Assembly (NCBI RefSeq): GCF_001700965.1
Contig: NZ_CP016756.1
Span: forward strand, 2,780,501-2,844,500
Direction: 5' to 3'
DNA length: 64,000 nucleotides
Source: Stenotrophomonas nitritireducens
GTDB lineage: Bacteria; Pseudomonadota; Gammaproteobacteria; Xanthomonadales; Xanthomonadaceae
The notes below the pieces were generated by a model, which did not search any database, was not told the origin of the DNA, and saw nothing but the letters and a program-made list of their open reading frames with translations. The stretch's first letter is position 1, and every line of letters starts with the position of its first letter. Positions 1 through 64,000 of the stretch are shown here, piece by piece. Both the position numbers and the translations under genes were made by a program.

Positions 1-1458
1 TTCAAGACCACCCTCGGTCACCCGCGTCCGCTATGGATGCTGTTCATGACCGAGTTCTGGGAACGCTTTGCGTTCTACGGCATCCGCTGGGCACTGGTGT
101 TGTACATCGTGGCGCAGTTCCATGGCGGCAACGCCGCGGGCGAAACGCCGGCCAATCACACCTACGGTGCCTACCTGGCGCTGGTGTATGCGGCAGCGAT
201 CTTCGGTGGCTATGCGGCCGACCGGATCATCGGCTACCAACGATCGATCCTGATGGGCGCGGTGATCATGGCCGCAGGCCTGTTCATGATCGCCATACCC
301 AATCCGCAGATCTTCAACCTGGGCCTGGCCACGATCATCGTCGGCAACGGCCTGTTCAAACCCAACATTTCCACCATGGTGGGCAAGCTGTACAAGCTGG
401 ATGACGAGCGCCGTGACTCGGGCTTCACCATCTTCTACATGGGCATCAACATGGGTGCGATGATCTCGCCGATCCTCACCCAGATCCTGGCGCAGAAGGT
501 GTTCGGCACCGACGCCATGCCGGCCTACAAGATGGTGTTCATCGCCTCGGGCATCGGCATGCTGGTCAGCCTGCTGTGGTTCCAGTTGGAGCGCCGCCAC
601 CTCAAGGGCATTGGTGCACCGTTGCCGGACAAGCAGGGCAGCGGCCCGGTGATCAAGACCGCCGTCGCCTGCCTGGTGGCCATCCCGGTGATGTACGGCC
701 TGCTCAATGCCGGCGCCAACGTGCTGCAGGTGATCCTCACCATCATGTTCATCGGCCTGGGCATCATGTTGCTGCTCGAAGGCAACCGCGAAGGCAAGGT
801 CTCGCGCAACCGCGTGATCGCGATGCTGATCATCTTCACCTTCAACGTGCTGTTCTGGATGTTCTTCGAACAGGCCGGCAGCTCCTTCACCTTCCTGGCC
901 GATCGCATCGTCGACCGCCAGTTCGGTGACTGGACCTTCCCGACCGCCTGGTTCCAGTCGGTCAACTCGATTGCCATCATCACCCTGGCGCCGGTCCTGG
1001 CCTGGTTGTGGGTGCGCCTGGGCAAGGCCAATCCGTCGATTCCGCGCAAGTTCGGCCTGGGCCTGATTTTCAACGGCCTGGCCTTCCTGCTGCTGATGTT
1101 CGCCCTGTCCAGCCTGCTCGACCCGGGCACCAACAAGATCCCGTTCTGGACCCTGTTCGCGGTTTACTGGATCCAGTCCATCGGTGAGCTGTGCCTGTCG
1201 CCGATCGGTCTGTCGATGGTGACCAAGCTGGCGCCGGTGCGTCTGGTCGGTTTCGCGATGGGTGGCTGGTTCCTGTCCACCGGCATCGGCAACAATCTGG
1301 CCGGTCTGTTCGCAGGCCACGTCAGCGGCGCCGGTGGCATGACCGTGCAGTCGGCCCATGCCGGTTACACGATGGGTTTCTGGATCCTGATCGGCGGCGG
1401 TGTACTGCTGTTCCTGATCGCCCCGCTGGTGCAGAAACTGATGCACGGTGTGAAGTAA
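1..1458 (+). CDS. POT/PTR family proton-coupled oligopeptide transporter, 5' partial
   Basis: Inner-membrane symporter that uses the proton gradient to take up di- and tripeptides. The window opens inside the gene: the frame is open from base 1, with POT-like residues (FKTTLGHPRP) before the first ATG at 37, so the true start lies upstream. Family marks visible are the ExxERF motif (EFWERFAFYG) in the first helix and the PTR2 signature FYMGINMGAM after the fourth helix, followed by a regular series of hydrophobic helices to the C-terminus. About 485 residues are visible, close to full length for the family. The next gene starts 10 bp downstream, so the two are probably co-transcribed. Substrate range cannot be read from the sequence. 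Confidence 0.93.
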   Translation, partial: FKTTLGHPRPLWMLFMTEFWERFAFYGIRWALVLYIVAQFHGGNAAGETPANHTYGAYLALVYAAAIFGGYAADRIIGYQRSILMGAVIMAAGLFMIAIPNPQIFNLGLATIIVGNGLFKPNISTMVGKLYKLDDERRDSGFTIFYMGINMGAMISPILTQILAQKVFGTDAMPAYKMVFIASGIGMLVSLLWFQLERRHLKGIGAPLPDKQGSGPVIKTAVACLVAIPVMYGLLNAGANVLQVILTIMFIGLGIMLLLEGNREGKVSRNRVIAMLIIFTFNVLFWMFFEQAGSSFTFLADRIVDRQFGDWTFPTAWFQSVNSIAIITLAPVLAWLWVRLGKANPSIPRKFGLGLIFNGLAFLLLMFALSSLLDPGTNKIPFWTLFAVYWIQSIGELCLSPIGLSMVTKLAPVRLVGFAMGGWFLSTGIGNNLAGLFAGHVSGAGGMTVQSAHAGYTMGFWILIGGGVLLFLIAPLVQKLMHGVK

Positions 1459-1468
1459 GGAGTTAGCG

Positions 1469-2062
1469 ATGAAACAGCTGGTCGGAATGGTTCCCCTGTT
1501 GCTCACCGTGGCGCTGGCTGGCTGCAGCCAACCACCGCCTGCGGCACCGGAAAAGGTGCAGCCACTGGATACCTCCGAGCAGAAGGCGCCGGTGGCTGAC
1601 ACCAGCCAGCCGGTTGCCTCGGGCAATACCCCCACCGCAGCGGATATCGCTGCGGTGGCCGGGCTCAACGCCCAGTTCGACCCGGCCCGCGACCCGGTCG
1701 CGGATCTGGAAACGGCCAAGGTCGAAGCCCAGCGCGGCGGCAAGCGGATCATGCTGGACGTGGGCGGCGAGTGGTGCTCGTGGTGCCACCTGCTGGACGC
1801 CTTCATGGAAGGCGATTCGGAGCTGCGCCGCTTCCGCGATGCCAATTACGTGTGGATGAAGGTCAACTACAGTCCCGAGAACGAGAACGCCGAGTTCTTG
1901 GCGCGCTTCCCGGAGATCAAGGGCTATCCGCATCTGTTCGTGCTGGACGCCGAAGGCCAGCTTCTGCATTCGCAGTTCACCGGCGATCTGGAGAAGGGCA
2001 AGGGCTACGACCGCGCCAAGTTCGATGCCTTCCTAAAAGAATGGGCGCCGCCGGCGAAGTAA
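1469..2062 (+). CDS. Thioredoxin-fold lipoprotein
   Basis: Predicted periplasm-facing lipoprotein of 197 residues. A signal peptide ends in a lipobox with Cys19 (LAGC), followed by a Pro/Ala-rich linker to about residue 65. The thioredoxin-like domain carries a CSWC redox motif (C103, C106) within GGEWCSWCHLLDAF, typical of the thioredoxin_7/DsbD-gamma-like group, and ends in a KGYPHLFVLDAEG stretch resembling the cis-Pro strand. It probably reduces or isomerises disulfides of envelope proteins; the partner is unknown. It starts 10 bp after the peptide transporter and is followed by a strong intrinsic terminator, so it closes that operon. The start is ATG with AAGGAG just upstream. Confidence 0.8.
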   Translation: MKQLVGMVPLLLTVALAGCSQPPPAAPEKVQPLDTSEQKAPVADTSQPVASGNTPTAADIAAVAGLNAQFDPARDPVADLETAKVEAQRGGKRIMLDVGGEWCSWCHLLDAFMEGDSELRRFRDANYVWMKVNYSPENENAEFLARFPEIKGYPHLFVLDAEGQLLHSQFTGDLEKGKGYDRAKFDAFLKEWAPPAK

Positions 2063-2078
2063 GCCGGGTTGCTGATAG

Positions 2079-2110
2079 AAAAACGGCGCCGAAAGGCGCC
2101 GTTTTTTTTT
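2079..2110 (+). terminator. Intrinsic terminator after the POT-thioredoxin operon
   Basis: A CGGCGCC stem, GAAA loop and GGCGCCG stem, preceded by A residues and followed by nine T residues. It lies 17 bp after the stop codon and is symmetrical enough to act in both directions. Confidence 0.9.
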
Positions 2111-2135
2111 GCACCCTCCCTTGCGCATGGCGCAG

Positions 2136-2273
2136 GGGAGGGTTGGGGAGGGGTGCCTTTGATTTTGCTGTTTGCTGTTTGCTGGCAGCAAAGCCAAAGC
2201 CAAAGCCAAAGCCAAAGCCAAAGCCAAAGCCAAAGCCAAAGCCAAAGCCAAAGCACCCCTCCCCAGCCCTCCC
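2136..2273. repeat. AAAGCC hexanucleotide array inside an inverted repeat
   Basis: Between 2190 and 2254 the hexamer AAAGCC is repeated perfectly for about 10.8 copies. It is bracketed by an inverted repeat: the left arm (2136-2161, G-rich, ending GGGGTGCCTTTG) matches the reverse complement of the right arm (2249-2273, starting CAAAGCACCCCTCC). A small hairpin TTGGCC-TTT-GGCCAA follows at about 2275-2290. A short version of the same hexamer (3.5 copies) occurs at 50169-50189. The whole 2063-2384 gap has no gene. Perfect short tandem copies suggest a slippage-prone locus; whether it affects the downstream gene is unknown. Confidence 0.9.
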
Positions 2274-2384
2274 CTTGGCCTTTGGCCAAAGGGAGGGGGC
2301 AACGCCACAGCCGTAATCTTCATTTCCTCCGCGCGCGGCCGCTAACGGATCAATCCCTCTGCATCCGGCCTTTGCCTTCCCACC

Positions 2385-3500
2385 ATGCCGCCAGCTGCCA
2401 GCCCCGATTCCAGCACCGCGACCGCCGAGCAGGCGCCTTCCGGCACCCAACTGCCGTCGGTGGAGGAGTTGCTGGACGAGAGCGCAGCGCCGGAAGAATC
2501 CGCGCCGCCGCCGCGCTACCGGCTGCCGCAGGCCGCAGTACCGCCCAACATCATGTTGCAGTCGGCAGTGACACGGCTGGTCGAGCAGAAGGAACAGATC
2601 GACCAGCTCGCGCGCAATGGCCTGCTTGCCGGCCTGCTGCCGCCGGAATGGAGTGCATCGCCGGGCAACGAGCTGCGTGCCTTCGTCGCCAGCGTGGTGC
2701 CGTTTGCCTCCGACAGCGTGCGCGGCGACACCGTGGCCGCGCGGGTGCCGCTGAAGTTCCTGCTTGGCCATTCGCAGCGTTGGGGCAAGGCCGATGTGGC
2801 CGAACCGATTTCGCTGTCGACCTATCTGGCCAGCGATGAGCGCGCCAACGGCGGCGGTACCGATCATGCCGAGGTCATGCTGCTGTCGCCGCTGGGCCTG
2901 GGTTGGGCGCAGAGCGGTCGCAGCCGGGTCGGCTTCCTGCGCGCGATGGGGGCGGAATCGATGGCCGCGCGGGTCACCGCACTGCCATATCCGGCACCGG
3001 AGCAGCTGGCGTTGTACCAGCTCAGCCATGACGGCCTGACCCAGTTCTGGTGCGTGCTGGACAAGCGCCGGCTGCGCGCGCTGCCGGTGCCGGCGCTGTC
3101 GCTGCCGTTGTTGACCGCCTATGGCGTAGGCGCGCCGCAGGCATGGCCATCCAACTGGCCGGCGCCGGCCGAAGTTGGCGCGGCCTTGGCCGTGGCGCGG
3201 ATGGGAAAGGCGGTTGCCGAAGTCGACCTGGTCAAGCTGGTGGACAAAATCGGGCGTGACCAGGCCAACGAAATCTGGACCGGCGCCAGCCTGATGCAGC
3301 TGCACACCTGGGTGCCGCGCTGGCGGTTCTTCCTGGCCTCGTTCATCGGCCTGCCTGCCGGCCTGCTGCTGCTTGCAGCATTGGCCTTGCCGGGCCGCGT
3401 GGAAGCGGCGGCGGTGGCAGCGGCATTGGGTTTTGCAGGTGGTGCGATCGCGGCCCTTGCCGCGCCGTGGATCTATGCGCGGCGCAAGCACCTGAGTTGA
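2385..3500 (+). CDS. Conserved hypothetical protein with two C-terminal membrane helices
   Basis: I do not recognise this 371-residue protein. It has a Ser/Ala/Pro/Glu-rich, probably disordered N-terminus (to about residue 50), then a long mixed globular cytoplasmic region without a motif I can name. Two adjacent hydrophobic helices follow at about residues 316-335 and 341-363, and the protein ends in a basic tail (RRKHLS). The layout suggests a C-terminally anchored inner-membrane protein. The reading frame has the strong third-position GC bias of its neighbours. No good Shine-Dalgarno precedes the ATG, so the start is uncertain. Its stop codon lies inside a hairpin shared with the convergent marR gene. 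Confidence 0.7.
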   Translation: MPPAASPDSSTATAEQAPSGTQLPSVEELLDESAAPEESAPPPRYRLPQAAVPPNIMLQSAVTRLVEQKEQIDQLARNGLLAGLLPPEWSASPGNELRAFVASVVPFASDSVRGDTVAARVPLKFLLGHSQRWGKADVAEPISLSTYLASDERANGGGTDHAEVMLLSPLGLGWAQSGRSRVGFLRAMGAESMAARVTALPYPAPEQLALYQLSHDGLTQFWCVLDKRRLRALPVPALSLPLLTAYGVGAPQAWPSNWPAPAEVGAALAVARMGKAVAEVDLVKLVDKIGRDQANEIWTGASLMQLHTWVPRWRFFLASFIGLPAGLLLLAALALPGRVEAAAVAAALGFAGGAIAALAAPWIYARRKHLS

Positions 3501-3518
3501 TCGTCGCTGACGATCAAC
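3496..3518. terminator. Hairpin shared by two convergent stop codons
   Basis: A perfect inverted repeat: GTTGATCGTC (3496-3505), GCT loop, GACGATCAAC (3509-3518). It contains both the TGA of the upstream plus-strand gene (3498-3500) and the stop of marR on the minus strand (3514-3516). There is no U-tract on either side, so it may be a bidirectional terminator or an RNA 3'-end stabiliser. Confidence 0.55.
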
Positions 3519-4008
3519 CCTCGTTCATGCGCTGCAGACCGGCATCGGCCAGGCGCGTGATCAGGCGTTCGAGTACCTGTTCTTCTTCCTCGGTGAGCGC
3601 TGACATCAGCCGGCGTTCCATCTCGATCACCATCGGCGCGATGGTTTCGTAGACTTCAAAGCCTGCGGCCGACAAGGCCAGCACCGAGCGGCGGCGGTCA
3701 TCACCGTGGGTCTCGCGTTTGATGAAGCCACGCTCCAGCAGGCGCGCCACCGCGCGGCTGACCGCCACCTTGTCCATCGCCGTGCGCTCGGACACTTCAC
3801 TTGCCGAGGAGCCCGGGTACAGCGCCAGGATGGTGATCACCCGCCATTCGGGAATGGCCAGGCCGTAGCGCTCCCCGTACAGCCGGGCGATGTTGCCGCT
3901 GACCCGGTTGGACAGAACGCTGATGCGGTAAGGCAGGAACTGCTCAAGATCCAGCAACACGTGCGAGGCGCGGATGCTGGTGGACTTGCTGTAATCGGAA
4001 GAGCTCAT
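3514..4008 (-). CDS. MarR family transcriptional regulator, probable repressor of hppD
   Basis: Winged-helix dimer of 164 residues. The DNA-binding core is visible (WRVITILALYPGSSASEVS, then recognition helix DKVAVSRAVARLLERG and wing KRETHGDDRRRSVLAL), with flanking helices for dimerisation. I take the ATG at 4008 because AAGGTG lies 9 nt upstream; a GTG at 4020 would add four residues. It is divergent from hppD, and a palindrome in the shared region sits in the hppD promoter. This suggests repression of tyrosine/phenylalanine degradation, relieved by a pathway intermediate such as 4-hydroxyphenylpyruvate or homogentisate. The ligand is inference. Confidence 0.85.
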   Translation of the reverse strand: MSSSDYSKSTSIRASHVLLDLEQFLPYRISVLSNRVSGNIARLYGERYGLAIPEWRVITILALYPGSSASEVSERTAMDKVAVSRAVARLLERGFIKRETHGDDRRRSVLALSAAGFEVYETIAPMVIEMERRLMSALTEEEEQVLERLITRLADAGLQRMNEG

Positions 4009-4021
4009 GCTGCAGTGCACC

Positions 4022-4050
4022 TTGATGGTGGTTTCATGTGAAACTATAAC
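4022..4050 (+). promoter_or_regulatory. Predicted hppD promoter
   Basis: TTGATG (4022-4027), a 17-bp spacer, then TATAAC (4045-4050): four and five of six matches to the sigma-70 consensus with ideal spacing. Transcription would begin near 4057, leaving a leader of about 80 nt before hppD. Confidence 0.65.
4031..4044. promoter_or_regulatory. Predicted MarR operator in the hppD promoter
   Basis: GTTTCATGTGAAAC is a perfect inverted repeat with 6-bp arms and a 2-bp centre. It lies entirely inside the 17-bp spacer between the -35 and -10 boxes of hppD and about 22 bp from the marR start. Bound repressor there would block RNA polymerase at hppD and could also autoregulate marR. Confidence 0.6.
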
Positions 4051-4136
4051 CTTCGGTCCAGACCCGCTTTTTTGCGGCGGATCTTCCTGTTTTCATCGCC
4101 GGTACCCCGGCGACCGCCATGCTCCCGGAGGCCACC

Positions 4137-5246
4137 ATGAACACCCCTACTGCATCCAACGCGCCCAACCTGGGCATGCAGGTCACCACCTTTGAAAACC
4201 CGATGGGCATCGATGGTTTTGAGTTCGTCGAGTTTGCCGCACCGGCTGGGCAGGCTGCCCAGCTGCACGCCTACTTCAAGAACATGGGGTTCACGGCCGT
4301 ACTCCGCCACCGGCAGCGTGCTATTACCGTCTACCGTCAAGGCGGCGTCAACTTTCTTGTGAACGAGGAGCCCAACTCGTTCGCCGCCGACTTCGCCGCC
4401 AAGCACGGCCCGAGCGCCTGTGGCTTCGCCATCCGCTTCCAGAAGCCGGCCGCCGAGGTGCTTTCCCTGGCCCTGGCCAACGGTGCCGAGGAAGTGGACC
4501 TGCTGCCGGAAACCCGCGCGGTGCCGGCCCCGGTGATCAAGGGCATCGGCGACTGCATGCTGTACCTGGTGGACCGTTACGGCGGTGCCGGCAGCATCTA
4601 TGACGCCGACTACGAGGCCATTGAAGGCGCCGACCAGAACCCGGTTGGCTTCGGCCTGACCTTCATCGACCACCTGACCCACAATCTGTACCTGGGCAAC
4701 ATGCAGCAGTGGTCGGACTATTACGAGCGCCTGTTCAACTTCCGCGAGATCCGCTATTTCGACATCAAGGGCGCCAAGACCGGCCTGGTGTCCAAGGCGA
4801 TGACCGCACCGGACGGCATCGTGCGCATCCCGCTCAACGAGTCCTCCGACCCGAAGAGCCAGATCAACGAATATCTCGATGCCTACAAGGGCGAGGGCAT
4901 CCAGCACATCGCCTGCTTCACCGACAACATCTACGACACGGTTGAAGCGATGCGCGCGCAGGGTATTGATTTCCTGGATACGCCGGACACCTACTTCGAC
5001 GTGGTTGATCTGCGCATTCCGGACAATGGCGAAGACGTCGAGCGCCTGCGCAAGAACAAGATCCTGATCGACGCCGACCCGGAAACCAAGCAGCGCAAGC
5101 TGCTGCAGATCTTCACCAAGAACTGCATCGGCCCGATCTTCTTCGAGATCATCCAGCGCAAGGGCAATGAAGGGTTTGGTGAAGGCAACTTCCAGGCCCT
5201 GTTCGAGAGCATCGAGCGCGACCAGATGGATCGTGGCGTGCTGTAA
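4137..5246 (+). CDS. hppD: 4-hydroxyphenylpyruvate dioxygenase
   Basis: Fe(II)-dependent dioxygenase that converts 4-hydroxyphenylpyruvate to homogentisate, the second step of tyrosine breakdown. The 369-residue protein shows the vicinal-oxygen-chelate fold with the three iron ligands H179 (in FIDHLTHN), H257 (in IQHIACFT) and E337 (in FFEIIQRKG). The start is ATG at 4137, with GGAGG 5 nt upstream; the in-frame codon at 4119 lacks a ribosome site. The next pathway enzyme, hmgA, follows after a repeat-flanked DUF559 gene. Homogentisate is also the precursor of pyomelanin, so the hppD/hmgA balance affects pigment. Confidence 0.97.
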   Translation: MNTPTASNAPNLGMQVTTFENPMGIDGFEFVEFAAPAGQAAQLHAYFKNMGFTAVLRHRQRAITVYRQGGVNFLVNEEPNSFAADFAAKHGPSACGFAIRFQKPAAEVLSLALANGAEEVDLLPETRAVPAPVIKGIGDCMLYLVDRYGGAGSIYDADYEAIEGADQNPVGFGLTFIDHLTHNLYLGNMQQWSDYYERLFNFREIRYFDIKGAKTGLVSKAMTAPDGIVRIPLNESSDPKSQINEYLDAYKGEGIQHIACFTDNIYDTVEAMRAQGIDFLDTPDTYFDVVDLRIPDNGEDVERLRKNKILIDADPETKQRKLLQIFTKNCIGPIFFEIIQRKGNEGFGEGNFQALFESIERDQMDRGVL

Positions 5247-5269
5247 GCGCTGAAGTGCCGTAAGACATA

Positions 5270-5306
5270 GCCCCTCTCCCGCCGGGAGAGGGGTTGGGGT
5301 GAGGGC
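5270..5306. repeat. Palindromic repeat (CCCCTCTCCC family), left copy flanking DUF559 gene
   Basis: A stem CCCCTCTCCC-GCC-GGGAGAGGGG followed by TTGGGGTGAGGGC. It is the inverse of the copies at 5701-5744 and 5768-5806 and belongs to the same family as those at 27.6-28.0 kb. It follows the hppD stop by 23 bp and could terminate hppD transcripts. Confidence 0.85.
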
Positions 5307-5347
5307 GAAGCTGCTAAAGATCATGAAAGGCGCAAGGAGGCCGCTTC

Positions 5348-5746
5348 ATGAGCTACAGCAGCAAACCGCCGTTACCCACCGTTACTCTGGGTCGCGCCCG
5401 CAGGCTTCGTCGTAATTTGACCGACGCCGAGCGCAAGCTCTGGAACCGGTTGAGGAACGGCCAGCTGTGTGGGTTGAAGTTTCGCAGACAGCATCCGGTT
5501 CCGCCGTACATCGTGGATTTCTACTGTGAAGCCAGGCGACTGGTGGTGGAATTGGACGGCTCGCAACACAATGAAGTCGTTGATCGGGTGCGCACTCGGT
5601 TTCTTGAGCAGCAGGGTTTGATCGTTCTGCGCTTCTGGGACAACGATGTGCTGCTGCAGGTGGATGCGGTGCTGGAAGCCATTTTGATGATGGCTGAAAG
5701 CCTCACCCACACCCCAACCCCTCTCCCGGAGGGAGAAGGGCTTTAA
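5348..5746 (+). CDS. DUF559 endonuclease-like protein bounded by inverted repeats
   Basis: A 132-residue protein of the DUF559 family, whose fold resembles very-short-patch-repair and PD-(D/E)xK nucleases. Visible are the family's N-terminal RRNLTDAERKLWNRLR helix, KFRRQHPV, and the putative active-site pair IVDFYC (D57) and VVELDGSQH (E68, D70), then VLRFWDNDVL. All look intact. The last 15 residues (about [15 protein letters not shown]) are encoded by the right-hand palindromic repeat, so the gene runs into it. The gene separates hppD and hmgA, which otherwise form one pathway unit. AAGGAGG lies upstream of the ATG. Function is unknown for this family; a link with repeat dispersal is my inference. 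Confidence 0.85.
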   Translation: MSYSSKPPLPTVTLGRARRLRRNLTDAERKLWNRLRNGQLCGLKFRRQHPVPPYIVDFYCEARRLVVELDGSQHNEVVDRVRTRFLEQQGLIVLRFWDNDVLLQVDAVLEAILMMAESLTHTPTPLPEGEGL

Positions 5747-5806
5747 GCGGCAATGCTTCAGCTCTTACCCTCACCCCAACCCCTCTCCCGGAGGGAGAGG
5801 GGCTTT
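5701..5806. repeat. Two direct palindromic repeat copies, right side of DUF559 gene
   Basis: Copies at 5701-5744 and 5768-5806, each CCTCAC..CCCCAACCCCTCTCCC followed by the closing GGGAGA half-stem and GGGCTTT. They are inverted relative to 5270-5306, giving terminal-inverted-repeat-like ends around the DUF559 gene. The first copy overlaps the 3' end of that gene and contributes its stop region. Confidence 0.85.
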
Positions 5807-5833
5807 GAACGCAACAACACAGGCAGGTTTGTG

Positions 5834-7132
5834 ATGGTCAGCAACGCTTATCAATCCGGCTTCGGTAATGAATTCGCCACCGAGGCTGTGCCCGGCACCT
5901 TGCCGGTGGGTCGCAATTCGCCGCAGCAGGTGGCGCACGGGCTGTATGCCGAACAGCTGACCGGCACCGCCTTCACCGCGCCGCGTGGCAGCAATCGCCG
6001 CAGCTGGCTGTACCGCATCCGCCCGGCGGCGATGCACGGTGAATTCACCCCGTTCGAGCAGCCGCATCTGCACAGCGACTTCAGCCACGCCGCGGCCTCG
6101 CCCAACCAGCTGCGCTGGGACCCGTTGCCACTGCCGGCCGCGCCCACCGATTTCATCGATGGCCTGTACACGATGGGTGGCAACGGCTCGGCCGAAGCCC
6201 ATGCCGGTGCCGGCATCCACCTGTACGCGGCCAATGCAGACATGCGCGGGCGCTATTTCTACAACGCCGACGGCGAGTTGTTGATCGTGCCGCAGCTGGG
6301 CCGGCTGCGCCTGCGTACCGAGATGGGCCTGATCGAAATCGAGCCGCAGCAGATCGCGGTGATTCCGCGCGGTGTGCGCTTCGCGGTGGAACTGCCTGAT
6401 GGCCAGGCGCGCGGCTATGTGTGCGAGAACTTCGGCGCGCTGTTGAAGCTGCCCGACCTCGGCCCGATCGGTAGCAACGGCCTGGCCAATCCGCGTGACT
6501 TCGAAACCCCGGTCGCTGCCTACGAAGACCTCGACGGTCAGTTCGAGCTGGTCGCCAAGTTCCAGGGCCGGCTGTGGCGGGCGGACATCGGCCACTCGCC
6601 GCTGGACGTGGTGGGCTGGCACGGCAACTACGCCCCGTACCGCTACGACCTGCGCAATTTCAACACCATCGGCTCGATCAGCTACGACCATCCGGATCCG
6701 TCGATCTTCCTGGTGCTGCATTCGGCCAGCGACACGCCGGGCACCAGCAACCTGGATTTCGTGATCTTTCCGCCGCGTTGGCTGGTGGCGCAGAACACCT
6801 TCCGCCCGCCGTGGTTCCACCGCAACATCGCCAGCGAGTTCATGGGCCTGATCCACGGTGCCTACGACGCCAAGGCCGAGGGCTTCGTGCCGGGCGGCGC
6901 GTCGATACACAACTGCATGACCGGCCATGGCCCGGATGCGGCGACCTTCGACAAGGCCTCGCAGGCCGACCTGTCCAAGCCCGATGTGATCAAGGACACC
7001 ATGGCCTTCATGTTCGAAACCCGTGGCGTGATCCGCCCGACCGAACAGGCAATGCAGGCCGCACACCGCCAACGTGGCTACCAGGCCTGCTGGAGCGGGC
7101 TGCGCAACAACTTCACCCCGCCCAAGGGCTGA
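5834..7132 (+). CDS. hmgA: Homogentisate 1,2-dioxygenase
   Basis: Fe(II) ring-cleaving dioxygenase converting homogentisate to maleylacetoacetate. The 432-residue protein has the conserved start [13 protein letters not shown]. The iron ligands are H329 and E335 ([10 protein letters not shown]) and H365 (MTGHGPD), with the same 6- and 30-residue spacing as in human HGD. I chose ATG 5834; the upstream frame extension is encoded by the palindromic repeat and is not conserved-looking. With hppD it forms the upper tyrosine pathway. Maleylacetoacetate isomerase and fumarylacetoacetase are not in the window. Confidence 0.97.
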
Positions 7133-7133
7133 G

Positions 7134-7694
7134 TCAGGCCGGCAGCGGTGCTGCTTCCAGCACCGCTGTCAGATGCGCCTCGGGCAGCACTTCCTGCAGG
7201 CGCCCGCGCACGCGCTCGGTGTAGCCCGGCGAGGTCATCGCCGGCAGGTGGCTGAGCGCCAGTTTCAGTGCATTGACCGTATCGCCTTCCTCGCGCGCTG
7301 CCTGCAACAGCTTGTGCAGCTGGGCGGCGGTGGGATTGCGCTGCAATGCCAGGATATCCAGCACATAGATGCGCGCGGCGACCATCGAGCGCCGCCGTTC
7401 CACGGGCGCCTGCGGGCTCAAGGGGGAGGGCACTGCGGCGTGTGGCTCCAACTTGGGGGGCGGATCGGCCGCCTGTGCTTTTACGGCCGGCGCAATGGGT
7501 GCTTCCACCTGCAGATAGCCATCGCGTTGCAGCTGCGCGATGAGCTCGGGGACATCATTGCCGAGCATGCCGCGCAGTTCGGCCAGGCTGCGCTTGCCAT
7601 CGCAAAGGATCAGCGCCCGCCGTTGGCGCAGGTCCAGCGCGGCACGGTGTGTCTGCAGCACGGTGTGGCCAAGTTCGGTCTTGTGCGGATGCAT
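7134..7694 (-). CDS. Hypothetical protein with an N-terminal winged-helix-like region
   Basis: A 186-residue protein, convergent with hmgA and ending 1 bp from it. Residues from about 10 to 60 (LDLRQRRALILCDGKRSLAELRGMLG, then LIAQLQRDGYLQV) look like a compact helical winged-helix module of the type seen in several unannotated proteobacterial proteins. A Pro/Ala linker and a helical C-terminal half follow. No catalytic motif is visible. The start (ATG 7694) has no convincing ribosome site. I do not assign a function. Confidence 0.6.
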   Translation of the reverse strand: MHPHKTELGHTVLQTHRAALDLRQRRALILCDGKRSLAELRGMLGNDVPELIAQLQRDGYLQVEAPIAPAVKAQAADPPPKLEPHAAVPSPLSPQAPVERRRSMVAARIYVLDILALQRNPTAAQLHKLLQAAREEGDTVNALKLALSHLPAMTSPGYTERVRGRLQEVLPEAHLTAVLEAAPLPA

Positions 7695-7823
7695 GGGCGG
7701 TGGGCACGGGCGACGTAGGCGCCCAGCCTGTCGGCAACAGGTGAAACCCCGATGACAGCGCCTTCGCGCGCGGCGCGAGGGCTTGCCGCTAGACTCGGCC
7801 CCGGACCTGCCTGGAGCCACTGC

Positions 7824-8423
7824 ATGAATCGCATCACCTTGCCGACCGCCCTGTTCGCCGTGCTGTTGCTGGCAGCCTGCCAGCGCACGCCACCTGCCGA
7901 GCCGGTTGCGGCCGCGCCTGCCGCCACCCCGGCGCCAGCACCGGAACCCGCCGAGCCCGCTCCCAGCGCCGTGGCGGCCAGCGATGCCGACTGGCAGGGC
8001 TACGGCGCCGCGCAACTGGGCACCGATGCCGAACAGCTGCGTGCCGCCTGGAGCGCCGAGTTGCAGGGCGACGCGGCTGCCGACGGCGGCTGCTATTACC
8101 TGTCGCCCGGTGCGCACACCGAGGGCGGGCCGTTCTTCATGCTGGAAGGCGGCCGCTTTGTCCGCTATGACGTGCGCGGTGGCGATACCGCAGCGCCGGG
8201 TGGCGGCAGGATCGGCATGGATCTGGCGCAGCTGCAGGCGCTTTACCCGCAGGCCGAGCCGGTGCAGCCGCACAAGTACGTGGCCGACGGCAAGGTCCTG
8301 CGGGTAACCGCCACCGATGGCAGCCAGGGCGCGCTGGTGTTCGAGCTGGGTGCCGATGGCAAGGCCACGACATGGCGGGTAGGCCTCCCGCCACAGGTGG
8401 ATTACGTGGAAGGCTGCGGCTGA
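7824..8423 (+). CDS. Hypothetical lipoprotein
   Basis: A 199-residue protein with a signal peptide and lipobox (LLLAAC, Cys about 20), then a Pro/Ala/Glu-rich linker and a globular domain of about 140 residues. The domain contains DWQGYGAAQLGTDAEQLRAAW and a C-terminal VDYVEGCG. It has paired cysteines (CYYLSPG and the terminal EGCG) that could form a disulfide. The start is ATG 7824, preceded by TGGAG at 8-nt spacing. The family is not recognised; it is likely an outer-membrane-anchored periplasmic protein. Confidence 0.75.
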   Translation: MNRITLPTALFAVLLLAACQRTPPAEPVAAAPAATPAPAPEPAEPAPSAVAASDADWQGYGAAQLGTDAEQLRAAWSAELQGDAAADGGCYYLSPGAHTEGGPFFMLEGGRFVRYDVRGGDTAAPGGGRIGMDLAQLQALYPQAEPVQPHKYVADGKVLRVTATDGSQGALVFELGADGKATTWRVGLPPQVDYVEGCG

Positions 8424-8500
8424 TACCCTGCTGCGGCACCGGGCGGTAGCGTGGGCATCGCCCCCGCCACCGCCGTCATCAACGCCGGGAGTCAGCTGCA

Positions 8501-9454
8501 ATGTTCGAAGCTTTCATATGGTTTGTACTGGGGCTGGTACTGCTGGCCTTGGGCGGCGACTCCATCGTCAAGGCCGCCTCCGGCCTGGCCCAGCGTTTCG
8601 GTGCCTCGCCGTTCGTCGCCGGCCTGCTGCTGGTGGCCTTCGGCACCTCGCTGCCGGAACTGGTGGTCAACGCCCGTGCATTCGCGGTGGGCGCGCAGGA
8701 ACTGGCACTGGGCAATGCGGTCGGCAGCAACATCGTCAATGTTGGCCTGACCCTGGGCCTGGCGGCGCTGGCGTACCCGCTGGTCGTGCGCACCCGCCTG
8801 CTCTCGCCATTGCTGGTGCTGCTGGCGGTCGCAACGCTGGCACTGATCGTGTTCGGCCTGGACGGTGCGATCAACCGCATCGAAGGCATCGTGTTGCTGC
8901 TGGGTTTTGTCGGCGTGCTGGCCTTCCTGCTCAAACGCGCACGGCATGAGCCGGTGGCGTTGCAGGAAAGCATCATCAACTACGCCACCACCCGCACCGG
9001 CCTGGGTTTGAACCTGATCCGCCTGGCCATCGCCGCAGTGGTGCTGTATTACGGCGCCCGCTTCGTGGTGCAGTCTGCCCCGGTGATCGGTGCGGGCTGG
9101 GGCATGTCGCCGCTGTTGGCCGGCCTGCTGCCGGTGGCCATCGGCACCGCCTTGCCGGAAGTGGCCGCCGCCGTTGCCGCCGCACGACGCGGCCAGGGTG
9201 ACATGGTGGTGGGCCACGTGATCGGCTCCAGCCTGTTCAATGTGCTGGTGGTGATTGGTGGGATGGCGGCACTGCGGCCAATGCCGTTGCCGGCTTCGTT
9301 CGTGCGGCTGGAACTGCCGGCGGCGATCGTGTTCGTGCTCATGCTGTACCCGATGCTGCGCGGCGACCTGAAGGTCAGCCGTGGCGAGGGCGCGGTGTTG
9401 TTTGTTGCCTTCCTGGCCTGGGTGGGGCTGGAGCTGGCGTTGTTCGCCGTGTAG
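8501..9454 (+). CDS. CaCA family sodium/calcium exchanger (YrbG-like)
   Basis: Inner-membrane cation/Ca2+ antiporter of 317 residues with about ten helices. The two alpha repeats that form the ion site are clear and inverted in topology: GTSLPELVVNARAF with GNAVGSNIVN in the first half, and GTALPEVAAAV with GHVIGSSLFNV in the second. It probably exports Ca2+ in exchange for Na+ or H+. The TAG stop codon is supplied by the GTAG head of a downstream palindromic repeat. Confidence 0.92.
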   Translation: MFEAFIWFVLGLVLLALGGDSIVKAASGLAQRFGASPFVAGLLLVAFGTSLPELVVNARAFAVGAQELALGNAVGSNIVNVGLTLGLAALAYPLVVRTRLLSPLLVLLAVATLALIVFGLDGAINRIEGIVLLLGFVGVLAFLLKRARHEPVALQESIINYATTRTGLGLNLIRLAIAAVVLYYGARFVVQSAPVIGAGWGMSPLLAGLLPVAIGTALPEVAAAVAAARRGQGDMVVGHVIGSSLFNVLVVIGGMAALRPMPLPASFVRLELPAAIVFVLMLYPMLRGDLKVSRGEGAVLFVAFLAWVGLELALFAV

Positions 9455-9564
9455 GAGCGGCGTCAGCCGCGAAGCCACTGCAACAGCGGCGGCAACGTGT
9501 CATGCAATTGCATCCCGGTCGACGCTTTGGTTTGCGCTGGCTTCGCGGCTGACGCCGCTCTTAC
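9451..9564. repeat. Inverted pair of GTAGGAGCGGC repeats
   Basis: A GTAGGAGCGGCGTCAGCC element at 9451-9479 and its reverse complement at 9539-9564 form a pair between two convergent genes. The left copy provides the TAG stop of the exchanger, and the right copy overlaps the TAA stop of mrpG. The pair can fold into a long hairpin and may end transcription from both sides. Confidence 0.8.
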
Positions 9565-9896
9565 GGGCTTTTCTGCTCGTCTTTCGGCGGCTCTGGGCGG
9601 CTTTCCATCATCAGCGACAGTGCCGCCTTGGCCATCAGGTGGGCGCTGATCGGTGCGGTGATGAACAGGAATACGGTGATCAGCAGCTCGCGCGGCTGTG
9701 GGTCCTGGCCGAGGAAGATGTGGTACGCCACCGAGCACACCAGCACGCAGCCCACGCCCAGAGTGCTGGCCTTGGTGGGTGCATGCAGGCGCTTGAAGAA
9801 ATCGGAGAAGCGCACCAGCCCGAGCGCGCCGACCAGGATGAAGAAGCAGCCAAAGGCCAGCAGCGCCGACAATGCAATCTGCAGGAAAGTAATCAT
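9561..9896 (-). CDS. mrpG: Mrp antiporter subunit G
   Basis: Small membrane subunit (111 residues, three helices) of the hetero-oligomeric Mrp monovalent cation/proton antiporter. The family motif GLVRFSDFFKRLHAPTKASTLG is visible. The ATG overlaps the mrpF stop codon by 4 bp, as expected for translational coupling. It is the last gene of the operon, and its stop codon lies within a palindromic repeat. Confidence 0.93.
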   Translation of the reverse strand: MITFLQIALSALLAFGCFFILVGALGLVRFSDFFKRLHAPTKASTLGVGCVLVCSVAYHIFLGQDPQPRELLITVFLFITAPISAHLMAKAALSLMMESRPEPPKDEQKSP

Positions 9897-10177
9897 TCGA
9901 CGATATCCCTGCGCAGCACGAACTTGCTCAGCACCACCGTGCTGCAGAAACCCAGCATGGCGATGATCAGGGCAGCCTCGAAATAGATGGCCGAGTCCAG
10001 GTACATGCCGAACAGCATCAGCTCGGCGATGGCGGTGACCGACAAGGTGTCCAGCGCCAGGATGCGGTCCGGCACGGTGGGGCCGCGCAACAGGCGCCAC
10101 AAGCCCAGCAGCATGGCGATGCCGACCACGTGCATGCAGACCACCAGGGTGGTTTCGAATATCTGGTAACCGTTCAC
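9893..10177 (-). CDS. mrpF: Mrp antiporter subunit F
   Basis: A 94-residue three-helix subunit. The family signature RGPTVPDRILALDTL is present after the first helix. The start is GTG at 10177, overlapping the mrpE stop by 4 bp, and the stop overlaps the mrpG start by 4 bp. It is needed for assembly of the small-subunit module that faces the cation pathway. Confidence 0.92.
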   Translation of the reverse strand: MNGYQIFETTLVVCMHVVGIAMLLGLWRLLRGPTVPDRILALDTLSVTAIAELMLFGMYLDSAIYFEAALIIAMLGFCSTVVLSKFVLRRDIVE

Positions 10178-10680
10178 GGGAAGATCTCCATCAGCGGCGC
10201 TTCGTAGCGGCTCTTGATCTCGTTGATCAGGGCGTTGGCATCTTCCAGGTGCAGCACATGCACCAGCAGATGGCGGCGGTCCTCGGACAGCGCCGCCGAT
10301 ACCGTGCCCGGGGTCAGGGTGATGAAGCTGGTCAGCGCGGCGATACCGTGGATGTTGGCGATATCCAGCGGCACCCAGATGAAACCGGGTTTGAGCTTGT
10401 GCTCCGGCCCCAGCACCTGGGCGGCCACGCGCAGGTTGGACACCAGGATGTCCCACAGCACCACCACGATCAGCTTGGGCACCGGCCGCAGCGTGCCCAG
10501 GCGGGCGAACTCGCGGTCCAGGCGCGCGGCGAACAAGGGGATCACCACGCCCAGCAGCAGGCCCAGCACCAGCTGGCCAAGGTCGAAGCTGGCCGACATC
10601 ACCATCCAGAACGCAACCACGGTGATCGACAGGGCCGGCGAGGGGAATACCCGGCGCAGCAAGGGACGACGTTCGCTCAT
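10174..10680 (-). CDS. mrpE: Mrp antiporter subunit E
   Basis: A 168-residue membrane subunit with two N-terminal helices and a cytoplasmic C-terminal domain. It contains the typical TLTPGTVSAALSEDRRHLLVH stretch. The ATG overlaps the mrpD stop by 4 bp, and the gene is followed by mrpF with another 4-bp overlap. MrpE is structurally required for the complex but is not itself a proton channel. Confidence 0.93.
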   Translation of the reverse strand: MSERRPLLRRVFPSPALSITVVAFWMVMSASFDLGQLVLGLLLGVVIPLFAARLDREFARLGTLRPVPKLIVVVLWDILVSNLRVAAQVLGPEHKLKPGFIWVPLDIANIHGIAALTSFITLTPGTVSAALSEDRRHLLVHVLHLEDANALINEIKSRYEAPLMEIFP

Positions 10681-12227
10681 GGCTGCCTCACCTGCGGCGC
10701 GGTGCCGCGTACATCGTGCAGGTATTGGTCCGGTGCCAGCAGCTGTGCGGCGATGGCGTCGGTCTGGCGCATCAACGGCGCGGCGAACACGCTCATCAGC
10801 ACCACGTAGCCGAGCAGCAGGCAGGTGGCGGTGGTTTCAAAGGGACGCGCTGGTGCATCCACGGGTTCGGGGTCCGGAACGGCGGCGTCATCATCGCCGG
10901 GCACGCGCCAGAACAGGCGGATGCCGGTACGCGCCAGGCCCATGATCACCAGCAGGCTGCTGCCCAGTACTGCGGCCCAGACCACGGCGGTATGCGCGTC
11001 GGGCACGGCCGACAGCAATGCCGCCTTGGCCAGGAAACCGGCCAGTGGCGGCAACCCGGCCACTGCTACCGCGCCGACCAGGAACAGCAGGCCCGGCACG
11101 GTCCGGCTCGGCAGTACGGCGACAAGCTCATGCTCGCGGCGGCGGTCGGCCTGCACGCGCCGGCGGCGCATCAGGTCGGCGATCAGGAACAGCGCAGCGG
11201 CGGCGAAGGTGCTGTGCGGCAGGTAATACAGGCCGGCGGAAATGGTACCGGCATTGCCCAGCGCGAAAGCGATGAACAGCGTCGCCGCCGAGACCACCAC
11301 CAGGTAGGCCACCAGCACGCTCATGCGGGTGGCTGCCAGCGCACCCAGTGCACCAACCACCAAGGTGGCGATGCCGGCCCATAGCAGCCAGTCGCTGCCA
11401 TAGCCGCTCATCGCGCCGGCGTCGGCATCGAACCACAGCGAGGTCACCCGCAGCACCGAGTACAGGCCAACCTTGGTCATGATTACGAACAGCGCGGCCA
11501 CCGCCGCCGGTGCGCGTGCATAGGATTCGGGCAGCCACAGGTACATCGGCAGCAGCGCCGCCTTGGAGCAGAACACCAGCAGCAGCAAGCCCAATGCGGC
11601 CTTGGCCAGCTTCAGGTGCGAGGGCGGCAGCTCGGCCACGCGCTGGCCGATCTCGGCCATGTTCAACGAGCCCAGGGTGGCATAGAGCATGCCCAGCGCG
11701 ATCAGGAACAGGGTCGAGGCGGTGACGTTGAACACCACGTAATGCAGGCCGATGCGCATGCGCAGGCCACGCCCGCCGGACAGCAACAGGCCGTAGGAGG
11801 CGATCAGCATCACCTCGAAGAAGACGAAAAGGTTGAAGATGTCGCCGGTCAGGAAGGCACCGTTGAGGCCGACCAGCTGGAACTGGAACAGCGCATGGAA
11901 GTGCGGTGCGCGCCGGTCCCACCCGGTGCAGGCGTACAACAGGCAGGGGATGGCCAATAGCAGGGTGGTGGCCAGCATCCAGCCGGCCAGGCCATCGGCC
12001 ACCAGGGCGATGCCCAGCCGTGCCGGCCAGTCACCCAGTAGATAGGCCGAGATCTGGCCCTGGCTGGTCTGCGCGACCAGCAATGCCACTGCTACCGCCA
12101 GCGCCGCCATGCTGGCCCAGGCCACGCTGCGCTGCACCTTGGGGCCATAGCGGCGGTGTTCAATGAAAAGGGACAGTGCGGCGCCGAGCAGCGGAATCAG
12201 GATCGGCAGGATCACCAGATGGTTCAT
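10677..12227 (-). CDS. mrpD: Mrp antiporter subunit D (NuoN/NuoM-like)
   Basis: A 516-residue polytopic subunit homologous to the antiporter-like subunits of respiratory complex I. The conserved core is visible: an acidic helix (FEVMLIASYGL), the discontinuous-helix lysine region (FCSKAALLPMYLWLPESYARAP) and PLAGFLAKA. It forms one of the two proton-translocating channels of the complex. It overlaps mrpC and mrpE by 4 bp each. The extended C-terminus (about residues 470-516) is less conserved. Confidence 0.95.
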   Translation of the reverse strand: MNHLVILPILIPLLGAALSLFIEHRRYGPKVQRSVAWASMAALAVAVALLVAQTSQGQISAYLLGDWPARLGIALVADGLAGWMLATTLLLAIPCLLYACTGWDRRAPHFHALFQFQLVGLNGAFLTGDIFNLFVFFEVMLIASYGLLLSGGRGLRMRIGLHYVVFNVTASTLFLIALGMLYATLGSLNMAEIGQRVAELPPSHLKLAKAALGLLLLVFCSKAALLPMYLWLPESYARAPAAVAALFVIMTKVGLYSVLRVTSLWFDADAGAMSGYGSDWLLWAGIATLVVGALGALAATRMSVLVAYLVVVSAATLFIAFALGNAGTISAGLYYLPHSTFAAAALFLIADLMRRRRVQADRRREHELVAVLPSRTVPGLLFLVGAVAVAGLPPLAGFLAKAALLSAVPDAHTAVVWAAVLGSSLLVIMGLARTGIRLFWRVPGDDDAAVPDPEPVDAPARPFETTATCLLLGYVVLMSVFAAPLMRQTDAIAAQLLAPDQYLHDVRGTAPQVRQP

Positions 12228-12604
12228 GCGCCGGCTCCCGGCTTGGCCGCATCGTCAGCCGGCAACTCGGGCTCGTGGGCGTCCACATGATCGCTGTTGT
12301 TGTCGCTGCGGCTGCGCATGGCCAGCACGATGCTCACCGCGGTCATCGCAAAGGCGATCACGATGGCGGTCAGCACCAGCGCCTGCGGCAATGGGTCGGT
12401 GTAATGGGCCAGGCTGGTGGCCACGCCATCCTTGAGCACCGGCGCCTTGCCGATCACCGGCCGGCCGGCGCTGAAGATCAGCAGGTTGGTGGCGTAGGAC
12501 AGGAAGGTCATGCCCAGGATCACGTCGAAGCTGCGCGCACGCAGCAACAGGTAGATGCCGATGCCGGCCAGTACGCCGATGGCGCTTGCCAGTGCCAGTT
12601 CCAT
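12224..12604 (-). CDS. mrpC: Mrp antiporter subunit C (NuoK-like)
   Basis: A 126-residue three-helix subunit homologous to NuoK. It shows the glycine-rich first helix (LASAIGVLAGIGIYLLL), the RSFDVILGMTFLSYATNLLIF segment, and the third helix DPLPQALVLTAIVIAFAMTA. Its ATG overlaps the last base of the mrpA stop, and its own stop overlaps mrpD. Confidence 0.95.
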   Translation of the reverse strand: MELALASAIGVLAGIGIYLLLRARSFDVILGMTFLSYATNLLIFSAGRPVIGKAPVLKDGVATSLAHYTDPLPQALVLTAIVIAFAMTAVSIVLAMRSRSDNNSDHVDAHEPELPADDAAKPGAGA

Positions 12605-15432
12605 CAGTGCATCTCCCCGGTGCGTGCCGAACGGCGGTGGATATCGATTTCGCCATTGCGGGCATTGCGGGTGCGCGAGGGCTTGATGGTGCCCATCATC
12701 GACAGGATCAGCATCACCCCGCCGAACACCACCAGGTACACGCCGGTATCAAAACCAATGGCGCTGGCCAGCGGCACGGTGCCGATCAAGGGCAGCTCCA
12801 GGTCCAGGTGGCCACTGGTCAGGAACGGCACGCCGAACAGCATCGAGGCCGCGCCACTGAGCAGGGCGATCAACAGGCCCAGGCCGATGCAGCGGATGTA
12901 GTCGAAGCCGAAGCGCGACTCCACCGACACGGTGCCTTGAATCACGTACTGGATCAGCAGCGGCACCGCCAATACCAGGCCGGCGATGAAGCCACCGCCC
13001 GGCGCGTTGTGGCCGCGCAGGAACAGGAAGATCGACACCGTCAGGGTCAGCGGGAACATGATCTGGGCCAGATCGGCCGGCACCGGCAGCTTGATCGGCG
13101 GGCCCGGCATGATCTGTTCCGGTGCCATCCGCGTGCGTCGCAACATGGCGTGCACCACCAGCGCGGCGATGCCGAACACGGTGATCTCACCGAAGGTATC
13201 GAAACCACGGAAGTCGACCAGGATCACGTTGACCACGTTGTGACCGTAGGCCTCGGGCAGCGAACGCAGCAGCATTTCGCCGGACATGGTGTTGGGCGGC
13301 AGGGTCATCAGCGAATAGGCCAGCGCGGCGATGCCGCCGCCCGCGATCACCGCGAGCAGCGCATCGCGGCGCTTGCGCCAGCGCGAGTGCTCCGGCGGTG
13401 ACTGCGTCGGCAGGTAGTTCATGCCCAGCAGCATCAGCGCCAGCGTCACCATCTCCACCATCAGCTGGGTCAGGGCAAGATCCGGGGCCGACAGGAATAC
13501 GAAGGTCAGCGCCACCATCAGCCCGGTGCCGCCCATCACGATCACCGCCAGCAGGCGCTGCTGGTAGAGGAACAGGCCGGCAAACGCGCAGGCCAGCATC
13601 ACCAGCCACAGCGTCCAGCCCAGCAGCGGCATCGACTGCGGTGCCGGCCAGACCGGCATGGCCGGGTTGGCCATGTACGGTGCGGCGGCCACGATCACCG
13701 CCACCAGCACCAGCGCAAACAGCATGCGCTGCAGGCTGCCGTTGGCCAGTGCGGTGGTGACGCGGTGGGCGAAGCCGAACAGCAGGTCCAGCGCGCGGTG
13801 GAACAGATGCTTGCCGGTGGGCCGGTTGCGCGCCGCGTACAGGTCGGTGAAACGACGCAGGCCGAAGTACAGCGCAACACCGCCGACCACGCCGACCGCA
13901 CTCATCGCTAACGGCAGATTGAAGCCATGCCACACCGACAGGCTGTACGCCGGCATCGCGGTGCCGAGGATGGAAGCGGCCGCCGTTTGAAGTACCGGCG
14001 CGATGGTCAGCGCCGGGGCAATGCCCACCGCCAGGCAGATCACCACCAGCACTTCCACCGGCACCTTCATCCAGCGCGGCGGCTCATGCGGCACCACGTC
14101 GATGTCGAGCGGGCCCTTGCCGAAGAAGGTGTCGTGCACGAAGCGCAGGCTGTAGGCCACGCCGAGCACGCCGGCGAGCAGGGCGGCGGCGCTCATTGCC
14201 GAGCGCATCCAGTCCGGGCCCTGCGTGGCGAGTGCTTCGGCGAACAGCATTTCCTTGGACAGGAAGCCGTTGAGCAGCGGGATGCCGGCCATGGCCAGCG
14301 AGGCGACGATGGCCAGTGCGCTGGTGATTGGCATCAGCTTGCGCAGGCCACCGAGCCTGCGCATGTCGCGGGTGCCGGTCTCATGGTCGATGATGCCGGC
14401 GGCCATGAACAGCGAGGCCTTGAAGGTGGCGTGGTTGAGGATATGGAACACGCCGGCGACCACCGCCATCGGCGTGGACAGGCCGAACAGCAGGGTGATC
14501 AGGCCCAGGTGCGAGATTGTCGAATAGGCCAGCAGGCCTTTGAGATCATGCTGGAAGATCGCATTCCAGGCGCCGACCAGCAGCGTGATCGCACCGATGC
14601 CGCTGACCACGTAGAAGAACAGTTCGGTGCCAGCCAGGGCCGGGTGCAGGCGCGCCAGCAGGAACACGCCGGCCTTCACCATGGTGGCCGAGTGCAGATA
14701 GGCCGACACCGGGGTGGGCGCGGCCATCGCCTGCGGTAGCCAGAAGTGGAACGGGAACTGCGCGCTCTTGGTGAAGATACCGGCCAGCACCAGCAACAGT
14801 GCCCACGGGTACAAGGCGCTGGCGCGGATCAGGTCACCGGAGGCCAGCACCACGTCCAAATCAAAACTGCCGACGATGCGCCCGATCAGCAGCACGCCGG
14901 CCAGCAGCGCCAGGCCACCACCGCCGGTGACGATCAAGGCCATGCGGGCACCTTCGCGGGCGTCCTTGCGGTGCGACCAGAAGCCGATCAGCAGGAACGA
15001 GCTGATGCTGGTCAGTTCCCAGAACACCATCAGCAGCAGCAGGTTGCCGGCCAGCACCATGCCGAGCATCGCGCCCATGAACAGCAGCAGGTAGCTGTAG
15101 AAGCGGCGCGCGCTGTCCTTGGCCGACAGGTAGTAGTGCGCGTACAGCACCACCAGCGCACCGATGCCCAACACCAGGCCGGTGAACATCCAGGCCAAGC
15201 CATCCAGGCGCAGGCTGAAGTCCAGGCCGATCTGCGGCAGCCATTGCCAGCTGTTGCGGATCACCTCGCCATCGATCACCGCCGGCGTCACGCTGCCCAG
15301 CAGGGCTAGGCCCAGCACGGGTGCGGCTGCGGCCAGGCATGCGGCTGCACCACGTGACAGGCGGCCTGTCAGGGCAATGGCCGCTGCCAACAGAAAGGGC
15401 AGCGCAAGCAGCAGCAACAGGACTGGCGTCAT
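12604..15432 (-). CDS. mrpA: Mrp antiporter subunit A fused to subunit B
   Basis: First gene of the operon, 942 residues. The N-terminal ~500 residues are NuoL-like, with a long chain of helices, FWELTSISSFLLIGFW, the lysine channel segment TKSAQFPFHFWLPQAM, and HNATFKAS-like LNHATFKASLFM. The middle is the MrpA C-terminal extension (DLALTQLMVEMVTL). The C-terminal ~150 residues match MrpB (GFDTGVYLVVFGGVMLIL). The fused A-B arrangement with separate C, D, E, F and G is the six-gene 'group 2' Mrp type of proteobacteria. The complex exchanges cytoplasmic Na+ or K+ for protons and supports salt and alkaline tolerance; ion specificity is not readable. Confidence 0.95.
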   Translation of the reverse strand: MTPVLLLLLALPFLLAAAIALTGRLSRGAAACLAAAAPVLGLALLGSVTPAVIDGEVIRNSWQWLPQIGLDFSLRLDGLAWMFTGLVLGIGALVVLYAHYYLSAKDSARRFYSYLLLFMGAMLGMVLAGNLLLLMVFWELTSISSFLLIGFWSHRKDAREGARMALIVTGGGGLALLAGVLLIGRIVGSFDLDVVLASGDLIRASALYPWALLLVLAGIFTKSAQFPFHFWLPQAMAAPTPVSAYLHSATMVKAGVFLLARLHPALAGTELFFYVVSGIGAITLLVGAWNAIFQHDLKGLLAYSTISHLGLITLLFGLSTPMAVVAGVFHILNHATFKASLFMAAGIIDHETGTRDMRRLGGLRKLMPITSALAIVASLAMAGIPLLNGFLSKEMLFAEALATQGPDWMRSAMSAAALLAGVLGVAYSLRFVHDTFFGKGPLDIDVVPHEPPRWMKVPVEVLVVICLAVGIAPALTIAPVLQTAAASILGTAMPAYSLSVWHGFNLPLAMSAVGVVGGVALYFGLRRFTDLYAARNRPTGKHLFHRALDLLFGFAHRVTTALANGSLQRMLFALVLVAVIVAAAPYMANPAMPVWPAPQSMPLLGWTLWLVMLACAFAGLFLYQQRLLAVIVMGGTGLMVALTFVFLSAPDLALTQLMVEMVTLALMLLGMNYLPTQSPPEHSRWRKRRDALLAVIAGGGIAALAYSLMTLPPNTMSGEMLLRSLPEAYGHNVVNVILVDFRGFDTFGEITVFGIAALVVHAMLRRTRMAPEQIMPGPPIKLPVPADLAQIMFPLTLTVSIFLFLRGHNAPGGGFIAGLVLAVPLLIQYVIQGTVSVESRFGFDYIRCIGLGLLIALLSGAASMLFGVPFLTSGHLDLELPLIGTVPLASAIGFDTGVYLVVFGGVMLILSMMGTIKPSRTRNARNGEIDIHRRSARTGEMH

Positions 15433-15627
15433 GTAGGGCGCGGTTCAGAAAGGGGTTTTGCAGTCTAACAGGCGATTTTTTCGATCCGCGACTTTTTATG
15501 AATGATCCGTTCGGGTTAGATCGCTCAAGCCAATGCTGTCAGTGGCTGCGGCCGGTAAACGTGAAAATGCGACCTTGTGGCTAGCGGCCGGGGCTCCCTC
15601 CGATCCGCTGGAGCGGGCCGACAGCGT

Positions 15628-16029
15628 GTAGGAGCGGCGTAAGCCGCGAAGCAGGCAATGCCGGAACCACCAAGGTAGAGCCGAGCCATGCTCGGCTGAA
15701 GCTTTACCGGTGACGCCGCTTGCCGAGCGTGGCTCGGCACTACAGGGCCGCGTCGCTCTGTTTGTAGGAGCGGCGTAAGCCGCGAAGCAGGCAATGCCGG
15801 AACCACCAAGGTAGAGCCGAGCCATGCTCGGCTGAAGCTTTCCCGGTGACGCCGCTTGCCGAGCATGGCTCGGCACTACAGGCCGCGCCGCTTTATTTGT
15901 AGGAGCGGCGTAAGCCGCGAAGCAGGTAATGCCGGAACCACCAAGGTAGAGCCGAGCCATGCTCGGCTGAAGCTTTCCCGGTGACGCCGCTTGCCGAGCA
16001 TGGCTCGGCACTACAGGGCCGCGCCGCTC
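15628..16029. repeat. Three tandem 135-bp compound palindromic repeat units
   Basis: Units begin at 15628, 15764 and 15899, about 135-136 bp apart and nearly identical. Each holds a GTAGGAGCGGCGTAAGCC element, a spacer, then an inverted pair of SMAG hairpins (GTAGAGCCGAGCCATGCTCGGCT and TGCCGAGCATGGCTCGGCACTAC with up to two mismatches). The array lies between the divergent sides of the Mrp operon and the Mpo1-like gene. I see no gene in 15433-16146 besides it; 15433-15627 should contain the mrp promoter, but no convincing box could be fixed. Confidence 0.92.
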
Positions 16030-16146
16030 CCACAGAATGACGGCTCAGTCGCGCTGGCGGCTGCGGAATCAGGTGAGGCTTGGCCTATCTTTCCCTCAAT
16101 GGAGAACGACATTCCCGCGGCAGGTGCAAGGGATGTCTCTGCGCGC

Positions 16147-16620
16147 TCAGTAACGCCATCCAAACTGCCGGAACAGCTTGGCCAGCACCCAGATCGGGCC
16201 GATCAGCAGATAGGTCAGGTCGGTGAGGAAGCTGGGGCGGCGGCCTTCGATCTTGTGGCCGATGAACTGCGCTATCCATGCCACCACGAATACGCCGATG
16301 GCGATGTACAGCAGCATCTGGATGCCTAGCCGGTCTTCCAACAGGCGGCAGATGCAGCCGAACACGAAGAAGATGATCAGCATGCCGATGCCCAGCGGGC
16401 GCGACAGGCGGTTGTAATAGGCCCAGGTGCCGAACATGGCGAATGCGGCCCAGATGCCATGCTGGAACCACGGCACCAAGGGTGGAATGCACCACAGCAG
16501 GGCAATCACCGACCACAGGATCGCGGGTACCGCGAACACGTGAATGGCCTGGTTGGTGTGGTTGACGTGATCGCCGGAGTAGCTGGCGAAGTAACGATCC
16601 ACCGGTCGCGCAATACTCAT
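16147..16620 (-). CDS. Mpo1-like (DUF962) membrane protein
   Basis: A 157-residue membrane protein of the family typified by yeast Mpo1/YGL010w, a 2-hydroxy-fatty-acid dioxygenase that uses Fe(II). Conserved histidines of the family are present: YSGDHVNHTNQAIHVFAVP near the N-terminus and FIGHKIEGRRPSFLTDL near the C-terminus. Between them lie four hydrophobic helices. The start ATG 16620 has GGGAGGGA at 5-6 nt, whereas an upstream extension lacks a ribosome site. The bacterial role is presumably fatty-acid alpha-oxidation; that is by homology only. Confidence 0.85.
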   Translation of the reverse strand: MSIARPVDRYFASYSGDHVNHTNQAIHVFAVPAILWSVIALLWCIPPLVPWFQHGIWAAFAMFGTWAYYNRLSRPLGIGMLIIFFVFGCICRLLEDRLGIQMLLYIAIGVFVVAWIAQFIGHKIEGRRPSFLTDLTYLLIGPIWVLAKLFRQFGWRY

Positions 16621-16712
16621 TCCACGTCCCTCCCGGGTTGAGCGGCAGAGCATAGCGCGGCTTCCCTACGGATGCGCACGGTGGCCGTGCGCATCCGTGA
16701 TGGGCGGCGCGA

Positions 16713-17639
16713 TCAGTCGACGCTGATGCCTGCCAGCTTGTCCAGCGCCTCGGCGTACTTGGCGCGGGTGCGCTCGATCACCTCGGCCGGCAGCGCCGGG
16801 CCCGGGGCGGTCTTGTCCCAGTCCAGCGTCTCCAGGTAGTCGCGCACGAACTGCTTGTCGTAGCTGGGCGGGCTGATGCCCACCTGGTATTCGTCAGCCG
16901 GCCAGTAACGCGAGGAGTCCGGGGTCAGCATCTCGTCCATGATGTACAGACGGCCGTCGGCGTCGGTGCCGAACTCGAACTTGGTGTCAGCCAGCAGGAT
17001 GCCGCGCTCGGCTGCGTATTCGGCAGCGAACTTGTAGATGCGCAGCGTTGCATCGCGCACCTTTTCAGCCATGTCCGCACCCACCGCCTTGACCATCGCA
17101 TCGAAATCGATGTTCTCGTCGTGGTCGCCCACCGCCGCCTTGGTGGACGGGGTGAAGATGGCTTCGGGCAGCTTCTCAGCCTGCTGCAGGCCGTCGGGCA
17201 GGGCGATGCCGCTGATCTTGCCGGTGCGCTGGTAGTCCTTCCAGCCGCTGCCGATCACATAGCCGCGGGCAATGGCTTCCACCGGTACCGGCTTGAGCTT
17301 CTTGGTCACCACCGCACGCTTGGCATACAGCGCCGGGTCCACGCCTTCGGGCAGCACGCTGGCCACGTCGATGCCGGTCAGGTGGTTGGGCATCAGGTGC
17401 GCGGTCTTGGCGAACCAGAAGTTGGACACCTGGCACAGCATCTCGCCCTTGCCCGGGATCGGGTCGGGCAGCACCACGTCGAACGCCGACAGGCGATCGG
17501 TGGCAACCATCAACAGGTATTCGCCCGGGGGAGTACCGGCTGGCAGACGTTCGCGCGGGATATCAAACACATCACGCACCTTGCCGCGATGGCGCAAGGG
17601 CAGGCCGGGAAGATCGGATTGCAACAGCGTGGTCGGCAC
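16713..17639 (-). CDS. purC: Phosphoribosylaminoimidazole-succinocarboxamide synthase
   Basis: Purine biosynthesis enzyme joining CAIR and aspartate with ATP to give SAICAR. The 308-residue protein is the long form. Conserved stretches include [54 protein letters not shown] and [13 protein letters not shown]. The start is GTG at 17639, chosen because AGGAG lies 5 nt upstream; no ATG fits. purD and purH are 37-42 kb away, so the pathway genes are dispersed. It is divergent from the J-domain gene. Confidence 0.96.
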
Positions 17640-17804
17640 GGGCACTCCTGGGACTTGGCAATGAATGCCGCCGGCTTGGAGGACCCGGGTCTGGAGGACC
17701 CGCAGGGCCCGCGGCTGGTCGGCGGGCGGCCTAGTGTACGGCCGGATCGGGCCGCTGTGGCATAAAATGCTCGTCTTGATTGTCCACAGGCCATTCACCC
17801 ACCC

Positions 17805-18134
17805 ATGCGCTGGTACGGAAAACTGTTCGGCTTCATCGCCGGGGCCCTGCTTTTCAGGCCCAACCCCTTGTTTGGCGGGATCATCGGCCTGCTGCTGGGC
17901 CATGCCTTCGACAGCGACTGGTTCAAGCTGGGCAAGGATCTGCCGTACCGTGAACTGGGGGTCACACGTGAGGCCACCGACGCCGAGATCGACCTGGCCT
18001 ACCGCCGCCTGATGTCCCAGTACCACCCCGACAAAGTAGCCGGTGCCGCGCCTGAACTGCGCGCCCAGGCCGAGAAGAAGGCCCGGCAGATCAACGCCGC
18101 CTACGACCGCATCAAAACCCTGCGCAAGCGCTGA
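17805..18134 (+). CDS. Membrane-anchored J-domain protein
   Basis: A 109-residue protein: a glycine-rich hydrophobic N-terminus ([11 protein letters not shown] and [16 protein letters not shown]) followed by a J-domain ([21 protein letters not shown]) with the HPD motif in YHPDK. This is the arrangement of DjlA-like co-chaperones reduced to membrane anchor plus J-domain, without the TerB-like middle domain. It would stimulate a DnaK-type Hsp70 at the membrane. It is followed 11 bp later by rpe and is probably co-transcribed. Confidence 0.85.
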
Positions 18135-18145
18135 AAGGCCCCGTC

Positions 18146-18820
18146 ATGTCCAACTGCATCATTGCCCCGTCCATTCTTTCGGCCAATTTCGCCAAGCTAG
18201 GCGAGGAGGTCGACAACGTCCTGGCGGCCGGTGCCGACTGGGTCCATTTCGACGTGATGGACAACCACTACGTGCCCAATCTGACCATCGGCCCGATGGT
18301 CTGCCAGGCCCTGCGCAAGCACGGCGTGACCGCGCCGATCGACGTGCACCTGATGGTCGAGCCGGTCGATCGCATCGTGCCGGACTTCGCCGAGGCCGGT
18401 GCCAGCATCATCAGCTTCCACCCGGAAGCCAGCCGCCACGTCCACCGCACCATCCAGCTGATCAAGTCGCACGGCTGCAAGGCCGGCCTGGTGCTGAACC
18501 CGGCCACCCCGGTCGAGGTGCTGGACTGGGTGCTGGAAGACCTGGACCTGGTGCTGCTGATGTCGGTGAACCCGGGCTTCGGTGGCCAGGCTTTCATCCC
18601 GTCGACGCTGGACAAGCTGCGTGCAGTACGGGCGATGATCGACAAGCTCGGCAAGCCGGTGCTGCTGGAAGTCGATGGCGGCGTCAAGGCCGACAATATC
18701 GGCGAAATCGCCGCAGCCGGCGCCGACGCCTTCGTGGCCGGTTCGGCCATCTTCAACGCACCTGACTACGCCGCGATGATTGCCAAGATGCGCGGCAATG
18801 TTGCTGCGGCGCGGGGCTGA
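18146..18820 (+). CDS. rpe: Ribulose-phosphate 3-epimerase
   Basis: TIM-barrel metalloenzyme of 224 residues interconverting ribulose-5-phosphate and xylulose-5-phosphate in the pentose phosphate pathway. Signature segments are [23 protein letters not shown] (metal site), [34 protein letters not shown] and [13 protein letters not shown]. The metal-binding His and Asp residues are in place. It is flanked by the J-domain gene and a GNAT gene with short gaps, suggesting a three-gene transcript. Confidence 0.97.
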
Positions 18821-18823
18821 GTG

Positions 18824-19315
18824 ATGGGCGCGGCTGACGTGCAGATTCGTCCGGCAGTTGCCGATGACGCAGGCCTGATCCTGCACTTCATCCGCGAACT
18901 GGCCATCTACGAGAAGGCCGAATCCTCGGTGCAGACCGATGAGGCCGGTATCCGCGCCAGCCTGTTCGGCGCCGATGCCAAGGCACAGGCGCTGATCTGC
19001 GAACGCGATGGCCAGGCGATTGGTTATGCGGTGTTTTTCTACAACTACTCGACCTGGCTGGGCCGCAACGGCATCTATCTGGAAGATCTGTACGTCAGCC
19101 CCGAGTCGCGCGGTAGCGGCGCGGGCAAGGCCTTGTTGCAGCACATCGCGCGTTTGGCGGTGGAGCAGGGTTGTGGCCGCTTCGAGTGGTCGGTGCTGGA
19201 CTGGAATACCCCGGCCATCGAGTTCTACAAGGCCGCCGGTGCCGTCGCCCAGGACGAATGGACCGTGTATCGCCTGCAAGGCGATGCATTGCAGAAATTC
19301 GCCAAAGGCGACTGA
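18824..19315 (+). CDS. GNAT family N-acetyltransferase (diamine acetyltransferase-like)
   Basis: A 163-residue acetyl-CoA-dependent acetyltransferase. The domain order is IRPAVADDAGLILHFIRELAIYEKAE (N-terminal helix typical of spermidine/diamine acetyltransferases), a central strand YAVFFYNYSTWLGRNGIYLEDLYV, then the acetyl-CoA loop PESRGSGAGKALL, and ending WNTPAIEFYKAAGA. The substrate could be a polyamine or thialysine-type amine, by resemblance only. The start may be GTG 18821 or ATG 18824, directly after the rpe stop. A SMAG repeat begins 2 bp after its stop. Confidence 0.85.
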   Translation: MGAADVQIRPAVADDAGLILHFIRELAIYEKAESSVQTDEAGIRASLFGADAKAQALICERDGQAIGYAVFFYNYSTWLGRNGIYLEDLYVSPESRGSGAGKALLQHIARLAVEQGCGRFEWSVLDWNTPAIEFYKAAGAVAQDEWTVYRLQGDALQKFAKGD

Positions 19316-19316
19316 G

Positions 19317-19384
19317 GTAGTGCCGAGCGATGCTCGGCAGAGGCGTTATCGGTAGTGCCCCAGCCGAGCATGGCTCGGCTCTAC
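19317..19384. repeat. SMAG repeat pair (inverted)
   Basis: GTAGTGCCGAGCGATGCTCGGCA at 19317-19339 and an inverted copy ending CTAC at 19362-19384. These GTAG-headed hairpins match the S. maltophilia SMAG class; the pair can form one long hairpin after the rpe-GNAT unit. Confidence 0.85.
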
Positions 19385-19466
19385 AAAAACCGTCGCAACG
19401 TCATCGGGCGGCCCAGGACTCAAGCCTCCCAGCCTTGCATTGGCTATGCAAAAAGAAGCTGCCCGC

Positions 19467-19489
19467 GTAGTGCCGAGTCATGCTCGGCA
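19467..19489. repeat. Single SMAG repeat
   Basis: GTAG followed by TGCCGAG-TCA-TGCTCGGCA, one mismatch from the copies elsewhere in the window. Confidence 0.8.
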
Positions 19490-19525
19490 GAGGCTTCGCC
19501 GACGACATGTCAGCGCCGCGATTTC

Positions 19526-19621
19526 GTGGGAGCGGCGTAAGCCGCGAAGCTCGTACATCTTCTGATCGCCTGTACCCCGTTGTTTGATCGCTGCTTGCTT
19601 CGCGGCTTATGCCGCTCCCAC
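19526..19621. repeat. Inverted pair of GTGGGAGCGGC repeats
   Basis: A copy at 19526-19550 and its reverse complement at 19597-19621, the same element as at 9.5, 15.6 and 50.0 kb. No gene is present between 19316 and 19827 apart from these repeats and the terminator at 19649. Confidence 0.8.
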
Positions 19622-19648
19622 AACGGAAGCGGGTGGTTTTCTGAAGGC

Positions 19649-19680
19649 AAAAAAAAAGCCGCAACGTCACCGTTGCGGCC
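19649..19680 (-). terminator. Strong orphan terminator on the minus strand
   Basis: Read on the minus strand: GCCGCAACG, GTGA loop, CGTTGCGGC, then nine U residues. No minus-strand gene lies upstream, because the next gene (lipid kinase) is on the plus strand. A second small hairpin (GGAGGC/GCCTCC, 19694-19712) precedes it. This is the signature of a short untranslated transcript starting somewhere in 19.70-19.83 kb. Confidence 0.75.
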
Positions 19681-19827
19681 GGGGAATGATATGGGAGGCT
19701 GATCCTGCCTCCATCCGTCGTCCTTGCTATGGCCTTTCATTCTCCGGATGCCCCGTGACAAAGGCGTGACATTCATCTGCCTGCAGTGAGCCGCTTGCTA
19801 GGCTGAGCGCCTTCCCTGGAGAACGGC

Positions 19828-20757
19828 ATGCAAGCAAGCCCCTGGTTCCTCATCCTCAACGGCAAATCCGCCGGCGACGACGCTGTACGTGAGGCGGTTG
19901 CGCAGCTTCGCGAGCAGGGTCAGGACGTGCGGGTCAGGGTGACCTGGGAAAGCGGTGACGCAGAACGCTACGTACGCGAGGCAATCGCCGCGCAGGCGCC
20001 GCTGCTGATCGCCGGTGGCGGTGACGGCACCCTCAGTGAAGTGGCCGAGGCCATGGCGCATACCGGGCAGGATGCAGCGCAGCTTCCGGCGCTGGCCTTG
20101 TTGCCGCTCGGCACCGCCAACGACTTCGCCACCGCCGCCGGCATTCCCCCCGAGCCGCTGGCCGCTTTGCAGCTGCCAGGCCAGACGCCGGCGCGGCTGA
20201 TCGATCTGCTGCGGGTTGACGGTGATGGCAGGGTGCATTGGTGCGCCAATCTGGCCAGCGGTGGCTTCGGCACCGAAGTAACCGTGGAAACCCATGACGG
20301 ACTGAAGAAGATGCTCGGCGGCCTGGCCTATGTCATTACCGGCATCGCCAAGCTGGGCCGGATCGAGCCGATCCAGGCGCGCATCCACGCGCAGGGTTTC
20401 GACTGGCAAGGCGGTTTCATCGCGCTGGGGGTCGGCAACGGCCGGCAGGCCGGCGGCGGCCAGCAACTGTGCCCCGAAGCGCTGCTCGACGACGGCCGCC
20501 TGGACCTGACCGTGGTGCCGGAGTTGTCCGGCGAGGTGATGTCGACCTTGGGCACCTTGTTCAGCGAAGGCAAGCACGCCGCGCTGGAGCAGGTAGCTGA
20601 ACGGGCGCGGCTGAGCGAGGTCTGGATCGAGGCCGAACAGCCGCTGACACTGAACCTGGACGGCGAACCCCTGCAGGCCCGGCGCTTCCACCTGCAATGC
20701 GTGGCCGGCCGGGTTCGCATGCATCTGCCGGCCGATACGCCCCTGCTGGGCGGGTGA
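19828..20757 (+). CDS. yegS: YegS-like lipid/diacylglycerol kinase
   Basis: A 309-residue member of the diacylglycerol kinase catalytic family, phosphorylating a lipid at the inner membrane surface; YegS itself accepts phosphatidylglycerol in vitro. The nucleotide motif GGGDGT is at residues 63-68, preceded by LNGKSAG and followed by [10 protein letters not shown] and [11 protein letters not shown], all family marks. The C-terminal beta-sandwich ends with [12 protein letters not shown]. Physiological substrate unknown. It stands alone upstream of the trp region. Confidence 0.92.
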
Positions 20758-20830
20758 ATCGTTGCCGCTGCAAGCATCTGCGCATGCTGCGGATGCACAC
20801 CGGGCGGCCATCTTGCGGTAAAGTTGGGCG

Positions 20831-20980
20831 GTGCCCATTTTGACGACCAAGCGTTCCCTTTCTTCCGCTCGCCGCTGGTGGCGATGGTGGCCCGTTGCCG
20901 TCGTCCGTACCGCCATCGTCGAATCCCGGAAGGAAAGCCGTCTTGATCACGCAAGAGCAGTTCCAGCAGCTGGCCGCTGA
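20831..20980 (+). CDS. trpL: Predicted trp leader peptide overlapping trpE
   Basis: A 49-codon frame starting GTG 20831 (alternative TTG 20840) contains Trp-Trp-Arg-Trp-Trp at 20876-20890 (TGG TGG CGA TGG TGG). It runs past the trpE start (20943) in another frame and stops at 20978-20980. Four Trp codons within five, just before a Trp-biosynthesis gene, are the hallmark of an attenuation leader. No U-tract terminator is seen. Instead the leader RNA can sequester the trpE ribosome site (see the regulatory entry). A weak TAAAGT box (20819-20824) would place transcription start near 20831, so the leader might be translated leaderless; that part is speculative. Confidence 0.65.
   Translation: MPILTTKRSLSSARRWWRWWPVAVVRTAIVESRKESRLDHARAVPAAGR
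20858..20937 (+). promoter_or_regulatory. Predicted trpE attenuator RNA structure
   Basis: The outer stem pairs CTTTCTTCCG (20858-20867) with the trpE Shine-Dalgarno CGGAAGGAAAG (20927-20937): ten pairs with one bulged G. The inner stem pairs GGCGATGGTGG (20880-20890, containing Trp codons) with CCGCCATCGTC (20910-20920), with two G-U pairs. A ribosome stalled on the Trp codons would cover or melt both 5' strands and free the Shine-Dalgarno. This suggests translational rather than terminator-based attenuation. Confidence 0.55.
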
Positions 20981-22433
20981 AGGCCACACCGCACACCCGC
21001 ATAATTTCGTACCCGTCGTCCGCGAAGTGCTGTCCGACCTGGACACGCCGCTTTCGGTCTATCTGAAGCTTGCCGACGGCCCGTATACCTATCTGTTTGA
21101 ATCGGTCGAAGGCGGCGAGCGCTTTGGGCGCTATTCCATCATCGGCATGCCGGCGCGCCGCATCTACAGCTTCCGTGGGCATACGCTGGAAGTCAGCGAG
21201 TTGGGTGAAGTGGTCGAGCGCCGTGAAGTGGCCGATCCGTTGGCCGAAGTGGAAGTGCTGCGCAAGCAGTATTCGGTGCCACAGCTCGATGGCCTGCCGG
21301 GCTTTACCGGTGGCCTGGTCGGCTGGTTCGGCTTTGAGTGCATCCAGTACATCGAACCGCACCTGGGTGCGGGCGAAAAGCCCGACGAACTGGGCACGCC
21401 CGACATCCTGTTGATGCTGTCCGAAGAACTGGCGGTGTTCGACAACCTCAAGGGCCGCCTGTACCTGATCGTGCACGCCGACCCGGCGCAGCCGCAGGCC
21501 TGGGCGCGGGCCAACCGCCGCCTGGACGAGCTGGCTCATCGCCTGCGCCAGGGCGGTGCCGGTTACCCGCAGTCGCAGGTATCCGATGCCATCGACGAGC
21601 AGGATTTCCAGTCCTCCTTCACTCGCGAGGAATACCACGCGGTGGTGCGCAAGGCGCAGGAATACGTGCGCGCCGGCGACATCTTCCAGGTGGTGCCGAG
21701 CCAGCGCCTGCGCGTGCCGTTCCGCGCGCGGCCGATCGACGTCTATCGCGCGCTGCGAGCATTGAACCCGTCGCCGTACATGTATTTCATCGATGTCGGC
21801 GGCACCCAGGTGGTCGGCTCCTCGCCGGAAATTCTGGCGCGCCTGCGCGATGGCATCGTCACCGTGCGTCCCATCGCCGGCACCCGCCCACGCGGCGCGA
21901 CGCCGGAGCTGGACAAGGCGTTGGAAGTTGAATTGCTGGCCGATCCCAAGGAACGTGCCGAGCACGTGATGCTGATCGATCTGGGCCGCAACGATGTCGG
22001 CCGCGTCGCCGAGCCGGGTTCGGTCAAGGTCGGCGAGCAGTTCGTGATCGAACGCTACAGCCACGTCATGCATATCGTCAGCGAAGTCACCGGCACCTTG
22101 AAGGCCGGCCTGAGCTATAGCGACGTGATGCGCGCGACCTTCCCGGCCGGCACCGTCAGCGGTGCGCCGAAGATCCGCGCGCTGGAAATCATCCGCGAGC
22201 TGGAGCCGGTCAAGCGCAACGTCTACTCCGGCGCGGTCGGTTACATCGGCTGGAATGGCGATGCCGACACCGCCATCGCGATTCGCACTGCGGTGATCCA
22301 GGACGGTTATCTGTACGTGCAGGCCGGCGGCGGCGTGGTCTACGACTCCGACCCCGATGCCGAATGGCAGGAAACCATGAACAAGGGCCGCGCGTTGTTC
22401 CGTGCGGTGGCGCAGGCGGCGAAGGGTTTGTGA
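20943..22433 (+). CDS. trpE: Anthranilate synthase component I
   Basis: Large subunit converting chorismate plus ammonia or glutamine-derived ammonia to anthranilate, the first committed step to tryptophan. At 496 residues it has the N-terminal feedback region (LFESVEGGERFGRYSIIG) and the chorismate-binding core (PSPYMYFID, GSSPEILARL, RPIAGTRPRG, LIDLGRNDVGRV, FPAGTVSGAPKIRA, QAGGGVVYDSDP). The start is TTG 20943 with GGAAGGAAAG 5 nt upstream; no ATG is suitably placed. Unusually for a Trp operon, it is separated from trpG by one gene, and its start is overlapped by a Trp-rich leader peptide. Confidence 0.97.
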   Translation: MITQEQFQQLAAEGHTAHPHNFVPVVREVLSDLDTPLSVYLKLADGPYTYLFESVEGGERFGRYSIIGMPARRIYSFRGHTLEVSELGEVVERREVADPLAEVEVLRKQYSVPQLDGLPGFTGGLVGWFGFECIQYIEPHLGAGEKPDELGTPDILLMLSEELAVFDNLKGRLYLIVHADPAQPQAWARANRRLDELAHRLRQGGAGYPQSQVSDAIDEQDFQSSFTREEYHAVVRKAQEYVRAGDIFQVVPSQRLRVPFRARPIDVYRALRALNPSPYMYFIDVGGTQVVGSSPEILARLRDGIVTVRPIAGTRPRGATPELDKALEVELLADPKERAEHVMLIDLGRNDVGRVAEPGSVKVGEQFVIERYSHVMHIVSEVTGTLKAGLSYSDVMRATFPAGTVSGAPKIRALEIIRELEPVKRNVYSGAVGYIGWNGDADTAIAIRTAVIQDGYLYVQAGGGVVYDSDPDAEWQETMNKGRALFRAVAQAAKGL

Positions 22434-22434
22434 G

Positions 22435-23202
22435 GTGAACGGTCCGATTGCCAATGGCCTGCGTTCTGCGCTGCTCATGGCAGCGATGGGCTTGGCATCC
22501 GTGGCATCAGCCGAGCAAACCGAGGCACGCGCGAACGATCAACTTGCAGTGATTCGTTCACAGGGCGCGGTTCTCCATTTCGACGGGCGCATAGCGCCTG
22601 AATCGGTTGGCAAGGTGCGTGCGTTCCTGGATGCGGACCATGCGCTGACAGAGCTGGCCATTCGATCCGGCGGCGGCGATGTCGAGGCGGGGATGGCGTT
22701 GGGTCGAATGATCCACGACCGCAGGATGGATGTGCGTGTGGTTGGCGACATCTGCATGTCGTCTTGCGCGAACTACGTGTTCCCGGCAGGTCGGCACAAA
22801 GTCGTGGAAAGTGGAGCATTGGTGATCTGGCACGGTTCCATGCTGCAGAAGAATCTTCGCGAGGGCTTTGATTATTCGGGGATTGAAAAGCAGCTTGGTC
22901 GGCCACTCAACTGGCTGGAACGATGGTCAATGAGGCGTACTGCGAACAGGTGGTTTCGTCGGGTTTCTGTGGAACAGGTTGCGTTCTACGGAAAGATTGG
23001 GGTTGATCCTGCAATAACGGTTCTTGGCCAGGAACAGGGCTGTGCATGCAATTGGACGGTACCGGTTGCGGACATGGCGAAATTTGGAATTGGCTCGGTG
23101 AGTGCGGATACCGACTATGCGGCCCCGGGCTATGCACGCTGGGATGGGGAATGGCAGCTGATTACACGCATCGACGAAGCACCGACGGCTACACGACAAT
23201 GA
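22435..23202 (+). CDS. Periplasmic ClpP/crotonase-fold protein (COG3904-like)
   Basis: A 255-residue protein with a cleavable signal peptide (SALLMAAMGLASVASA). It is followed by a ClpP-like fold: LHFDGRIAPESVGKVRAFL, IRSGGGDVEAGMALGRMI (oxyanion-loop-like glycine motif) and VVGDICMSSCANYVFPAG, with a serine pair at the usual nucleophile position. The C-terminal part is less conserved and has a CAC motif. The start is GTG 22435, 1 bp after the trpE stop. Base composition and codon use are visibly less GC-rich than in trpE or trpG, and the gene splits the trpE-trpG pair, suggesting later insertion. Protease activity is not proven for this family. Confidence 0.75.
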   Translation: MNGPIANGLRSALLMAAMGLASVASAEQTEARANDQLAVIRSQGAVLHFDGRIAPESVGKVRAFLDADHALTELAIRSGGGDVEAGMALGRMIHDRRMDVRVVGDICMSSCANYVFPAGRHKVVESGALVIWHGSMLQKNLREGFDYSGIEKQLGRPLNWLERWSMRRTANRWFRRVSVEQVAFYGKIGVDPAITVLGQEQGCACNWTVPVADMAKFGIGSVSADTDYAAPGYARWDGEWQLITRIDEAPTATRQ

Positions 23203-23215
23203 TGAGAGATGAACC

Positions 23216-23800
23216 ATGCTGTTGATGATCGACAACTACGACAGCTTCACCTTCAACCTCGTGCAATACCTGCAGATGCTGGGTGCCGAGGTCAAGGTGG
23301 TGCGCAATGACGCGATGAGCGTTGCTGAAATCGCCGCGCTGCAGCCTTCGCACATCGTGGTATCGCCCGGCCCGAAAACGCCGAACGATGCCGGTGTGTC
23401 GCTGGAAGTGATCCGCCAGCTGGGCCCGACGATTCCGCTGTTCGGCGTGTGCCTGGGCCACCAGGGCATTGGCCAGGTCTACGGCGGTGATGTGATCCGC
23501 GCCGGCAACATCATGCATGGCAAGACTTCGCCCATCCGCCATGAAGGCAAGGGCGTGTTTGCCGGCCTGCCGGACCGCTACGAGGCCACCCGATACCACT
23601 CGCTGGTGGTGGACAAGAAAACCTTGCCGTCGGTGCTGGAAATCACCGCCTGGACCGAGAATCCGGATGGCTCGATGGAAGAAATCATGGGCCTGCGTCA
23701 CCGTGAGTATCCGGTCGAAGGTGTGCAGTTCCACCCCGAATCCATCCTCACCCAGCACGGCCACGCGCTGATGAAGAACTTTCTGGATCGCACATGTTGA
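23216..23800 (+). CDS. trpG: Anthranilate synthase component II (glutamine amidotransferase)
   Basis: A 194-residue class-I glutamine amidotransferase supplying ammonia to TrpE. The catalytic cysteine is in GVCLGHQ and the His/Glu pair in VQFHPESIL; the N-terminal [14 protein letters not shown] is typical. TrpG often also serves 4-amino-4-deoxychorismate synthesis in organisms with one such subunit. Its last 7 bp overlap the start of the LysE-type exporter, indicating translational coupling. Confidence 0.97.
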
Positions 23801-24444
23801 TCGAGCCGAGCCAGCTGCTGCTGTTCATGCTGGCCGGCTGGTTGTTGAACCTGACGCCGGGCCCGGATGTGCTGTACATGGTCAGCCGTTCGCTGCGCGG
23901 TGGCCGCCGCGCCGGGTTTGCCGCGCTCGCAGGCATCATCAGCGGGTGCCTGGTGCATGTGGCGCTGGCTTCGTTGGGGCTGGGCGTGTTGCTGGCGACC
24001 TCGGCCACGCTGTTCACGGTGATCAAGTGGATCGGTGCGGCCTATCTGTTGTGGGTGGGCGTGCGCTTGCTGCGCAACACCGGTGAGTCCACGCTGCAGG
24101 CGGATGTCGCCGCGAGCAGCGGCAGCGCCGGCTCGTTCTGGCAGGTATTTGCCGGTGGCTTCCTGACCAATGTGCTGAACCCGAAGGTGGTGCTGTTCTT
24201 CCTCGCCTTCCTGCCGCAGTTCATCGCGCCGTCCGTGCAGAACAAGCCGCTGGCGTTTGCGCTGCTGGGCCTGATATTCACTGTCAACGGGCTGCCGATC
24301 AGTGCGGCTTATGTGCTGGCCGCCGACCGCGTGCGCAGCAGCCGCTGGGCCGCGCGTGGTCTGCAATGGCTGGACAAGCTGGCCGGCGTTCTTTTCATCG
24401 GCTTTGGCCTGCGCCTGGCCCTTACCGCGAGGCCTGTGGCATGA
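23794..24444 (+). CDS. LysE/RhtB family amino-acid exporter
   Basis: A 216-residue six-helix exporter with the family start [21 protein letters not shown] and the later [15 protein letters not shown]. Members export amino acids such as lysine, threonine, homoserine lactone or leucine. Its position inside trpG-trpD, with a 7-bp overlap of trpG and a 4-bp overlap with the next gene, raises the possibility of an aromatic amino acid or anthranilate-related substrate, which is inference from context only. Confidence 0.88.
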
Positions 24445-24953
24445 GCCTGGAGAATCTCCGTCTGTTCGTGGTCATGCTCGGTGGCCGCCACGCGCGTGCC
24501 AATACCGAAGTGCACGACGTGGTGTTCGCAATCGGCCCCAGCATCGAACAGACCTATCCGCAGCTGCGCCAGCAATGGTTCGGCGAGGCGGCCGGCCTGC
24601 ATCTGGATTCGTGGATGACAGTGGATGGCGTCGAGGACTGGCAGGTGCGCCTGTCGCAGGACGCACCCGCTGCCGATGCGCCGACGCTGTTCTTCGTCAA
24701 TCTCGGCGGCTATGTCGAAGGCGAATTCGGCGAGGCCCACAGTTATCTGCTGGTGGTTGCCGGCGACGCGGCCGAGGCCAAACGCAAGGCGCTGGCGCGG
24801 GCCCAGGCGCAGTGGATCAAGCCGCACCGCGATGCGCTGCTGGAAGTGGACAGCTGCCTGCCGGTGGGGCCGATCGGTGGCCTGCATGTGCAGCTGCGCG
24901 CTGGCGCACACGCCGGCATCCACAGCCAAAGCGATTACATCGTTATTTCCTGA
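24441..24953 (+). CDS. DUF1543 domain protein
   Basis: A 170-residue soluble protein of the DUF1543 family. The characteristic N-terminal stretch [22 protein letters not shown] is followed by a repeat-like second half ([23 protein letters not shown]). No catalytic motif is known. The ATG overlaps the exporter stop (ATGA), and trpD starts 14 bp later, so it is co-translated within the trp operon. Function unknown. Confidence 0.85.
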
Positions 24954-24967
24954 TTCTTGGAGTTGTC

Positions 24968-26008
24968 ATGACCATCACTGCGCAGGAAGCCCTGCAACGC
25001 ACCATCGAGCACCGCGAGATCTTCTTCGACGAGATGGTCGATCTGATGCGGCAGATCATGCGCGGCGAAATCTCGCCGACCATGACCTCGGCCATCCTCA
25101 CCGGCCTGCGGGTCAAGAAGGAAACCGTGGGCGAGATTGCCGGCGCGGCGACGGTGATGCGCGAATTCGCGCTGCCGGTGCAGGTGGCCGACAAGACCCA
25201 TCTGGTCGATATCGTCGGCACCGGTGGTGACGGCTCGCATACCTTCAACATCTCCACCTGTTCGATGTTCGTGGTGGCCGCAGCAGGCGCCAAGGTGGCC
25301 AAGCACGGCAACCGCAGTGTCTCCTCCAAGTCGGGCAGTGCCGACGCGGTGGAAGCACTCGGTGCGGTGATCGAGCTGCAGCCCGCGCAGGTAGCCCGCG
25401 CCATCGAGCAGACCGGCATCGGCTTCATGTTCGCGCCCATGCACCACCCGGCGATGAAGGTGGTTGCGCCGGTACGCCGCGAGATGGGCGTGCGCACCAT
25501 CTTCAACATCCTCGGTCCGCTGACCAACCCGGTGGGCGCTACCAACATCCTGATGGGCGTGTTCCATTCCGACCTGGTCGGCATCCAGGCGCGCGTGCTG
25601 CGTGAGCTGGGCGCCGAGCGTGCGCTGGTGGTGTGGGGCCGCGACAACATGGACGAGATCTCGCTGGGCGCCGGCACCCTGGTCGGCGAGCTGCGCGACG
25701 GCAAGGTGCGCGAGTATGAAATCCATCCCGAGGATTTCGGCATCGCCATGTCGGCCAGCCGCAACCTCAAGGTCGAGAACCCGGAGGAATCCATCGCCAT
25801 GCTGCGCGCGGTGCTGGACAACCAGCCGGGCCCGGCCAACGATATCGTGGCGCTCAACGCCGGTGCCGCCCTGTATGTGGCTGGTGTGGCCGACAGCATC
25901 GCCGACGGCTTGGCCCGCGCCCGCGCGGTGATTGTCGATGGCGGTGCGCGTGCGCGCATGCAGCAGTACGTGCAGGCCAGCCGCGTGCTGGCCGGCAATC
26001 CCCGATAA
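24968..26008 (+). CDS. trpD: Anthranilate phosphoribosyltransferase
   Basis: A 346-residue enzyme transferring the phosphoribosyl group from PRPP to anthranilate. The glycine-rich motifs are clear: [17 protein letters not shown] (PRPP/Mg site), [15 protein letters not shown] and [10 protein letters not shown]. The start is ATG 24968 with TTGGAG upstream. It is followed 52 bp later by trpC. Confidence 0.98.
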
Positions 26009-26060
26009 TTCCCTCCCGATACTCCGCGTCCGCAACGCCCGTCTTCCAGGAAGCAGATCC

Positions 26061-26855
26061 ATGAGCGACATCCTCAACACCATCCTCGCCCGCAAAGTGC
26101 AGGAGGTAGCCGAGCGCCGCAGCCGCGTGCCGCTGGCCGAGTTGCAGGCGCGCGTGGGCGATGCCTCGCCGGTGCGTGGCTTTGCCAATGCGCTGAACGC
26201 GGCCATCGCCAATGGCGATCCGGCGGTGATCGCCGAGATCAAGAAGGCCAGCCCGTCCAAGGGCGTGATCCGCCCGGACTTCCATCCGGCCGATATCGCG
26301 GTGAGCTATGAGCTGGGCGGCGCCAGCTGCCTATCGGTGCTGACTGACGTGGACTTCTTCCAGGGCGCCGACCTGTACCTGCAGCAGGCCCGCGAGGCCT
26401 GCACGCTGCCGGTGTTGCGCAAGGATTTCGTCATCGACCCGTACCAGGTGGTCGAGGCGCGCGTCTTGGGTGCCGACTGCATCCTGCTGATCGTCTCGGC
26501 GCTGGACGACCGGCAGCTGGCCGGGCTGTCCGACCTGGCCATGCAGCTGGGCATGGACGTGCTGGTGGAAGTGCACGACATCGACGAACTGGAACGCGCC
26601 ATCCAGGTGCCGGTGCCGCTGGTAGGCATCAACAACCGCAACCTGCGCACCTTCGAGGTGTCGCTGGACAACACCTTGTCGATGAAGGACGCGGTGCCGC
26701 GTGACCGCCTGCTGGTCACCGAGAGCGGCATCATGGGCCCGGCCGACGTCAAGCTGATGCGCGATGCGGGCGTCAACGCCTTCCTGGTCGGTGAGACCTT
26801 CATGCGCGTTGAAGAGCCAGGTGAGGGTCTGCGTCAGCTATTCTTCCCCGCATGA
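26061..26855 (+). CDS. trpC: Indole-3-glycerol phosphate synthase
   Basis: A 264-residue TIM barrel that closes the indole ring from CdRP. Catalytic segments are [57 protein letters not shown] and VTESGI. It is not fused to trpF. Its stop overlaps the next gene (HAD phosphatase) by 4 bp. Confidence 0.98.
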
Positions 26856-27574
26856 CTGAGCCCTATCCGACCCCCCGCGACGACGCGCAGCTGGTCGTCT
26901 TCGACTTCGATCACACGCTGTATGACGGTGATTCCGGCAGCCACCTGTTCGCCTGGCTGATCAAGCGCAATCCGCTGCGGCTGCTGGCGGCCATCCTCGC
27001 CACGCCATTGCTGGGGCCGTTGGTGGCGCTGCTGCCGACGCGCCGTTTCGGCATTTCCGGCTATGTCTGGATCGCCACCTTCGGCCTGCACCAGGCGCGT
27101 GACTTCAACAAGGTGATCGACCAGTACGTGCTCAAGCACGAGCCGCAGATCCGCGAGCACCTGCTGCCGCATGCGCTGCAGGTATTTGCCGCGCACCGCC
27201 GTGCCGGTGACCGGGTGATCGTGGCCACCGGCGCGCCGCCGGAGCTGGCGCGCGCCATTCTCGCCTTCGTGGCCGAGCAGGGTGTGCCGGTGATCGGCAG
27301 CGAGGTCGGCCCGCGTCTGGGTGCGATGGGTGCCACCCGCCACTGCCACAACGAAGAGAAGATGCGCATGCTGCGCGAGCGCGGTTACGGCGATGTCGCC
27401 ATCGCCTACTCGGACAGCACCGCCGACCTGCCCCTGCTCAAGGCGGCCAAGGCACCGGTGGTGGTGAACCCCAAGCATTCGCGTGTGGCGTACTTCGGCA
27501 AGGTACTGCCCCCCGGCACGCCGATCCTCAACTGGGGCTGCCCCGGCCGCGGCGGCAAGCCGCTGCCGAACTGA
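26852..27574 (+). CDS. HAD-IB family hydrolase (SerB-like phosphatase)
   Basis: A 240-residue HAD phosphatase with motif [15 protein letters not shown] (nucleophile and acid/base Asp), motif [10 protein letters not shown] and motif [18 protein letters not shown] hydrophobic pair of helices ([18 protein letters not shown]) in the cap distinguishes the phosphoserine-phosphatase-like IB subgroup. The ATG overlaps trpC (ATGA), so it ends the trp operon. Substrate unknown. Confidence 0.88.
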
Positions 27575-27593
27575 TCCAAAGCGGAGCCAATAT

Positions 27594-28012
27594 CCCTTCT
27601 CCCGTTTACGGGGTTAAGAACAGGCGTTCACGAGCCAAAGGCTCGTGACTGTTCGTACGCCCCGCGTGCTACGCGGGGCCGGGGCGCGGAGCGAGGTGCC
27701 CGAAGGGCGGATGAGGGCGCTTTTGAGGCACCTGAAGAGCCTACCGGAGCCGACATCCCTTCTCCCGTTTACGGGAGAAGGTGCCCGGAGGGCGGATGAG
27801 GGGAGCTTTTAGAGCTAAAAAGCGCCCTCACCCCAACCCCTCTCCCGTAAACGGGAGAGGGGCTATCAGATTGCAGGCATGTGGAAATCTCCCTTCTCTC
27901 GCTTGCGGGAGAAGGTGCCCGCAGGGCGGATGAGGTGAGCTTCTCAAGCTTTTAGAGCTTAAAAGCGTCCTCACCCCAACCCCTCTCCCGTGAACGGGAG
28001 AGGGGCTCAGAA
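27594..28012. repeat. Cluster of CCCTTCTCCCG / CCCCTCTCCCG palindromic repeats
   Basis: Three pairs lie in the gene-free 27575-28037. Forms of the type CCCTTCTCCCGTTTACGGGAGAAGG, within two mismatches, occur at 27756-27800 and 27890-27936 and alternate with inverted CCTCACCCCAACCCCTCTCCCG forms at 27826-27863 and 27969-28006. The copy beginning at 27594 is split: after the first half-stem a ~78-bp insert (27613-27691) with its own hairpins CACGAGCC/GGCTCGTG and GCCCCGCGT/ACGCGGGGC interrupts it. The family is the same as around the DUF559 gene. Confidence 0.85.
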
Positions 28013-28037
28013 AGTCCGCGCGTTGCTTGGCGGCACC

Positions 28038-28799
28038 TCACTCTCCGCGCAGCTTCGCCACCGCCATGCCGATCTGGAACAGGCTGATCGACAGCACCAG
28101 CACGCCGACGCCGATCAGCACCCAGCGCTCCTTGACCCGCTTCACCAGCAGGGCCGCCACCGGCGCGGCCATCATTCCGCCGACCAGCAGGCCGGCGACG
28201 ATGGACAGGTGCTGCAGGCCCATCGACAGCAGGAAGGTGGCCGAGATCGACAGGGTCACGATGAACTCGGCGGCGTTGACCGAGCCGATGGTGGTGCGTG
28301 CCTGGCCGCCACGGGCCAGCAGGGTGGAAGTGGCCACCGGCCCCCAGCCGCCGCCGCCGGTGGCGTCCAGCAGGCCGGCGAAGAAGCCCAGTACCGGCAC
28401 CCGTTTCACTTCCTGCTTGGCCATGAACTTGCCCGCCGCGCGCGCCAGGATGAAGATCGCCAGTACCAGCAGGTACAGGTAGATGAAGGGGCGCACCACG
28501 TCGCCCGGGAGTTGGGTCAGTACATACGCGCCGATCGCGCCGCCAATGGCGCCGGGTATGGCCAGCCGGAAGAACAGGCGCTTGTCGACGTTGCCGGCGG
28601 CCAGGTGCGAGACCCCGGACGCGCCGGTGGTGAAGACCTCGGCGGTGTGGATGCTGGCACTGACCGCCGCCGGTGGCAGCCCCATGCTCAGCAGGACCGA
28701 GGACGAAATCAGCCCGAACGCCATGCCCAAAGCGCCGTCCACCAGCTGTGCGCCCAGGCCAATCAGGATGAACCAGTAAAATTCGCTTCCAAATTCCAT
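28038..28799 (-). CDS. TauE/SafE family sulfite or sulfonate exporter-like permease
   Basis: A 253-residue membrane protein with eight helices. It contains the two family repeats: LIGLGAQLVDGALGMAFGL near the N-terminus and GFFAGLLDATGGGGWGPVATSTLL in the middle. Members move sulfite, sulfoacetate, taurine-related or other organic anions. The ATG at 28799 starts MEFGSEFYWF; an upstream extension lacks a ribosome site. No sulfur genes are adjacent, so the substrate is open. Confidence 0.88.
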   Translation of the reverse strand: MEFGSEFYWFILIGLGAQLVDGALGMAFGLISSSVLLSMGLPPAAVSASIHTAEVFTTGASGVSHLAAGNVDKRLFFRLAIPGAIGGAIGAYVLTQLPGDVVRPFIYLYLLVLAIFILARAAGKFMAKQEVKRVPVLGFFAGLLDATGGGGWGPVATSTLLARGGQARTTIGSVNAAEFIVTLSISATFLLSMGLQHLSIVAGLLVGGMMAAPVAALLVKRVKERWVLIGVGVLVLSISLFQIGMAVAKLRGE

Positions 28800-29685
28800 T
28801 CCCCAAGCCTGCGGTGCGAGGCAGGTCAGGTCAAGGAAAGTTGCAACGCAACGTAGTGGATTGGGTTGATTTCCTACCTGTATCAGCGCCAAAAAACACG
28901 TAATTTGCCGTTATATGTTCAATTTCCGCGTCATTCGAAATCGCGGTGTGCAGCAGTAGCGAGAATCGAGAAAACAGGCTAGTTCGCAATGCCTAATGAG
29001 ATTTACGGTGCCGACAGAGTTCACAGTTTTAAAGTGCCTTTTTCGTTGTCGTATCTGCATGTCCTCAGGGTGTTCCTCGCCTCGGTAAGGCCAGCGAAGG
29101 CTACTGCTGATGACACCAGAATCAACATTCGTGGTGGTGCTGCCTGGGTGAGGCGTTTTTGCGATCCCGGCGTGCCCCAAGCCCCGGCTGCGCGTTTCCG
29201 TCCTGCCGGATAGCCCAACGAAGATGCGCCGCAAGCAAGGTTCCGCCGGGAACCCTTGGGCAAAGGTTGCACGCGAGGGAAGGGGGTACGGCGGATGGTC
29301 AGCTTCGCAGCCGAGGGAGCGCAGCTCCGTGGTCCTGGCTAAGCGCAGCGCACTCTGGAAGCTGGCAGAAGCGATATTGGCGGGCGGAGGAGACCGTTGG
29401 GGCCATGCCGCCAATCTGTCCACGGCTTCCCAAGGGGCGTGCCGCAACCTGGGTTGCCGGCCTGTCTGGCGGCGATCTGTGCCCGAGCGGGAGGCGCGCG
29501 GGCCCCTCAAGAAGGGGCGCGCGGACAGGTGCGCTAGGGGCCAGAGGCTACGCCTGCGCTTGAGCAGGCTGAAGGTGGCGCCCTGTCAGGCGCGCGTCGC
29601 CACGCGCCTGCAGCCGCGTGGCCCGTGGCGCTGTCCGGCAGCGCGCGAACCACGAGGTTGATACGTGAATACGTATTCGCGCGGG
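28800..29685. other. Gene-free region with strongly structured GC-rich part
   Basis: No convincing gene in 886 bp. 28890-29060 is comparatively AT-rich; 29150-29640 is GC-rich and full of possible stems. These include GGTTCC/GGAACC (29239-29254), GGAGC/GCTCC (29316-29328), ATTGGCGG/CCGCCAAT (29376-29415), CCTGTC/GACAGG (29461-29529) enclosing a GCCCCT/AGGGGC hairpin with a GC-rich base (29497-29523), and GTGGCG/CGCCAC (29575-29603). Near the clp stop is the perfect palindrome GAATACGTATTC (29667-29678). It does not match RNase P, tmRNA, SRP or 6S RNA conserved elements that I know. It could be an uncharacterised structured RNA or a decayed repeat element. Confidence 0.5.
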
Positions 29686-30375
29686 TCAGCGCGTTCCGTA
29701 CAGCACAACGGTCTTGCCGCGGGCATGCAGCAGCCCATCGGCCTGCAGCTTCTTCAGGACACGGCCGGCCATTTCCCGCGAACACCCCACCAGGCGGGCG
29801 ATTTCCTGACGCGAGACGCGCAGCTGGGTGCCCTGGGGGTGGCTCATCGATTCCGGTTCCTTGGACAGGTCGTGCAGGGTCCGCACGATGCGGTCGGTCA
29901 CGTCTAGGAAGGCCAGGCGGCTGGCCTTGCGGCTGGTGTGCAGCAGGCGGCGGGAGATCTGTGAGCCAATGGCGTACAGCAGCTTGGGCGCATCCACTGA
30001 CAGTGGCCCAAGGAACAGCTGGTGCAGCCTTTCGTAACTGATTTCAGCCAGTTCACAGGGGGTCCGGGTGCGCAGGATCACCTCGCGCTTGTCCGATTCT
30101 ATGAACAGGCCCATCTCGCCGACGAACTCCCCTGCGCCGAAATAGCCCAGTACCAGTTCACGGTCGTCGTCTTCCTCGGCAATGATGCTGACTGAGCCGC
30201 TGATCACGTAATACATGGTTCCGGCGGGGTCCCCGGGGCGGAACACATCGGTCCGCGCAGGGTAGCGGCGCCGGTGGCTGTGGGCCAGAAAGCGGTCAAT
30301 GGTAGCAATGTCCAGCGCCAGCGGGCTGGAGGCAAGACGCACGTTGGACACGGTGTTGGCGTTACCTGGGCTCAT
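29686..30375 (-). CDS. clp: CRP-like regulator Clp
   Basis: A 229-residue CRP/FNR family regulator, the Xanthomonadaceae Clp. The cyclic-nucleotide fold (YVISGSVSIIAEEDDDRELVLGYFGAGEFVGEMGLF) is followed by the C-helix and a winged HTH (VSRQEIARLVGCSREMAGRVLKKL), ending KTVVLYGTR. In Xanthomonas, Clp binds DNA until c-di-GMP releases it, and it controls extracellular enzymes, polysaccharide and virulence genes under the Rpf system. The ATG at 30375 matches the Xanthomonas start (MSPGN); a GTG at 30387 would add four residues. It is divergent from speD. Confidence 0.96.
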   Translation of the reverse strand: MSPGNANTVSNVRLASSPLALDIATIDRFLAHSHRRRYPARTDVFRPGDPAGTMYYVISGSVSIIAEEDDDRELVLGYFGAGEFVGEMGLFIESDKREVILRTRTPCELAEISYERLHQLFLGPLSVDAPKLLYAIGSQISRRLLHTSRKASRLAFLDVTDRIVRTLHDLSKEPESMSHPQGTQLRVSRQEIARLVGCSREMAGRVLKKLQADGLLHARGKTVVLYGTR

Positions 30376-30436
30376 GATGGCGTTCACAGTTTGGATGAAC
30401 TTGCTTAATGGGCAAGCTTAACGAGGCCGAGCATAA

Positions 30437-30492
30437 GGGGCAAACGTGCATCACGGAGCAAGTATCACAGGGAGACACTTTGCCCCATACTT
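30437..30492 (+). promoter_or_regulatory. Possible pseudoknot in the speD leader
   Basis: GGGGCAAA (30437-30444) pairs with TTTGCCCC (30479-30486), and AAGTAT (30460-30465) pairs with ATACTT (30487-30492). The pairs cross, and the two 3' strands are adjacent, as in an H-type pseudoknot able to stack coaxially. It lies 34 nt before the speD start. No known riboswitch class was matched. Confidence 0.35.
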
Positions 30493-30525
30493 CCGCCTTT
30501 CCCACCATCTACAGGATCGACCGCC

Positions 30526-31320
30526 GTGGTCAAGCCGTTGCCTCGCCTGAGGTTGCAAGGATTCAACAACCTCACCAAGGCCTTGAGCTTCAACATTTAT
30601 GACGTCTGTTATGCGCGTACCGAAGAGGAGCGCCAGCGTTATATCGAGTACATCGACGAGGAATACAACGCCGATCGACTCACGCAGATCCTCACCGATG
30701 TGGCTGAAATCATCGGTGCGAACATCCTGAACATCGCGCGTCAGGATTACGACCCACAGGGTGCCTCGGTCACAATTCTCATTTCCGAGGAACCGGTGAT
30801 CGACAAGAAGCAGGCCGGCAAGGAGTTGATCTCCGACGCCGTGGTCGCGCACATGGACAAGTCGCACATCACCGTGCACACCTATCCGGAAACGCACCCG
30901 CAGGAAGGCATCGCAACCTTCCGCGCCGATATCGACGTGGCTACCTGTGGCGTGATTTCGCCGTTGAAGGCGCTGAACTACCTGATCGAGAGTCTGGAAT
31001 CAGACATCGTGATCATGGATTACCGCGTGCGTGGCTTCACCCGTGATGTGAAGGGCAAGAAGCACTACATCGATCACAAGATCAACTCGATCCAGAACTT
31101 CCTGGCCAAGAACATCAAGTCGCGTTACGAGATGTTCGACGTCAATGTCTATCAGGAAAATATCTTCCACACGAAGATGCACCTGCAGGACTTTGACCTG
31201 GACAAGTACCTGTTCGAAGAGAAGGCCAAGAACCTGTCCTTCAAGGAACGCATGAAGATCGAGGCGCTGCTGCGCCGCGAGATCGAAGAACTGTTCCACG
31301 GCCGCAACCTGGCCGAGTAA
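30526..31320 (+). CDS. speD: S-adenosylmethionine decarboxylase proenzyme (long proteobacterial form)
   Basis: A 264-residue pyruvoyl enzyme that makes decarboxylated SAM for spermidine synthesis. The proenzyme cleaves itself before Ser113 (in [13 protein letters not shown]), turning the serine into the pyruvoyl cofactor. Downstream are the conserved [34 protein letters not shown] and [12 protein letters not shown]. The start is GTG 30526 with AGGA at about 9 nt. A terminator shared with the sugE riboswitch follows. Confidence 0.97.
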
Positions 31321-31362
31321 GCAGCACCTGCGCGGGCCGGCATGCCTGTCTGCGCAAAAACA

Positions 31363-31411
31363 GGCGGGACGGCCCGCCCTGCATCTGCTGCAGACGTTTG
31401 CCGACGGCGGC
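31363..31411 (+). promoter_or_regulatory. Guanidine-II (mini-ykkC) riboswitch
   Basis: Two short hairpins with the diagnostic ACGG tetraloop. P1 is GGCGGG-ACGG-CCCGCC (31363-31378) and P2 is GCCG-ACGG-CGGC (31400-31411), 21 nt apart. In the guanidine-II class the two ACGR loops dimerise around guanidinium. The gene downstream is an SMR/SugE transporter, the usual target. P2 overlaps the 5' strand of the terminator at 31403-31444, so ligand binding should favour read-through. Confidence 0.85.
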
Positions 31412-31444
31412 CCGGTGTGAACTCACCGGGCCGCCGTCTTTTTT
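31403..31444 (+). terminator. Riboswitch-controlled terminator before sugE
   Basis: A perfect 15-bp stem GACGGCGGCCCGGTG (31403-31417) with CACCGGGCCGCCGTC (31424-31438), a 6-nt loop and six T residues. Its 5' strand contains the ACGG loop and 3' half of riboswitch hairpin P2, making the two structures mutually exclusive. It also ends the speD transcript. Confidence 0.9.
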
Positions 31445-31460
31445 GTAAAGGAAGTTGGCG

Positions 31461-31775
31461 ATGCCCTGGATCTACCTGCTGCTTGCGGGCCTGTTCGAGA
31501 TTGGATTTGCGCTGGGCCTGAAGTTCAGCGAAGGCTTTACCCGGCTCTGGCCGAGTGTGTTCACCGTGGTATTTGCCGGCATCAGCCTATGGTTGCTGAC
31601 CCAGGCGCTGCGCACGATACCGGTAGGTACCGGCTATGCGATCTGGACGGGTATCGGCGCCGTTGGCGTGGCGATCGCCGGCGTGATCCTGTTCGGGGAC
31701 AGCGCCAGCTGGCCGCGCCTGCTGTGCATCGGCCTGATCGTGACCGGCGTCATCGGCCTGAAAATGGTCAGCTGA
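31461..31775 (+). CDS. sugE: SMR family guanidinium exporter
   Basis: A 104-residue four-helix small multidrug resistance protein of the SugE/Gdx subgroup. It has the membrane glutamate in LLLAGLFEIGFALGLKFSEGF and the GTGYAIWTGIGAVG segment. Gdx proteins export guanidinium in exchange for protons, which fits the guanidine-II riboswitch just upstream. The start is ATG 31461 with GGAAG at 6 nt; the in-frame TTG at 31455 is less likely. Confidence 0.93.
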   Translation: MPWIYLLLAGLFEIGFALGLKFSEGFTRLWPSVFTVVFAGISLWLLTQALRTIPVGTGYAIWTGIGAVGVAIAGVILFGDSASWPRLLCIGLIVTGVIGLKMVS

Positions 31776-31778
31776 GCA

Positions 31779-31993
31779 GTAGTGCCGAGCCATGCTCGGC
31801 AAAGGCTCCATGCATGAGCCTGAGCATGTAGTGCCGAGCCATGCTCGGCAGGGGCGTTTCCCGGTAAGGCCCCAGCCGAGCATGGCTCGGCACTACAGCG
31901 ATGCTTTCACGGTAAGGCCCCAGCCGAGCGTGGCTCGGCACTACAGGTGATGCGTTCCCGGTAAGGCCCCAGCCGAGCATAGCTCGGCGCTAC
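31779..31993. repeat. Five SMAG repeats
   Basis: Two GTAG-forward copies (31779-31801, 31828-31850) and three inverted copies ending CTAC (31875-31896, 31923-31944, 31972-31993), the latter separated by a recurring GGTAAGGCCCCA spacer. They lie between the convergent sugE and coq7. Confidence 0.88.
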
Positions 31994-32003
31994 AGGTGAG
32001 GCC

Positions 32004-32648
32004 TTAAATCCGGTACGCCACGGCTTTCATCGCCTTGGAAGCCAGCGCCATCACCGACGGGATCGGGAAGGGCAGCTTGCGCGCGCCGGCATGTTCGGCA
32101 TGCTCGGCGTGGCGCGCTTCATCGATCTTCATCACCTTGAGGATCTCGCGGCTGCGCTGGTCGGCGGGCGGCAGGGTTTCCAGGTGTTCGTCCAGATGCG
32201 CTTCCACCTGGCGCTCGGTCTCCACCACGAAGCCCAGGTTCCAGCCATCGCCGCGCAGGCCGGCCAGGGTGCCGATGGTGTAGCTGCCGGCATACCAGAG
32301 CGGGTTGAACAGGCTGGGGCGGCTGTCCAGCTCGCGCAGGCGGTCAGCGCACCAGCTCAGGTGGTCAGTCTCTTCCTGCGCGGCTTCCAGCAGGTGTGCG
32401 CGGGTGGCGGGGTCGCGGGCGACCGCTGCCTGGCCGAAATACAGGCCCTGCGCGCAGACCTCGCCGACGTGGTTGATGCGCATCAGGCCGGCGGCGTGGC
32501 GGACCTCGGCCGGCTCCAGCACCACTTCGGGGGTGTCGCCGGCCGGGTTGGGGCGGGCGGCCGGCGGATTGCCGAACACCGTGTCCAGCGCGCGCTGGGC
32601 TTCGGTCAGCAGGTGGTCCAGGGGCGTTTGTACGCGGGCGGTTATCAT
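32004..32648 (-). CDS. coq7: 2-polyprenyl-3-methyl-6-methoxy-1,4-benzoquinone monooxygenase
   Basis: A 214-residue di-iron hydroxylase for the last ring hydroxylation of ubiquinone. The four-helix carboxylate ligand set is visible: [33 protein letters not shown] and [11 protein letters not shown]-terminal hydrophobic segment ([14 protein letters not shown]) mediates membrane contact. The start is ATG 32648 by comparison with family length. It is divergent from rplM. Confidence 0.94.
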
Positions 32649-32737
32649 GGCGGCCGTGCAGTGGGGTATGTGGCGATTCTCGCCGCTGGCCCTGGGCCTG
32701 CCAAGGCCGCGGCAGGTCAGCCGTTCAGGCGCGCAAC

Positions 32738-32766
32738 TTGCGCCGCGGGCGTACGGCCAGTACAAT
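32738..32766 (+). promoter_or_regulatory. Predicted rplM-rpsI promoter
   Basis: TTGCGC (32738-32743), a 17-bp spacer, then TACAAT (32761-32766). The -10 is strong and the -35 weak. Transcription would start near 32773, giving a leader of about 80 nt for rplM. Confidence 0.55.
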
Positions 32767-32854
32767 CCCGCCTCTTCTGTTTCACCTTCACAACGCGTGG
32801 CAAAGTTCCGGTGGTTCATCTCGCCGAAATCAGCCCGACCTACCTGAGTTCTTT

Positions 32855-33283
32855 ATGAGCACTTTCACTGCAAAGAACGAGACCGTCCAGCGCGACTGGT
32901 ACCTCGTTGACGCCGCCGGCAAAACGCTGGGCCGTCTCTCCACCGAGCTGGCTCGCCGCCTGCGTGGCAAGCACAAGCCGGTTTACACCCCGCATGTTGA
33001 CACCGGTGATTACCTGGTCGTCATCAATGCCGACAAAATTACTGTTACCGGCAAGAAGCTGAAGGACAAGAAGTACCATCGCTTCACCGGCTACATCGGT
33101 AACCTGAAGACCGAAACCCTGGAGCAGGCGCTGGAGCGTCACCCGGAGCGCGTGATCGAGATCGCCGTCAAGGGCATGCTGCCGAAGGGCCCGCTGGGTC
33201 GTCAGATGTACCGCAAGCTCAAGGTCTATGCAGGCACTGAGCATCCGCACGCAGCACAGCAGCCGCAGGTTCTGGATATCTAA
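32855..33283 (+). CDS. rplM: 50S ribosomal protein L13
   Basis: A 142-residue ribosomal protein, full length, with the conserved [19 protein letters not shown] start and the [19 protein letters not shown] segment. L13 is an early assembly protein of the large subunit. The start is ATG 32855; the Shine-Dalgarno is poor (TGAG), which is common for this gene. It is co-transcribed with rpsI 2 bp downstream. Confidence 0.98.
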
Positions 33284-33285
33284 TC

Positions 33286-33678
33286 ATGGCTATCACTCAA
33301 AACTACGGCACTGGCCGCCGCAAGTCCTCCACCGCTCGCGTGTTCCTGCGCAAGGGCACTGGCAACATCACCGTCAATGGCCGTCCGCTGGACGAGTTCT
33401 TTGGCCGTGAGACCGCACGCATGATCGTGCGTCAGCCGCTGGAACTGACCCAGAACACCGAAAGCTTTGACATTCTTGTCACTGCTGCTGGTGGTGGCAC
33501 CACCGGCCAGGCCGGTGCGATCCGTCTGGGCATCGCCCGTGCGCTGGTCGAGTACGACGAAAGCCTGAAGTCCGAGCTGCGCAAGGCTGGCTTCATGACC
33601 CGTGACGCTCGTGAAGTCGAGCGTAAGAAGGTCGGCCTGCACAAGGCGCGTCGCGCCACCCAGTTCTCCAAGCGTTAA
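33286..33678 (+). CDS. rpsI: 30S ribosomal protein S9
   Basis: A 130-residue protein with the [15 protein letters not shown]-terminus, the [19 protein letters not shown] core, and the basic tail [11 protein letters not shown] whose last arginine contacts P-site tRNA. It is second in the rplM-rpsI operon and is followed by an intrinsic terminator. Confidence 0.98.
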
Positions 33679-33719
33679 TCGCTTCTGGGTGGGGTTCTTC
33701 GGAATCCCACTGGGAAAGC

Positions 33720-33745
33720 AAAAGCCCGGCTTCGGCCGGGCTTTT
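33720..33745 (+). terminator. Terminator of the rplM-rpsI operon
   Basis: AAAAGCCCGGC, TTCG loop, GCCGGGCTTTT: an 11-bp stem with a stable tetraloop and a U-rich 3' side. Confidence 0.92.
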
Positions 33746-33841
33746 GTCGTTTCTGCATTGTGGTGTGGTGTGGTTGCGGTGCGGGTGGGTTCAAGTTGTT
33801 CGAACATCCCGTGTCGGATCACAGCGCAAAAATCACCGCAC

Positions 33842-33873
33842 AAAAAAAGACCCGATCTTTCGATCGGGTCTTT
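33842..33873 (-). terminator. Terminator of the tRNA operon
   Basis: On the minus strand a 12-bp stem (AAAGACCCGATC paired with GATCGGGTCTTT) with a GAAA loop is followed by seven further U residues. It lies 6 bp beyond the last tRNA-Gln. Confidence 0.9.
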
Positions 33874-33879
33874 CGTATG

Positions 33880-33954
33880 TGGCAGCCCCGGAAGGATTCG
33901 AACCTCCGAATGTCTGAGTCAGAGTCAGATGCCTTACCGCTTGGCGACGGGGCT
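33880..33954 (-). tRNA. tRNA-Gln(CTG)
   Basis: A 75-nt cloverleaf with encoded CCA. The anticodon stem TCTGA/TCAGA carries the loop CTCTGAC, anticodon CTG. The acceptor stem AGCCCCG pairs with CGGGGCT, with discriminator G73, and the T-arm contains GGTTCGAATCC. It is identical to the copy at 34068. Confidence 0.97.
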
Positions 33955-34031
33955 ATGGTGCGCTGTGATTATCGCACATCTGGCCGATGGGTTGGCCTGG
34001 GTGTGGCGACAGGTGTGGCGGGATGAAGCAG

Positions 34032-34062
34032 AAAGGGCCTGATCTTTCGATCAGGCCCTTTT
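34032..34062. terminator. Hairpin between the two tRNA-Gln genes
   Basis: AAAGGGCCTGATC, TTTC loop, GATCAGGCCCTTT. It resembles the downstream terminator, but on the minus strand the U-tract is short (CCCTTTC). It is probably a partial terminator or a processing signal between tRNAs. Confidence 0.7.
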
Positions 34063-34067
34063 GTGTC

Positions 34068-34142
34068 TGGCAGCCCCGGAAGGATTCGAACCTCCGAATG
34101 TCTGAGTCAGAGTCAGATGCCTTACCGCTTGGCGACGGGGCT
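34068..34142 (-). tRNA. tRNA-Gln(CTG), second copy
   Basis: Same 75-nt sequence as the gene at 33880, with encoded CCA and anticodon CTG. It is the middle gene of the three-tRNA transcript. Confidence 0.97.
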
Positions 34143-34168
34143 GTAGTGCAGGTCAAACCTGCGTCCCT

Positions 34169-34245
34169 TGGTGGCTATGGGTGGACTCGAACCACCGACC
34201 CCAGCATTATGAGTGCTGTGCTCTAACCGGCTGAGCTACATAGCC
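34169..34245 (-). tRNA. tRNA-Met(CAT), elongator type
   Basis: A 77-nt cloverleaf with encoded CCA. Acceptor GGCTATG pairs with CATAGCC, the anticodon stem CAGCA/TGCTG carries the loop CTCATAA, and the D-arm is GCTCAGCCGGTTAGAGC. The paired first acceptor base and close similarity to E. coli metT indicate elongator Met rather than initiator; tRNA-Ile2 (lysidine-modified CAT) is the alternative and is less likely. Confidence 0.93.
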
Positions 34246-34258
34246 TTGGGAGCCGGTA

Positions 34259-34287
34259 ATTCTGGTGGTGGCGTAACTTTTTGTCAA
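34259..34287 (-). promoter_or_regulatory. Promoter of the tRNA-Met/Gln/Gln operon
   Basis: Minus strand: perfect TTGACA (34282-34287), a 17-bp spacer, then CAGAAT (34259-34264). It would start transcription about 7 nt before tRNA-Met. Confidence 0.75.
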
Positions 34288-34363
34288 CAGGTTTTTCTGT
34301 GCTTGTGGCATTACAGCAGCCATGGCAGAGTCGTCGACAGTAGAAATTTTAGGAGTCCGCATC

Positions 34364-34975
34364 GTGATCGATCCGGACGGCTATCGACCGAACGTCGGCA
34401 TTGTGCTGATGCGGGAAGACGGGCAGGTGTTCTGGGCACGACGTGTGCGCCGGGATGGCTGGCAGTTCCCGCAAGGCGGCATGAATACCGACGAGACCCC
34501 GGTCGAGGCCATGTATCGCGAATTGCAGGAAGAAACCGGCCTGCTGCCTGAACACGTTGAAGTCCTGGGGGCGACCCCCGGTTGGCTTCGCTACCGGCTG
34601 CCTACACGGGCCATCCGGCATACCGAGAAGCAGGTCTGCATCGGCCAGAAGCAGGTGTGGTTCCTGCTGCGCCTGACTGGCGACGAGGCCCATGTGCGCC
34701 TGGATGAAACCGACACGCCGGAGTTCGATCACTGGCGCTGGGTGGACTTCTGGTATCCGGTGGAACACGTGGTGATCTTCAAGCGAGGCGTCTACGCCCG
34801 CGCGCTGCGCCACCTGGCGCCGCTGGCGCGGGGTATCGCCGGGCAGGGCGTGCAGGCGATGCCGGCGGCCGCGCAGGAGGCGTGGATGCCTGGCAGCAGT
34901 GCCGGCCACGAGCGCCCGCGCAAACGCCCGCGGCGGCCGGGAACTTGGCGCGGCAAGAAGATTAATAATGATTAA
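34364..34975 (+). CDS. rppH: RNA pyrophosphohydrolase
   Basis: A Nudix hydrolase that removes pyrophosphate from mRNA 5' ends and so triggers RNase E decay. The Nudix box is complete (G38 to L60, with E44, R52-E53, E56-E57 and G59). The start is GTG 34364, with AGGAG 8 nt upstream and [12 protein letters not shown] matching the family N-terminus; the upstream ATG at 34322 would add an unconserved leader. The 203-residue protein has the basic C-terminal extension ([10 protein letters not shown]) typical of xanthomonads, which may bind RNA. Confidence 0.95.
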
Positions 34976-34980
34976 CGTCC

Positions 34981-35013
34981 GAAATTGACAACCATTCGCA
35001 TTTGCGATTGAAT
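34981..35013 (+). promoter_or_regulatory. bfd promoter with overlapping Fur box
   Basis: TTGACA (34985-34990), a 17-bp spacer, then TTGAAT (35008-35013). The 19-mer at 34981-34999 matches the Fur consensus at 13 of 19 positions and covers the -35 box, so iron-dependent repression of bfd is predicted. Confidence 0.55.
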
Positions 35014-35054
35014 GCTGACACGGCCGATGGGGCCGGGTTCAGGGGCGTCAAGCC

Positions 35055-35255
35055 GTGTACGTTTGCATCTGCACTGGGGTTACCGATCACCAGATCCGTG
35101 AAGCCGCGCTTGCCGGTTGTGACAGCGTGTCCGAACTGACCATGCGTACTGGCTGCGGTTCCAATTGCGGCTCCTGCCTGGACATGGCCGCCGGCCTGCT
35201 GGAACAGGCGCGCGCCAGCCGCGATCTGCCACTGCCCTTGCTGCGGGCGGCCTGA
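35055..35255 (+). CDS. bfd: Bacterioferritin-associated ferredoxin
   Basis: A 66-residue [2Fe-2S] protein that reduces the bacterioferritin core to release iron. The cluster ligands C4, C6, C38 and C41 (CxC then CxxC) are spaced exactly as in E. coli Bfd. The start is GTG 35055. It is followed by bfr after 113 bp, and a likely Fur-controlled promoter precedes it. Confidence 0.96.
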   Translation: MYVCICTGVTDHQIREAALAGCDSVSELTMRTGCGSNCGSCLDMAAGLLEQARASRDLPLPLLRAA

Positions 35256-35368
35256 GCAGGCCTTGCCGCCAGCGCCAGCGGCGTTGGCTAATGATCACGA
35301 TTCGCGTTCCTTCATTGTCTGCCGGCAACCGGTAAAGTGCGCTCGTTCCAATCGTCGGAGTCAGCGCC

Positions 35369-35839
35369 ATGAAAGGCGACGCCAAGGTCATCGAATTTCT
35401 CAACAAGGTCCTCTACAACGAGTTGACCGCCATCAACCAGTACTTCCTGCACGCCAAGATGCTGAAGAACTGGGGCTTGAACGAGCTGGCCGAACACGAA
35501 TACAAGGAATCGATCGACGAGATGAAGCACGCCGATGTGCTTTCCGATCGCATTCTGTTCCTTGAAGGCCTGCCCAACTTCCAGGCGCTGGGCAAGCTGC
35601 GCATCGGCGAAAACCCCACCGAAATCCTCAAGTGCGATCTTGCGCTGGAGAACGAAGCGGCCGCGGTGCTGCGCGATGCGGTGGCCCATGCCGAATCGAT
35701 CAGCGATTACGTCAGCCGCGAGCTGTTCGTGAAGATCCTCGAGTCCGAGGAAGAACACATCGATTGGCTGGAAACCCAGCTCGATCTGATCGCGCGCATC
35801 GGCGAGCCGAACTACCTGCTCACCAAGCTGGAAGACTGA
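35369..35839 (+). CDS. bfr: Bacterioferritin
   Basis: A 156-residue subunit of the 24-mer haem-containing iron store. Ferroxidase ligands E18, E51, H54, E94, E127 and H130 are all present, as is the haem-ligating M52. With bfd it forms an iron storage and release pair. Confidence 0.97.
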
Positions 35840-35855
35840 TCGCGCCGCAGCCGGG

Positions 35856-38297
35856 TCAGTACCCCTGCTGCTGTCCGCGCTGGCTGGCCTGATAGTCGGT
35901 CAGCGCGACGCGCGCACGCCCGAACTCGGCCACGATCAAGGCCACCATCACCGTTGGCCGTTCCAGTGTGCCGCTGCGTGCGCCGTGCTCAAGCCGGCGT
36001 GCGGCTTCGGACAGGGCCAGCACGCCGACATTGGCGCTGGAGGATTTGAGGCTGTGCGCCAGTTGCCCCAGCCGCAGCAGGTCGGGCATTACCGCCGCTT
36101 CCTGCAGGTCTCTTACCAGTTGCGGGGTTTCTTCCAGGAACACGTCGATGATGGCGTTGATTTCCTCACCGGCAATTTCAAACAGTTCGTCCAGCACGCT
36201 GCGCTCCAGCACGGAGGCGGTGATGCCGTCGGTATGTGCGGTGGAGGCGGCGGCCAGTGCATTGGCGGAAAGGTCGGTGGTGTGCATGCTGGTAACCGGA
36301 TCGTGGGTTGCAGTTGATGCTGGCTTGAAGGTCAGCAGGCAGGACAGAAGCTGCGCGCGCGAGATGGGCTTGGACAGGTATTCGTCCATGCCGCTGTCCA
36401 GGCAGCGCTGGCGGTCGCCGGCCATGGCGTTGGCGGTGATCGCGATGATGGGCAGGCGCGTCGGCGCAGCTGTTCCGGCTTCATGCTCGCGCCAGCGACC
36501 GGTGGCGGCAAAGCCGTCCAGCACCGGCATCTGGCAGTCCATCAGCACCGCGTCGTAGCGCTTGGCGTGCATCCTGTCCAGCGCGATGGCGCCGTTTTCG
36601 GCCGTGTCCACGTCGCAGCCCAGGATCTTGAGCAGCTTCTGCGCGACCATCAGGTTGACCGAGTTGTCCTCGACCAGCAGCACCTGCATGCCAGCAAGGT
36701 CGGCTGCCGCTGTGGCGGGGCCGGGCGCTGCGCGTGCGGCTGCCGGGGCCGCGACTGGCGTCATCTGGGGAATTGCAGTGGCGGTGTCGGCGGCAATCCC
36801 CGTAGATGCGATTGTGGCTGTGGCGGGCACGGCGGTGATGGGGGCGGCGATATCGCTGTCGCCCCATAGCAGCAGGGCAGGGTCCGGGCTCAGTGCAACC
36901 TGCAATGGCTCGGCCAAGGCGTTGCGCAGCTGGGCATCGGGCAGCTGCCTGGGCAACAGGGTGGCGCTGTCGCGCATGGCCTCGGCGATCGGCGCATCAC
37001 CGTACAGCCAGAGCAGGCGCGGGCGGTTCTGCTCCATGCGCTCCATTGCACGTTGCAGGGCCGGGGCGCTGTTGCGCAGCGGTTCCAGGTCGCCGATCAC
37101 CGCATGGAAGATGCCGGAGACGGTGGGCTTGCGCAGGCGTTCCAGCGCCTCCTGCAGGTTGTTGGCGATCACCGGCTGATAGCCCCAGTTGGGCAGCACC
37201 AGCTGCAGCCGCTGGCGCAGCCGTGGCTCGGGGGTGACCACCAATACCTGGCGTACGTTGCGCAGGTGTTCGGGCTGGTGCAGGTCGCCAATCACCTTCA
37301 ACAGCGAAACCTCGAACCAGAAGGTCGAGCCGCGCAGTGGTTCGGATTGCACGCCGATGCTGCCCTGCATCAGGTCGACGATGCGCTTGCAGATGGCCAG
37401 GCCCAGCCCGGTGCCGCCGTAAAGGCGGGTGGTGGAGGCGTCGGCCTGGGTGAAGGCGTTGAACAGTCGCTGCGCCTGGCTGGCGTCCAGGCCGATGCCG
37501 GTATCGCGTACCTCAAACCGCAGGCGATGCTGCGCGGCGGTTTCGCCCAGGCGCTTGACGTGGATGCTGATCTCGCCCAGTTCGGTGAACTTGATCGCGT
37601 TGACCAGCAGGTTGCCCAGCACCTGGCGCAGCCGCACCGGGTCGCCGCGCACCGACAGGCGTACCGCCGGGTCGATCTGCAATGACAGGCGCAGGCCCTT
37701 GTGCTCGGCGGCGCGCTGCATCAGCCGCAGCATGCCGTCCAGGGTCTCGCGCAGGTTGAAGGTGGTGATTTCCAGCTCCAGCCGGTTTGCTTCCAGCTTG
37801 GAGTAGTCGAGGATGTCGTCGACGATGCGGAACAGCTGCCGCGAGCTCTCGGTGGCCGTGTCCAGCATGTTGCGTTGTTCGAGGCTCAGCTGGCCTTGGG
37901 CAACCAGTTCCAGCATCGGCAGGATGCCGTTCAAGGGCGTGCGGATCTCGTGGCTCATCGTGGCCAGGAATTCGCCCTTGGCCAGGGTGGCGGCCTCGGC
38001 GGCCTGCTTGGCCTGCAGCAGTGCCTGTTCCAGCGTGCTGTGGTCCTGCGCTGCAACCTGCAGGCGCTTGTTTTCCAGCTGCCCTTCTTCGATCCGCAAC
38101 TGCAGTGCCTGCGCCAGGCGCATCTGCCGGCCGGCGCTGAGGGCAGCCAGCAGTGCGGCGACCGTGGCCACGGCGGCGCAGCCGGGGACGGACAGGGCCG
38201 GTGCTGCCGGAACAAACACCAGCGCGCCTGCAGCCGCGGCGCTGCCAGCTGCAAGCAGCGCCCAGCCGCGCGAGGCCGCCGACACGGGCACGCTCAC
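35856..38297 (-). CDS. Hybrid sensor histidine kinase with receiver and Hpt domains
   Basis: An 813-residue phosphorelay kinase. Two N-terminal membrane helices (about 12-55) with almost no periplasmic domain lead to a coiled linker, then HisKA with H116 in [11 protein letters not shown]. The ATPase domain follows (N box [36 protein letters not shown]). A degenerate receiver-like segment ([18 protein letters not shown]) precedes the true receiver ([10 protein letters not shown], aspartate in [11 protein letters not shown], lysine in LSKPI), and an Hpt domain ([16 protein letters not shown]) ends the chain. GTG 38297 overlaps the upstream receiver gene by 4 bp. The architecture resembles RpfC/BarA; the signal is unknown. 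Confidence 0.92.
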
Positions 38298-40114
38298 AGC
38301 ACCGCGTTCTGGAAGTCGAAGTTGAGCTCGCTGCCTGCGCGTTGCACCACGTTGCCCTGGATGAAATCGATGCCGCCCATCCACATCGCCGCGGCGGCCT
38401 GCGGGTCTTCGATCTGCTGGCCGATGATCTGCAGGTTGGCGCGGTGGGCCAGGTCGATCGCGCCGCGCAGTTCGTCGCGCAGCTTCTGGTTGGTGTGGCT
38501 GTCGGCGTAGCGTGCGGCCATGCGCACAAAGCTCAGCGGCAGCTGGGTGAGCAGGGCATTGGCTTCGGCGCCGGGTTCAAACTGGCTCAGGCAGAACTGC
38601 ACGCCGGCCGGCATCAGCTGCGCGCAGAACTGCTGCAGGCTCACCGCATGCACCAATGCATCGGATAGACGAACGTCGATGACCAGGCCGTTGCCGGCCA
38701 CCTGGCGTTCCTGCAGCGCATTGAGCAGCCATTCGGCATAGGCGCTGCGCGCCAGACTGCGCATCGACTGGGAAAGGAACAGGCGCATCGGCGGCTGTGC
38801 GAACTGGTACAGGTGCAGCAGCCCCAGCGCGTGCTCGACCACCTGCTGGTCCAGGTCGGCGATGCGCCCGGCCGCTTCGGCGGCGGGAATCACCTGGCCG
38901 GCGGACAGCAGCGTGCCGTTGCTCTGGCGCAGCCGCAGCAGCACCTGGTACTGGGCGGTATCGCCGCCGGCAACGGCGACGATGGGCTGGTAGGCCAGTT
39001 CGATCTGGCCCTCCAGCAGGGCCAGGTGTTCGTTGTTCAGGGCGACGTCGCTGCTTTCGTAGGCGGCTATGCCGGCGGTGCTCAGCCGCGCCTGCAGGGC
39101 AGTGCGCTCCACCGCTTCCAGCGCGGCATCGGCATCGCTGAGGTCCTGCGACAGGTTGGCATGGCCGACCACGCAGCGCAGGAATACCGATTCATCCTCG
39201 CGCGGCGCAAACGGCTTCGCCGACAGGCCATCGCGCACCTGCTGCGCAAGCGCCGGTACATCGGCTTCATCGATGCCGCGGCTGAGCAGCAGGAAGCTGT
39301 TGTCATTGAGCCGGGCCAGCAGGTGCGGGCGCAGGTTTTCGGCCAGGCGTTGCCCGGCCTGCACCATCAGCCGTTCGTAGCTGGCGTAGCCATAACGCTC
39401 GCGCAGGCCCAGCGCACTGGCGATCTCGATGAACAGCAGGCCGGCCGGTTGCTGTTCGGCAATGGCAGCCTGCAGTTGCTGCATCACGTTGTGGCGGGTT
39501 GGCAGGCCGGTCTCGGGGTTGTTCATCAGCGGGCCGGCGTCGGCCTTGCCCAGCGGCTGCATGCGGTTGCGGCGGATGCGGTTGGCCACAGCGGCGACCA
39601 GGTGGCGTGGACGGATGGGCTTGACCAGCACGTCATCGGCGCCGCAATCGAGTACCTCGAACTGACGGTCGGGGTCGGCTTCGCCGGTCAGGAACACGAT
39701 CGGCAGCAGCTGCTGGTGCGGCTGCTGGCGGATCATCGCGGTCAAGCGCATGCCGTCCAGCCCGGGCATGTGCAGGTCCATCAGGATCAGGTCGGGGCGG
39801 TGCTCGCTGATGGCCTGCTGCACGCCTTCAACGTCCATCTGCACGAAGGCCTGCATGCCGGCGCCGTGCAGCACGCTCTGCGCGAACAGGGCCTGCGAGC
39901 GGTTGTCCTCGACGATCAGTACCCGGTACGGGGTGTCATCGCCGACATCGCTGGCCAGCGCTGCCGCACCGCTGCCTTCGCCGGTCTTGAGCTGCGCCTG
40001 CACCGCTTCGGTGGGCGGCGCATTGCGCACGCTCCAGCGCTGCGAGTAATCGGCAGGAGGAGTTTCCGCGCGGAGCGGGCGGGCAGATGCGTTGAGTGTA
40101 TCGGTGCTGGCCAT
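38294..40114 (-). CDS. Response regulator with degenerate GGDEF and EAL domains
   Basis: A 606-residue protein. A disordered N-terminus (to about 60) precedes a receiver with phospho-acceptor D113 (LILMDLHMPGLDG) and lysine in VLVKPIRP. The GGDEF-like domain (NPETGLPTRHNV to about residue 340) has LNDNSFLLLSR where GGDEF should be. The EAL-like domain has QVLLRLR instead of EAL and lacks the usual catalytic acids. It is probably enzymatically dead, a c-di-GMP receptor or protein-interaction module like FimX. It is translationally coupled to the hybrid kinase, its likely phosphodonor. Confidence 0.88.
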   Translation of the reverse strand: MASTDTLNASARPLRAETPPADYSQRWSVRNAPPTEAVQAQLKTGEGSGAAALASDVGDDTPYRVLIVEDNRSQALFAQSVLHGAGMQAFVQMDVEGVQQAISEHRPDLILMDLHMPGLDGMRLTAMIRQQPHQQLLPIVFLTGEADPDRQFEVLDCGADDVLVKPIRPRHLVAAVANRIRRNRMQPLGKADAGPLMNNPETGLPTRHNVMQQLQAAIAEQQPAGLLFIEIASALGLRERYGYASYERLMVQAGQRLAENLRPHLLARLNDNSFLLLSRGIDEADVPALAQQVRDGLSAKPFAPREDESVFLRCVVGHANLSQDLSDADAALEAVERTALQARLSTAGIAAYESSDVALNNEHLALLEGQIELAYQPIVAVAGGDTAQYQVLLRLRQSNGTLLSAGQVIPAAEAAGRIADLDQQVVEHALGLLHLYQFAQPPMRLFLSQSMRSLARSAYAEWLLNALQERQVAGNGLVIDVRLSDALVHAVSLQQFCAQLMPAGVQFCLSQFEPGAEANALLTQLPLSFVRMAARYADSHTNQKLRDELRGAIDLAHRANLQIIGQQIEDPQAAAAMWMGGIDFIQGNVVQRAGSELNFDFQNAVL

Positions 40115-40128
40115 CAGGGGATTATGGT

Positions 40129-40770
40129 TCAGGGGGCGGGCGGCAGCGAGTGGTCGCCGGGCGTTGAGGTTGCCGATGCTGGCGTGTCAGCGCTGGCGAA
40201 CATGCGCTTGAGCCCGCGCCACAGCGTGCGCCACACCAGCCAGACAACCAGGGCGCCGATGACGCTGGCACTGATCACGAAGATCAAGGCCAGCCAGGGA
40301 TGGGCAAAGGCCAACGCCAGGGCACCGATCACCACGCTGTCTTCGGCAAACGAGGCAACCCAGTTGCTGGCCGGTTCGGGTGAGGTGTTGAGCAGGGCGC
40401 GGGTGCCGGCCTTCAGACCATGGCTGGTCAGTGCGATGCCGGCACCGGCGGCCAATACCCCGGTGCTGAGTTCGCCATTGGGCGACAGCGTGGCGGCGGC
40501 AAGAAAGGCGCCGGCCGGGACGCGCGCCAATGTCTGCAGCAGGTCCCAGATCGAATCCACGCCGGGGATCTTGTCGGCAAAGAACTCGGCCACGGCCAGC
40601 GCGCCGGAGGTGCCAAGCACCCACCAGGACTCGGTGGCCTGCAGCGCCGGGGGCAGGTCCACCCAGCCCATCAGGCCGGCCATGCCGACGCCGAAGACGG
40701 TCAGGTAGACACGGATGCCGGCCAGCCAGGCCAGCAAAATGCCGATGACGAATACATGGGCTTCGGTCAT
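40129..40770 (-). CDS. DUF4126 family membrane protein
   Basis: A 213-residue inner-membrane protein with about five helices. The family-like core is AGIRVYLTVFGVGMAGLMGWVDLP, then SGALAVAEFFADKIPGVDSIWD and GIALTSHGLKAGTRALLNTSPEP. The C-terminus is polar and Pro/Ser-rich. I chose the ATG at 40770; the upstream extension is GC-poor in third positions and unconserved-looking. It ends 14 bp before the receiver gene on the same strand and may share its transcript. Function unknown. Confidence 0.8.
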   Translation of the reverse strand: MTEAHVFVIGILLAWLAGIRVYLTVFGVGMAGLMGWVDLPPALQATESWWVLGTSGALAVAEFFADKIPGVDSIWDLLQTLARVPAGAFLAAATLSPNGELSTGVLAAGAGIALTSHGLKAGTRALLNTSPEPASNWVASFAEDSVVIGALALAFAHPWLALIFVISASVIGALVVWLVWRTLWRGLKRMFASADTPASATSTPGDHSLPPAP

Positions 40771-40933
40771 GGGGGAGTCCGGCCGGGTACTGTGAGCAGG
40801 ATCGCAACTATCGAGCATGGCTGCGGTGATTGCCAGCCATCCACCCGCCAGCGCGTGTACATGCGTGTCGTTTACACTGATCCGTCGTTTCAGACTGAGC
40901 ACACGTCGCCCTCACGGGCCACTGGAGCCTGCC

Positions 40934-41674
40934 ATGACCCACCGACCTTCTTCACGTTTCCAGATCACCCCGCGTGGCGCGACGCGCGCGCGCCCGGCCT
41001 GGCTTCCGCTTGCCATAGTGGCTGTTGCCTGGGTGCTGTCGCTGCTGCTGGTCGGCTGGCTGGCGGCGCGTTACGCCTCGCCCGATGCCGGCGGCATGCG
41101 CGAAAAACTACGTCAGAGCGAGGCGCTGGTCAGCCAGCAGCGCAGCCAGCTTGATGAGCTGCGCCAGCGCCAGGCCACGCTGGAGGCCTCGGACAAGATC
41201 AGCCGCGCCGCCAACAACGAAGTTCAGGCCTCGCTGGGCGAGCGCGACGAGGAGATCGCCGGCCTGCGCGCCGACGTGGCCTTCTATGAGCGGCTGGTGG
41301 GCTCCACCAGTCAGCGCAAGGGCTTGAACGCGCACTCGGTGGAGTTTTCGCCGGAAGCGGCCGGCACCTGGCACTACAGCGTGGTGCTGACCCAGAACCT
41401 CAATCGCGGTGCGATCAGCCAGGGCCAGCTGCGGTTTTCGGTTGAGGGTGTGAAGGACGGAAAGCTGACAACAGTGAGCTGGGATGACCTACATCAGCGC
41501 AAGGGAGCGCCGGGGCAGGATTATTCCTTCCGTTATTTTCAACAACTGGACGGTAGCGTGATGCTGCCCCGGGATTTCACGCCGCAACGTGTGCGAGTCT
41601 CCCTGACCGGAGCCGGGGGGAGCTCCAGCCAGACATTCGATTGGAAACTCGCCGGCAACGGCAGAGGGGAGTAA
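40934..41674 (+). CDS. DUF6776-like membrane protein with coiled coil
   Basis: A 246-residue bitopic protein. A basic N-terminus precedes one membrane helix (about 27-47), a long coiled coil (MREKLRQSEALVSQQRSQ through RADVAFYERLV), and a C-terminal beta-rich domain (FSPEAAGTWHYSVVLTQNLNR ... RVRVSLTGAG). The start is ATG 40934 with GGAG at 7 nt. It ends 2 bp before the bactofilin gene, a conserved pairing that suggests it works with that cytoskeletal polymer at the inner membrane. Confidence 0.8.
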   Translation: MTHRPSSRFQITPRGATRARPAWLPLAIVAVAWVLSLLLVGWLAARYASPDAGGMREKLRQSEALVSQQRSQLDELRQRQATLEASDKISRAANNEVQASLGERDEEIAGLRADVAFYERLVGSTSQRKGLNAHSVEFSPEAAGTWHYSVVLTQNLNRGAISQGQLRFSVEGVKDGKLTTVSWDDLHQRKGAPGQDYSFRYFQQLDGSVMLPRDFTPQRVRVSLTGAGGSSSQTFDWKLAGNGRGE

Positions 41675-41676
41675 GC

Positions 41677-42111
41677 ATGTTCAAGAGCAAATCCAAGCAC
41701 GACGGCGACATGGCCGTAGACGCCCTCATCGGCTCGCAGGTGGAAATCCGCGGCGACGTGGTGTTCAGCGGCAGCCTGTACGTGGAAGGCCGCATCATCG
41801 GTAAAGTGGTGGCCGAGGAAGGCGCCAAGGCAATGCTGACCCTGGCCGAGCACGGCCGGATCGAGGGCGAAGTGCGCGCTGCGGTAGTGGTGCTTAGCGG
41901 CACCATGGAAGGTGACGTGCATGCCAGCGAGCGCATCGAGCTGACGCCGAGTGCGCGTGTCACCGGCAACGTGCATTACACCGTGGTCGAAATGAGCGCC
42001 GGTGCCCAGCTCAATGGCCGCCTGCTGCACACCGCGGCGATGGCAGCGCTGCCGGCGCCGGAGGCCAAGGCTGCCGAGAAATCCAAGAAAGCTGAAGCCG
42101 CTGCGGCTTGA
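41677..42111 (+). CDS. Bactofilin family cytoskeletal protein
   Basis: A 144-residue bactofilin. A short N-terminal segment precedes a right-handed beta-helix built from hydrophobic repeats ([54 protein letters not shown]), then a Lys/Ala-rich tail. Bactofilins polymerise without nucleotide and localise envelope or shape enzymes. AGGGGAG precedes the ATG. It lies between a membrane coiled-coil protein and erpA. Confidence 0.92.
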
Positions 42112-42143
42112 AACAGGGGCTTGCCGGCCCCATCCTGAGCACC

Positions 42144-42530
42144 ATGAGCACCCTAGTTTCCCTGCCCGGCGTTCAGCCGGCGCCTGATTACCAGTCCCTG
42201 GACCGCCCGCTGAATTTCACCCCGGCGGCTGCGGCCAAGGTGCGTGAGCTGATCCAGGACGAGGGCAACGATGCACTCGCCCTGCGTGTCTATATCCAGG
42301 GCGGCGGCTGTTCCGGCTTCCAGTACGGTTTCGAGTTTGATGAGAACCGTGCCGAGGACGACCTGTCGGTGGTCACTGAAGGCGTCACCCTGTTGGTCGA
42401 CCCGCTGAGCCTGCAGTACCTGATGGGTGCCGAGGTGGATTACAGCGAAAGCCTGACCGGCGCGCAGTTCGTGATCCGCAACCCCAATGCCCGCACCACC
42501 TGCGGCTGCGGCAGCAGCTTCTCGGTCTAA
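42144..42530 (+). CDS. erpA: Iron-sulfur cluster insertion protein
   Basis: A 128-residue A-type carrier with its three cluster cysteines in [10 protein letters not shown] and TTCGCGSSF. It delivers [4Fe-4S] clusters to apo-proteins, including those for isoprenoid synthesis. ATG 42144 (MSTLVSLPG) matches xanthomonad homologues; an earlier in-frame codon at 42108 would add an unconserved leader. Confidence 0.96.
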
Positions 42531-42595
42531 GCCGTTCCGCGCATGGTAAGTGACCGCGCTTGCGATGGTGGCGCTTTGTCGTCAGGCTCTGGCGG

Positions 42596-43501
42596 ATGCT
42601 GAATTCTGAATCCCGTTTTGCCGGGCACGCCTTTGTCGGCGCGCCGCTGGACCGTGCCGATGGCGTGCGTGGTGATGCCGATGCGCTGGCGGCCTTGTGG
42701 CCGAATGCACAGGTCCTGATATTGGATGCCGATGGCACCGCGTTCGCCGATGATCAGGGCGGGCCGGCGCTGTTCACTGGCAGCGCGCTGGGCGGTGGCC
42801 CAGGTGTGGCGATCTTTCTCGGGCTGCGTGAGGGCCGGGCCTGGTTCGTGGCCGAGGCGGCAACGCTGACGGTGCAGGCGCCGCAGCGCATGGATCTGCG
42901 CCAGGCAGCGGTGAACTGGCCCGCCGAGGTGGCCGACGTGTTCTGCTATGCGCGCGGCATGTCGTACTGGCATTCGCGCAACCGGTTCTGCGGGGTGTGT
43001 GGCTCGGCGGTGCGTTTTGGCCGTTCCGGTTTCATTGGCCATTGCGACCAATGCCGTACCGAGCATTACCCGCGCGTGGACCCGGCGGTGATCGTCGCCG
43101 TCGAGAACAACGGCCGGCTGCTGCTGGGCCGGCAGAGCAACTGGATCGCGCGCCGCTATTCGGTACTGGCCGGGTTTGTCGAGCCGGGTGAGACCTTTGA
43201 ACAGACCGTCGCCCGCGAGGTATTCGAGGAAGCGCGGGTGCGGGTGACCCAGGCCCACTATCTGGGCACCCAGCCCTGGCCCTTCCCGGGTGCATTGATG
43301 GTCGGCTTCCGGGCCAGCGCGCACGATGATGTGCCGACTGTGGACGGCGAGCTGGAGGACGCGCGCTGGTTCAGTGTCGAGGAAGTGGGCGCGGCCCTGC
43401 AACGTGACACCGACGATGACGGGCAGGGCATCCTGCTGCCACAGCGCTTGTCGATTGCACGCACCCTGATCGAGCACTGGTACCAGAGTCAGCGCCCGTG
43501 A
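42596..43501 (+). CDS. nudC: NAD-capped RNA hydrolase / NAD+ diphosphatase
   Basis: A Nudix enzyme that removes NAD caps from RNA and hydrolyses NAD(H). The 301-residue protein has an N-terminal domain, a zinc ribbon (FCGVCGSAV and HCDQC), a Nudix box (GFVEPGETFEQTVAREVFEE) and the NudC signature around TQPWPFPGALM, where the usual SQPWPFPxS reads T and A at the ends. ATG 42596 is taken as start; the ribosome site is weak. Confidence 0.92.
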   Translation: MLNSESRFAGHAFVGAPLDRADGVRGDADALAALWPNAQVLILDADGTAFADDQGGPALFTGSALGGGPGVAIFLGLREGRAWFVAEAATLTVQAPQRMDLRQAAVNWPAEVADVFCYARGMSYWHSRNRFCGVCGSAVRFGRSGFIGHCDQCRTEHYPRVDPAVIVAVENNGRLLLGRQSNWIARRYSVLAGFVEPGETFEQTVAREVFEEARVRVTQAHYLGTQPWPFPGALMVGFRASAHDDVPTVDGELEDARWFSVEEVGAALQRDTDDDGQGILLPQRLSIARTLIEHWYQSQRP

Positions 43502-43574
43502 ACGTGCCCTGGCAGGTACCGGGTGGGCCGGAACAGCAGCGGCTGGGCCTACAATCGCAGGCCGGAGGAAGCGC

Positions 43575-44459
43575 ATGTTCACAACCTTGGTAGCGGTCAT
43601 CGCAGCACTGGTACTTGGCCATCTGGCGCCCGCGCTGCTGGCCACAGTGCGCGACTGGCGTTGGTTCGGGCGTTACCTGGGCTGGTGGCACGCGCAGTTG
43701 GGCGAATCGGCCGGGCACTATGCCGTGCTGGTGGCGATCCTGCCCTGCGTGCTGCTGATGGGCCTGCTGCAATGGGCTCTGGATGGGCGATTGTTCGGGT
43801 TGCCCGCGCTGTTGTTCGGCATCGTGGTGCTGGCCTTGTGCTGGGGCCCGCGTGACCTGGACCGTGACGTCGAAGCGGTGATCGATGCCGAGGACGGGCC
43901 CGCCGCCGCGCTGGCCGTGTCCCGGCTGCAGTCGGCCGGCGGCAGCCTGCGCGAGGACGCGCCGGGTCTGGTCGAAGCAACCGTGATCAACGCACTGCGG
44001 CGCTGGTTTGCGCCGCTGTTCTGGTTCCTGTTGCTGGGCCCGGCCGGTGTGCTGCTGTACCGGCTGTTGGCGCAGGCGTCGCAGGGCGCGCAATCGGCGC
44101 TGCTGTCCAGTGACGAGCGGCGGGCGGGGGATGGGCTGCTGGCGGTGCTGGAATGGCCGGTGGCACAGCTGATGACGCTGTCGATGGCGCTGGTGGGCAA
44201 TTTCGATACGGTGTTTTCGGCCTGGCGCCGCGCCGCGGGTAATCGCTGGGCGCTGCAGCTGGGCTTTCTGGCCGAGGCCGCGCGTGCCAGCGTCGGTGCC
44301 GAACTGGTCGAAGAAGCCGAAGCGGCGCGCCTGCAGGGGCTGGTGCCGGCGGACGAACGCTACCCGGAACTGCGCGATGCGATGAGCCTGGTCTGGCGCA
44401 TGTTGCTGCTGTGGATGGCGGTGCTGGCGCTGCTGGTGATTGCTGGCTGGGTAGGCTGA
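43575..44459 (+). CDS. ampE: AmpE/CobD-CbiB-like inner membrane protein
   Basis: A 294-residue membrane protein of the AmpE family, related to CobD/CbiB. It has an N-terminal helix, further helices at about 48-90 and 138-165, the cytoplasmic RDLDRDVEAVIDAEDGP stretch, and a C-terminal helix (LLLWMAVLALLVIAGWVG). In enterobacteria AmpE is encoded with the amidase AmpD, a regulator of beta-lactamase induction. Here the upstream gene is nudC and no ampD is adjacent. Its own activity is poorly defined. Confidence 0.82.
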   Translation: MFTTLVAVIAALVLGHLAPALLATVRDWRWFGRYLGWWHAQLGESAGHYAVLVAILPCVLLMGLLQWALDGRLFGLPALLFGIVVLALCWGPRDLDRDVEAVIDAEDGPAAALAVSRLQSAGGSLREDAPGLVEATVINALRRWFAPLFWFLLLGPAGVLLYRLLAQASQGAQSALLSSDERRAGDGLLAVLEWPVAQLMTLSMALVGNFDTVFSAWRRAAGNRWALQLGFLAEAARASVGAELVEEAEAARLQGLVPADERYPELRDAMSLVWRMLLLWMAVLALLVIAGWVG

Positions 44460-44483
44460 GCCAAGCGCCAATCGGAAGCGGCA

Positions 44484-44628
44484 GTAGCCCGGGTAAGCGC
44501 AGTGCACCCGGGAAGCAGGAGTCTGGTTGGATTCAAGGCTGTTGGCTGTTGGCCGGTGCCCTCGGGTGCGCTGCGCTTACCCGGGCTACGCGAACTGTAC
44601 CGGATGCACTGCGCTTGGCCGGGCTATA
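44484..44628. repeat. GTAGCCCGGGTAAGCGC repeats
   Basis: A forward copy (GTAGCCCGGGTAAGCG..., 44484-44512), an inverted copy (44561-44589, ending CTAC) and a degenerate third (about 44598-44628). Again a GTAG-headed hairpin, but of a different sequence class from SMAG. The elements lie between the convergent ampE and DUF2752 genes. Confidence 0.75.
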
Positions 44629-44643
44629 CCAATCCGGCGGTTT

Positions 44644-45060
44644 TCAGCCCGGTGCCAGCAGGTTGAACGGGTACCAGGGCAGGTTGCGCAGCAACCAATA
44701 GGAAACGATCAGCACCAGCCACGGGATCGGCCGTGCGAACAGCCGTACCAGCCAACTCAGCTTTGCCGGCAATAGCCCGGCCCCGTGCAGCGCCATGACC
44801 AGCACGGGGATGATCGAGACCACCAGCAGCGGGTTCATCGCCAGTGCCTGGGGCAGATCCAGGTGCACCAGCGCATGCAGGCAGCGGGTGCTGCCGCAGC
44901 CCGGGCACCAGAGTCCGGTCAAGGCATAGAAGGGGCAGGGCGGGAGCGGGTTACCCGGAACATTCGGGTCGATCCGGCCCAGTACCGCCACCGCGCCCAC
45001 GCTGATGCCGGCAATCGCGGCCAGGGGCATGTAGCGCAGCAGGTGTTGCGGGAACTGCAT
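44644..45060 (-). CDS. DUF2752 membrane protein
   Basis: A 138-residue protein with three or four helices and the family hallmark CPFYALTGLWCPGCGSTR. The paired cysteines suggest metal or redox binding. It is the third gene of a minus-strand run with CD225- and TM2-type genes, a combination often seen together. Function unknown. Confidence 0.9.
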   Translation of the reverse strand: MQFPQHLLRYMPLAAIAGISVGAVAVLGRIDPNVPGNPLPPCPFYALTGLWCPGCGSTRCLHALVHLDLPQALAMNPLLVVSIIPVLVMALHGAGLLPAKLSWLVRLFARPIPWLVLIVSYWLLRNLPWYPFNLLAPG

Positions 45061-45105
45061 AGCAGGACAACAGGTCGGCCGGATCCGGCCGACCTGTCGG
45101 TTTCA

Positions 45106-45387
45106 TCAGTAGCTGGAGGCGCCAGTCATTGCGCCGCCCACACCGAGCACCATGACCAGCACGATGTACACAACGAAGACGACGATGCCGGCAACGGCGG
45201 CGTAGATGGCCCACTTCTTGGCCTTGTCGGCCGCTTCGCGGGCGCCGGCGATATCACCAGCAGCCAGCAGACCGTTGACCTTTGCTGCCTGGACGATGGA
45301 GACAATGCCCAGCGGTATGCAGCAGAACAGGGTGGACAGGATGGCCCAGACGAGGTTGTTGGATACGGCGGGACTGCTTGTATTCAC
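45106..45387 (-). CDS. CD225/dispanin-like small membrane protein
   Basis: A 93-residue protein. The N-terminal half matches the CD225/dispanin domain (NNLVWAILSTLFCCIPLGIVSIVQAAKV), with a double cysteine beside the first hydrophobic segment, followed by a second helix (AIYAAVAGIVVFVVYIVLVMVLG). Eukaryotic relatives are IFITM proteins; the bacterial role is unknown. It is the middle gene of the three-gene run. Confidence 0.88.
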   Translation of the reverse strand: MNTSSPAVSNNLVWAILSTLFCCIPLGIVSIVQAAKVNGLLAAGDIAGAREAADKAKKWAIYAAVAGIVVFVVYIVLVMVLGVGGAMTGASSY

Positions 45388-45408
45388 GTAAAACTCCTTG
45401 TTGAAAAA

Positions 45409-45741
45409 TCAGCGTGACCTGCAGGCATTCGCCGCCGTCAGCGACGAGATGATCATTGTGGCAACCCAGGTTAGCGGCCACGTGATGAAACCGATGAAGA
45501 CAAAGCACAGCAGGAAGTTGACGAACGACAGCGCCCAGTAGCCGAACATGATGATCAGCCCGGTGGCGACATTGCCCGCATACAGGTGGCCGATGCCGAA
45601 CACCTGGAAGAACCCCGGCAGCACCTCCAGCAACGCGGCTACCCCGCCGGATTTCTGCGGATGGTAGTAGTGGTGCACCTGCTGCGGCGCCGGTGGCGGC
45701 GCAGACGGTACCGCTGGCAGTGATGGCGTGGTGCTGTCCAT
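45409..45741 (-). CDS. TM2-like small membrane protein
   Basis: A 110-residue protein. A Pro/Ser-rich N-terminus with HHYYHPQKSGG precedes hydrophobic segments with the TM2-type pattern (LEVLPGFFQVFGIGHLYAGNVATGLIIM, then a second long hydrophobic region). The start is ATG 45741 preceded by AGGGGA. It starts the three-gene small-membrane-protein run; 21 bp separate it from the CD225 gene. Confidence 0.8.
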   Translation of the reverse strand: MDSTTPSLPAVPSAPPPAPQQVHHYYHPQKSGGVAALLEVLPGFFQVFGIGHLYAGNVATGLIIMFGYWALSFVNFLLCFVFIGFITWPLTWVATMIISSLTAANACRSR

Positions 45742-45836
45742 GTATCCCCTTGCTCCCGAGCTGTGCTGCATTCCCCGCAGCCACATTGGGCGTTAGCCTA
45801 GCCACTTGTCCTATTTCTGGAAAGAGGTATTCCTAC

Positions 45837-47726
45837 TCAAGCCTCATCCCCGCGCAGCTTGCGGACCAGATCTTCCAGCTTGGCGGCATCGGTGGCGCGC
45901 CCCTCCACCGGCGGCCCGGCCACCACGTTGATGTGCGCGCGGAAGCGCCGCGGCACGCGCATCCGCCCCAGCCGGGTATCGCGCCGGCTCCACATGCTGG
46001 CCCACATGCCCTTCAGGGCCATCGGTACCACCGGCACCGGCCGCCGCGCCAGGATCTTCTCCACGCCGGATTTGAAGGCGGCTATTTCGCCATCCTTGGT
46101 CAAGGCGCCTTCCGGAAAGATGCAGACCAGCTCGCCGTCAGCCAGCGCCGCGTCCACCTCGTCGAAGGCCCGCTGCATCAGCGCGGCGTCCTCCCTGGGG
46201 CTGGCGATGGGGATGGCCTTGGCGGTCGTGAAGATCCAGCGCATCACCGGGATGTTGAAGATCTTGTAGTACATGACGAAGCGCGCCGGGCGCGGGATCA
46301 CCGCCGACAGGATCAGCGCGTCCATGTAGCTGACGTGGTTGCAGACGATCAGCGCCGCGCCCTCGTCCGGCACATTTTCCTCCACGCCCTTGACCCGCAG
46401 CCGGTACAGCGAGCGCACCATCACCCAGCTGAGGAAGCGCATCAGAAACTCGGGCACGATGCTGAAGATGTAGACCGCGACCACGATGTTGGCGATGGCC
46501 AGTGCCAGGAACAGCTGCGGGATGCTCCACTTGAGCAGGCTCTGGGTGAGCAGGCCGAGCACCGCCGCCAATACGATGAAGCCCGAGTTCTGGATGTTGA
46601 GCGCGGCGAACACGCGCGACATCTCCGACTTCGGCGTGCGGCTCTGGATCAGCGCGAACAGCGGCACCACGAAGAAACCGGTGAACAGGCCGATGCCGAG
46701 CAGGTCGATGATGATGCGCCAGCTGCCCGTCTGCTGGATGAAGCCGGCCACATCCAGGCCAGCGGCGGCCACCGCGCCGGTACGCGCGAAATACAGATCC
46801 AGCAGGAACGCGCTCATGCCGAACGCGCCCAACGGCACCAGGCCGATCTCGACGATGCGCCCGGACAGCTTCTCGCATAGCAGCGAGCCGACCCCGGTGC
46901 CCAGCGAGAACAGTGCCAGCGCGAAGATGTACAGCACCTCGTCGCCGCCGAGGTTCACCACCGCATAGGTGGGCAGCTGCGAGGTCAGGACGGTGCCGAA
47001 GAACCAGAACCACGACACACCCAGAATCGCGTTGCGCACGGCCTTCTGCTTCTTGGCCAGGCGCAGCACCACCAGCGATTCGCTGATCGGGTTCCAGTTG
47101 ATCTTCAGCTCCGGCGCACCGGCATCCACGCGCGGAATCATGCGTGCGGTGAAGTTGCCGATCAGGGCCAGCGCGATGATGGCGACAGCGGCCACGATCG
47201 GGCCGTAGGCACCGGCCAGGGCGAAGATCATGCCGCCGGCGATCATGCCGGTGAGGATGGAAATGGAGGTGCCCATTTCCACCAGGCCGTTGCCGCCGGT
47301 CAGTTCCTCAGGCTTGAGGATGGACGGCAGCACCGAGTATTTGACCGGGCCGAACAAGGTGGACTGCAGGCCGGTGCAGAACAGTGCGATCAGCAGGACC
47401 GGCATGTTCTGGGTGAGGAAGCCTACTGCGGCCAGCGACATCACCACGATCTCCATGGTGGTGGTGATCACGATGAGCTTCTGCTTCTCGAGTTTTTCGG
47501 CGATCTGCCCGGCCAGGGCGGAGAACAGGAAGTAGGGCAGGATGAACAGCGCCGGCGCCAGGTTGGTGTACAGCGTGCGTTCCTCGCTGCTGACGCCCAG
47601 GTAGAACAGCAGCCCGATGATTGCCTGACGGTAGATGTTGTCGTTGAACGCGCCCAGCGCCTGGACGATGAAGAACGGAAGGAAGCGGCGCTGCTTGAGC
47701 AGGGCGAACTGGTTATGGCCGGACAT
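45837..47726 (-). CDS. LplT-type MFS transporter fused to PlsC acyltransferase
   Basis: A 629-residue fusion. Residues 1-430 form a 12-helix MFS domain like the lysophospholipid transporter LplT (FFIVQALGAFNDNIYRQAI; LFGPVKYSVLPSILKPEEL). Residues 439-629 are a PlsC-type acyltransferase with HX4D (H464 to D469 in CNHVSYMD) and FPEG (537-540). The pair would flip lysophospholipids inward and reacylate them. The AMP-ligase domain that completes the three-domain Aas-type fusions is absent, so acyl groups must come from acyl-CoA or acyl-ACP. Confidence 0.92.
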   Translation of the reverse strand: MSGHNQFALLKQRRFLPFFIVQALGAFNDNIYRQAIIGLLFYLGVSSEERTLYTNLAPALFILPYFLFSALAGQIAEKLEKQKLIVITTTMEIVVMSLAAVGFLTQNMPVLLIALFCTGLQSTLFGPVKYSVLPSILKPEELTGGNGLVEMGTSISILTGMIAGGMIFALAGAYGPIVAAVAIIALALIGNFTARMIPRVDAGAPELKINWNPISESLVVLRLAKKQKAVRNAILGVSWFWFFGTVLTSQLPTYAVVNLGGDEVLYIFALALFSLGTGVGSLLCEKLSGRIVEIGLVPLGAFGMSAFLLDLYFARTGAVAAAGLDVAGFIQQTGSWRIIIDLLGIGLFTGFFVVPLFALIQSRTPKSEMSRVFAALNIQNSGFIVLAAVLGLLTQSLLKWSIPQLFLALAIANIVVAVYIFSIVPEFLMRFLSWVMVRSLYRLRVKGVEENVPDEGAALIVCNHVSYMDALILSAVIPRPARFVMYYKIFNIPVMRWIFTTAKAIPIASPREDAALMQRAFDEVDAALADGELVCIFPEGALTKDGEIAAFKSGVEKILARRPVPVVPMALKGMWASMWSRRDTRLGRMRVPRRFRAHINVVAGPPVEGRATDAAKLEDLVRKLRGDEA

Positions 47727-47808
47727 CGTGTCTCCTCGGTGCTGCGCGGCACATTAGCAGAACCGCATGTCGCTATTGATCAAGCCGGGCATGCATTGCA
47801 GAGGGCTC

Positions 47809-48681
47809 TCAAGCCTGGTTTGCGGGCAGCAGCCCGAGCAGGGCGCGGGCTGCCGGCGTGGGGTCGGCCCGCCACACCGCACAGGTACGGAAATGGAAGT
47901 CCTCGACCAGCGGCCGCACCACCGTGCGTTGCATGCGGGCGGCCATGCTGTCGGGCACCACCGCCACGGCCAGCCCGGCGGCGACCAGCTGCTGCTGCAG
48001 TTCGCTGTGGGTGACCTCGTATTGCAGCTGCGCCTGGATGCCGCGTTCGTGCAGCGCGTCATCGAGCATGCGCCGCACTCCGGCACCGGGCACCAGCGCC
48101 GCCAGCGGCAGGCCCTGCAAGGCCTGCAGCGGGATGGTGCGGTGCTGGGTGAGCGGGTGGTCGATGGGCATCACCAATGAGAGGCCTTCCTCGTGCAGCA
48201 GGCGGTGCTGGGGCGGCAGGCTTATCTGCGGGCCGACGCCGACCAACGCCACATCCAGCCGGCCGTCCTCGAGCTCGGCCAGCAGCACATCGCTCATGCC
48301 GACCTTCAGATGCACCTCCACGGCCGGATGGGCGGCACGGAAGGCCGCCAGCAGGGCCGGCACGTCGACCACGTTGAGCGAGGTGATCTGGCCGATGTTG
48401 ATGCGCCCGCGCACCGTGCCCAAGGTCAGTGCCATCTCTTCGTGCAGGCGCGCCGCCGCCTGCAGGGTGAGCCTGGCGTTGTGCAGGAACACCTCGCCGG
48501 CGGCGGTGGGACGCACCCGCCGGTGGCTGCGTTCGAACAGACGTGTGCCAAAGGCCTCTTCGAGCCGCGCGATCTGGTGGCTCAACGCCGACTGCACGGT
48601 GTGGCAGCGCGCCGCGGCGGCGGTGAAACCGCCTTCCTCGGCCACGGCGACGGCAAATTCGAGCTGGCGCAGGGTGAACAT
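47809..48681 (-). CDS. LysR family regulator
   Basis: A 290-residue LTTR with N-terminal HTH (FTLRQLEFAVAVAEEGGF; HTVQSALSHQIARLEEAFG; FERSHRRVRPTAAG) and a periplasmic-binding-protein-like effector domain. It is divergent from an MFS exporter 96 bp away, the typical LysR arrangement for controlling the neighbour. The inducer is unknown. Confidence 0.9.
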   Translation of the reverse strand: MFTLRQLEFAVAVAEEGGFTAAAARCHTVQSALSHQIARLEEAFGTRLFERSHRRVRPTAAGEVFLHNARLTLQAAARLHEEMALTLGTVRGRINIGQITSLNVVDVPALLAAFRAAHPAVEVHLKVGMSDVLLAELEDGRLDVALVGVGPQISLPPQHRLLHEEGLSLVMPIDHPLTQHRTIPLQALQGLPLAALVPGAGVRRMLDDALHERGIQAQLQYEVTHSELQQQLVAAGLAVAVVPDSMAARMQRTVVRPLVEDFHFRTCAVWRADPTPAARALLGLLPANQA

Positions 48682-48777
48682 GCCATCACTGAAGCAGATG
48701 GATGGAATGAAAACAATACATTTGTGTCATCAATGGCAGCGGCCCAGACTGAGCCCCGTACCCCCTCAGGCCCACCC

Positions 48778-49989
48778 ATGAATACCCCCGCATCCCCGTC
48801 CGCCCACCGTCCCCTGAGCCAGGCGCAGGTCCTGCTGCTGGCGCTGGCCACCGGCCTGATCGTGGCCGGCAACTACTACGCCCAGCCGCTGCTGCAGATC
48901 CTGGCCGACGCGTTCCATATCGGTGCCGAGCAGGCTGGCTGGGTGGTGACCGTCGCGCAGCTAGCCTATGCCGCCGGCCTGCTGCTGATCGTGCCGCTGG
49001 GCGACCGGCTGGAGCGCCGCCGTCTGATCGTTGGCTTGTTCGTGCTGGCGGCGGTGGGGCTGGCGATCAGCGCCAGTGCAACGCACTTCGTGCAACTGCT
49101 TGTGGGCACCGCCTTGTCCGGGCTCAGCGCGGTGGCCGCGCAGGTGATCGTGGCGCATGCGGCAGGCCTGGCCGCGCCGGAGCATCGCGGGCGGGTGGTC
49201 GGCACCATCATGGCCGGGTTGCTGCTGGGCATTCTGCTCGCGCGTACGGCCTCTGGTCTGCTGGCCGGGTTTGGCTCCTGGCACACCATCTATTGGGTGG
49301 CGTGCGTGGCGCTGCTGGTGCTGGCGGTGGTGTTGGCGCGGATGCTGCCGGCGCATCAACCCAGTGCGCGGATGTCGTATCCACGGTTGATCGGATCGGT
49401 GCTGCTGTTGTTGCGTGATGAGCCGCTGCTGCGCCGGCGTTCCTTGCTGGGTGCGTTGTTGTTTGCCGGTTTCAGCGTGTTCTGGACGCCGCTGGCGTTC
49501 CTGTTGTCGGGCCCGGCGTATGGCTATTCGATTGCCGCGATCGGTCTGTTTGGCCTGATCGGCGCGGCCGGTGCATTGGCCGCCAGCAGTGGTGGCAAGT
49601 TGACCGATCGCGGCCATGGCCGCGCGGTAGCGGTAGGCGGTCTGCTGATGATGCTGCTGTCGTGGCTGTTGCTGGGTTTCGCGCCGGTGTCGCTGGCGGC
49701 GCTGATCATTGGCGTGGTGTTGCTGGACATTGCCGTGCAGGCGGTCCACATCAACAACCAGAGCGTGATCTATCAGTTGGACGAGGGCGCGCGCAGCCGC
49801 ATCACCTCGGCCTATATGACCTGCTATTTCATCGGTGGCGCCAGCGGTTCGGTTGCCAGCACGATGGCCTGGACGCGGCATGGCTGGAATGGTGTCTGCG
49901 TGCTGGGTGGCGTATTGGCACTGATCGGCCTGCTGGTGTATTTCCTGCCGGTCCGCAAGCCGGCGGGCAAGCCTGTGGGAGCGGCGTGA
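48778..49989 (+). CDS. MFS transporter (YnfM/sugar-efflux-like)
   Basis: A 403-residue 12-helix transporter with the subgroup start LLALATGLIVAGNYYAQPLLQILADAF and the MFS loop GDRLERRRLIVG between helices 2 and 3. The last residues VGAA and the TGA stop are encoded by the GTGGGAGCGGCGTGAG repeat that follows, so the repeat has set the C-terminus. It is probably regulated by the divergent LysR gene; substrate unknown. Confidence 0.88.
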   Translation: MNTPASPSAHRPLSQAQVLLLALATGLIVAGNYYAQPLLQILADAFHIGAEQAGWVVTVAQLAYAAGLLLIVPLGDRLERRRLIVGLFVLAAVGLAISASATHFVQLLVGTALSGLSAVAAQVIVAHAAGLAAPEHRGRVVGTIMAGLLLGILLARTASGLLAGFGSWHTIYWVACVALLVLAVVLARMLPAHQPSARMSYPRLIGSVLLLLRDEPLLRRRSLLGALLFAGFSVFWTPLAFLLSGPAYGYSIAAIGLFGLIGAAGALAASSGGKLTDRGHGRAVAVGGLLMMLLSWLLLGFAPVSLAALIIGVVLLDIAVQAVHINNQSVIYQLDEGARSRITSAYMTCYFIGGASGSVASTMAWTRHGWNGVCVLGGVLALIGLLVYFLPVRKPAGKPVGAA

Positions 49990-50403
49990 GCTGCGAAGCC
50001 TCAGTAAGCACTGGCCCTGCAGCTGTGGGAGCGGCGTAAGCCGCGAAGCTAGCGACAGTGCGCGGTCGATGTGTATGCAATCTGAGGATGCGTGAGCCAA
50101 GCGGCTTCGCCGCTTCCCCTCTCCTGCCTTCGGCATCCTCTCCCGCAAGGGGAGAGGAGAAGAGCACTAGCCAAAGCCAAAGCCAAAGCTAGATCCAAAG
50201 CTGTGGGAGCGGCGTCAGCCGCGAAGCTCGTATTGCCAACGTTGGCGGTGACCCAACGTTTGTAGGAGCGGCATAAGCCGCGAAGCTGGCAACAGTGCGC
50301 GATCGATACGTATGCAATCTGAGGATGTATGCGCCAAGCGGCTTCGCCGCTTCCCCTCTCCTGCCTTCGACATCCTCTCCCGCAAGGGGAGAGGAGAAGA
50401 GCA
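49978..50403. repeat. Duplicated 142-bp compound repeat with hexamer remnant
   Basis: Two nearly identical 142-bp units (50025-50166 and 50262-50403). Each carries a GTGGGAGCGGC or GTAGGAGCGGC hairpin, a spacer (GCAATCTGAGGATG...), GCGGCTTCGCCGC, and a CCCCTCTCC/GGAGAGG hairpin. Between them are 3.5 AGCCAA hexamers (50169-50189) and another GTGGGAGCGGC copy (about 50202-50227). A first partial copy overlaps the MFS stop at 49978. No gene is present in 49990-50441. Confidence 0.88.
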
Positions 50404-50441
50404 ACAGCTAAAGCGAAAAGCCCACTCCACCCAACAACAGC

Positions 50442-52637
50442 TCAACGCGCTGTTGCTGCGGCTCCCGCCGACGCTGGCAACATCGCCTCTTCCGCAGCCG
50501 CGCGCAGCTTCGGCAACAGGCGCAGCATCAGTGCCAGCTGGGTGCGCACCAGCCGCGACTTGTCGTCAATCTCATCGGACATCTGCTCCAGCGCATCGGC
50601 CAGGGCGATCTCATCTTCCTGCGGTTGGGCAGGCTGGCGCGTGGCCAGGGCTTGCGCCAAGGCGGTCAGCGATTGCTGCAGTTGCCGGTGGCCGCTGGCG
50701 ACCAGTGCATCTTCATTGACCGCATCGGCCTGCGCGCGGTGAGCACCCAAGGCTGACAGATAGCCCAGCAAGGTGTTCGACAAGCCCAGGAAGCGGAAGC
50801 CCGCGTCCAGGTTGCCGCGCGCATAACCTGGTTCGCGCAGCATGTTCGACAAGGCCACCGACAGCGCCACGTCGGCGTTGTGCATGTCACGACGGGCGAT
50901 GCGGTAGGGCAGATCGTCGCGCATGCCGCTGCGGTACTGGCCGAGCACCGCATCAAGATAGGCGGTGCTGCTGGCGATCACCTGCGCCATCACCTTGTGC
51001 AGGCGCCGGCCTTCCCAGTCCGGCAGGATCAGCAGCGAGGCGATGGCGGCGATGGCGCAGCCGATCAGGGTATCCAGGAAGCGCGGCCAGATCAGCACGA
51101 AGCCGTTGCCGATCAGGTTGAAGCACAGCAGTGCCATCACCGTGATCGCTGCCGTCGCCAGCAGGTAGCGGTCGGTGCGCGTGATGAAGAACAGCAGCGC
51201 CGCCGCCAACGCCAGCAACAACTGCAGGCCGGTGCCGGGGAACAGCTGCATCAGTGCCCAGGTCACGCCCAGGCCGAGCAGGGTGCCGGCAATACGCTGC
51301 ACCAGCCGCAGGCGGGTTGCGCCGAAATGCGGGCGGCAGACGAAGACGATGGTCAGCAGGATCCAGTAGCCGTTTTCCGGGTGCACCAGCTTCAGCAATA
51401 CATAGCCGGCAATCAGCGCCAGCGCGATGCGTACGCCGTGGCGGAACAGCAGCGAGCCAGGCGTCAGCGCCTGGCGCAGGCGTGTGCCCATCTCGCGCAG
51501 GGTGTGCGGTGAGGAATCGCGCAGACGGGTGTCGATGCCTTCCAGTGGTGTATCAGCCAGGGCGGCTTCGGACAGCTGCCGCTCGATGTTGGTCAGGTTG
51601 GCGGCCAACAGCTGCAGCGAACCGAGCAGGCGCGTCCATTGCGGGTTGCGCTGCTCGCGCAGGTACTGCAGCGAAGACTGCAGGTCCTGGCCGGCGATGC
51701 GGGTGCGCTCGCCGTAGTCGAAGGGTTGGCGCAGCCGGATGGCCTGGCCCAGGCTCTGGCAGGCCTTGCCTTGCAGGGACAGCAGGCGCCGGCAGCGGTA
51801 CAGCACGTCGCTGTGGAAGAAGGCCTCGGCCAGTGCTTCGTAAGGGTAGTGCGAGGAGCTGGCGCGTTCGTGGAAATCCTGCGCCATGTAATACAGGCGC
51901 AGGTACAGGCCAGACTGCACGCCGGGCCGGCCGGAGCGGCCAAAACGGCTGAGGATGGCAGTCTTGGCGATGTTCAGCGCCTGCACCACGCGCACGTTCT
52001 GCTCGGCCAGGGCCAGCCGCCGCGCCTGCAGGTTGCCATGTCGCACCGGTTCGAACAGATCGGCCTTGAGCTGCAGGTAGTGGCCGAGTTCGAAGAACAG
52101 CCGCGCCAGCCGCTCGCGCACCGGGCGGTTGGCGAACATCGCCGTCCACAGGATCGACAACAACCCGTACCAGGCCGCGCCGACCAGCAACGGCAACACT
52201 TCGCGCAGTGCCTGCTGCTGGTTGACGTTGTGGTGCTGGTCCAGCGCGATCATCGCGTAGATCGCCAAGGTCACCGTGGCCTGGCCGATGGAGGCGTAGC
52301 GTTCGCCCAATGCGCCGAGCAGGGTCAGGCCTAATGCGGCCAGTGCCAGGCTGGCGATGAACGGCAGGGGGTGCGGGAACAGCACGATGACTGCCGCCGC
52401 GGCGGCGGCAAAACACAGCAGCGACAGCAGCACCGATTTGGTGCGACCCCACCAGTTGTCATCGGTCTCGGCGATGGCGCTGGCGATGATGCCCAGGAAC
52501 AGGCCGGGGATGGCTTCGATGTGGCCGTCGTACCAGCCATAGGCGATGGCGGCAGTGAGTGCGATGAACACCCGCAGCCCATAGCTGGCTTTTTCGTGGG
52601 CCCAGAGCTGGCCCAAGTGACGGTCGAGGCGGCGCAT
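50442..52637 (-). CDS. FUSC family transporter-like protein (YccS type)
   Basis: A 731-residue membrane protein of the fusaric-acid-resistance/YccS group. Two blocks of about five or six helices (residues ~20-150 and ~375-510) flank a large cytoplasmic region. Each membrane block starts with the family-like pattern (YGLRVFIALTAAIAYGWYDG; FRHGVRIALALIAGYVLLKL). Members are linked to efflux of aromatic acids, but most are untested. The ATG at 52637 is preferred over one 69 bp upstream. Confidence 0.88.
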   Translation of the reverse strand: MRRLDRHLGQLWAHEKASYGLRVFIALTAAIAYGWYDGHIEAIPGLFLGIIASAIAETDDNWWGRTKSVLLSLLCFAAAAAAVIVLFPHPLPFIASLALAALGLTLLGALGERYASIGQATVTLAIYAMIALDQHHNVNQQQALREVLPLLVGAAWYGLLSILWTAMFANRPVRERLARLFFELGHYLQLKADLFEPVRHGNLQARRLALAEQNVRVVQALNIAKTAILSRFGRSGRPGVQSGLYLRLYYMAQDFHERASSSHYPYEALAEAFFHSDVLYRCRRLLSLQGKACQSLGQAIRLRQPFDYGERTRIAGQDLQSSLQYLREQRNPQWTRLLGSLQLLAANLTNIERQLSEAALADTPLEGIDTRLRDSSPHTLREMGTRLRQALTPGSLLFRHGVRIALALIAGYVLLKLVHPENGYWILLTIVFVCRPHFGATRLRLVQRIAGTLLGLGVTWALMQLFPGTGLQLLLALAAALLFFITRTDRYLLATAAITVMALLCFNLIGNGFVLIWPRFLDTLIGCAIAAIASLLILPDWEGRRLHKVMAQVIASSTAYLDAVLGQYRSGMRDDLPYRIARRDMHNADVALSVALSNMLREPGYARGNLDAGFRFLGLSNTLLGYLSALGAHRAQADAVNEDALVASGHRQLQQSLTALAQALATRQPAQPQEDEIALADALEQMSDEIDDKSRLVRTQLALMLRLLPKLRAAAEEAMLPASAGAAATAR

Positions 52638-52727
52638 GCCGGAATCGGGTGCTCGCGGAGGCAGTGGGCTATCAGCTTGCGGTGCTGTCGCGATACAGGC
52701 AAGCACGACACGTCCGCAAAGCAGCGC

Positions 52728-53648
52728 TCATGCCGCGTTCGCGTTGGCCGTACGCATGAAATCAAGGAACACGCGCAGCTTTGGCGCCAGTTGTTCGCGC
52801 GAAGGGTAGTACAGATGGAAGCCGGCAAACGGTGGCTGCCAATCATCGAGCAAACTGTGCACGCGGCCGGCCGCGAGGTCGGCACGGGCGATGGCCTCGA
52901 ACACCTGCAACAGGCCGACACCATCGCGCGCGGCCTGCAGGGCCAGGGTGCTGTCGTTGAGCAGCAGCGGCCCACTTACATCCAGGGTGAAGTCACGGCC
53001 ATCGCGGCTGAACTCCCAGGGCATCACCCGGCCATTGCTGTTGCGGTGGCGGATGCAGGCATGGCCGATCAGCGCTTCCGGTGTCTGCGGCGTGCCGTGC
53101 TGTTGCAGATAGCTTGGTGCCGCGACAACGGTCCAGCGCAGCGGCGGACCCAGCGGCAGCGCGATCATGCCATCGGCCAGCGCCTCGCCCAGACGGATGC
53201 CGGCATCGAACCCTTCGCCCACCACATCAACCAAGGCCGCCTGCATCGCCAGTTCCACCTCCACCTGCGGGTAGGCGGCATGGAAGGCGGGCAGGTGCGG
53301 CAGCAGCAGGTATTCAATGGCGAAACGCGGTGCGGTGACGCGCAGCTGGCCGGTTGCGACATCGCGGTTGGCTTCCACCGCGTACAGGGCTTCGCCGATG
53401 CGGGCCAGGGCCGGCGCGGTGTCCTGCAGCAGGCGCTGGCCGGCTTCGGTCAGGCCCACCCGGCGCGTGGTCCGCTGCAGCAGGCGGGTGCCCAGGCGGC
53501 GCTCCAGGTTGCGGATGGTCTGCGACAACGCCGATGGCGACACCGCCAGTTCGATGGCGGCATGGCGGAAGCTGGCATGCCGCGCCACGCAGGCAAACGC
53601 GGCCAGGGCCGGCAGCAGGGAGGGTTCTACTGTGAAGTCAGGCTTCAT
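52728..53648 (-). CDS. LysR family regulator, divergent from aldo/keto reductase
   Basis: A 306-residue LTTR. The HTH is visible (FACVARHASFRHAAIELAVSPSALSQTIRNLERRLG, then RTTRRVGLTEAGQRLL), followed by the effector domain with VTAPRFAIEYLLLPHL. The start ATG 53648 (MKPDFTVEPS) is 82 bp from the divergent reductase gene, its likely target. The short AT-rich intergenic stretch holds the shared promoters. Confidence 0.9.
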   Translation of the reverse strand: MKPDFTVEPSLLPALAAFACVARHASFRHAAIELAVSPSALSQTIRNLERRLGTRLLQRTTRRVGLTEAGQRLLQDTAPALARIGEALYAVEANRDVATGQLRVTAPRFAIEYLLLPHLPAFHAAYPQVEVELAMQAALVDVVGEGFDAGIRLGEALADGMIALPLGPPLRWTVVAAPSYLQQHGTPQTPEALIGHACIRHRNSNGRVMPWEFSRDGRDFTLDVSGPLLLNDSTLALQAARDGVGLLQVFEAIARADLAAGRVHSLLDDWQPPFAGFHLYYPSREQLAPKLRVFLDFMRTANANAA

Positions 53649-53730
53649 GGTCAGTGCTAAGTATCCGCCTTTATCAACATAGTGGCGAGCGCTTACAGTG
53701 GCTCTCCCCGTTCCTGAGCTGGAGTTGCCA

Positions 53731-54726
<996 letters not shown>

Positions 54727-54758
54727 AGCCCAGCGATGCGCGGCTGGGGCTTTCAGAT

Positions 54759-54826
54759 GTAGAGCCGAGCCATGCTCGGCTGGGGCATTACCGGTAAAAC
54801 CTCTTCCGAGCATGGCTCGGCACTAC
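54759..54826. repeat. SMAG repeat pair (inverted)
   Basis: GTAGAGCCGAGCCATGCTCGGCT followed by an inverted copy ending GGCACTAC, between the convergent reductase and purD genes. Confidence 0.85.
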
Positions 54827-54869
54827 GCTCCCTCCCTTGCACGAAGTGCAGGGGAGAGGTGAGATCCGC

Positions 54870-56156
54870 TTACTGCTGCTCACGCGCGATCGCGCGCCAG
54901 CCAATGTCGTTGCGGTGGAACTCGTTGGCCCAGTGGATTTTGGCCACGCCCGCATAGGCATGCTTCTGCGCATCGCTCACGCTGTCGCCCAAGGCCGCAA
55001 CGCACAGCACGCGGCCGCCGGCGCTGACCACGTTGCCGTCGGCGTCCAGCGCGGTGCCGGCATGAAAAACCTTGGCACTGGCCGGTACGTCGCCCAGGCC
55101 GCTGATCACATCACCGGTGATCGGCGTTTCCGGGTAGGGTTTGGCCGCCAGTACAACGCCCAGCGACGGGCGCGGATCCCACTGCGCGTCCACGCCGGCC
55201 AAGGCGCCATCAATGGCCGCTTCTACCAGATCGACCAGATCCGACTGCAGGCGCAGCATCACCGGTTGGGTTTCCGGGTCGCCGAAGCGCACGTTGAATT
55301 CGATCACCTTCGGTGCGCCGTCGGCATCGATCATCAAACCGGCATACAGGAAGCCGGTGAACGGCACGCCGTCGGCAATCATGCCAGCCACGGTCGGTTC
55401 CACCACCTCACGCATCACCCGTGCATGCACTTCCGGCGTCACCACCGGGGCGGGTGAGTACGCGCCCATGCCACCCGTGTTCGGGCCAGTGTCGCCATCG
55501 CCCACGCGCTTGTGGTCCTGGCTGGTGGCCATCGGCAATGCGATGCGGCCATCGACCATCGAAATGAAACTGGCTTCCTCGCCTTCGAGGAATTCTTCGA
55601 TCACCACGCGTGCGCCGGCATCGCCGAACGCATTGCCGCTGAGCATGTCGTGCACGGCGGCCTCGGCTTCTTCCATCGTCATCGCCACGATCACGCCCTT
55701 GCCGGCCGCGAGGCCGTCGGCCTTGATGACGATGGGCGCGCCCTTCTCGTGCAGATAGGCCAGTGCGGCATCAACCTCGGTGTGCACGGCGTAATACGCA
55801 GTGGGAATGCCGTGGCGTGCCAGGAAATCCTTGGCGAAGGCCTTGCTGCCTTCCAGCTGCGCGGCGGCAGCGGTAGGCCCGAAGATGCGCAGGCCGGCAT
55901 CGCGGAAGCGATCGACCACGCCGAGTACCAGCGGTACTTCCGGGCCAACCACGGTCAGGCCCACGGCCTCGTCCTGTGCCAGCTTCAGCAGGCCATCGAT
56001 GTCGTTGACCTTGATCGCGACATTGCGGCACTTGCCTTCGGTGGCGCTGCCGGCGTTGCCGGGGGCGACGATCACTTCGCTTACGCGCGGCGACTGCGCC
56101 AACTTCCAGGCCAGGGCGTGTTCGCGGCCGCCAGAGCCGATGACGAGGATTTTCAT
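54870..56156 (-). CDS. purD: Phosphoribosylamine-glycine ligase
   Basis: A 428-residue ATP-grasp enzyme forming GAR from phosphoribosylamine, glycine and ATP, the second step of purine synthesis. Conserved segments are VIGSGGREHAL, IKADGLAAGKGV, DHKRVGDGDTGPNTGGMG and EFNVRFGDPETQ. It follows purH on the same strand, separated by two lipoprotein genes. Confidence 0.98.
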   Translation of the reverse strand: MKILVIGSGGREHALAWKLAQSPRVSEVIVAPGNAGSATEGKCRNVAIKVNDIDGLLKLAQDEAVGLTVVGPEVPLVLGVVDRFRDAGLRIFGPTAAAAQLEGSKAFAKDFLARHGIPTAYYAVHTEVDAALAYLHEKGAPIVIKADGLAAGKGVIVAMTMEEAEAAVHDMLSGNAFGDAGARVVIEEFLEGEEASFISMVDGRIALPMATSQDHKRVGDGDTGPNTGGMGAYSPAPVVTPEVHARVMREVVEPTVAGMIADGVPFTGFLYAGLMIDADGAPKVIEFNVRFGDPETQPVMLRLQSDLVDLVEAAIDGALAGVDAQWDPRPSLGVVLAAKPYPETPITGDVISGLGDVPASAKVFHAGTALDADGNVVSAGGRVLCVAALGDSVSDAQKHAYAGVAKIHWANEFHRNDIGWRAIAREQQ

Positions 56157-56177
56157 GGGGTCAGTTCCTGTGGGGCA

Positions 56178-56588
56178 TCAATGGGTACTGCAATCGGAGG
56201 CTTTCAGCGCGACGTTGAAGAACACTGCACCATCGGCATCCACGAAGCGGCGCTGCACGCCACCGCCGGCGGCGAATACCGGCTGCAATGCCGGCTCCGC
56301 GCACAGCTGGGCGATGGCCTGGTTCTCATCACGGCGCAATGCCGCGAACACATCGGGTTTGGCCTTGGCCATGGCCACGCTTGCATCGGGGAAGCGCACC
56401 ACCAGCACGATGTCATCCGCATGCCGATGTGCGGAGTCGGTGATCAAGCCGTCGCGGTAGGGCGCGGGCAGTTGCGTTCCCAGCGTAGCAAGCGCGGTGT
56501 GCTGGGCATCGCGCAGCGCGGAGTTGCCGCAACCGGCAAGCAGCACGGCGCAAAGGCTGGCGCTCACCGTTAGGAGGACATTGCGCAT
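56178..56588 (-). CDS. Small hypothetical lipoprotein
   Basis: A 136-residue protein with signal peptide and lipobox (LLAGC). The mature part is a small alpha/beta domain (HADDIVLVVRFPDASVAMAKA) ending SDCSTH; with the lipid Cys removed, two cysteines remain (LCAEP and SDCS). ATG 56588 overlaps the stop of the upstream lipoprotein gene by 1 bp, so the two are coupled. No family is recognised. Confidence 0.72.
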   Translation of the reverse strand: MRNVLLTVSASLCAVLLAGCGNSALRDAQHTALATLGTQLPAPYRDGLITDSAHRHADDIVLVVRFPDASVAMAKAKPDVFAALRRDENQAIAQLCAEPALQPVFAAGGGVQRRFVDADGAVFFNVALKASDCSTH

Positions 56589-57415
56589 CAGTTGCACGCC
56601 TCAAGCTGCATGGTTGCAGGAATCAGATAGCGCGACTGGGTGCTGTCGTAGGCGATGCTGTGGCTCTTGTTGACCGCGCCAGCACAGCCGCGGCCTTTTT
56701 CCTGCACGCGCAGCGGCCAGTAGGCGAGCTGGGGCTGGCCTTCATCGGGAACGGCATCGAAGTTCAGGTCCAGACGGCCATGCGAACAGTTGCCTGACGC
56801 ATTGCAGTCAATGGCATTGTGATCATCCAGATGGCTGCGCAGCCAGCCCGCGTTCGACAGCGTCTTGTCGCCGTCGAACAGGTACCAGGCGCGGTTGCGC
56901 ATCAACGCACCAACCACCACCAGCTCGTCATCGACCTGGAAACCCCAGGCGTTGGCACCCATCTGCAAGGTGGTGACGCTGCCCGGCTTGCCGCCGGTGC
57001 CACTGCCCTGGCCGAGCAGTTCGGCGGCAACGCTGACGCCGTCATCGGCGGCGCGGTGCAGCACGATGAAGTCGGTGCTGCCCAGTTCGATCGGGCTGGC
57101 GTCGTCGTAGCTGGTGCAGATTGCCAGCATGCGGTAGTTGCCGTTCTGTACGGTGATGCTCTGGTCGGCGCAGATATCGCGATGCACCGCACGTGCCTGA
57201 CCCAGATCGGCATCACTCAGTTGCTGCGTCCATTGCCCCTGCAGCTGCACGGTGCTGCCATAGCGTTCCTGCAGTACGGCCATCACCCCGGCCTCGTAGC
57301 TGAGTTTCGGTTTTGCTGCTGGAGCATCGTCCTGTGCGGGCGTGCCCTGCTGGCACGAAGCCAGCAGGGCGACGGCGAGCAGGGAAATCAAGCGCGGGAA
57401 AACCCTGGTCGCCAT
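56588..57415 (-). CDS. Hypothetical lipoprotein
   Basis: A 275-residue protein with signal peptide and lipobox (LLASC). The mature protein is acidic, with several cysteines in pairs (DICADQ, LAICTSY, DCNASGNC, RGCAGA, and LEACN at the end) that suggest disulfides in the periplasm. It starts 22 bp after purH and is coupled to the next lipoprotein, so both are probably expressed from the purH-purD transcript. Function unknown. Confidence 0.72.
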   Translation of the reverse strand: MATRVFPRLISLLAVALLASCQQGTPAQDDAPAAKPKLSYEAGVMAVLQERYGSTVQLQGQWTQQLSDADLGQARAVHRDICADQSITVQNGNYRMLAICTSYDDASPIELGSTDFIVLHRAADDGVSVAAELLGQGSGTGGKPGSVTTLQMGANAWGFQVDDELVVVGALMRNRAWYLFDGDKTLSNAGWLRSHLDDHNAIDCNASGNCSHGRLDLNFDAVPDEGQPQLAYWPLRVQEKGRGCAGAVNKSHSIAYDSTQSRYLIPATMQLEACN

Positions 57416-57437
57416 GTGCCAGCTCTCGGTAACGGAA

Positions 57438-59021
57438 TCAGTGACGGAAGTGGCGCACGCCGGTGAACACCATGGCGATGCCATGTTCGTCGGCGGCGGC
57501 GATCACTTCGTTGTCGCGCATCGAACCACCCGGCTGGATCACCGCGGTGATGCCGGCTTCGGCGGCGGCATCCAGGCCATCGCGGAACGGGAAGAACGCG
57601 TCCGATGCCATCACCGAGCCCGGCACCACCAGACCTGCATCGGCGGCCTTGATGCCGGCGATGCGTGCCGAGTAGACGCGGCTCATCTGGCCGGCGCCAA
57701 CGCCGATGGTGCGCTCGTCCTTGGCATAGACAATCGCGTTGGACTTGACGTACTTGGCCACGCGCCAGGCAAACAGCAGGTCACGCAGTTCGGCTGCGGT
57801 CGGCGCGCGCTGGGTGACGGTCTTCAGTTCGTTGGCGCTCATGCCGCGGTTGTCGGCGCTCTGGATCAGCAGGCCCGAACCAATGCGCTTGGTGTCGTAG
57901 TTGTTGCGGGCATCGCCGGCCGGAATGCGCAGCACGCGCACATTGGCTTTCTTGGTGGCGTAGTCCAGCGCGGCCGGTTCGTAGTCCGGGGCGATCAATA
58001 CTTCGACGAACTGGCGGTCGAGGATGGCCTTGGCGGTGGCCGCGTCCAGCGTGCGGTTGAAGGCGAGGATGCCGCCGAAGGCGCTGGTCGGGTCGGTGTT
58101 GTAAGCCATCTCGTAGGCGGCGCCGACATCGGCAGCCACGGCCACACCGCAGGGATTGGCGTGCTTGACGATGACGCAGGCCGGCACATCGAACTGACGC
58201 ACGCATTCCCATGCGGCATCGGCGTCGGCCAGGTTGTTGTAGCTCAGTTCCTTGCCCTGCAGCTGCACGAAGGTCGCCAGGGTGCCCGGCACCGGGTACA
58301 GGTCACGGTAGAACACGCCGCTTTGGTGCGGGTTTTCGCCGTAGCGCAGGTCCATGACCTTGATGAAGGAGGAATTCATCTGCGCCGGGTATTCATTGCG
58401 CACCGGCACCGCAGCGCTGGTGTCGGTGACGGCCGACAGATAATTGCTGATCGCCGCGTCGTACTGGGCGACGCGGTTGAACGCGGCCACCGACAGTTCA
58501 AAGCGCTTGGCCGCCGACAACTGACCGTCGTTGTTGGCCAGCTCGGCTAGCAGCGCATCGTATTGATCCGGGCTGGTGGCCACGGCAACGCGGGCGAAAT
58601 TCTTGGCCGCGCTGCGCAGCATCGCCGGGCCACCGATGTCGATGTTTTCCACCGCGTCGGCCAGGCTGCAATCGGCCTTGGCGGTAACCGACTCGAACGG
58701 ATACAGGTTCAGTACCAGCAGATCGATCGCGGCGATGCCGTGTTCGGCCATCACCGCATCATCGGTGCCGGCGCGGCCGAGCAGGCCGCCGTGGACCATC
58801 GGGTGCAGGGTCTTGACCCGGCCGTCCATCATCTCCGGGAAGCCGGTGACATCGGACACGTCCTTGACCGGCAGGCCGGCCTCGCGGATCGCCTTGGCGG
58901 TGCCGCCGGTGGACAGCAGCTCGACGTTGCGGGCAGCCAGGGCACGGGCCAGATCGATCAGGCCGGTCTTGTCGGAAACGGACAGCAGAGCCCGGCGTAC
59001 GGGCAGCAGATCAGAAGACAT
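57438..59021 (-). CDS. purH: Bifunctional AICAR transformylase / IMP cyclohydrolase
   Basis: A 527-residue enzyme for the last two steps of IMP synthesis. The N-terminal MGS-like cyclohydrolase domain ([33 protein letters not shown]) is followed by the transformylase domain ([40 protein letters not shown], ending TGVRHFRH). fis lies upstream, and two lipoproteins then purD lie downstream, on the same strand. Confidence 0.98.
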
Positions 59022-59099
59022 GGGGAGGCAGGGGGGAAGCGGAAGCGGGCCCGTATTGTAGCCGCGCGGTCACATCCGTGGCCGGACAGAACTGCTCCT

Positions 59100-59214
59100 G
59101 TAGTGCCGAACCGTGCTCGGCAAGGGCTTTACAGGCAATGCAAGGGGCTTTGCCCGCGATGCACGACGGCAGGGGTCACCGGTAAGGCTTCTGCCGAGCA
59201 TGGCTCGGCACTAC
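59100..59214. repeat. SMAG repeat pair around purH start side
   Basis: GTAGTGCCGAACCGTGCTCGGCA at 59100-59122 and an inverted copy at 59193-59214, with 70 bp between. The pair sits between fis and purH on the same strand and could attenuate read-through from fis. Confidence 0.82.
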
Positions 59215-59229
59215 AGGTGAGGCGGGGGC

Positions 59230-60413
<1,184 letters not shown>

Positions 60414-60442
60414 GGCAGGGCAGGCCGAGGCACTGTCGCCAT

Positions 60443-61357
60443 TCAAGCACGGCGCACGCCGGTGATGCGCATCCAATCGCCATCCTGGGTGGCTTCAAGC
60501 TGATCGAACCATGCCGCGTAGCGTTGCAGTAGTTCGTCTTCCTGGCCATGCAGGATGCCGGACAGGGCAATCTGCCCACCGGCTGCGACGCGTGCGGCCA
60601 GCAGTTCGGCCAGTGCGTCCAGGGCCGAAGCCAGGATATTGGCCACCACCACCGGATAGGTGGCGACCGGCTCGTCTTCGGGCAGGTAGGCGGCGATATG
60701 CACGCCATTGCGCTCGCCGTTGTCATGGGTGGCAATCAGCGCCTGCGGATCGTTGTCCACGCCCACCGCGGCGGCGGCACCGAGCTTCAGTGCGGCCAGC
60801 GCGAGGATGCCCGAGCCGCAACCGAAATCCAGCACGGTGTTGCCGGCCAGCTTGCCCTCGGCCGAGAGCTGGTCCAGCCAGCGCAGGCACAGCGCGGTGG
60901 TCGGATGGGTGCCCGAGCCGAAGGCCAGGCCCGGGTCGAGCCGGACGATGGCGGCGTCGGCTGCCTGCGCGGCCTCGGGCAGTTCGTGGTTCCACGGCAC
61001 GATCCAGGTGCGCTGGCCGAACTGCATGGGCTGGAACTGGTCCAGCCAAGCGCGCTCCCAGTCTTCGTCCTGCACCGCGCGGAAGCTGGCGTTGGTCCAC
61101 TCCAGGCCCGGGTCGAAAGATTCCAGCGCGGCCAGCAGGGCCAGCGCATTGGTGTCGGCCGGGAACAGCGCGGTCAGGGTCAGCTCGTTCCACAGCGGGG
61201 TTTCACCCACGCCCGGTTCCAGGATCGCGCGTTCGTTGCTGGTGTCTGCGTCGGCGTCGAGCATGGTCACCGCCAGCGCGCCGACGTCGTCGAGGGCGTT
61301 CTCGTAACGGGGCTGGGTGGCTTCGGTGCAGCGCAGGGTCAATTCAAGGAAGGGCAT
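60443..61357 (-). CDS. prmA: Ribosomal protein L11 methyltransferase
   Basis: A 304-residue SAM-dependent enzyme that trimethylates L11. An N-terminal substrate-recognition domain precedes the methyltransferase core with [34 protein letters not shown] and [10 protein letters not shown] (NxL-type motif). The start is ATG 61357 (MPFLELTL). In related genomes it is downstream of accBC; here two plus-strand genes lie between. Confidence 0.95.
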
Positions 61358-61502
61358 GGCGGCGTACGGCAACGGCGGGACAGGGGACGCATCCTAGACG
61401 AGGCGGCCACCAATTGCGCGTTCAGCTGGCGGGTTCACCGAGGCGGCCCTCAGCCTTGTTAGAATCCCGGCCCTGTACCTGTCTCCCAGGCTACCGCCGC
61501 CC

Positions 61503-62462
61503 ATGTTCTCCCTGCTGGCCAGAAAACCCTGGTACCTGTTGGTGCTGCCTGCGGCGGTGCTGATGGCTGCGTTGGGCGCGCGCAGCGGCAGCAGCTTGCA
61601 GGCAGGCAATGCGGAAGCCGCTGTGGTGGCCGCGGCCAGTGACAAGAACACCGCCGGTGTGGCCACGTCGATGCTGGGTGCCACCACGCTGATGGCCGAG
61701 CGCTCCACTGCGGTGGCTGCGGGCCTGCCGCTGGATCTGCGCGCAGCACTGGAAGCCGGCACCGATTTGTTCGCCTATGCACAGCAGCTGCAGGCTGCGG
61801 CAGACGCGGGCAACGCTGAAGCCGGCTGGGTTGCCAGCCGCATCTACGATCACTGTGGCGTATTTGCGATGGACCCGTCCGGCTATGCGCTGGACAGCGC
61901 CGCATTGCAGCGCATGGACCTGGATGCCATTTCAGCGATGCTGGCCGCACGCGGCAGGGTGCGGCAGAGCTGCGCCGGCTTCAGCGCGGCCGATGGGCTG
62001 GGCCGTGGCCGCCTGCTGCAGCAGCGGTTGGCTTCGGCCAAGGCCGGCAACCTGGCGGCTGAAGCGGCCTTGCTGTCGATGGGCGAGCCCTTGAGCGACG
62101 CGCCCGAGTACCGGCGTGCGCTGGTGGAGCGGGTGCAGTCCTCGCAGGACCCGGAAGCCTTCCTGGCCATATCAGGTGCAATGGGCACCGCAGCGGCCGG
62201 TGATGAGGCCTACAGCGGCCTGGTTGCCGGCACCCAGTTCAGCCAGCTGGCCTGGCAGGTTGCCGCCTGCCAGCTGGGGCTGGCCTGCGGCCCGGACAGC
62301 ACCTTGATGGTGGCCTATTGCGCCAATGGCGGGATCTGCTCGCGCGATCCCCGACAGGATTTTGAGTCATTTGTTTACGACGCTGCGGTATCGCGGCAGG
62401 GTATGGAAAAAATGAACGAGATGGTCAGCAGCTTGCGCAAAGCGCGCCGAGGTGTGCGATGA
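61503..62462 (+). CDS. Hypothetical secreted or membrane-anchored protein
   Basis: A 319-residue protein with an N-terminal hydrophobic signal or anchor (WYLLVLPAAVLMAALGA) and an Ala-rich helical body (LFAYAQQLQAAADAGNAEAGWVASRIYDHCG; ASAKAGNLAAEAALLSMGEP), resembling degenerate helical repeats such as Sel1/TPR. Cysteine pairs occur at DHCG, QSCAG, AACQLGLACG and YCANGGICS. It overlaps the next gene by 4 bp. Not recognised. Confidence 0.7.
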   Translation: MFSLLARKPWYLLVLPAAVLMAALGARSGSSLQAGNAEAAVVAAASDKNTAGVATSMLGATTLMAERSTAVAAGLPLDLRAALEAGTDLFAYAQQLQAAADAGNAEAGWVASRIYDHCGVFAMDPSGYALDSAALQRMDLDAISAMLAARGRVRQSCAGFSAADGLGRGRLLQQRLASAKAGNLAAEAALLSMGEPLSDAPEYRRALVERVQSSQDPEAFLAISGAMGTAAAGDEAYSGLVAGTQFSQLAWQVAACQLGLACGPDSTLMVAYCANGGICSRDPRQDFESFVYDAAVSRQGMEKMNEMVSSLRKARRGVR

Positions 62463-62818
62463 ACTACCGACGTTTCATGCATGGGGCGAAGTTCTGGATC
62501 TGGGTGGTGCTGTTCGTGGCCTATTCGGCCGGCGCCGTGGGCGTGGTGTTGATAGACACCTACGAAGACCGTTACCGAGCCCTGTCCAAGATCAAGCTGA
62601 CCAGCGTCAAGTCCGAAGCGGACCTGCGGCGTGCCGGCGCGACCCAGGCGGCCGCAGTGTACCGCGCGCAGAGTGGCATGCCGTTCAACACCTTGCAGCC
62701 GGGCAGCAGCTTCCAGATCGTATGGCCGGATGGCTCTGTGGAAACGGTGACGGTGATGGATCCGTCCTCGCCACTGGGCACCGAGCCGGTCAAGGCCACC
62801 GTGGTGGAAGCCGAGTAA
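62459..62818 (+). CDS. Hypothetical membrane protein, coupled to upstream gene
   Basis: A 119-residue protein with one N-terminal helix (FWIWVVLFVAYSAGAVGVVLI) and a periplasmic C-terminal part with a small beta-like segment (FQIVWPDGSVETVTVMDPSS). The ATG overlaps the stop of the 319-residue gene (ATGA). A strong terminator follows, closing the two-gene unit. Not recognised. Confidence 0.7.
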   Translation: MNYRRFMHGAKFWIWVVLFVAYSAGAVGVVLIDTYEDRYRALSKIKLTSVKSEADLRRAGATQAAAVYRAQSGMPFNTLQPGSSFQIVWPDGSVETVTVMDPSSPLGTEPVKATVVEAE

Positions 62819-62830
62819 GCAGGTTTCCAT

Positions 62831-62872
62831 CAGGCACGAAAAAGGCGGGGATTCCCGCCTTTTTTGTGCCTG
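62831..62872. terminator. Bidirectional terminator
   Basis: Inner stem GGCGGG/CCCGCC with A-tract before and six T after, enclosed by an outer CAGGCAC/GTGCCTG pair (62831-62837, 62866-62872). It could also end transcripts from the other strand. Confidence 0.88.
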
Positions 62873-62909
62873 CGTGTAATGCCAGGCAATGATCGGCCGA
62901 GCGTCACCT

Positions 62910-62978
62910 GTAGTGCCGAGCCATGCTCGGCATGGGGCGTTACCGGTAGAGCCTCTGCCGAGCATGGCTCGGCACTAC
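62910..62978. repeat. SMAG repeat pair (inverted)
   Basis: GTAGTGCCGAGCCATGCTCGGCA and an inverted copy ending GGCACTAC, between the hypothetical pair and the end of accC. Confidence 0.86.
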
Positions 62979-63026
62979 AAAAAGACAGAAAGCAGGTGCC
63001 GGGCATTGCCCGGCAACCGCCTTCAA

Positions 63027-64000
63027 TCAGGTCAGCGCGATCGACTGGTTCTTGCGTTCGGCCAGGCGCTTTTCCAGGTAGTGGATGTTCTGCCCACCGG
63101 CCTGGAAGCCCTTGTCGCGCATGATGCGCTGCTGCAGGGCGACGTTGGTCTTGATGCCGTCCACCACCATCTCGCTCAGCGCCACCCGCATGCGGGCAAT
63201 GGCGGTTTCGCGGTCCGGGCCGTGCACGATCAGCTTGCCGATCATCGAGTCGTAGTTCGGCGGCACCTTGTAGCCGGCATAGATGTGCGTATCCACACGC
63301 ACGCCAGGGCCGCCCGGCGGATAGAAACCGGTGATCAGGCCGGGGCTCGGAATGAAGGTTTCCGCGTCCTCGGCGTTGATGCGGCATTCGATGGCGTGGC
63401 CATGCAGCACCACGTCGCTCTGCTTGATGGTCAGCTTCTGGCCGGAGGCGATGCGCAGCTGCTCGGCCACCAGATCGATACCGGTCACCATCTCGGTCAC
63501 CGGATGTTCCACCTGCACGCGGGTGTTCATTTCGATGAAGTAGAACTTGCCGTCTTCGAACAGGAACTCGAAGGTACCGGCGCCGCGGTAGCCGATGCGC
63601 ACGCAGGCTTCCACGCAGACCTTGCCGATCTGTTCGCGCAGCTCCGGGGTGATGCCCGGTGCCGGTGCTTCTTCCACCACCTTCTGGTGGCGGCGCTGCA
63701 TCGAGCAGTCGCGCTCACCCAGGTGGATGGCGTTGCCCTGGCCGTCGGCCAGCACCTGGATTTCCACGTGACGCGGATTTTCCAGGTACTTCTCCATGTA
63801 GACCTCACCGTTGCCGAACGCCGCCTTGGCTTCGGATTTGGTGGTCTCGATGGAGGCCTTCAACGCACCTTCGGCATGCACCACGCGCATGCCGCGGCCG
63901 CCGCCGCCGCCCGATGCCTTGATGATGACCGGGTAGCCGATCTCACGGGCAATCTTGGTGTTGGCGACGATGTCTTCACCCAGCGGGCCGCCCGAGCCGG
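63027..64000 (-). CDS. accC: Acetyl-CoA carboxylase biotin carboxylase subunit, 5' truncated by window
   Basis: The C-terminal ~324 residues of the ATP-grasp biotin carboxylase that carboxylates biotin on AccB. Visible segments are the glycine-rich lid ([16 protein letters not shown]), [52 protein letters not shown] (catalytic Arg/Glu region) and [12 protein letters not shown], ending [10 protein letters not shown]. The frame is open to base 64000, so the start lies beyond the window, presumably after accB. Confidence 0.97.

Follow-up and report, generated by a model that had tools for sequence, protein, structure and literature searches.

Trp-codon attenuation is textbook transcription control by a leader peptide, and Trp-codon leaders upstream of trp genes usually act by transcription attenuation. 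In the E. coli trp leader, the Trp codons lie in the leader and an inner stem forms on them. The leaders of ermC and ermB end before the gene. Canestrari et al. (2020) are said to have described mycobacterial leaderless poly-Cys open reading frames (ORFs), on which a stalled ribosome exposes the ribosome site of the following gene. Comparative papers that reportedly touch on attenuators include those of Panina (2001), Vitreschak (2004), and Merino (2008). We found no title or abstract on a trp leader of Xanthomonadaceae in the open-access literature; an earlier prediction is possible, and priority is uncertain.

The leader described here overlaps trpE in a window of 64,000 nucleotides (the whole stretch of DNA that was analyzed). 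We consider it to be a Trp-responsive translational attenuator, in which stalling at the Trp codons unmasks the trpE ribosome site, with a probability of about 0.8. Like the E. coli trp leader, it has Trp codons and an inner stem on those codons; in contrast to that leader, no terminator was found, the Shine-Dalgarno (SD) region is the target, and there is no Rfam match. Because neither a terminator nor an Rfam match was found, the leader was not classed as an E. coli trp-type attenuator, and a transcription attenuator was set aside as the main reading. The accessible part of PMC5343134 calls the E. coli kind 'translational attenuation', a term that does not by itself denote the mechanism proposed here. 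The rhizobial trpL upstream of trpE(G), as covered by the accessible part of PMC7298713, is also a Trp-codon leader whose RNA starts at its ATG, but it attenuates at the level of transcription, using a terminator and releasing a small RNA. In the drug-inducible ermC and ermB attenuators, a stalled leader ribosome opens a stem hiding the next ribosome site, as proposed here, whereas the signal is a drug and not the lack of an amino acid.

According to the accessible part of PMC9031893, the mycobacterial poly-cysteine attenuators are leaderless short ORFs that contain a run of end-product codons and attenuate the next genes, and the present leader appears to be built likewise. It differs in concerning tryptophan and trpE or trpG in Xanthomonadaceae, and in crossing the start of its target and stopping within the coding sequence. 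There are several codons for the pathway product here as in the poly-Cys type, with Trp codons before trpE and, in genera g16 and g45, also before trpG; in silico, the target SD is paired with leader sequence, as in a translational attenuator. By analogy, among translational attenuators we regard the leader as closest to the leaderless poly-Cys short ORFs, and as a variant of leaderless short-ORF attenuators. The same Trp signal seems to act on trpE translation via a probably leaderless, overlapping leader in Stenotrophomonas, Xanthomonas, Pseudoxanthomonas, and many other Xanthomonadaceae. These taxa form a natural series, differing in whether the leader ends before trpE or within it, in copy number (one or two), and in the number of Trp codons (one to four), in which the contributions of stalling, masking, and ribosome flow could be told apart. 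They apparently also show how a leader can constrain a codon in the gene that it controls.

The leader and its surroundings in the window

The sequence-only reading described a 49-codon frame that contains WWRWW and runs past the TTG start of trpE, and inspection of the sequence confirmed it (Table 1). The frame extends from the GTG to a TGA at 20978–20980, and its translation, read directly, is VPILTTKRSLSSARRWWRWWPVAVVRTAIVESRKESRLDHARAVPAAGR. The nearest named TrpE was that of Stenotrophomonas mori (95%). The genes 3' of trpE in the window read as trpG, a LysE-type gene, trpD, and trpC; an ORF at 22402–23202, between trpE and trpG, gave no Pfam match for 22438–23199 at E 0.001. The 12-mer TGGTGGCGNTGG occurs 77 times in the genome, and the Trp-rich string alone is not exceptional; despite this, a chance origin of the Trp run was rejected in view of its conservation.

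Table 1. Positions of the leader, trpE, and associated features in the window
Feature	Position	Strand	Remarks
-10-like hexamer TAAAGT	20819..20824	+	6 nt 5' of leader start; predicted transcript start at or adjoining 20831
Leader ORF	20831..20980	+	49 codons, GTG start; 38 nt overlap with trpE, different frame
Anti-SD segment CTTTCTTCCG	20858..20867	+	Pairs (predicted) with trpE SD; folding, shuffles, swaps
Trp codons TGG TGG CGA TGG TGG (WWRWW)	20876..20890	+	
Inner stem, 3' arm	20898..20912	+	Pairs (predicted) with Trp codons; MFE fold
trpE SD region CGGAAGGAAAG	20927..20937	+	Sequestered (predicted) by 20858–20867
trpE, anthranilate synthase component I	20943..22433	+	TTG start; PF00425, PF04715
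trpE codon 12, GCT (Ala)	20976..20978	+	Its T and the next GA form the leader TGA stop

A pattern scan of the leader region of the window gave no full sigma-70 promoter match. Among 113 leaders collected from relatives (see below), a hexamer TA[ACGT]A[GT]T preceded the leader ATG or GTG by 6 nt (91 leaders), 7 nt (20) or 8 nt (2), a -10-like hexamer at 4–9 nt being part of the filter by which these leaders were chosen. A spacing of 6–8 nt is, by promoter geometry, the place expected for a transcript that starts at the start codon. No trustworthy SD was seen by eye 5' of the leader starts. Since the -10-like hexamer lies 6–8 nt before the start and no credible SD is present, the leader transcript is probably leaderless.

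Direct reading of the window gave ten pairs and one bulged G between the anti-SD segment and the trpE SD region, and the minimum free energy (MFE) fold placed the inner stem on the Trp codons nested within this helix, in agreement with the structure first read from the sequence. The fold energy of 20825–20960 was ordinary (-47.6 vs -45.75 kcal/mol in shuffles; z -0.52; 53/200 as good). Since the stem and the Trp string of the window are ordinary when taken alone, the case rests on the relatives, i.e. on conservation and co-variation.

Distribution of the leader and its Trp codons

The comparison comprised 128 trpE-upstream loci, which were the best TrpE matches together with a hand-picked spread of genera and were not a random sample. 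Loci L001–L013 came from a scan of named genomes and L081–L195 from further genomes, and the more distant L014–L080 were treated apart; L001, L002, L003, L010, and L013 are identical in this region to other loci in the sample. Of the 128 loci, 113 carry a leader that has the GGCGATGG core in frame and an ATG or GTG preceded by a -10-like hexamer. The 15 others include L004 and L190, with short one-Trp leaders that have no accepted -10 hexamer; the remaining non-leader loci are L006–L009, L011, L012, L175, L180, L181, and L191–L194.

By hand tally, 25 of the 31 examined genera of the family have at least one such leader, the loci of g3, g4, and g11 in this tally having been chosen because they matched the pattern. 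Within the 25, only a one-Trp form was found in g52 and the trpE leader found in g45 (L179) has one Trp; of the other six, g14 has only the short one-Trp form (L190), and none of the examined loci of g9, g38, g48, g54, and g39 has the leader. A pattern search in 395 genomes of the family gave matches in 247 genomes and 32 of 54 genera, some of them being unrelated coding sequence; in other families of the order, the matches resembled, by eye, unrelated coding sequence. Three Rhodanobacter/Dyella loci (L006, L008, and L018) have no WRWW leader and share TACAATGGC...GGCCATCCGGA shortly 5' of the trpE GTG. Many of L026–L080, which are mostly Burkholderiales and other beta, have an RGAWPWR-like or WRWWR-like Trp leader that ends before trpE.

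WRWW is kept in 106 of the 113 leaders, 69 of which have WWRWW, and the other seven have reduced forms. The five-codon counts were WWRWW 69, GWRWW 23, AWRWW 11, SWRWW 2, and NWRWW 1, the reduced forms being GWRWR 3, AWRWR 1, WWRWC 1, NRRWR 1, and GRRWR 1. Among 33 representatives (see below), two have a single Trp and 31 at least two Trp codons. The GGCGATGG core is kept in L179, L188, L190, and L004 despite loss of the first Trp.

CGA is invariant at the Arg codon of the 113 leaders by construction, as it is part of the motif used to select them. When TGG-Arg-TGG was sought within 200 nt upstream of trpE in the 128 loci, with CGA not required, the Arg codon was CGA in 111 cases and CGC in one (L007, which has no leader and where TGG-Arg-TGG ends a long upstream frame). 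In nine TrpE genes, CGA accounts for 4 of 375 Arg codons. The CGA between the Trp codons (20882–20884 in the window) may have a role in the inner stem or delay the ribosome.

Predicted masking of the trpE SD region

From 71 distinct leaders we took 33 representatives below 82% alignment score (L156 was dropped as no SD could be placed). They are mutually related, so the p-values overstate independence, and all structure is predicted. Folding of each sequence, shuffles, and swaps were used in place of alignment-based consensus folding.

The results showed that pairing of the trpE SD with the leader before WRWW was on average 0.82, compared with 0.34 for dinucleotide-shuffled and 0.39 for synonymous-shuffled sequences, and exceeded both shuffle means in all 33 representatives. 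The value of the window was reached by none of 60 synonymous shuffles, but by 24 of 60 dinucleotide shuffles, and L170 displayed no real excess (18/60 dinucleotide and 37/60 synonymous shuffles as good). In the MFE folds of all 33, 9–16 pairs formed between the SD region and the pre-Trp leader, and the inner stem covered 7–12 of the 12 WRWW codon bases. Inner-stem pairing was 0.87 vs 0.67 in spacer-shuffled sequences, above the shuffle mean in 33/33, with an average of 7.9/50 shuffles as good. Among the 33 representatives, the SD core is paired in 32, and its partner there lay 12–25 nt (33 nt in one case) upstream of the WRWW motif's first W; 12–25 nt is approximately the trailing half of a ribosome footprint. 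With the Trp codons mostly kept and an SD-masking helix of shifting register predicted in 33/33, the lack of conservation that would have spoken against the translational attenuation read from the window was not observed, and that reading is supported.

When anti-SD and SD segments were swapped between species, the cognate combinations were more stable (-12.70 kcal/mol) than all cross-species swaps (-10.43 kcal/mol; z -5.7, 0/20,000 permutations) and than swaps within groups (-11.18 kcal/mol; z -4.3, 0/20,000), the groups of 11 GTG-type leaders and 22 others being a coarse substitute for a tree. The reversed segment also scored (z -3.0 overall, 38/20,000; z -1.8 within groups, 852/20,000), and composition therefore accounts for part of the swap signal; a spacer segment gave the opposite sign. 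The pairs at SD position 6 were GC 8, CG 9, UA 4, AU 1, UG 1, and unpaired 10 (n = 33); such co-changes at the SD flank are derived from folding, and the swap test is their control. RNAalifold on a MAFFT alignment returned four pairs, all in the inner stem and none in the anti-SD:SD helix, with no double-sided change, which in our view reflects sliding of the anti-SD register along the leader between clades. As to compensatory changes in the stems, cognate segments outperformed swapped ones, and consensus folding gave no such change.

As the sequence-only reading had it, no U-tract terminator precedes trpE, either on reading the sequence or with a terminator scanner, itself a weak tool. The scanner gave no terminator-like site in 20700–21100, also none in L050 and L041, and in L065 a single site upstream of the leader, so its silence is weak evidence. 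There was no Rfam match in the leader region at the gathering score, and up to E 5 only a chance-level match to mir-598 (E 2.2). These results bear on an E. coli trp-like attenuation of transcription, in which a hairpin would end transcription before trpE through an unrecognised terminator or through Rho on uncoupling. Such a mechanism is the usual one for Trp-codon leaders, and some small W-rich ORF lies upstream of trpE in 54 of the 67 loci L014–L080, mostly beta, 53 of these ORFs ending before the trpE start. The trpE(G) leader of S. meliloti is a precedent, as far as the accessible part of PMC7298713 goes. We nevertheless regard this alternative as unlikely, not only for the missing terminator-like site and Rfam match; no U-run follows the hairpin, which ends in the trpE SD and so only a few nucleotides short of the start codon, and a terminator would have no need of a leader frame maintained across the trpE start.

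Overlap with trpE, proposed ribosome movement, and a second copy before trpG

In 110 of 112 leaders, the frame continues across the trpE start; the other two, L003 and L173, have identical sequences and stop before trpE. WRWW and trpE lie 1 mod 3 apart in 111 of the 112 (the exception is 62), with lengths of 58, 61, 64, 73, 76, 79, and 91 in the representatives. Counted over the 33 representatives, the stretch from WRWW to trpE contains a single stop in the leader frame, nine in the frame after it (that of trpE, except in L188), and two in the remaining frame.

A GCT Ala codon makes the leader stop in 28 of the 32 representatives whose stop lies inside trpE, followed in 27 of them by a GA- codon and in one by AAC, which gives TAA (L189). 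The stops made otherwise are ACT-GAG in L158 and other stops in L187 and L176, which have GCC at the usual Ala codon; L188, with the differing frame, has GCC-CAC, and L003, with the early leader end, GCT-TTG. In nine TrpE genes beyond codon 30, GCT accounts for 13 of 422 Ala codons (0–6 per gene, 6 in L010), and in trpE of the window for 1 of 44. Among 20 loci without the leader element, a GCT-made stop step at codon 12 was found in one (L180); L015, L016, L017, L019, and L020, without leader, have a stop step elsewhere in the frame within 16 codons, that of L017 via GCT at codon 11.

The frame keeping and the kept stop codon would imply translation of the leader, and the simplest reading is that leader ribosomes truly cross the trpE start and that their stop is maintained. 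The read-through over the trpE start put forward from the window alone thus gained support from both the frame (open in 110/112) and the selected stop codon. Occlusion of the trpE start by passing leader ribosomes is plausible, and would not be universal, as the L003 leader ends before trpE.

The translational attenuator could work as follows. Transcription would begin at or adjoining the leader GTG, and a ribosome would load on the leaderless 5' end. On a leader without ribosome, 20858–20867 would pair with the trpE SD and the inner stem would hold both, allowing little trpE translation. With scarce charged tRNA-Trp, a ribosome stalled on the first Trp codons would cover the anti-SD and open the inner stem, leaving the SD free. 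With plentiful tryptophan, it would run through the trpE SD and start in a different frame, blocking the start briefly, and stop 12 codons inside trpE; it would leave at about +35, with the start site already cleared and the stem re-forming behind it. The masking and the overlap draw their support from comparison, and from the sequences we infer the leaderless start, the stalling, the Trp response, and the occlusion. At about even odds, the whole may be a family-wide two-way switch with the flow of leader ribosomes as repressor: a stall would uncover and running would cover the trpE start, trpE codons 12–13 (GCT and GA-) would be shaped to end the leader just past the start, and the copy in g16 and g45 would put trpG under the same signal.

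We modeled the ribosome by forcing a 30-nt footprint to be unpaired and computing the openness of the SD. With pairing across the ribosome allowed, openness in the window increased from 0.19 in the free leader to 0.66 when either of the first two Trp codons occupied the A site, whereas the last two gave 0.20 and 0.27; it was 0.42–0.54 over the Trp codons if the RNA behind the ribosome could not pair. Averaged over the 33 representatives, openness was 0.17 for the free leader and about 0.5 with the ribosome 3–10 codons upstream of the WRWW motif's first W, compared with 0.36 on that W and 0.25 on the last one. Exposure of the SD by a Trp-stalled ribosome, as claimed before, occurred in the folding model at the first Trp codons but hardly at the last two, unless trailing pairing was blocked. 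In the same model, ribosomes on earlier codons were equally effective in the window and, averaged over the representatives, more effective. Thus, by this model a stall on the first Trp codons would free the SD, and the Trp codons need not be the sole or best place to do so.

That a modeled ribosome on many pre-Trp codons opens the SD at least as well speaks for a mechanism that senses no Trp, either simple translational coupling or a constitutive mask, where passing ribosomes would open the stem and set a fixed trpE rate. We find this quite improbable, given that 31 of 33 representatives retain at least two Trp codons in this position, that the same element precedes trpG, and that a stop 35 nt inside trpE would appear poor for re-initiation at the trpE start. 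Action of the leader peptide in trans with RNA structure as secondary, for which the accessible part of PMC7298713 claims a precedent in peTrpL of S. meliloti, is highly improbable, since leader residues outside WRWW are variable and the length before WRWW ranges from 10 to 20 codons among the representatives.

Two known regulators were also considered and rejected. The sole Trp_repressor-family match in the genome (L196, G000:C1:4208779-4209030) adjoins a hisG-like gene (hisG by eye), lying directly upstream of it, which speaks against control by TrpR; we take the role of this protein to be HisR/YerC-like, that of a histidine regulator rather than TrpR. There was no TRAP match in the genome.

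In g16 (at a guess, a Lysobacter-like genus) and g45, trpG too is preceded by the element, which there has a -10-like hexamer of its own. Twelve of the listed pattern matches, chosen by eye, were examined and comprised eight second copies (L197–L204) and four trpE leaders (L205–L208); in L198, for example, the leader is on the minus strand upstream of trpG at 950–372. Because of this second copy before trpG, the element is linked, as judged from its sequence context, to tryptophan synthesis independently of trpE. TrpG was recognised from reading frames. In seven of the eight copies, the masked SD starts an ORF of 164–410 nt that terminates in a TGATG whose ATG is that of the TrpG MIDNYD motif, and in L201 the search did not find the MIDNYD motif near the second copy. 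The TGATG junction suggests coupling, and trpG may start a few codons before the MIDNYD ATG. Pairing of the second-copy SD with the pre-Trp segment was 0.65–1.00 vs 0.17–0.58 in shuffled sequences, 0–10 of 60 shuffles being as good.
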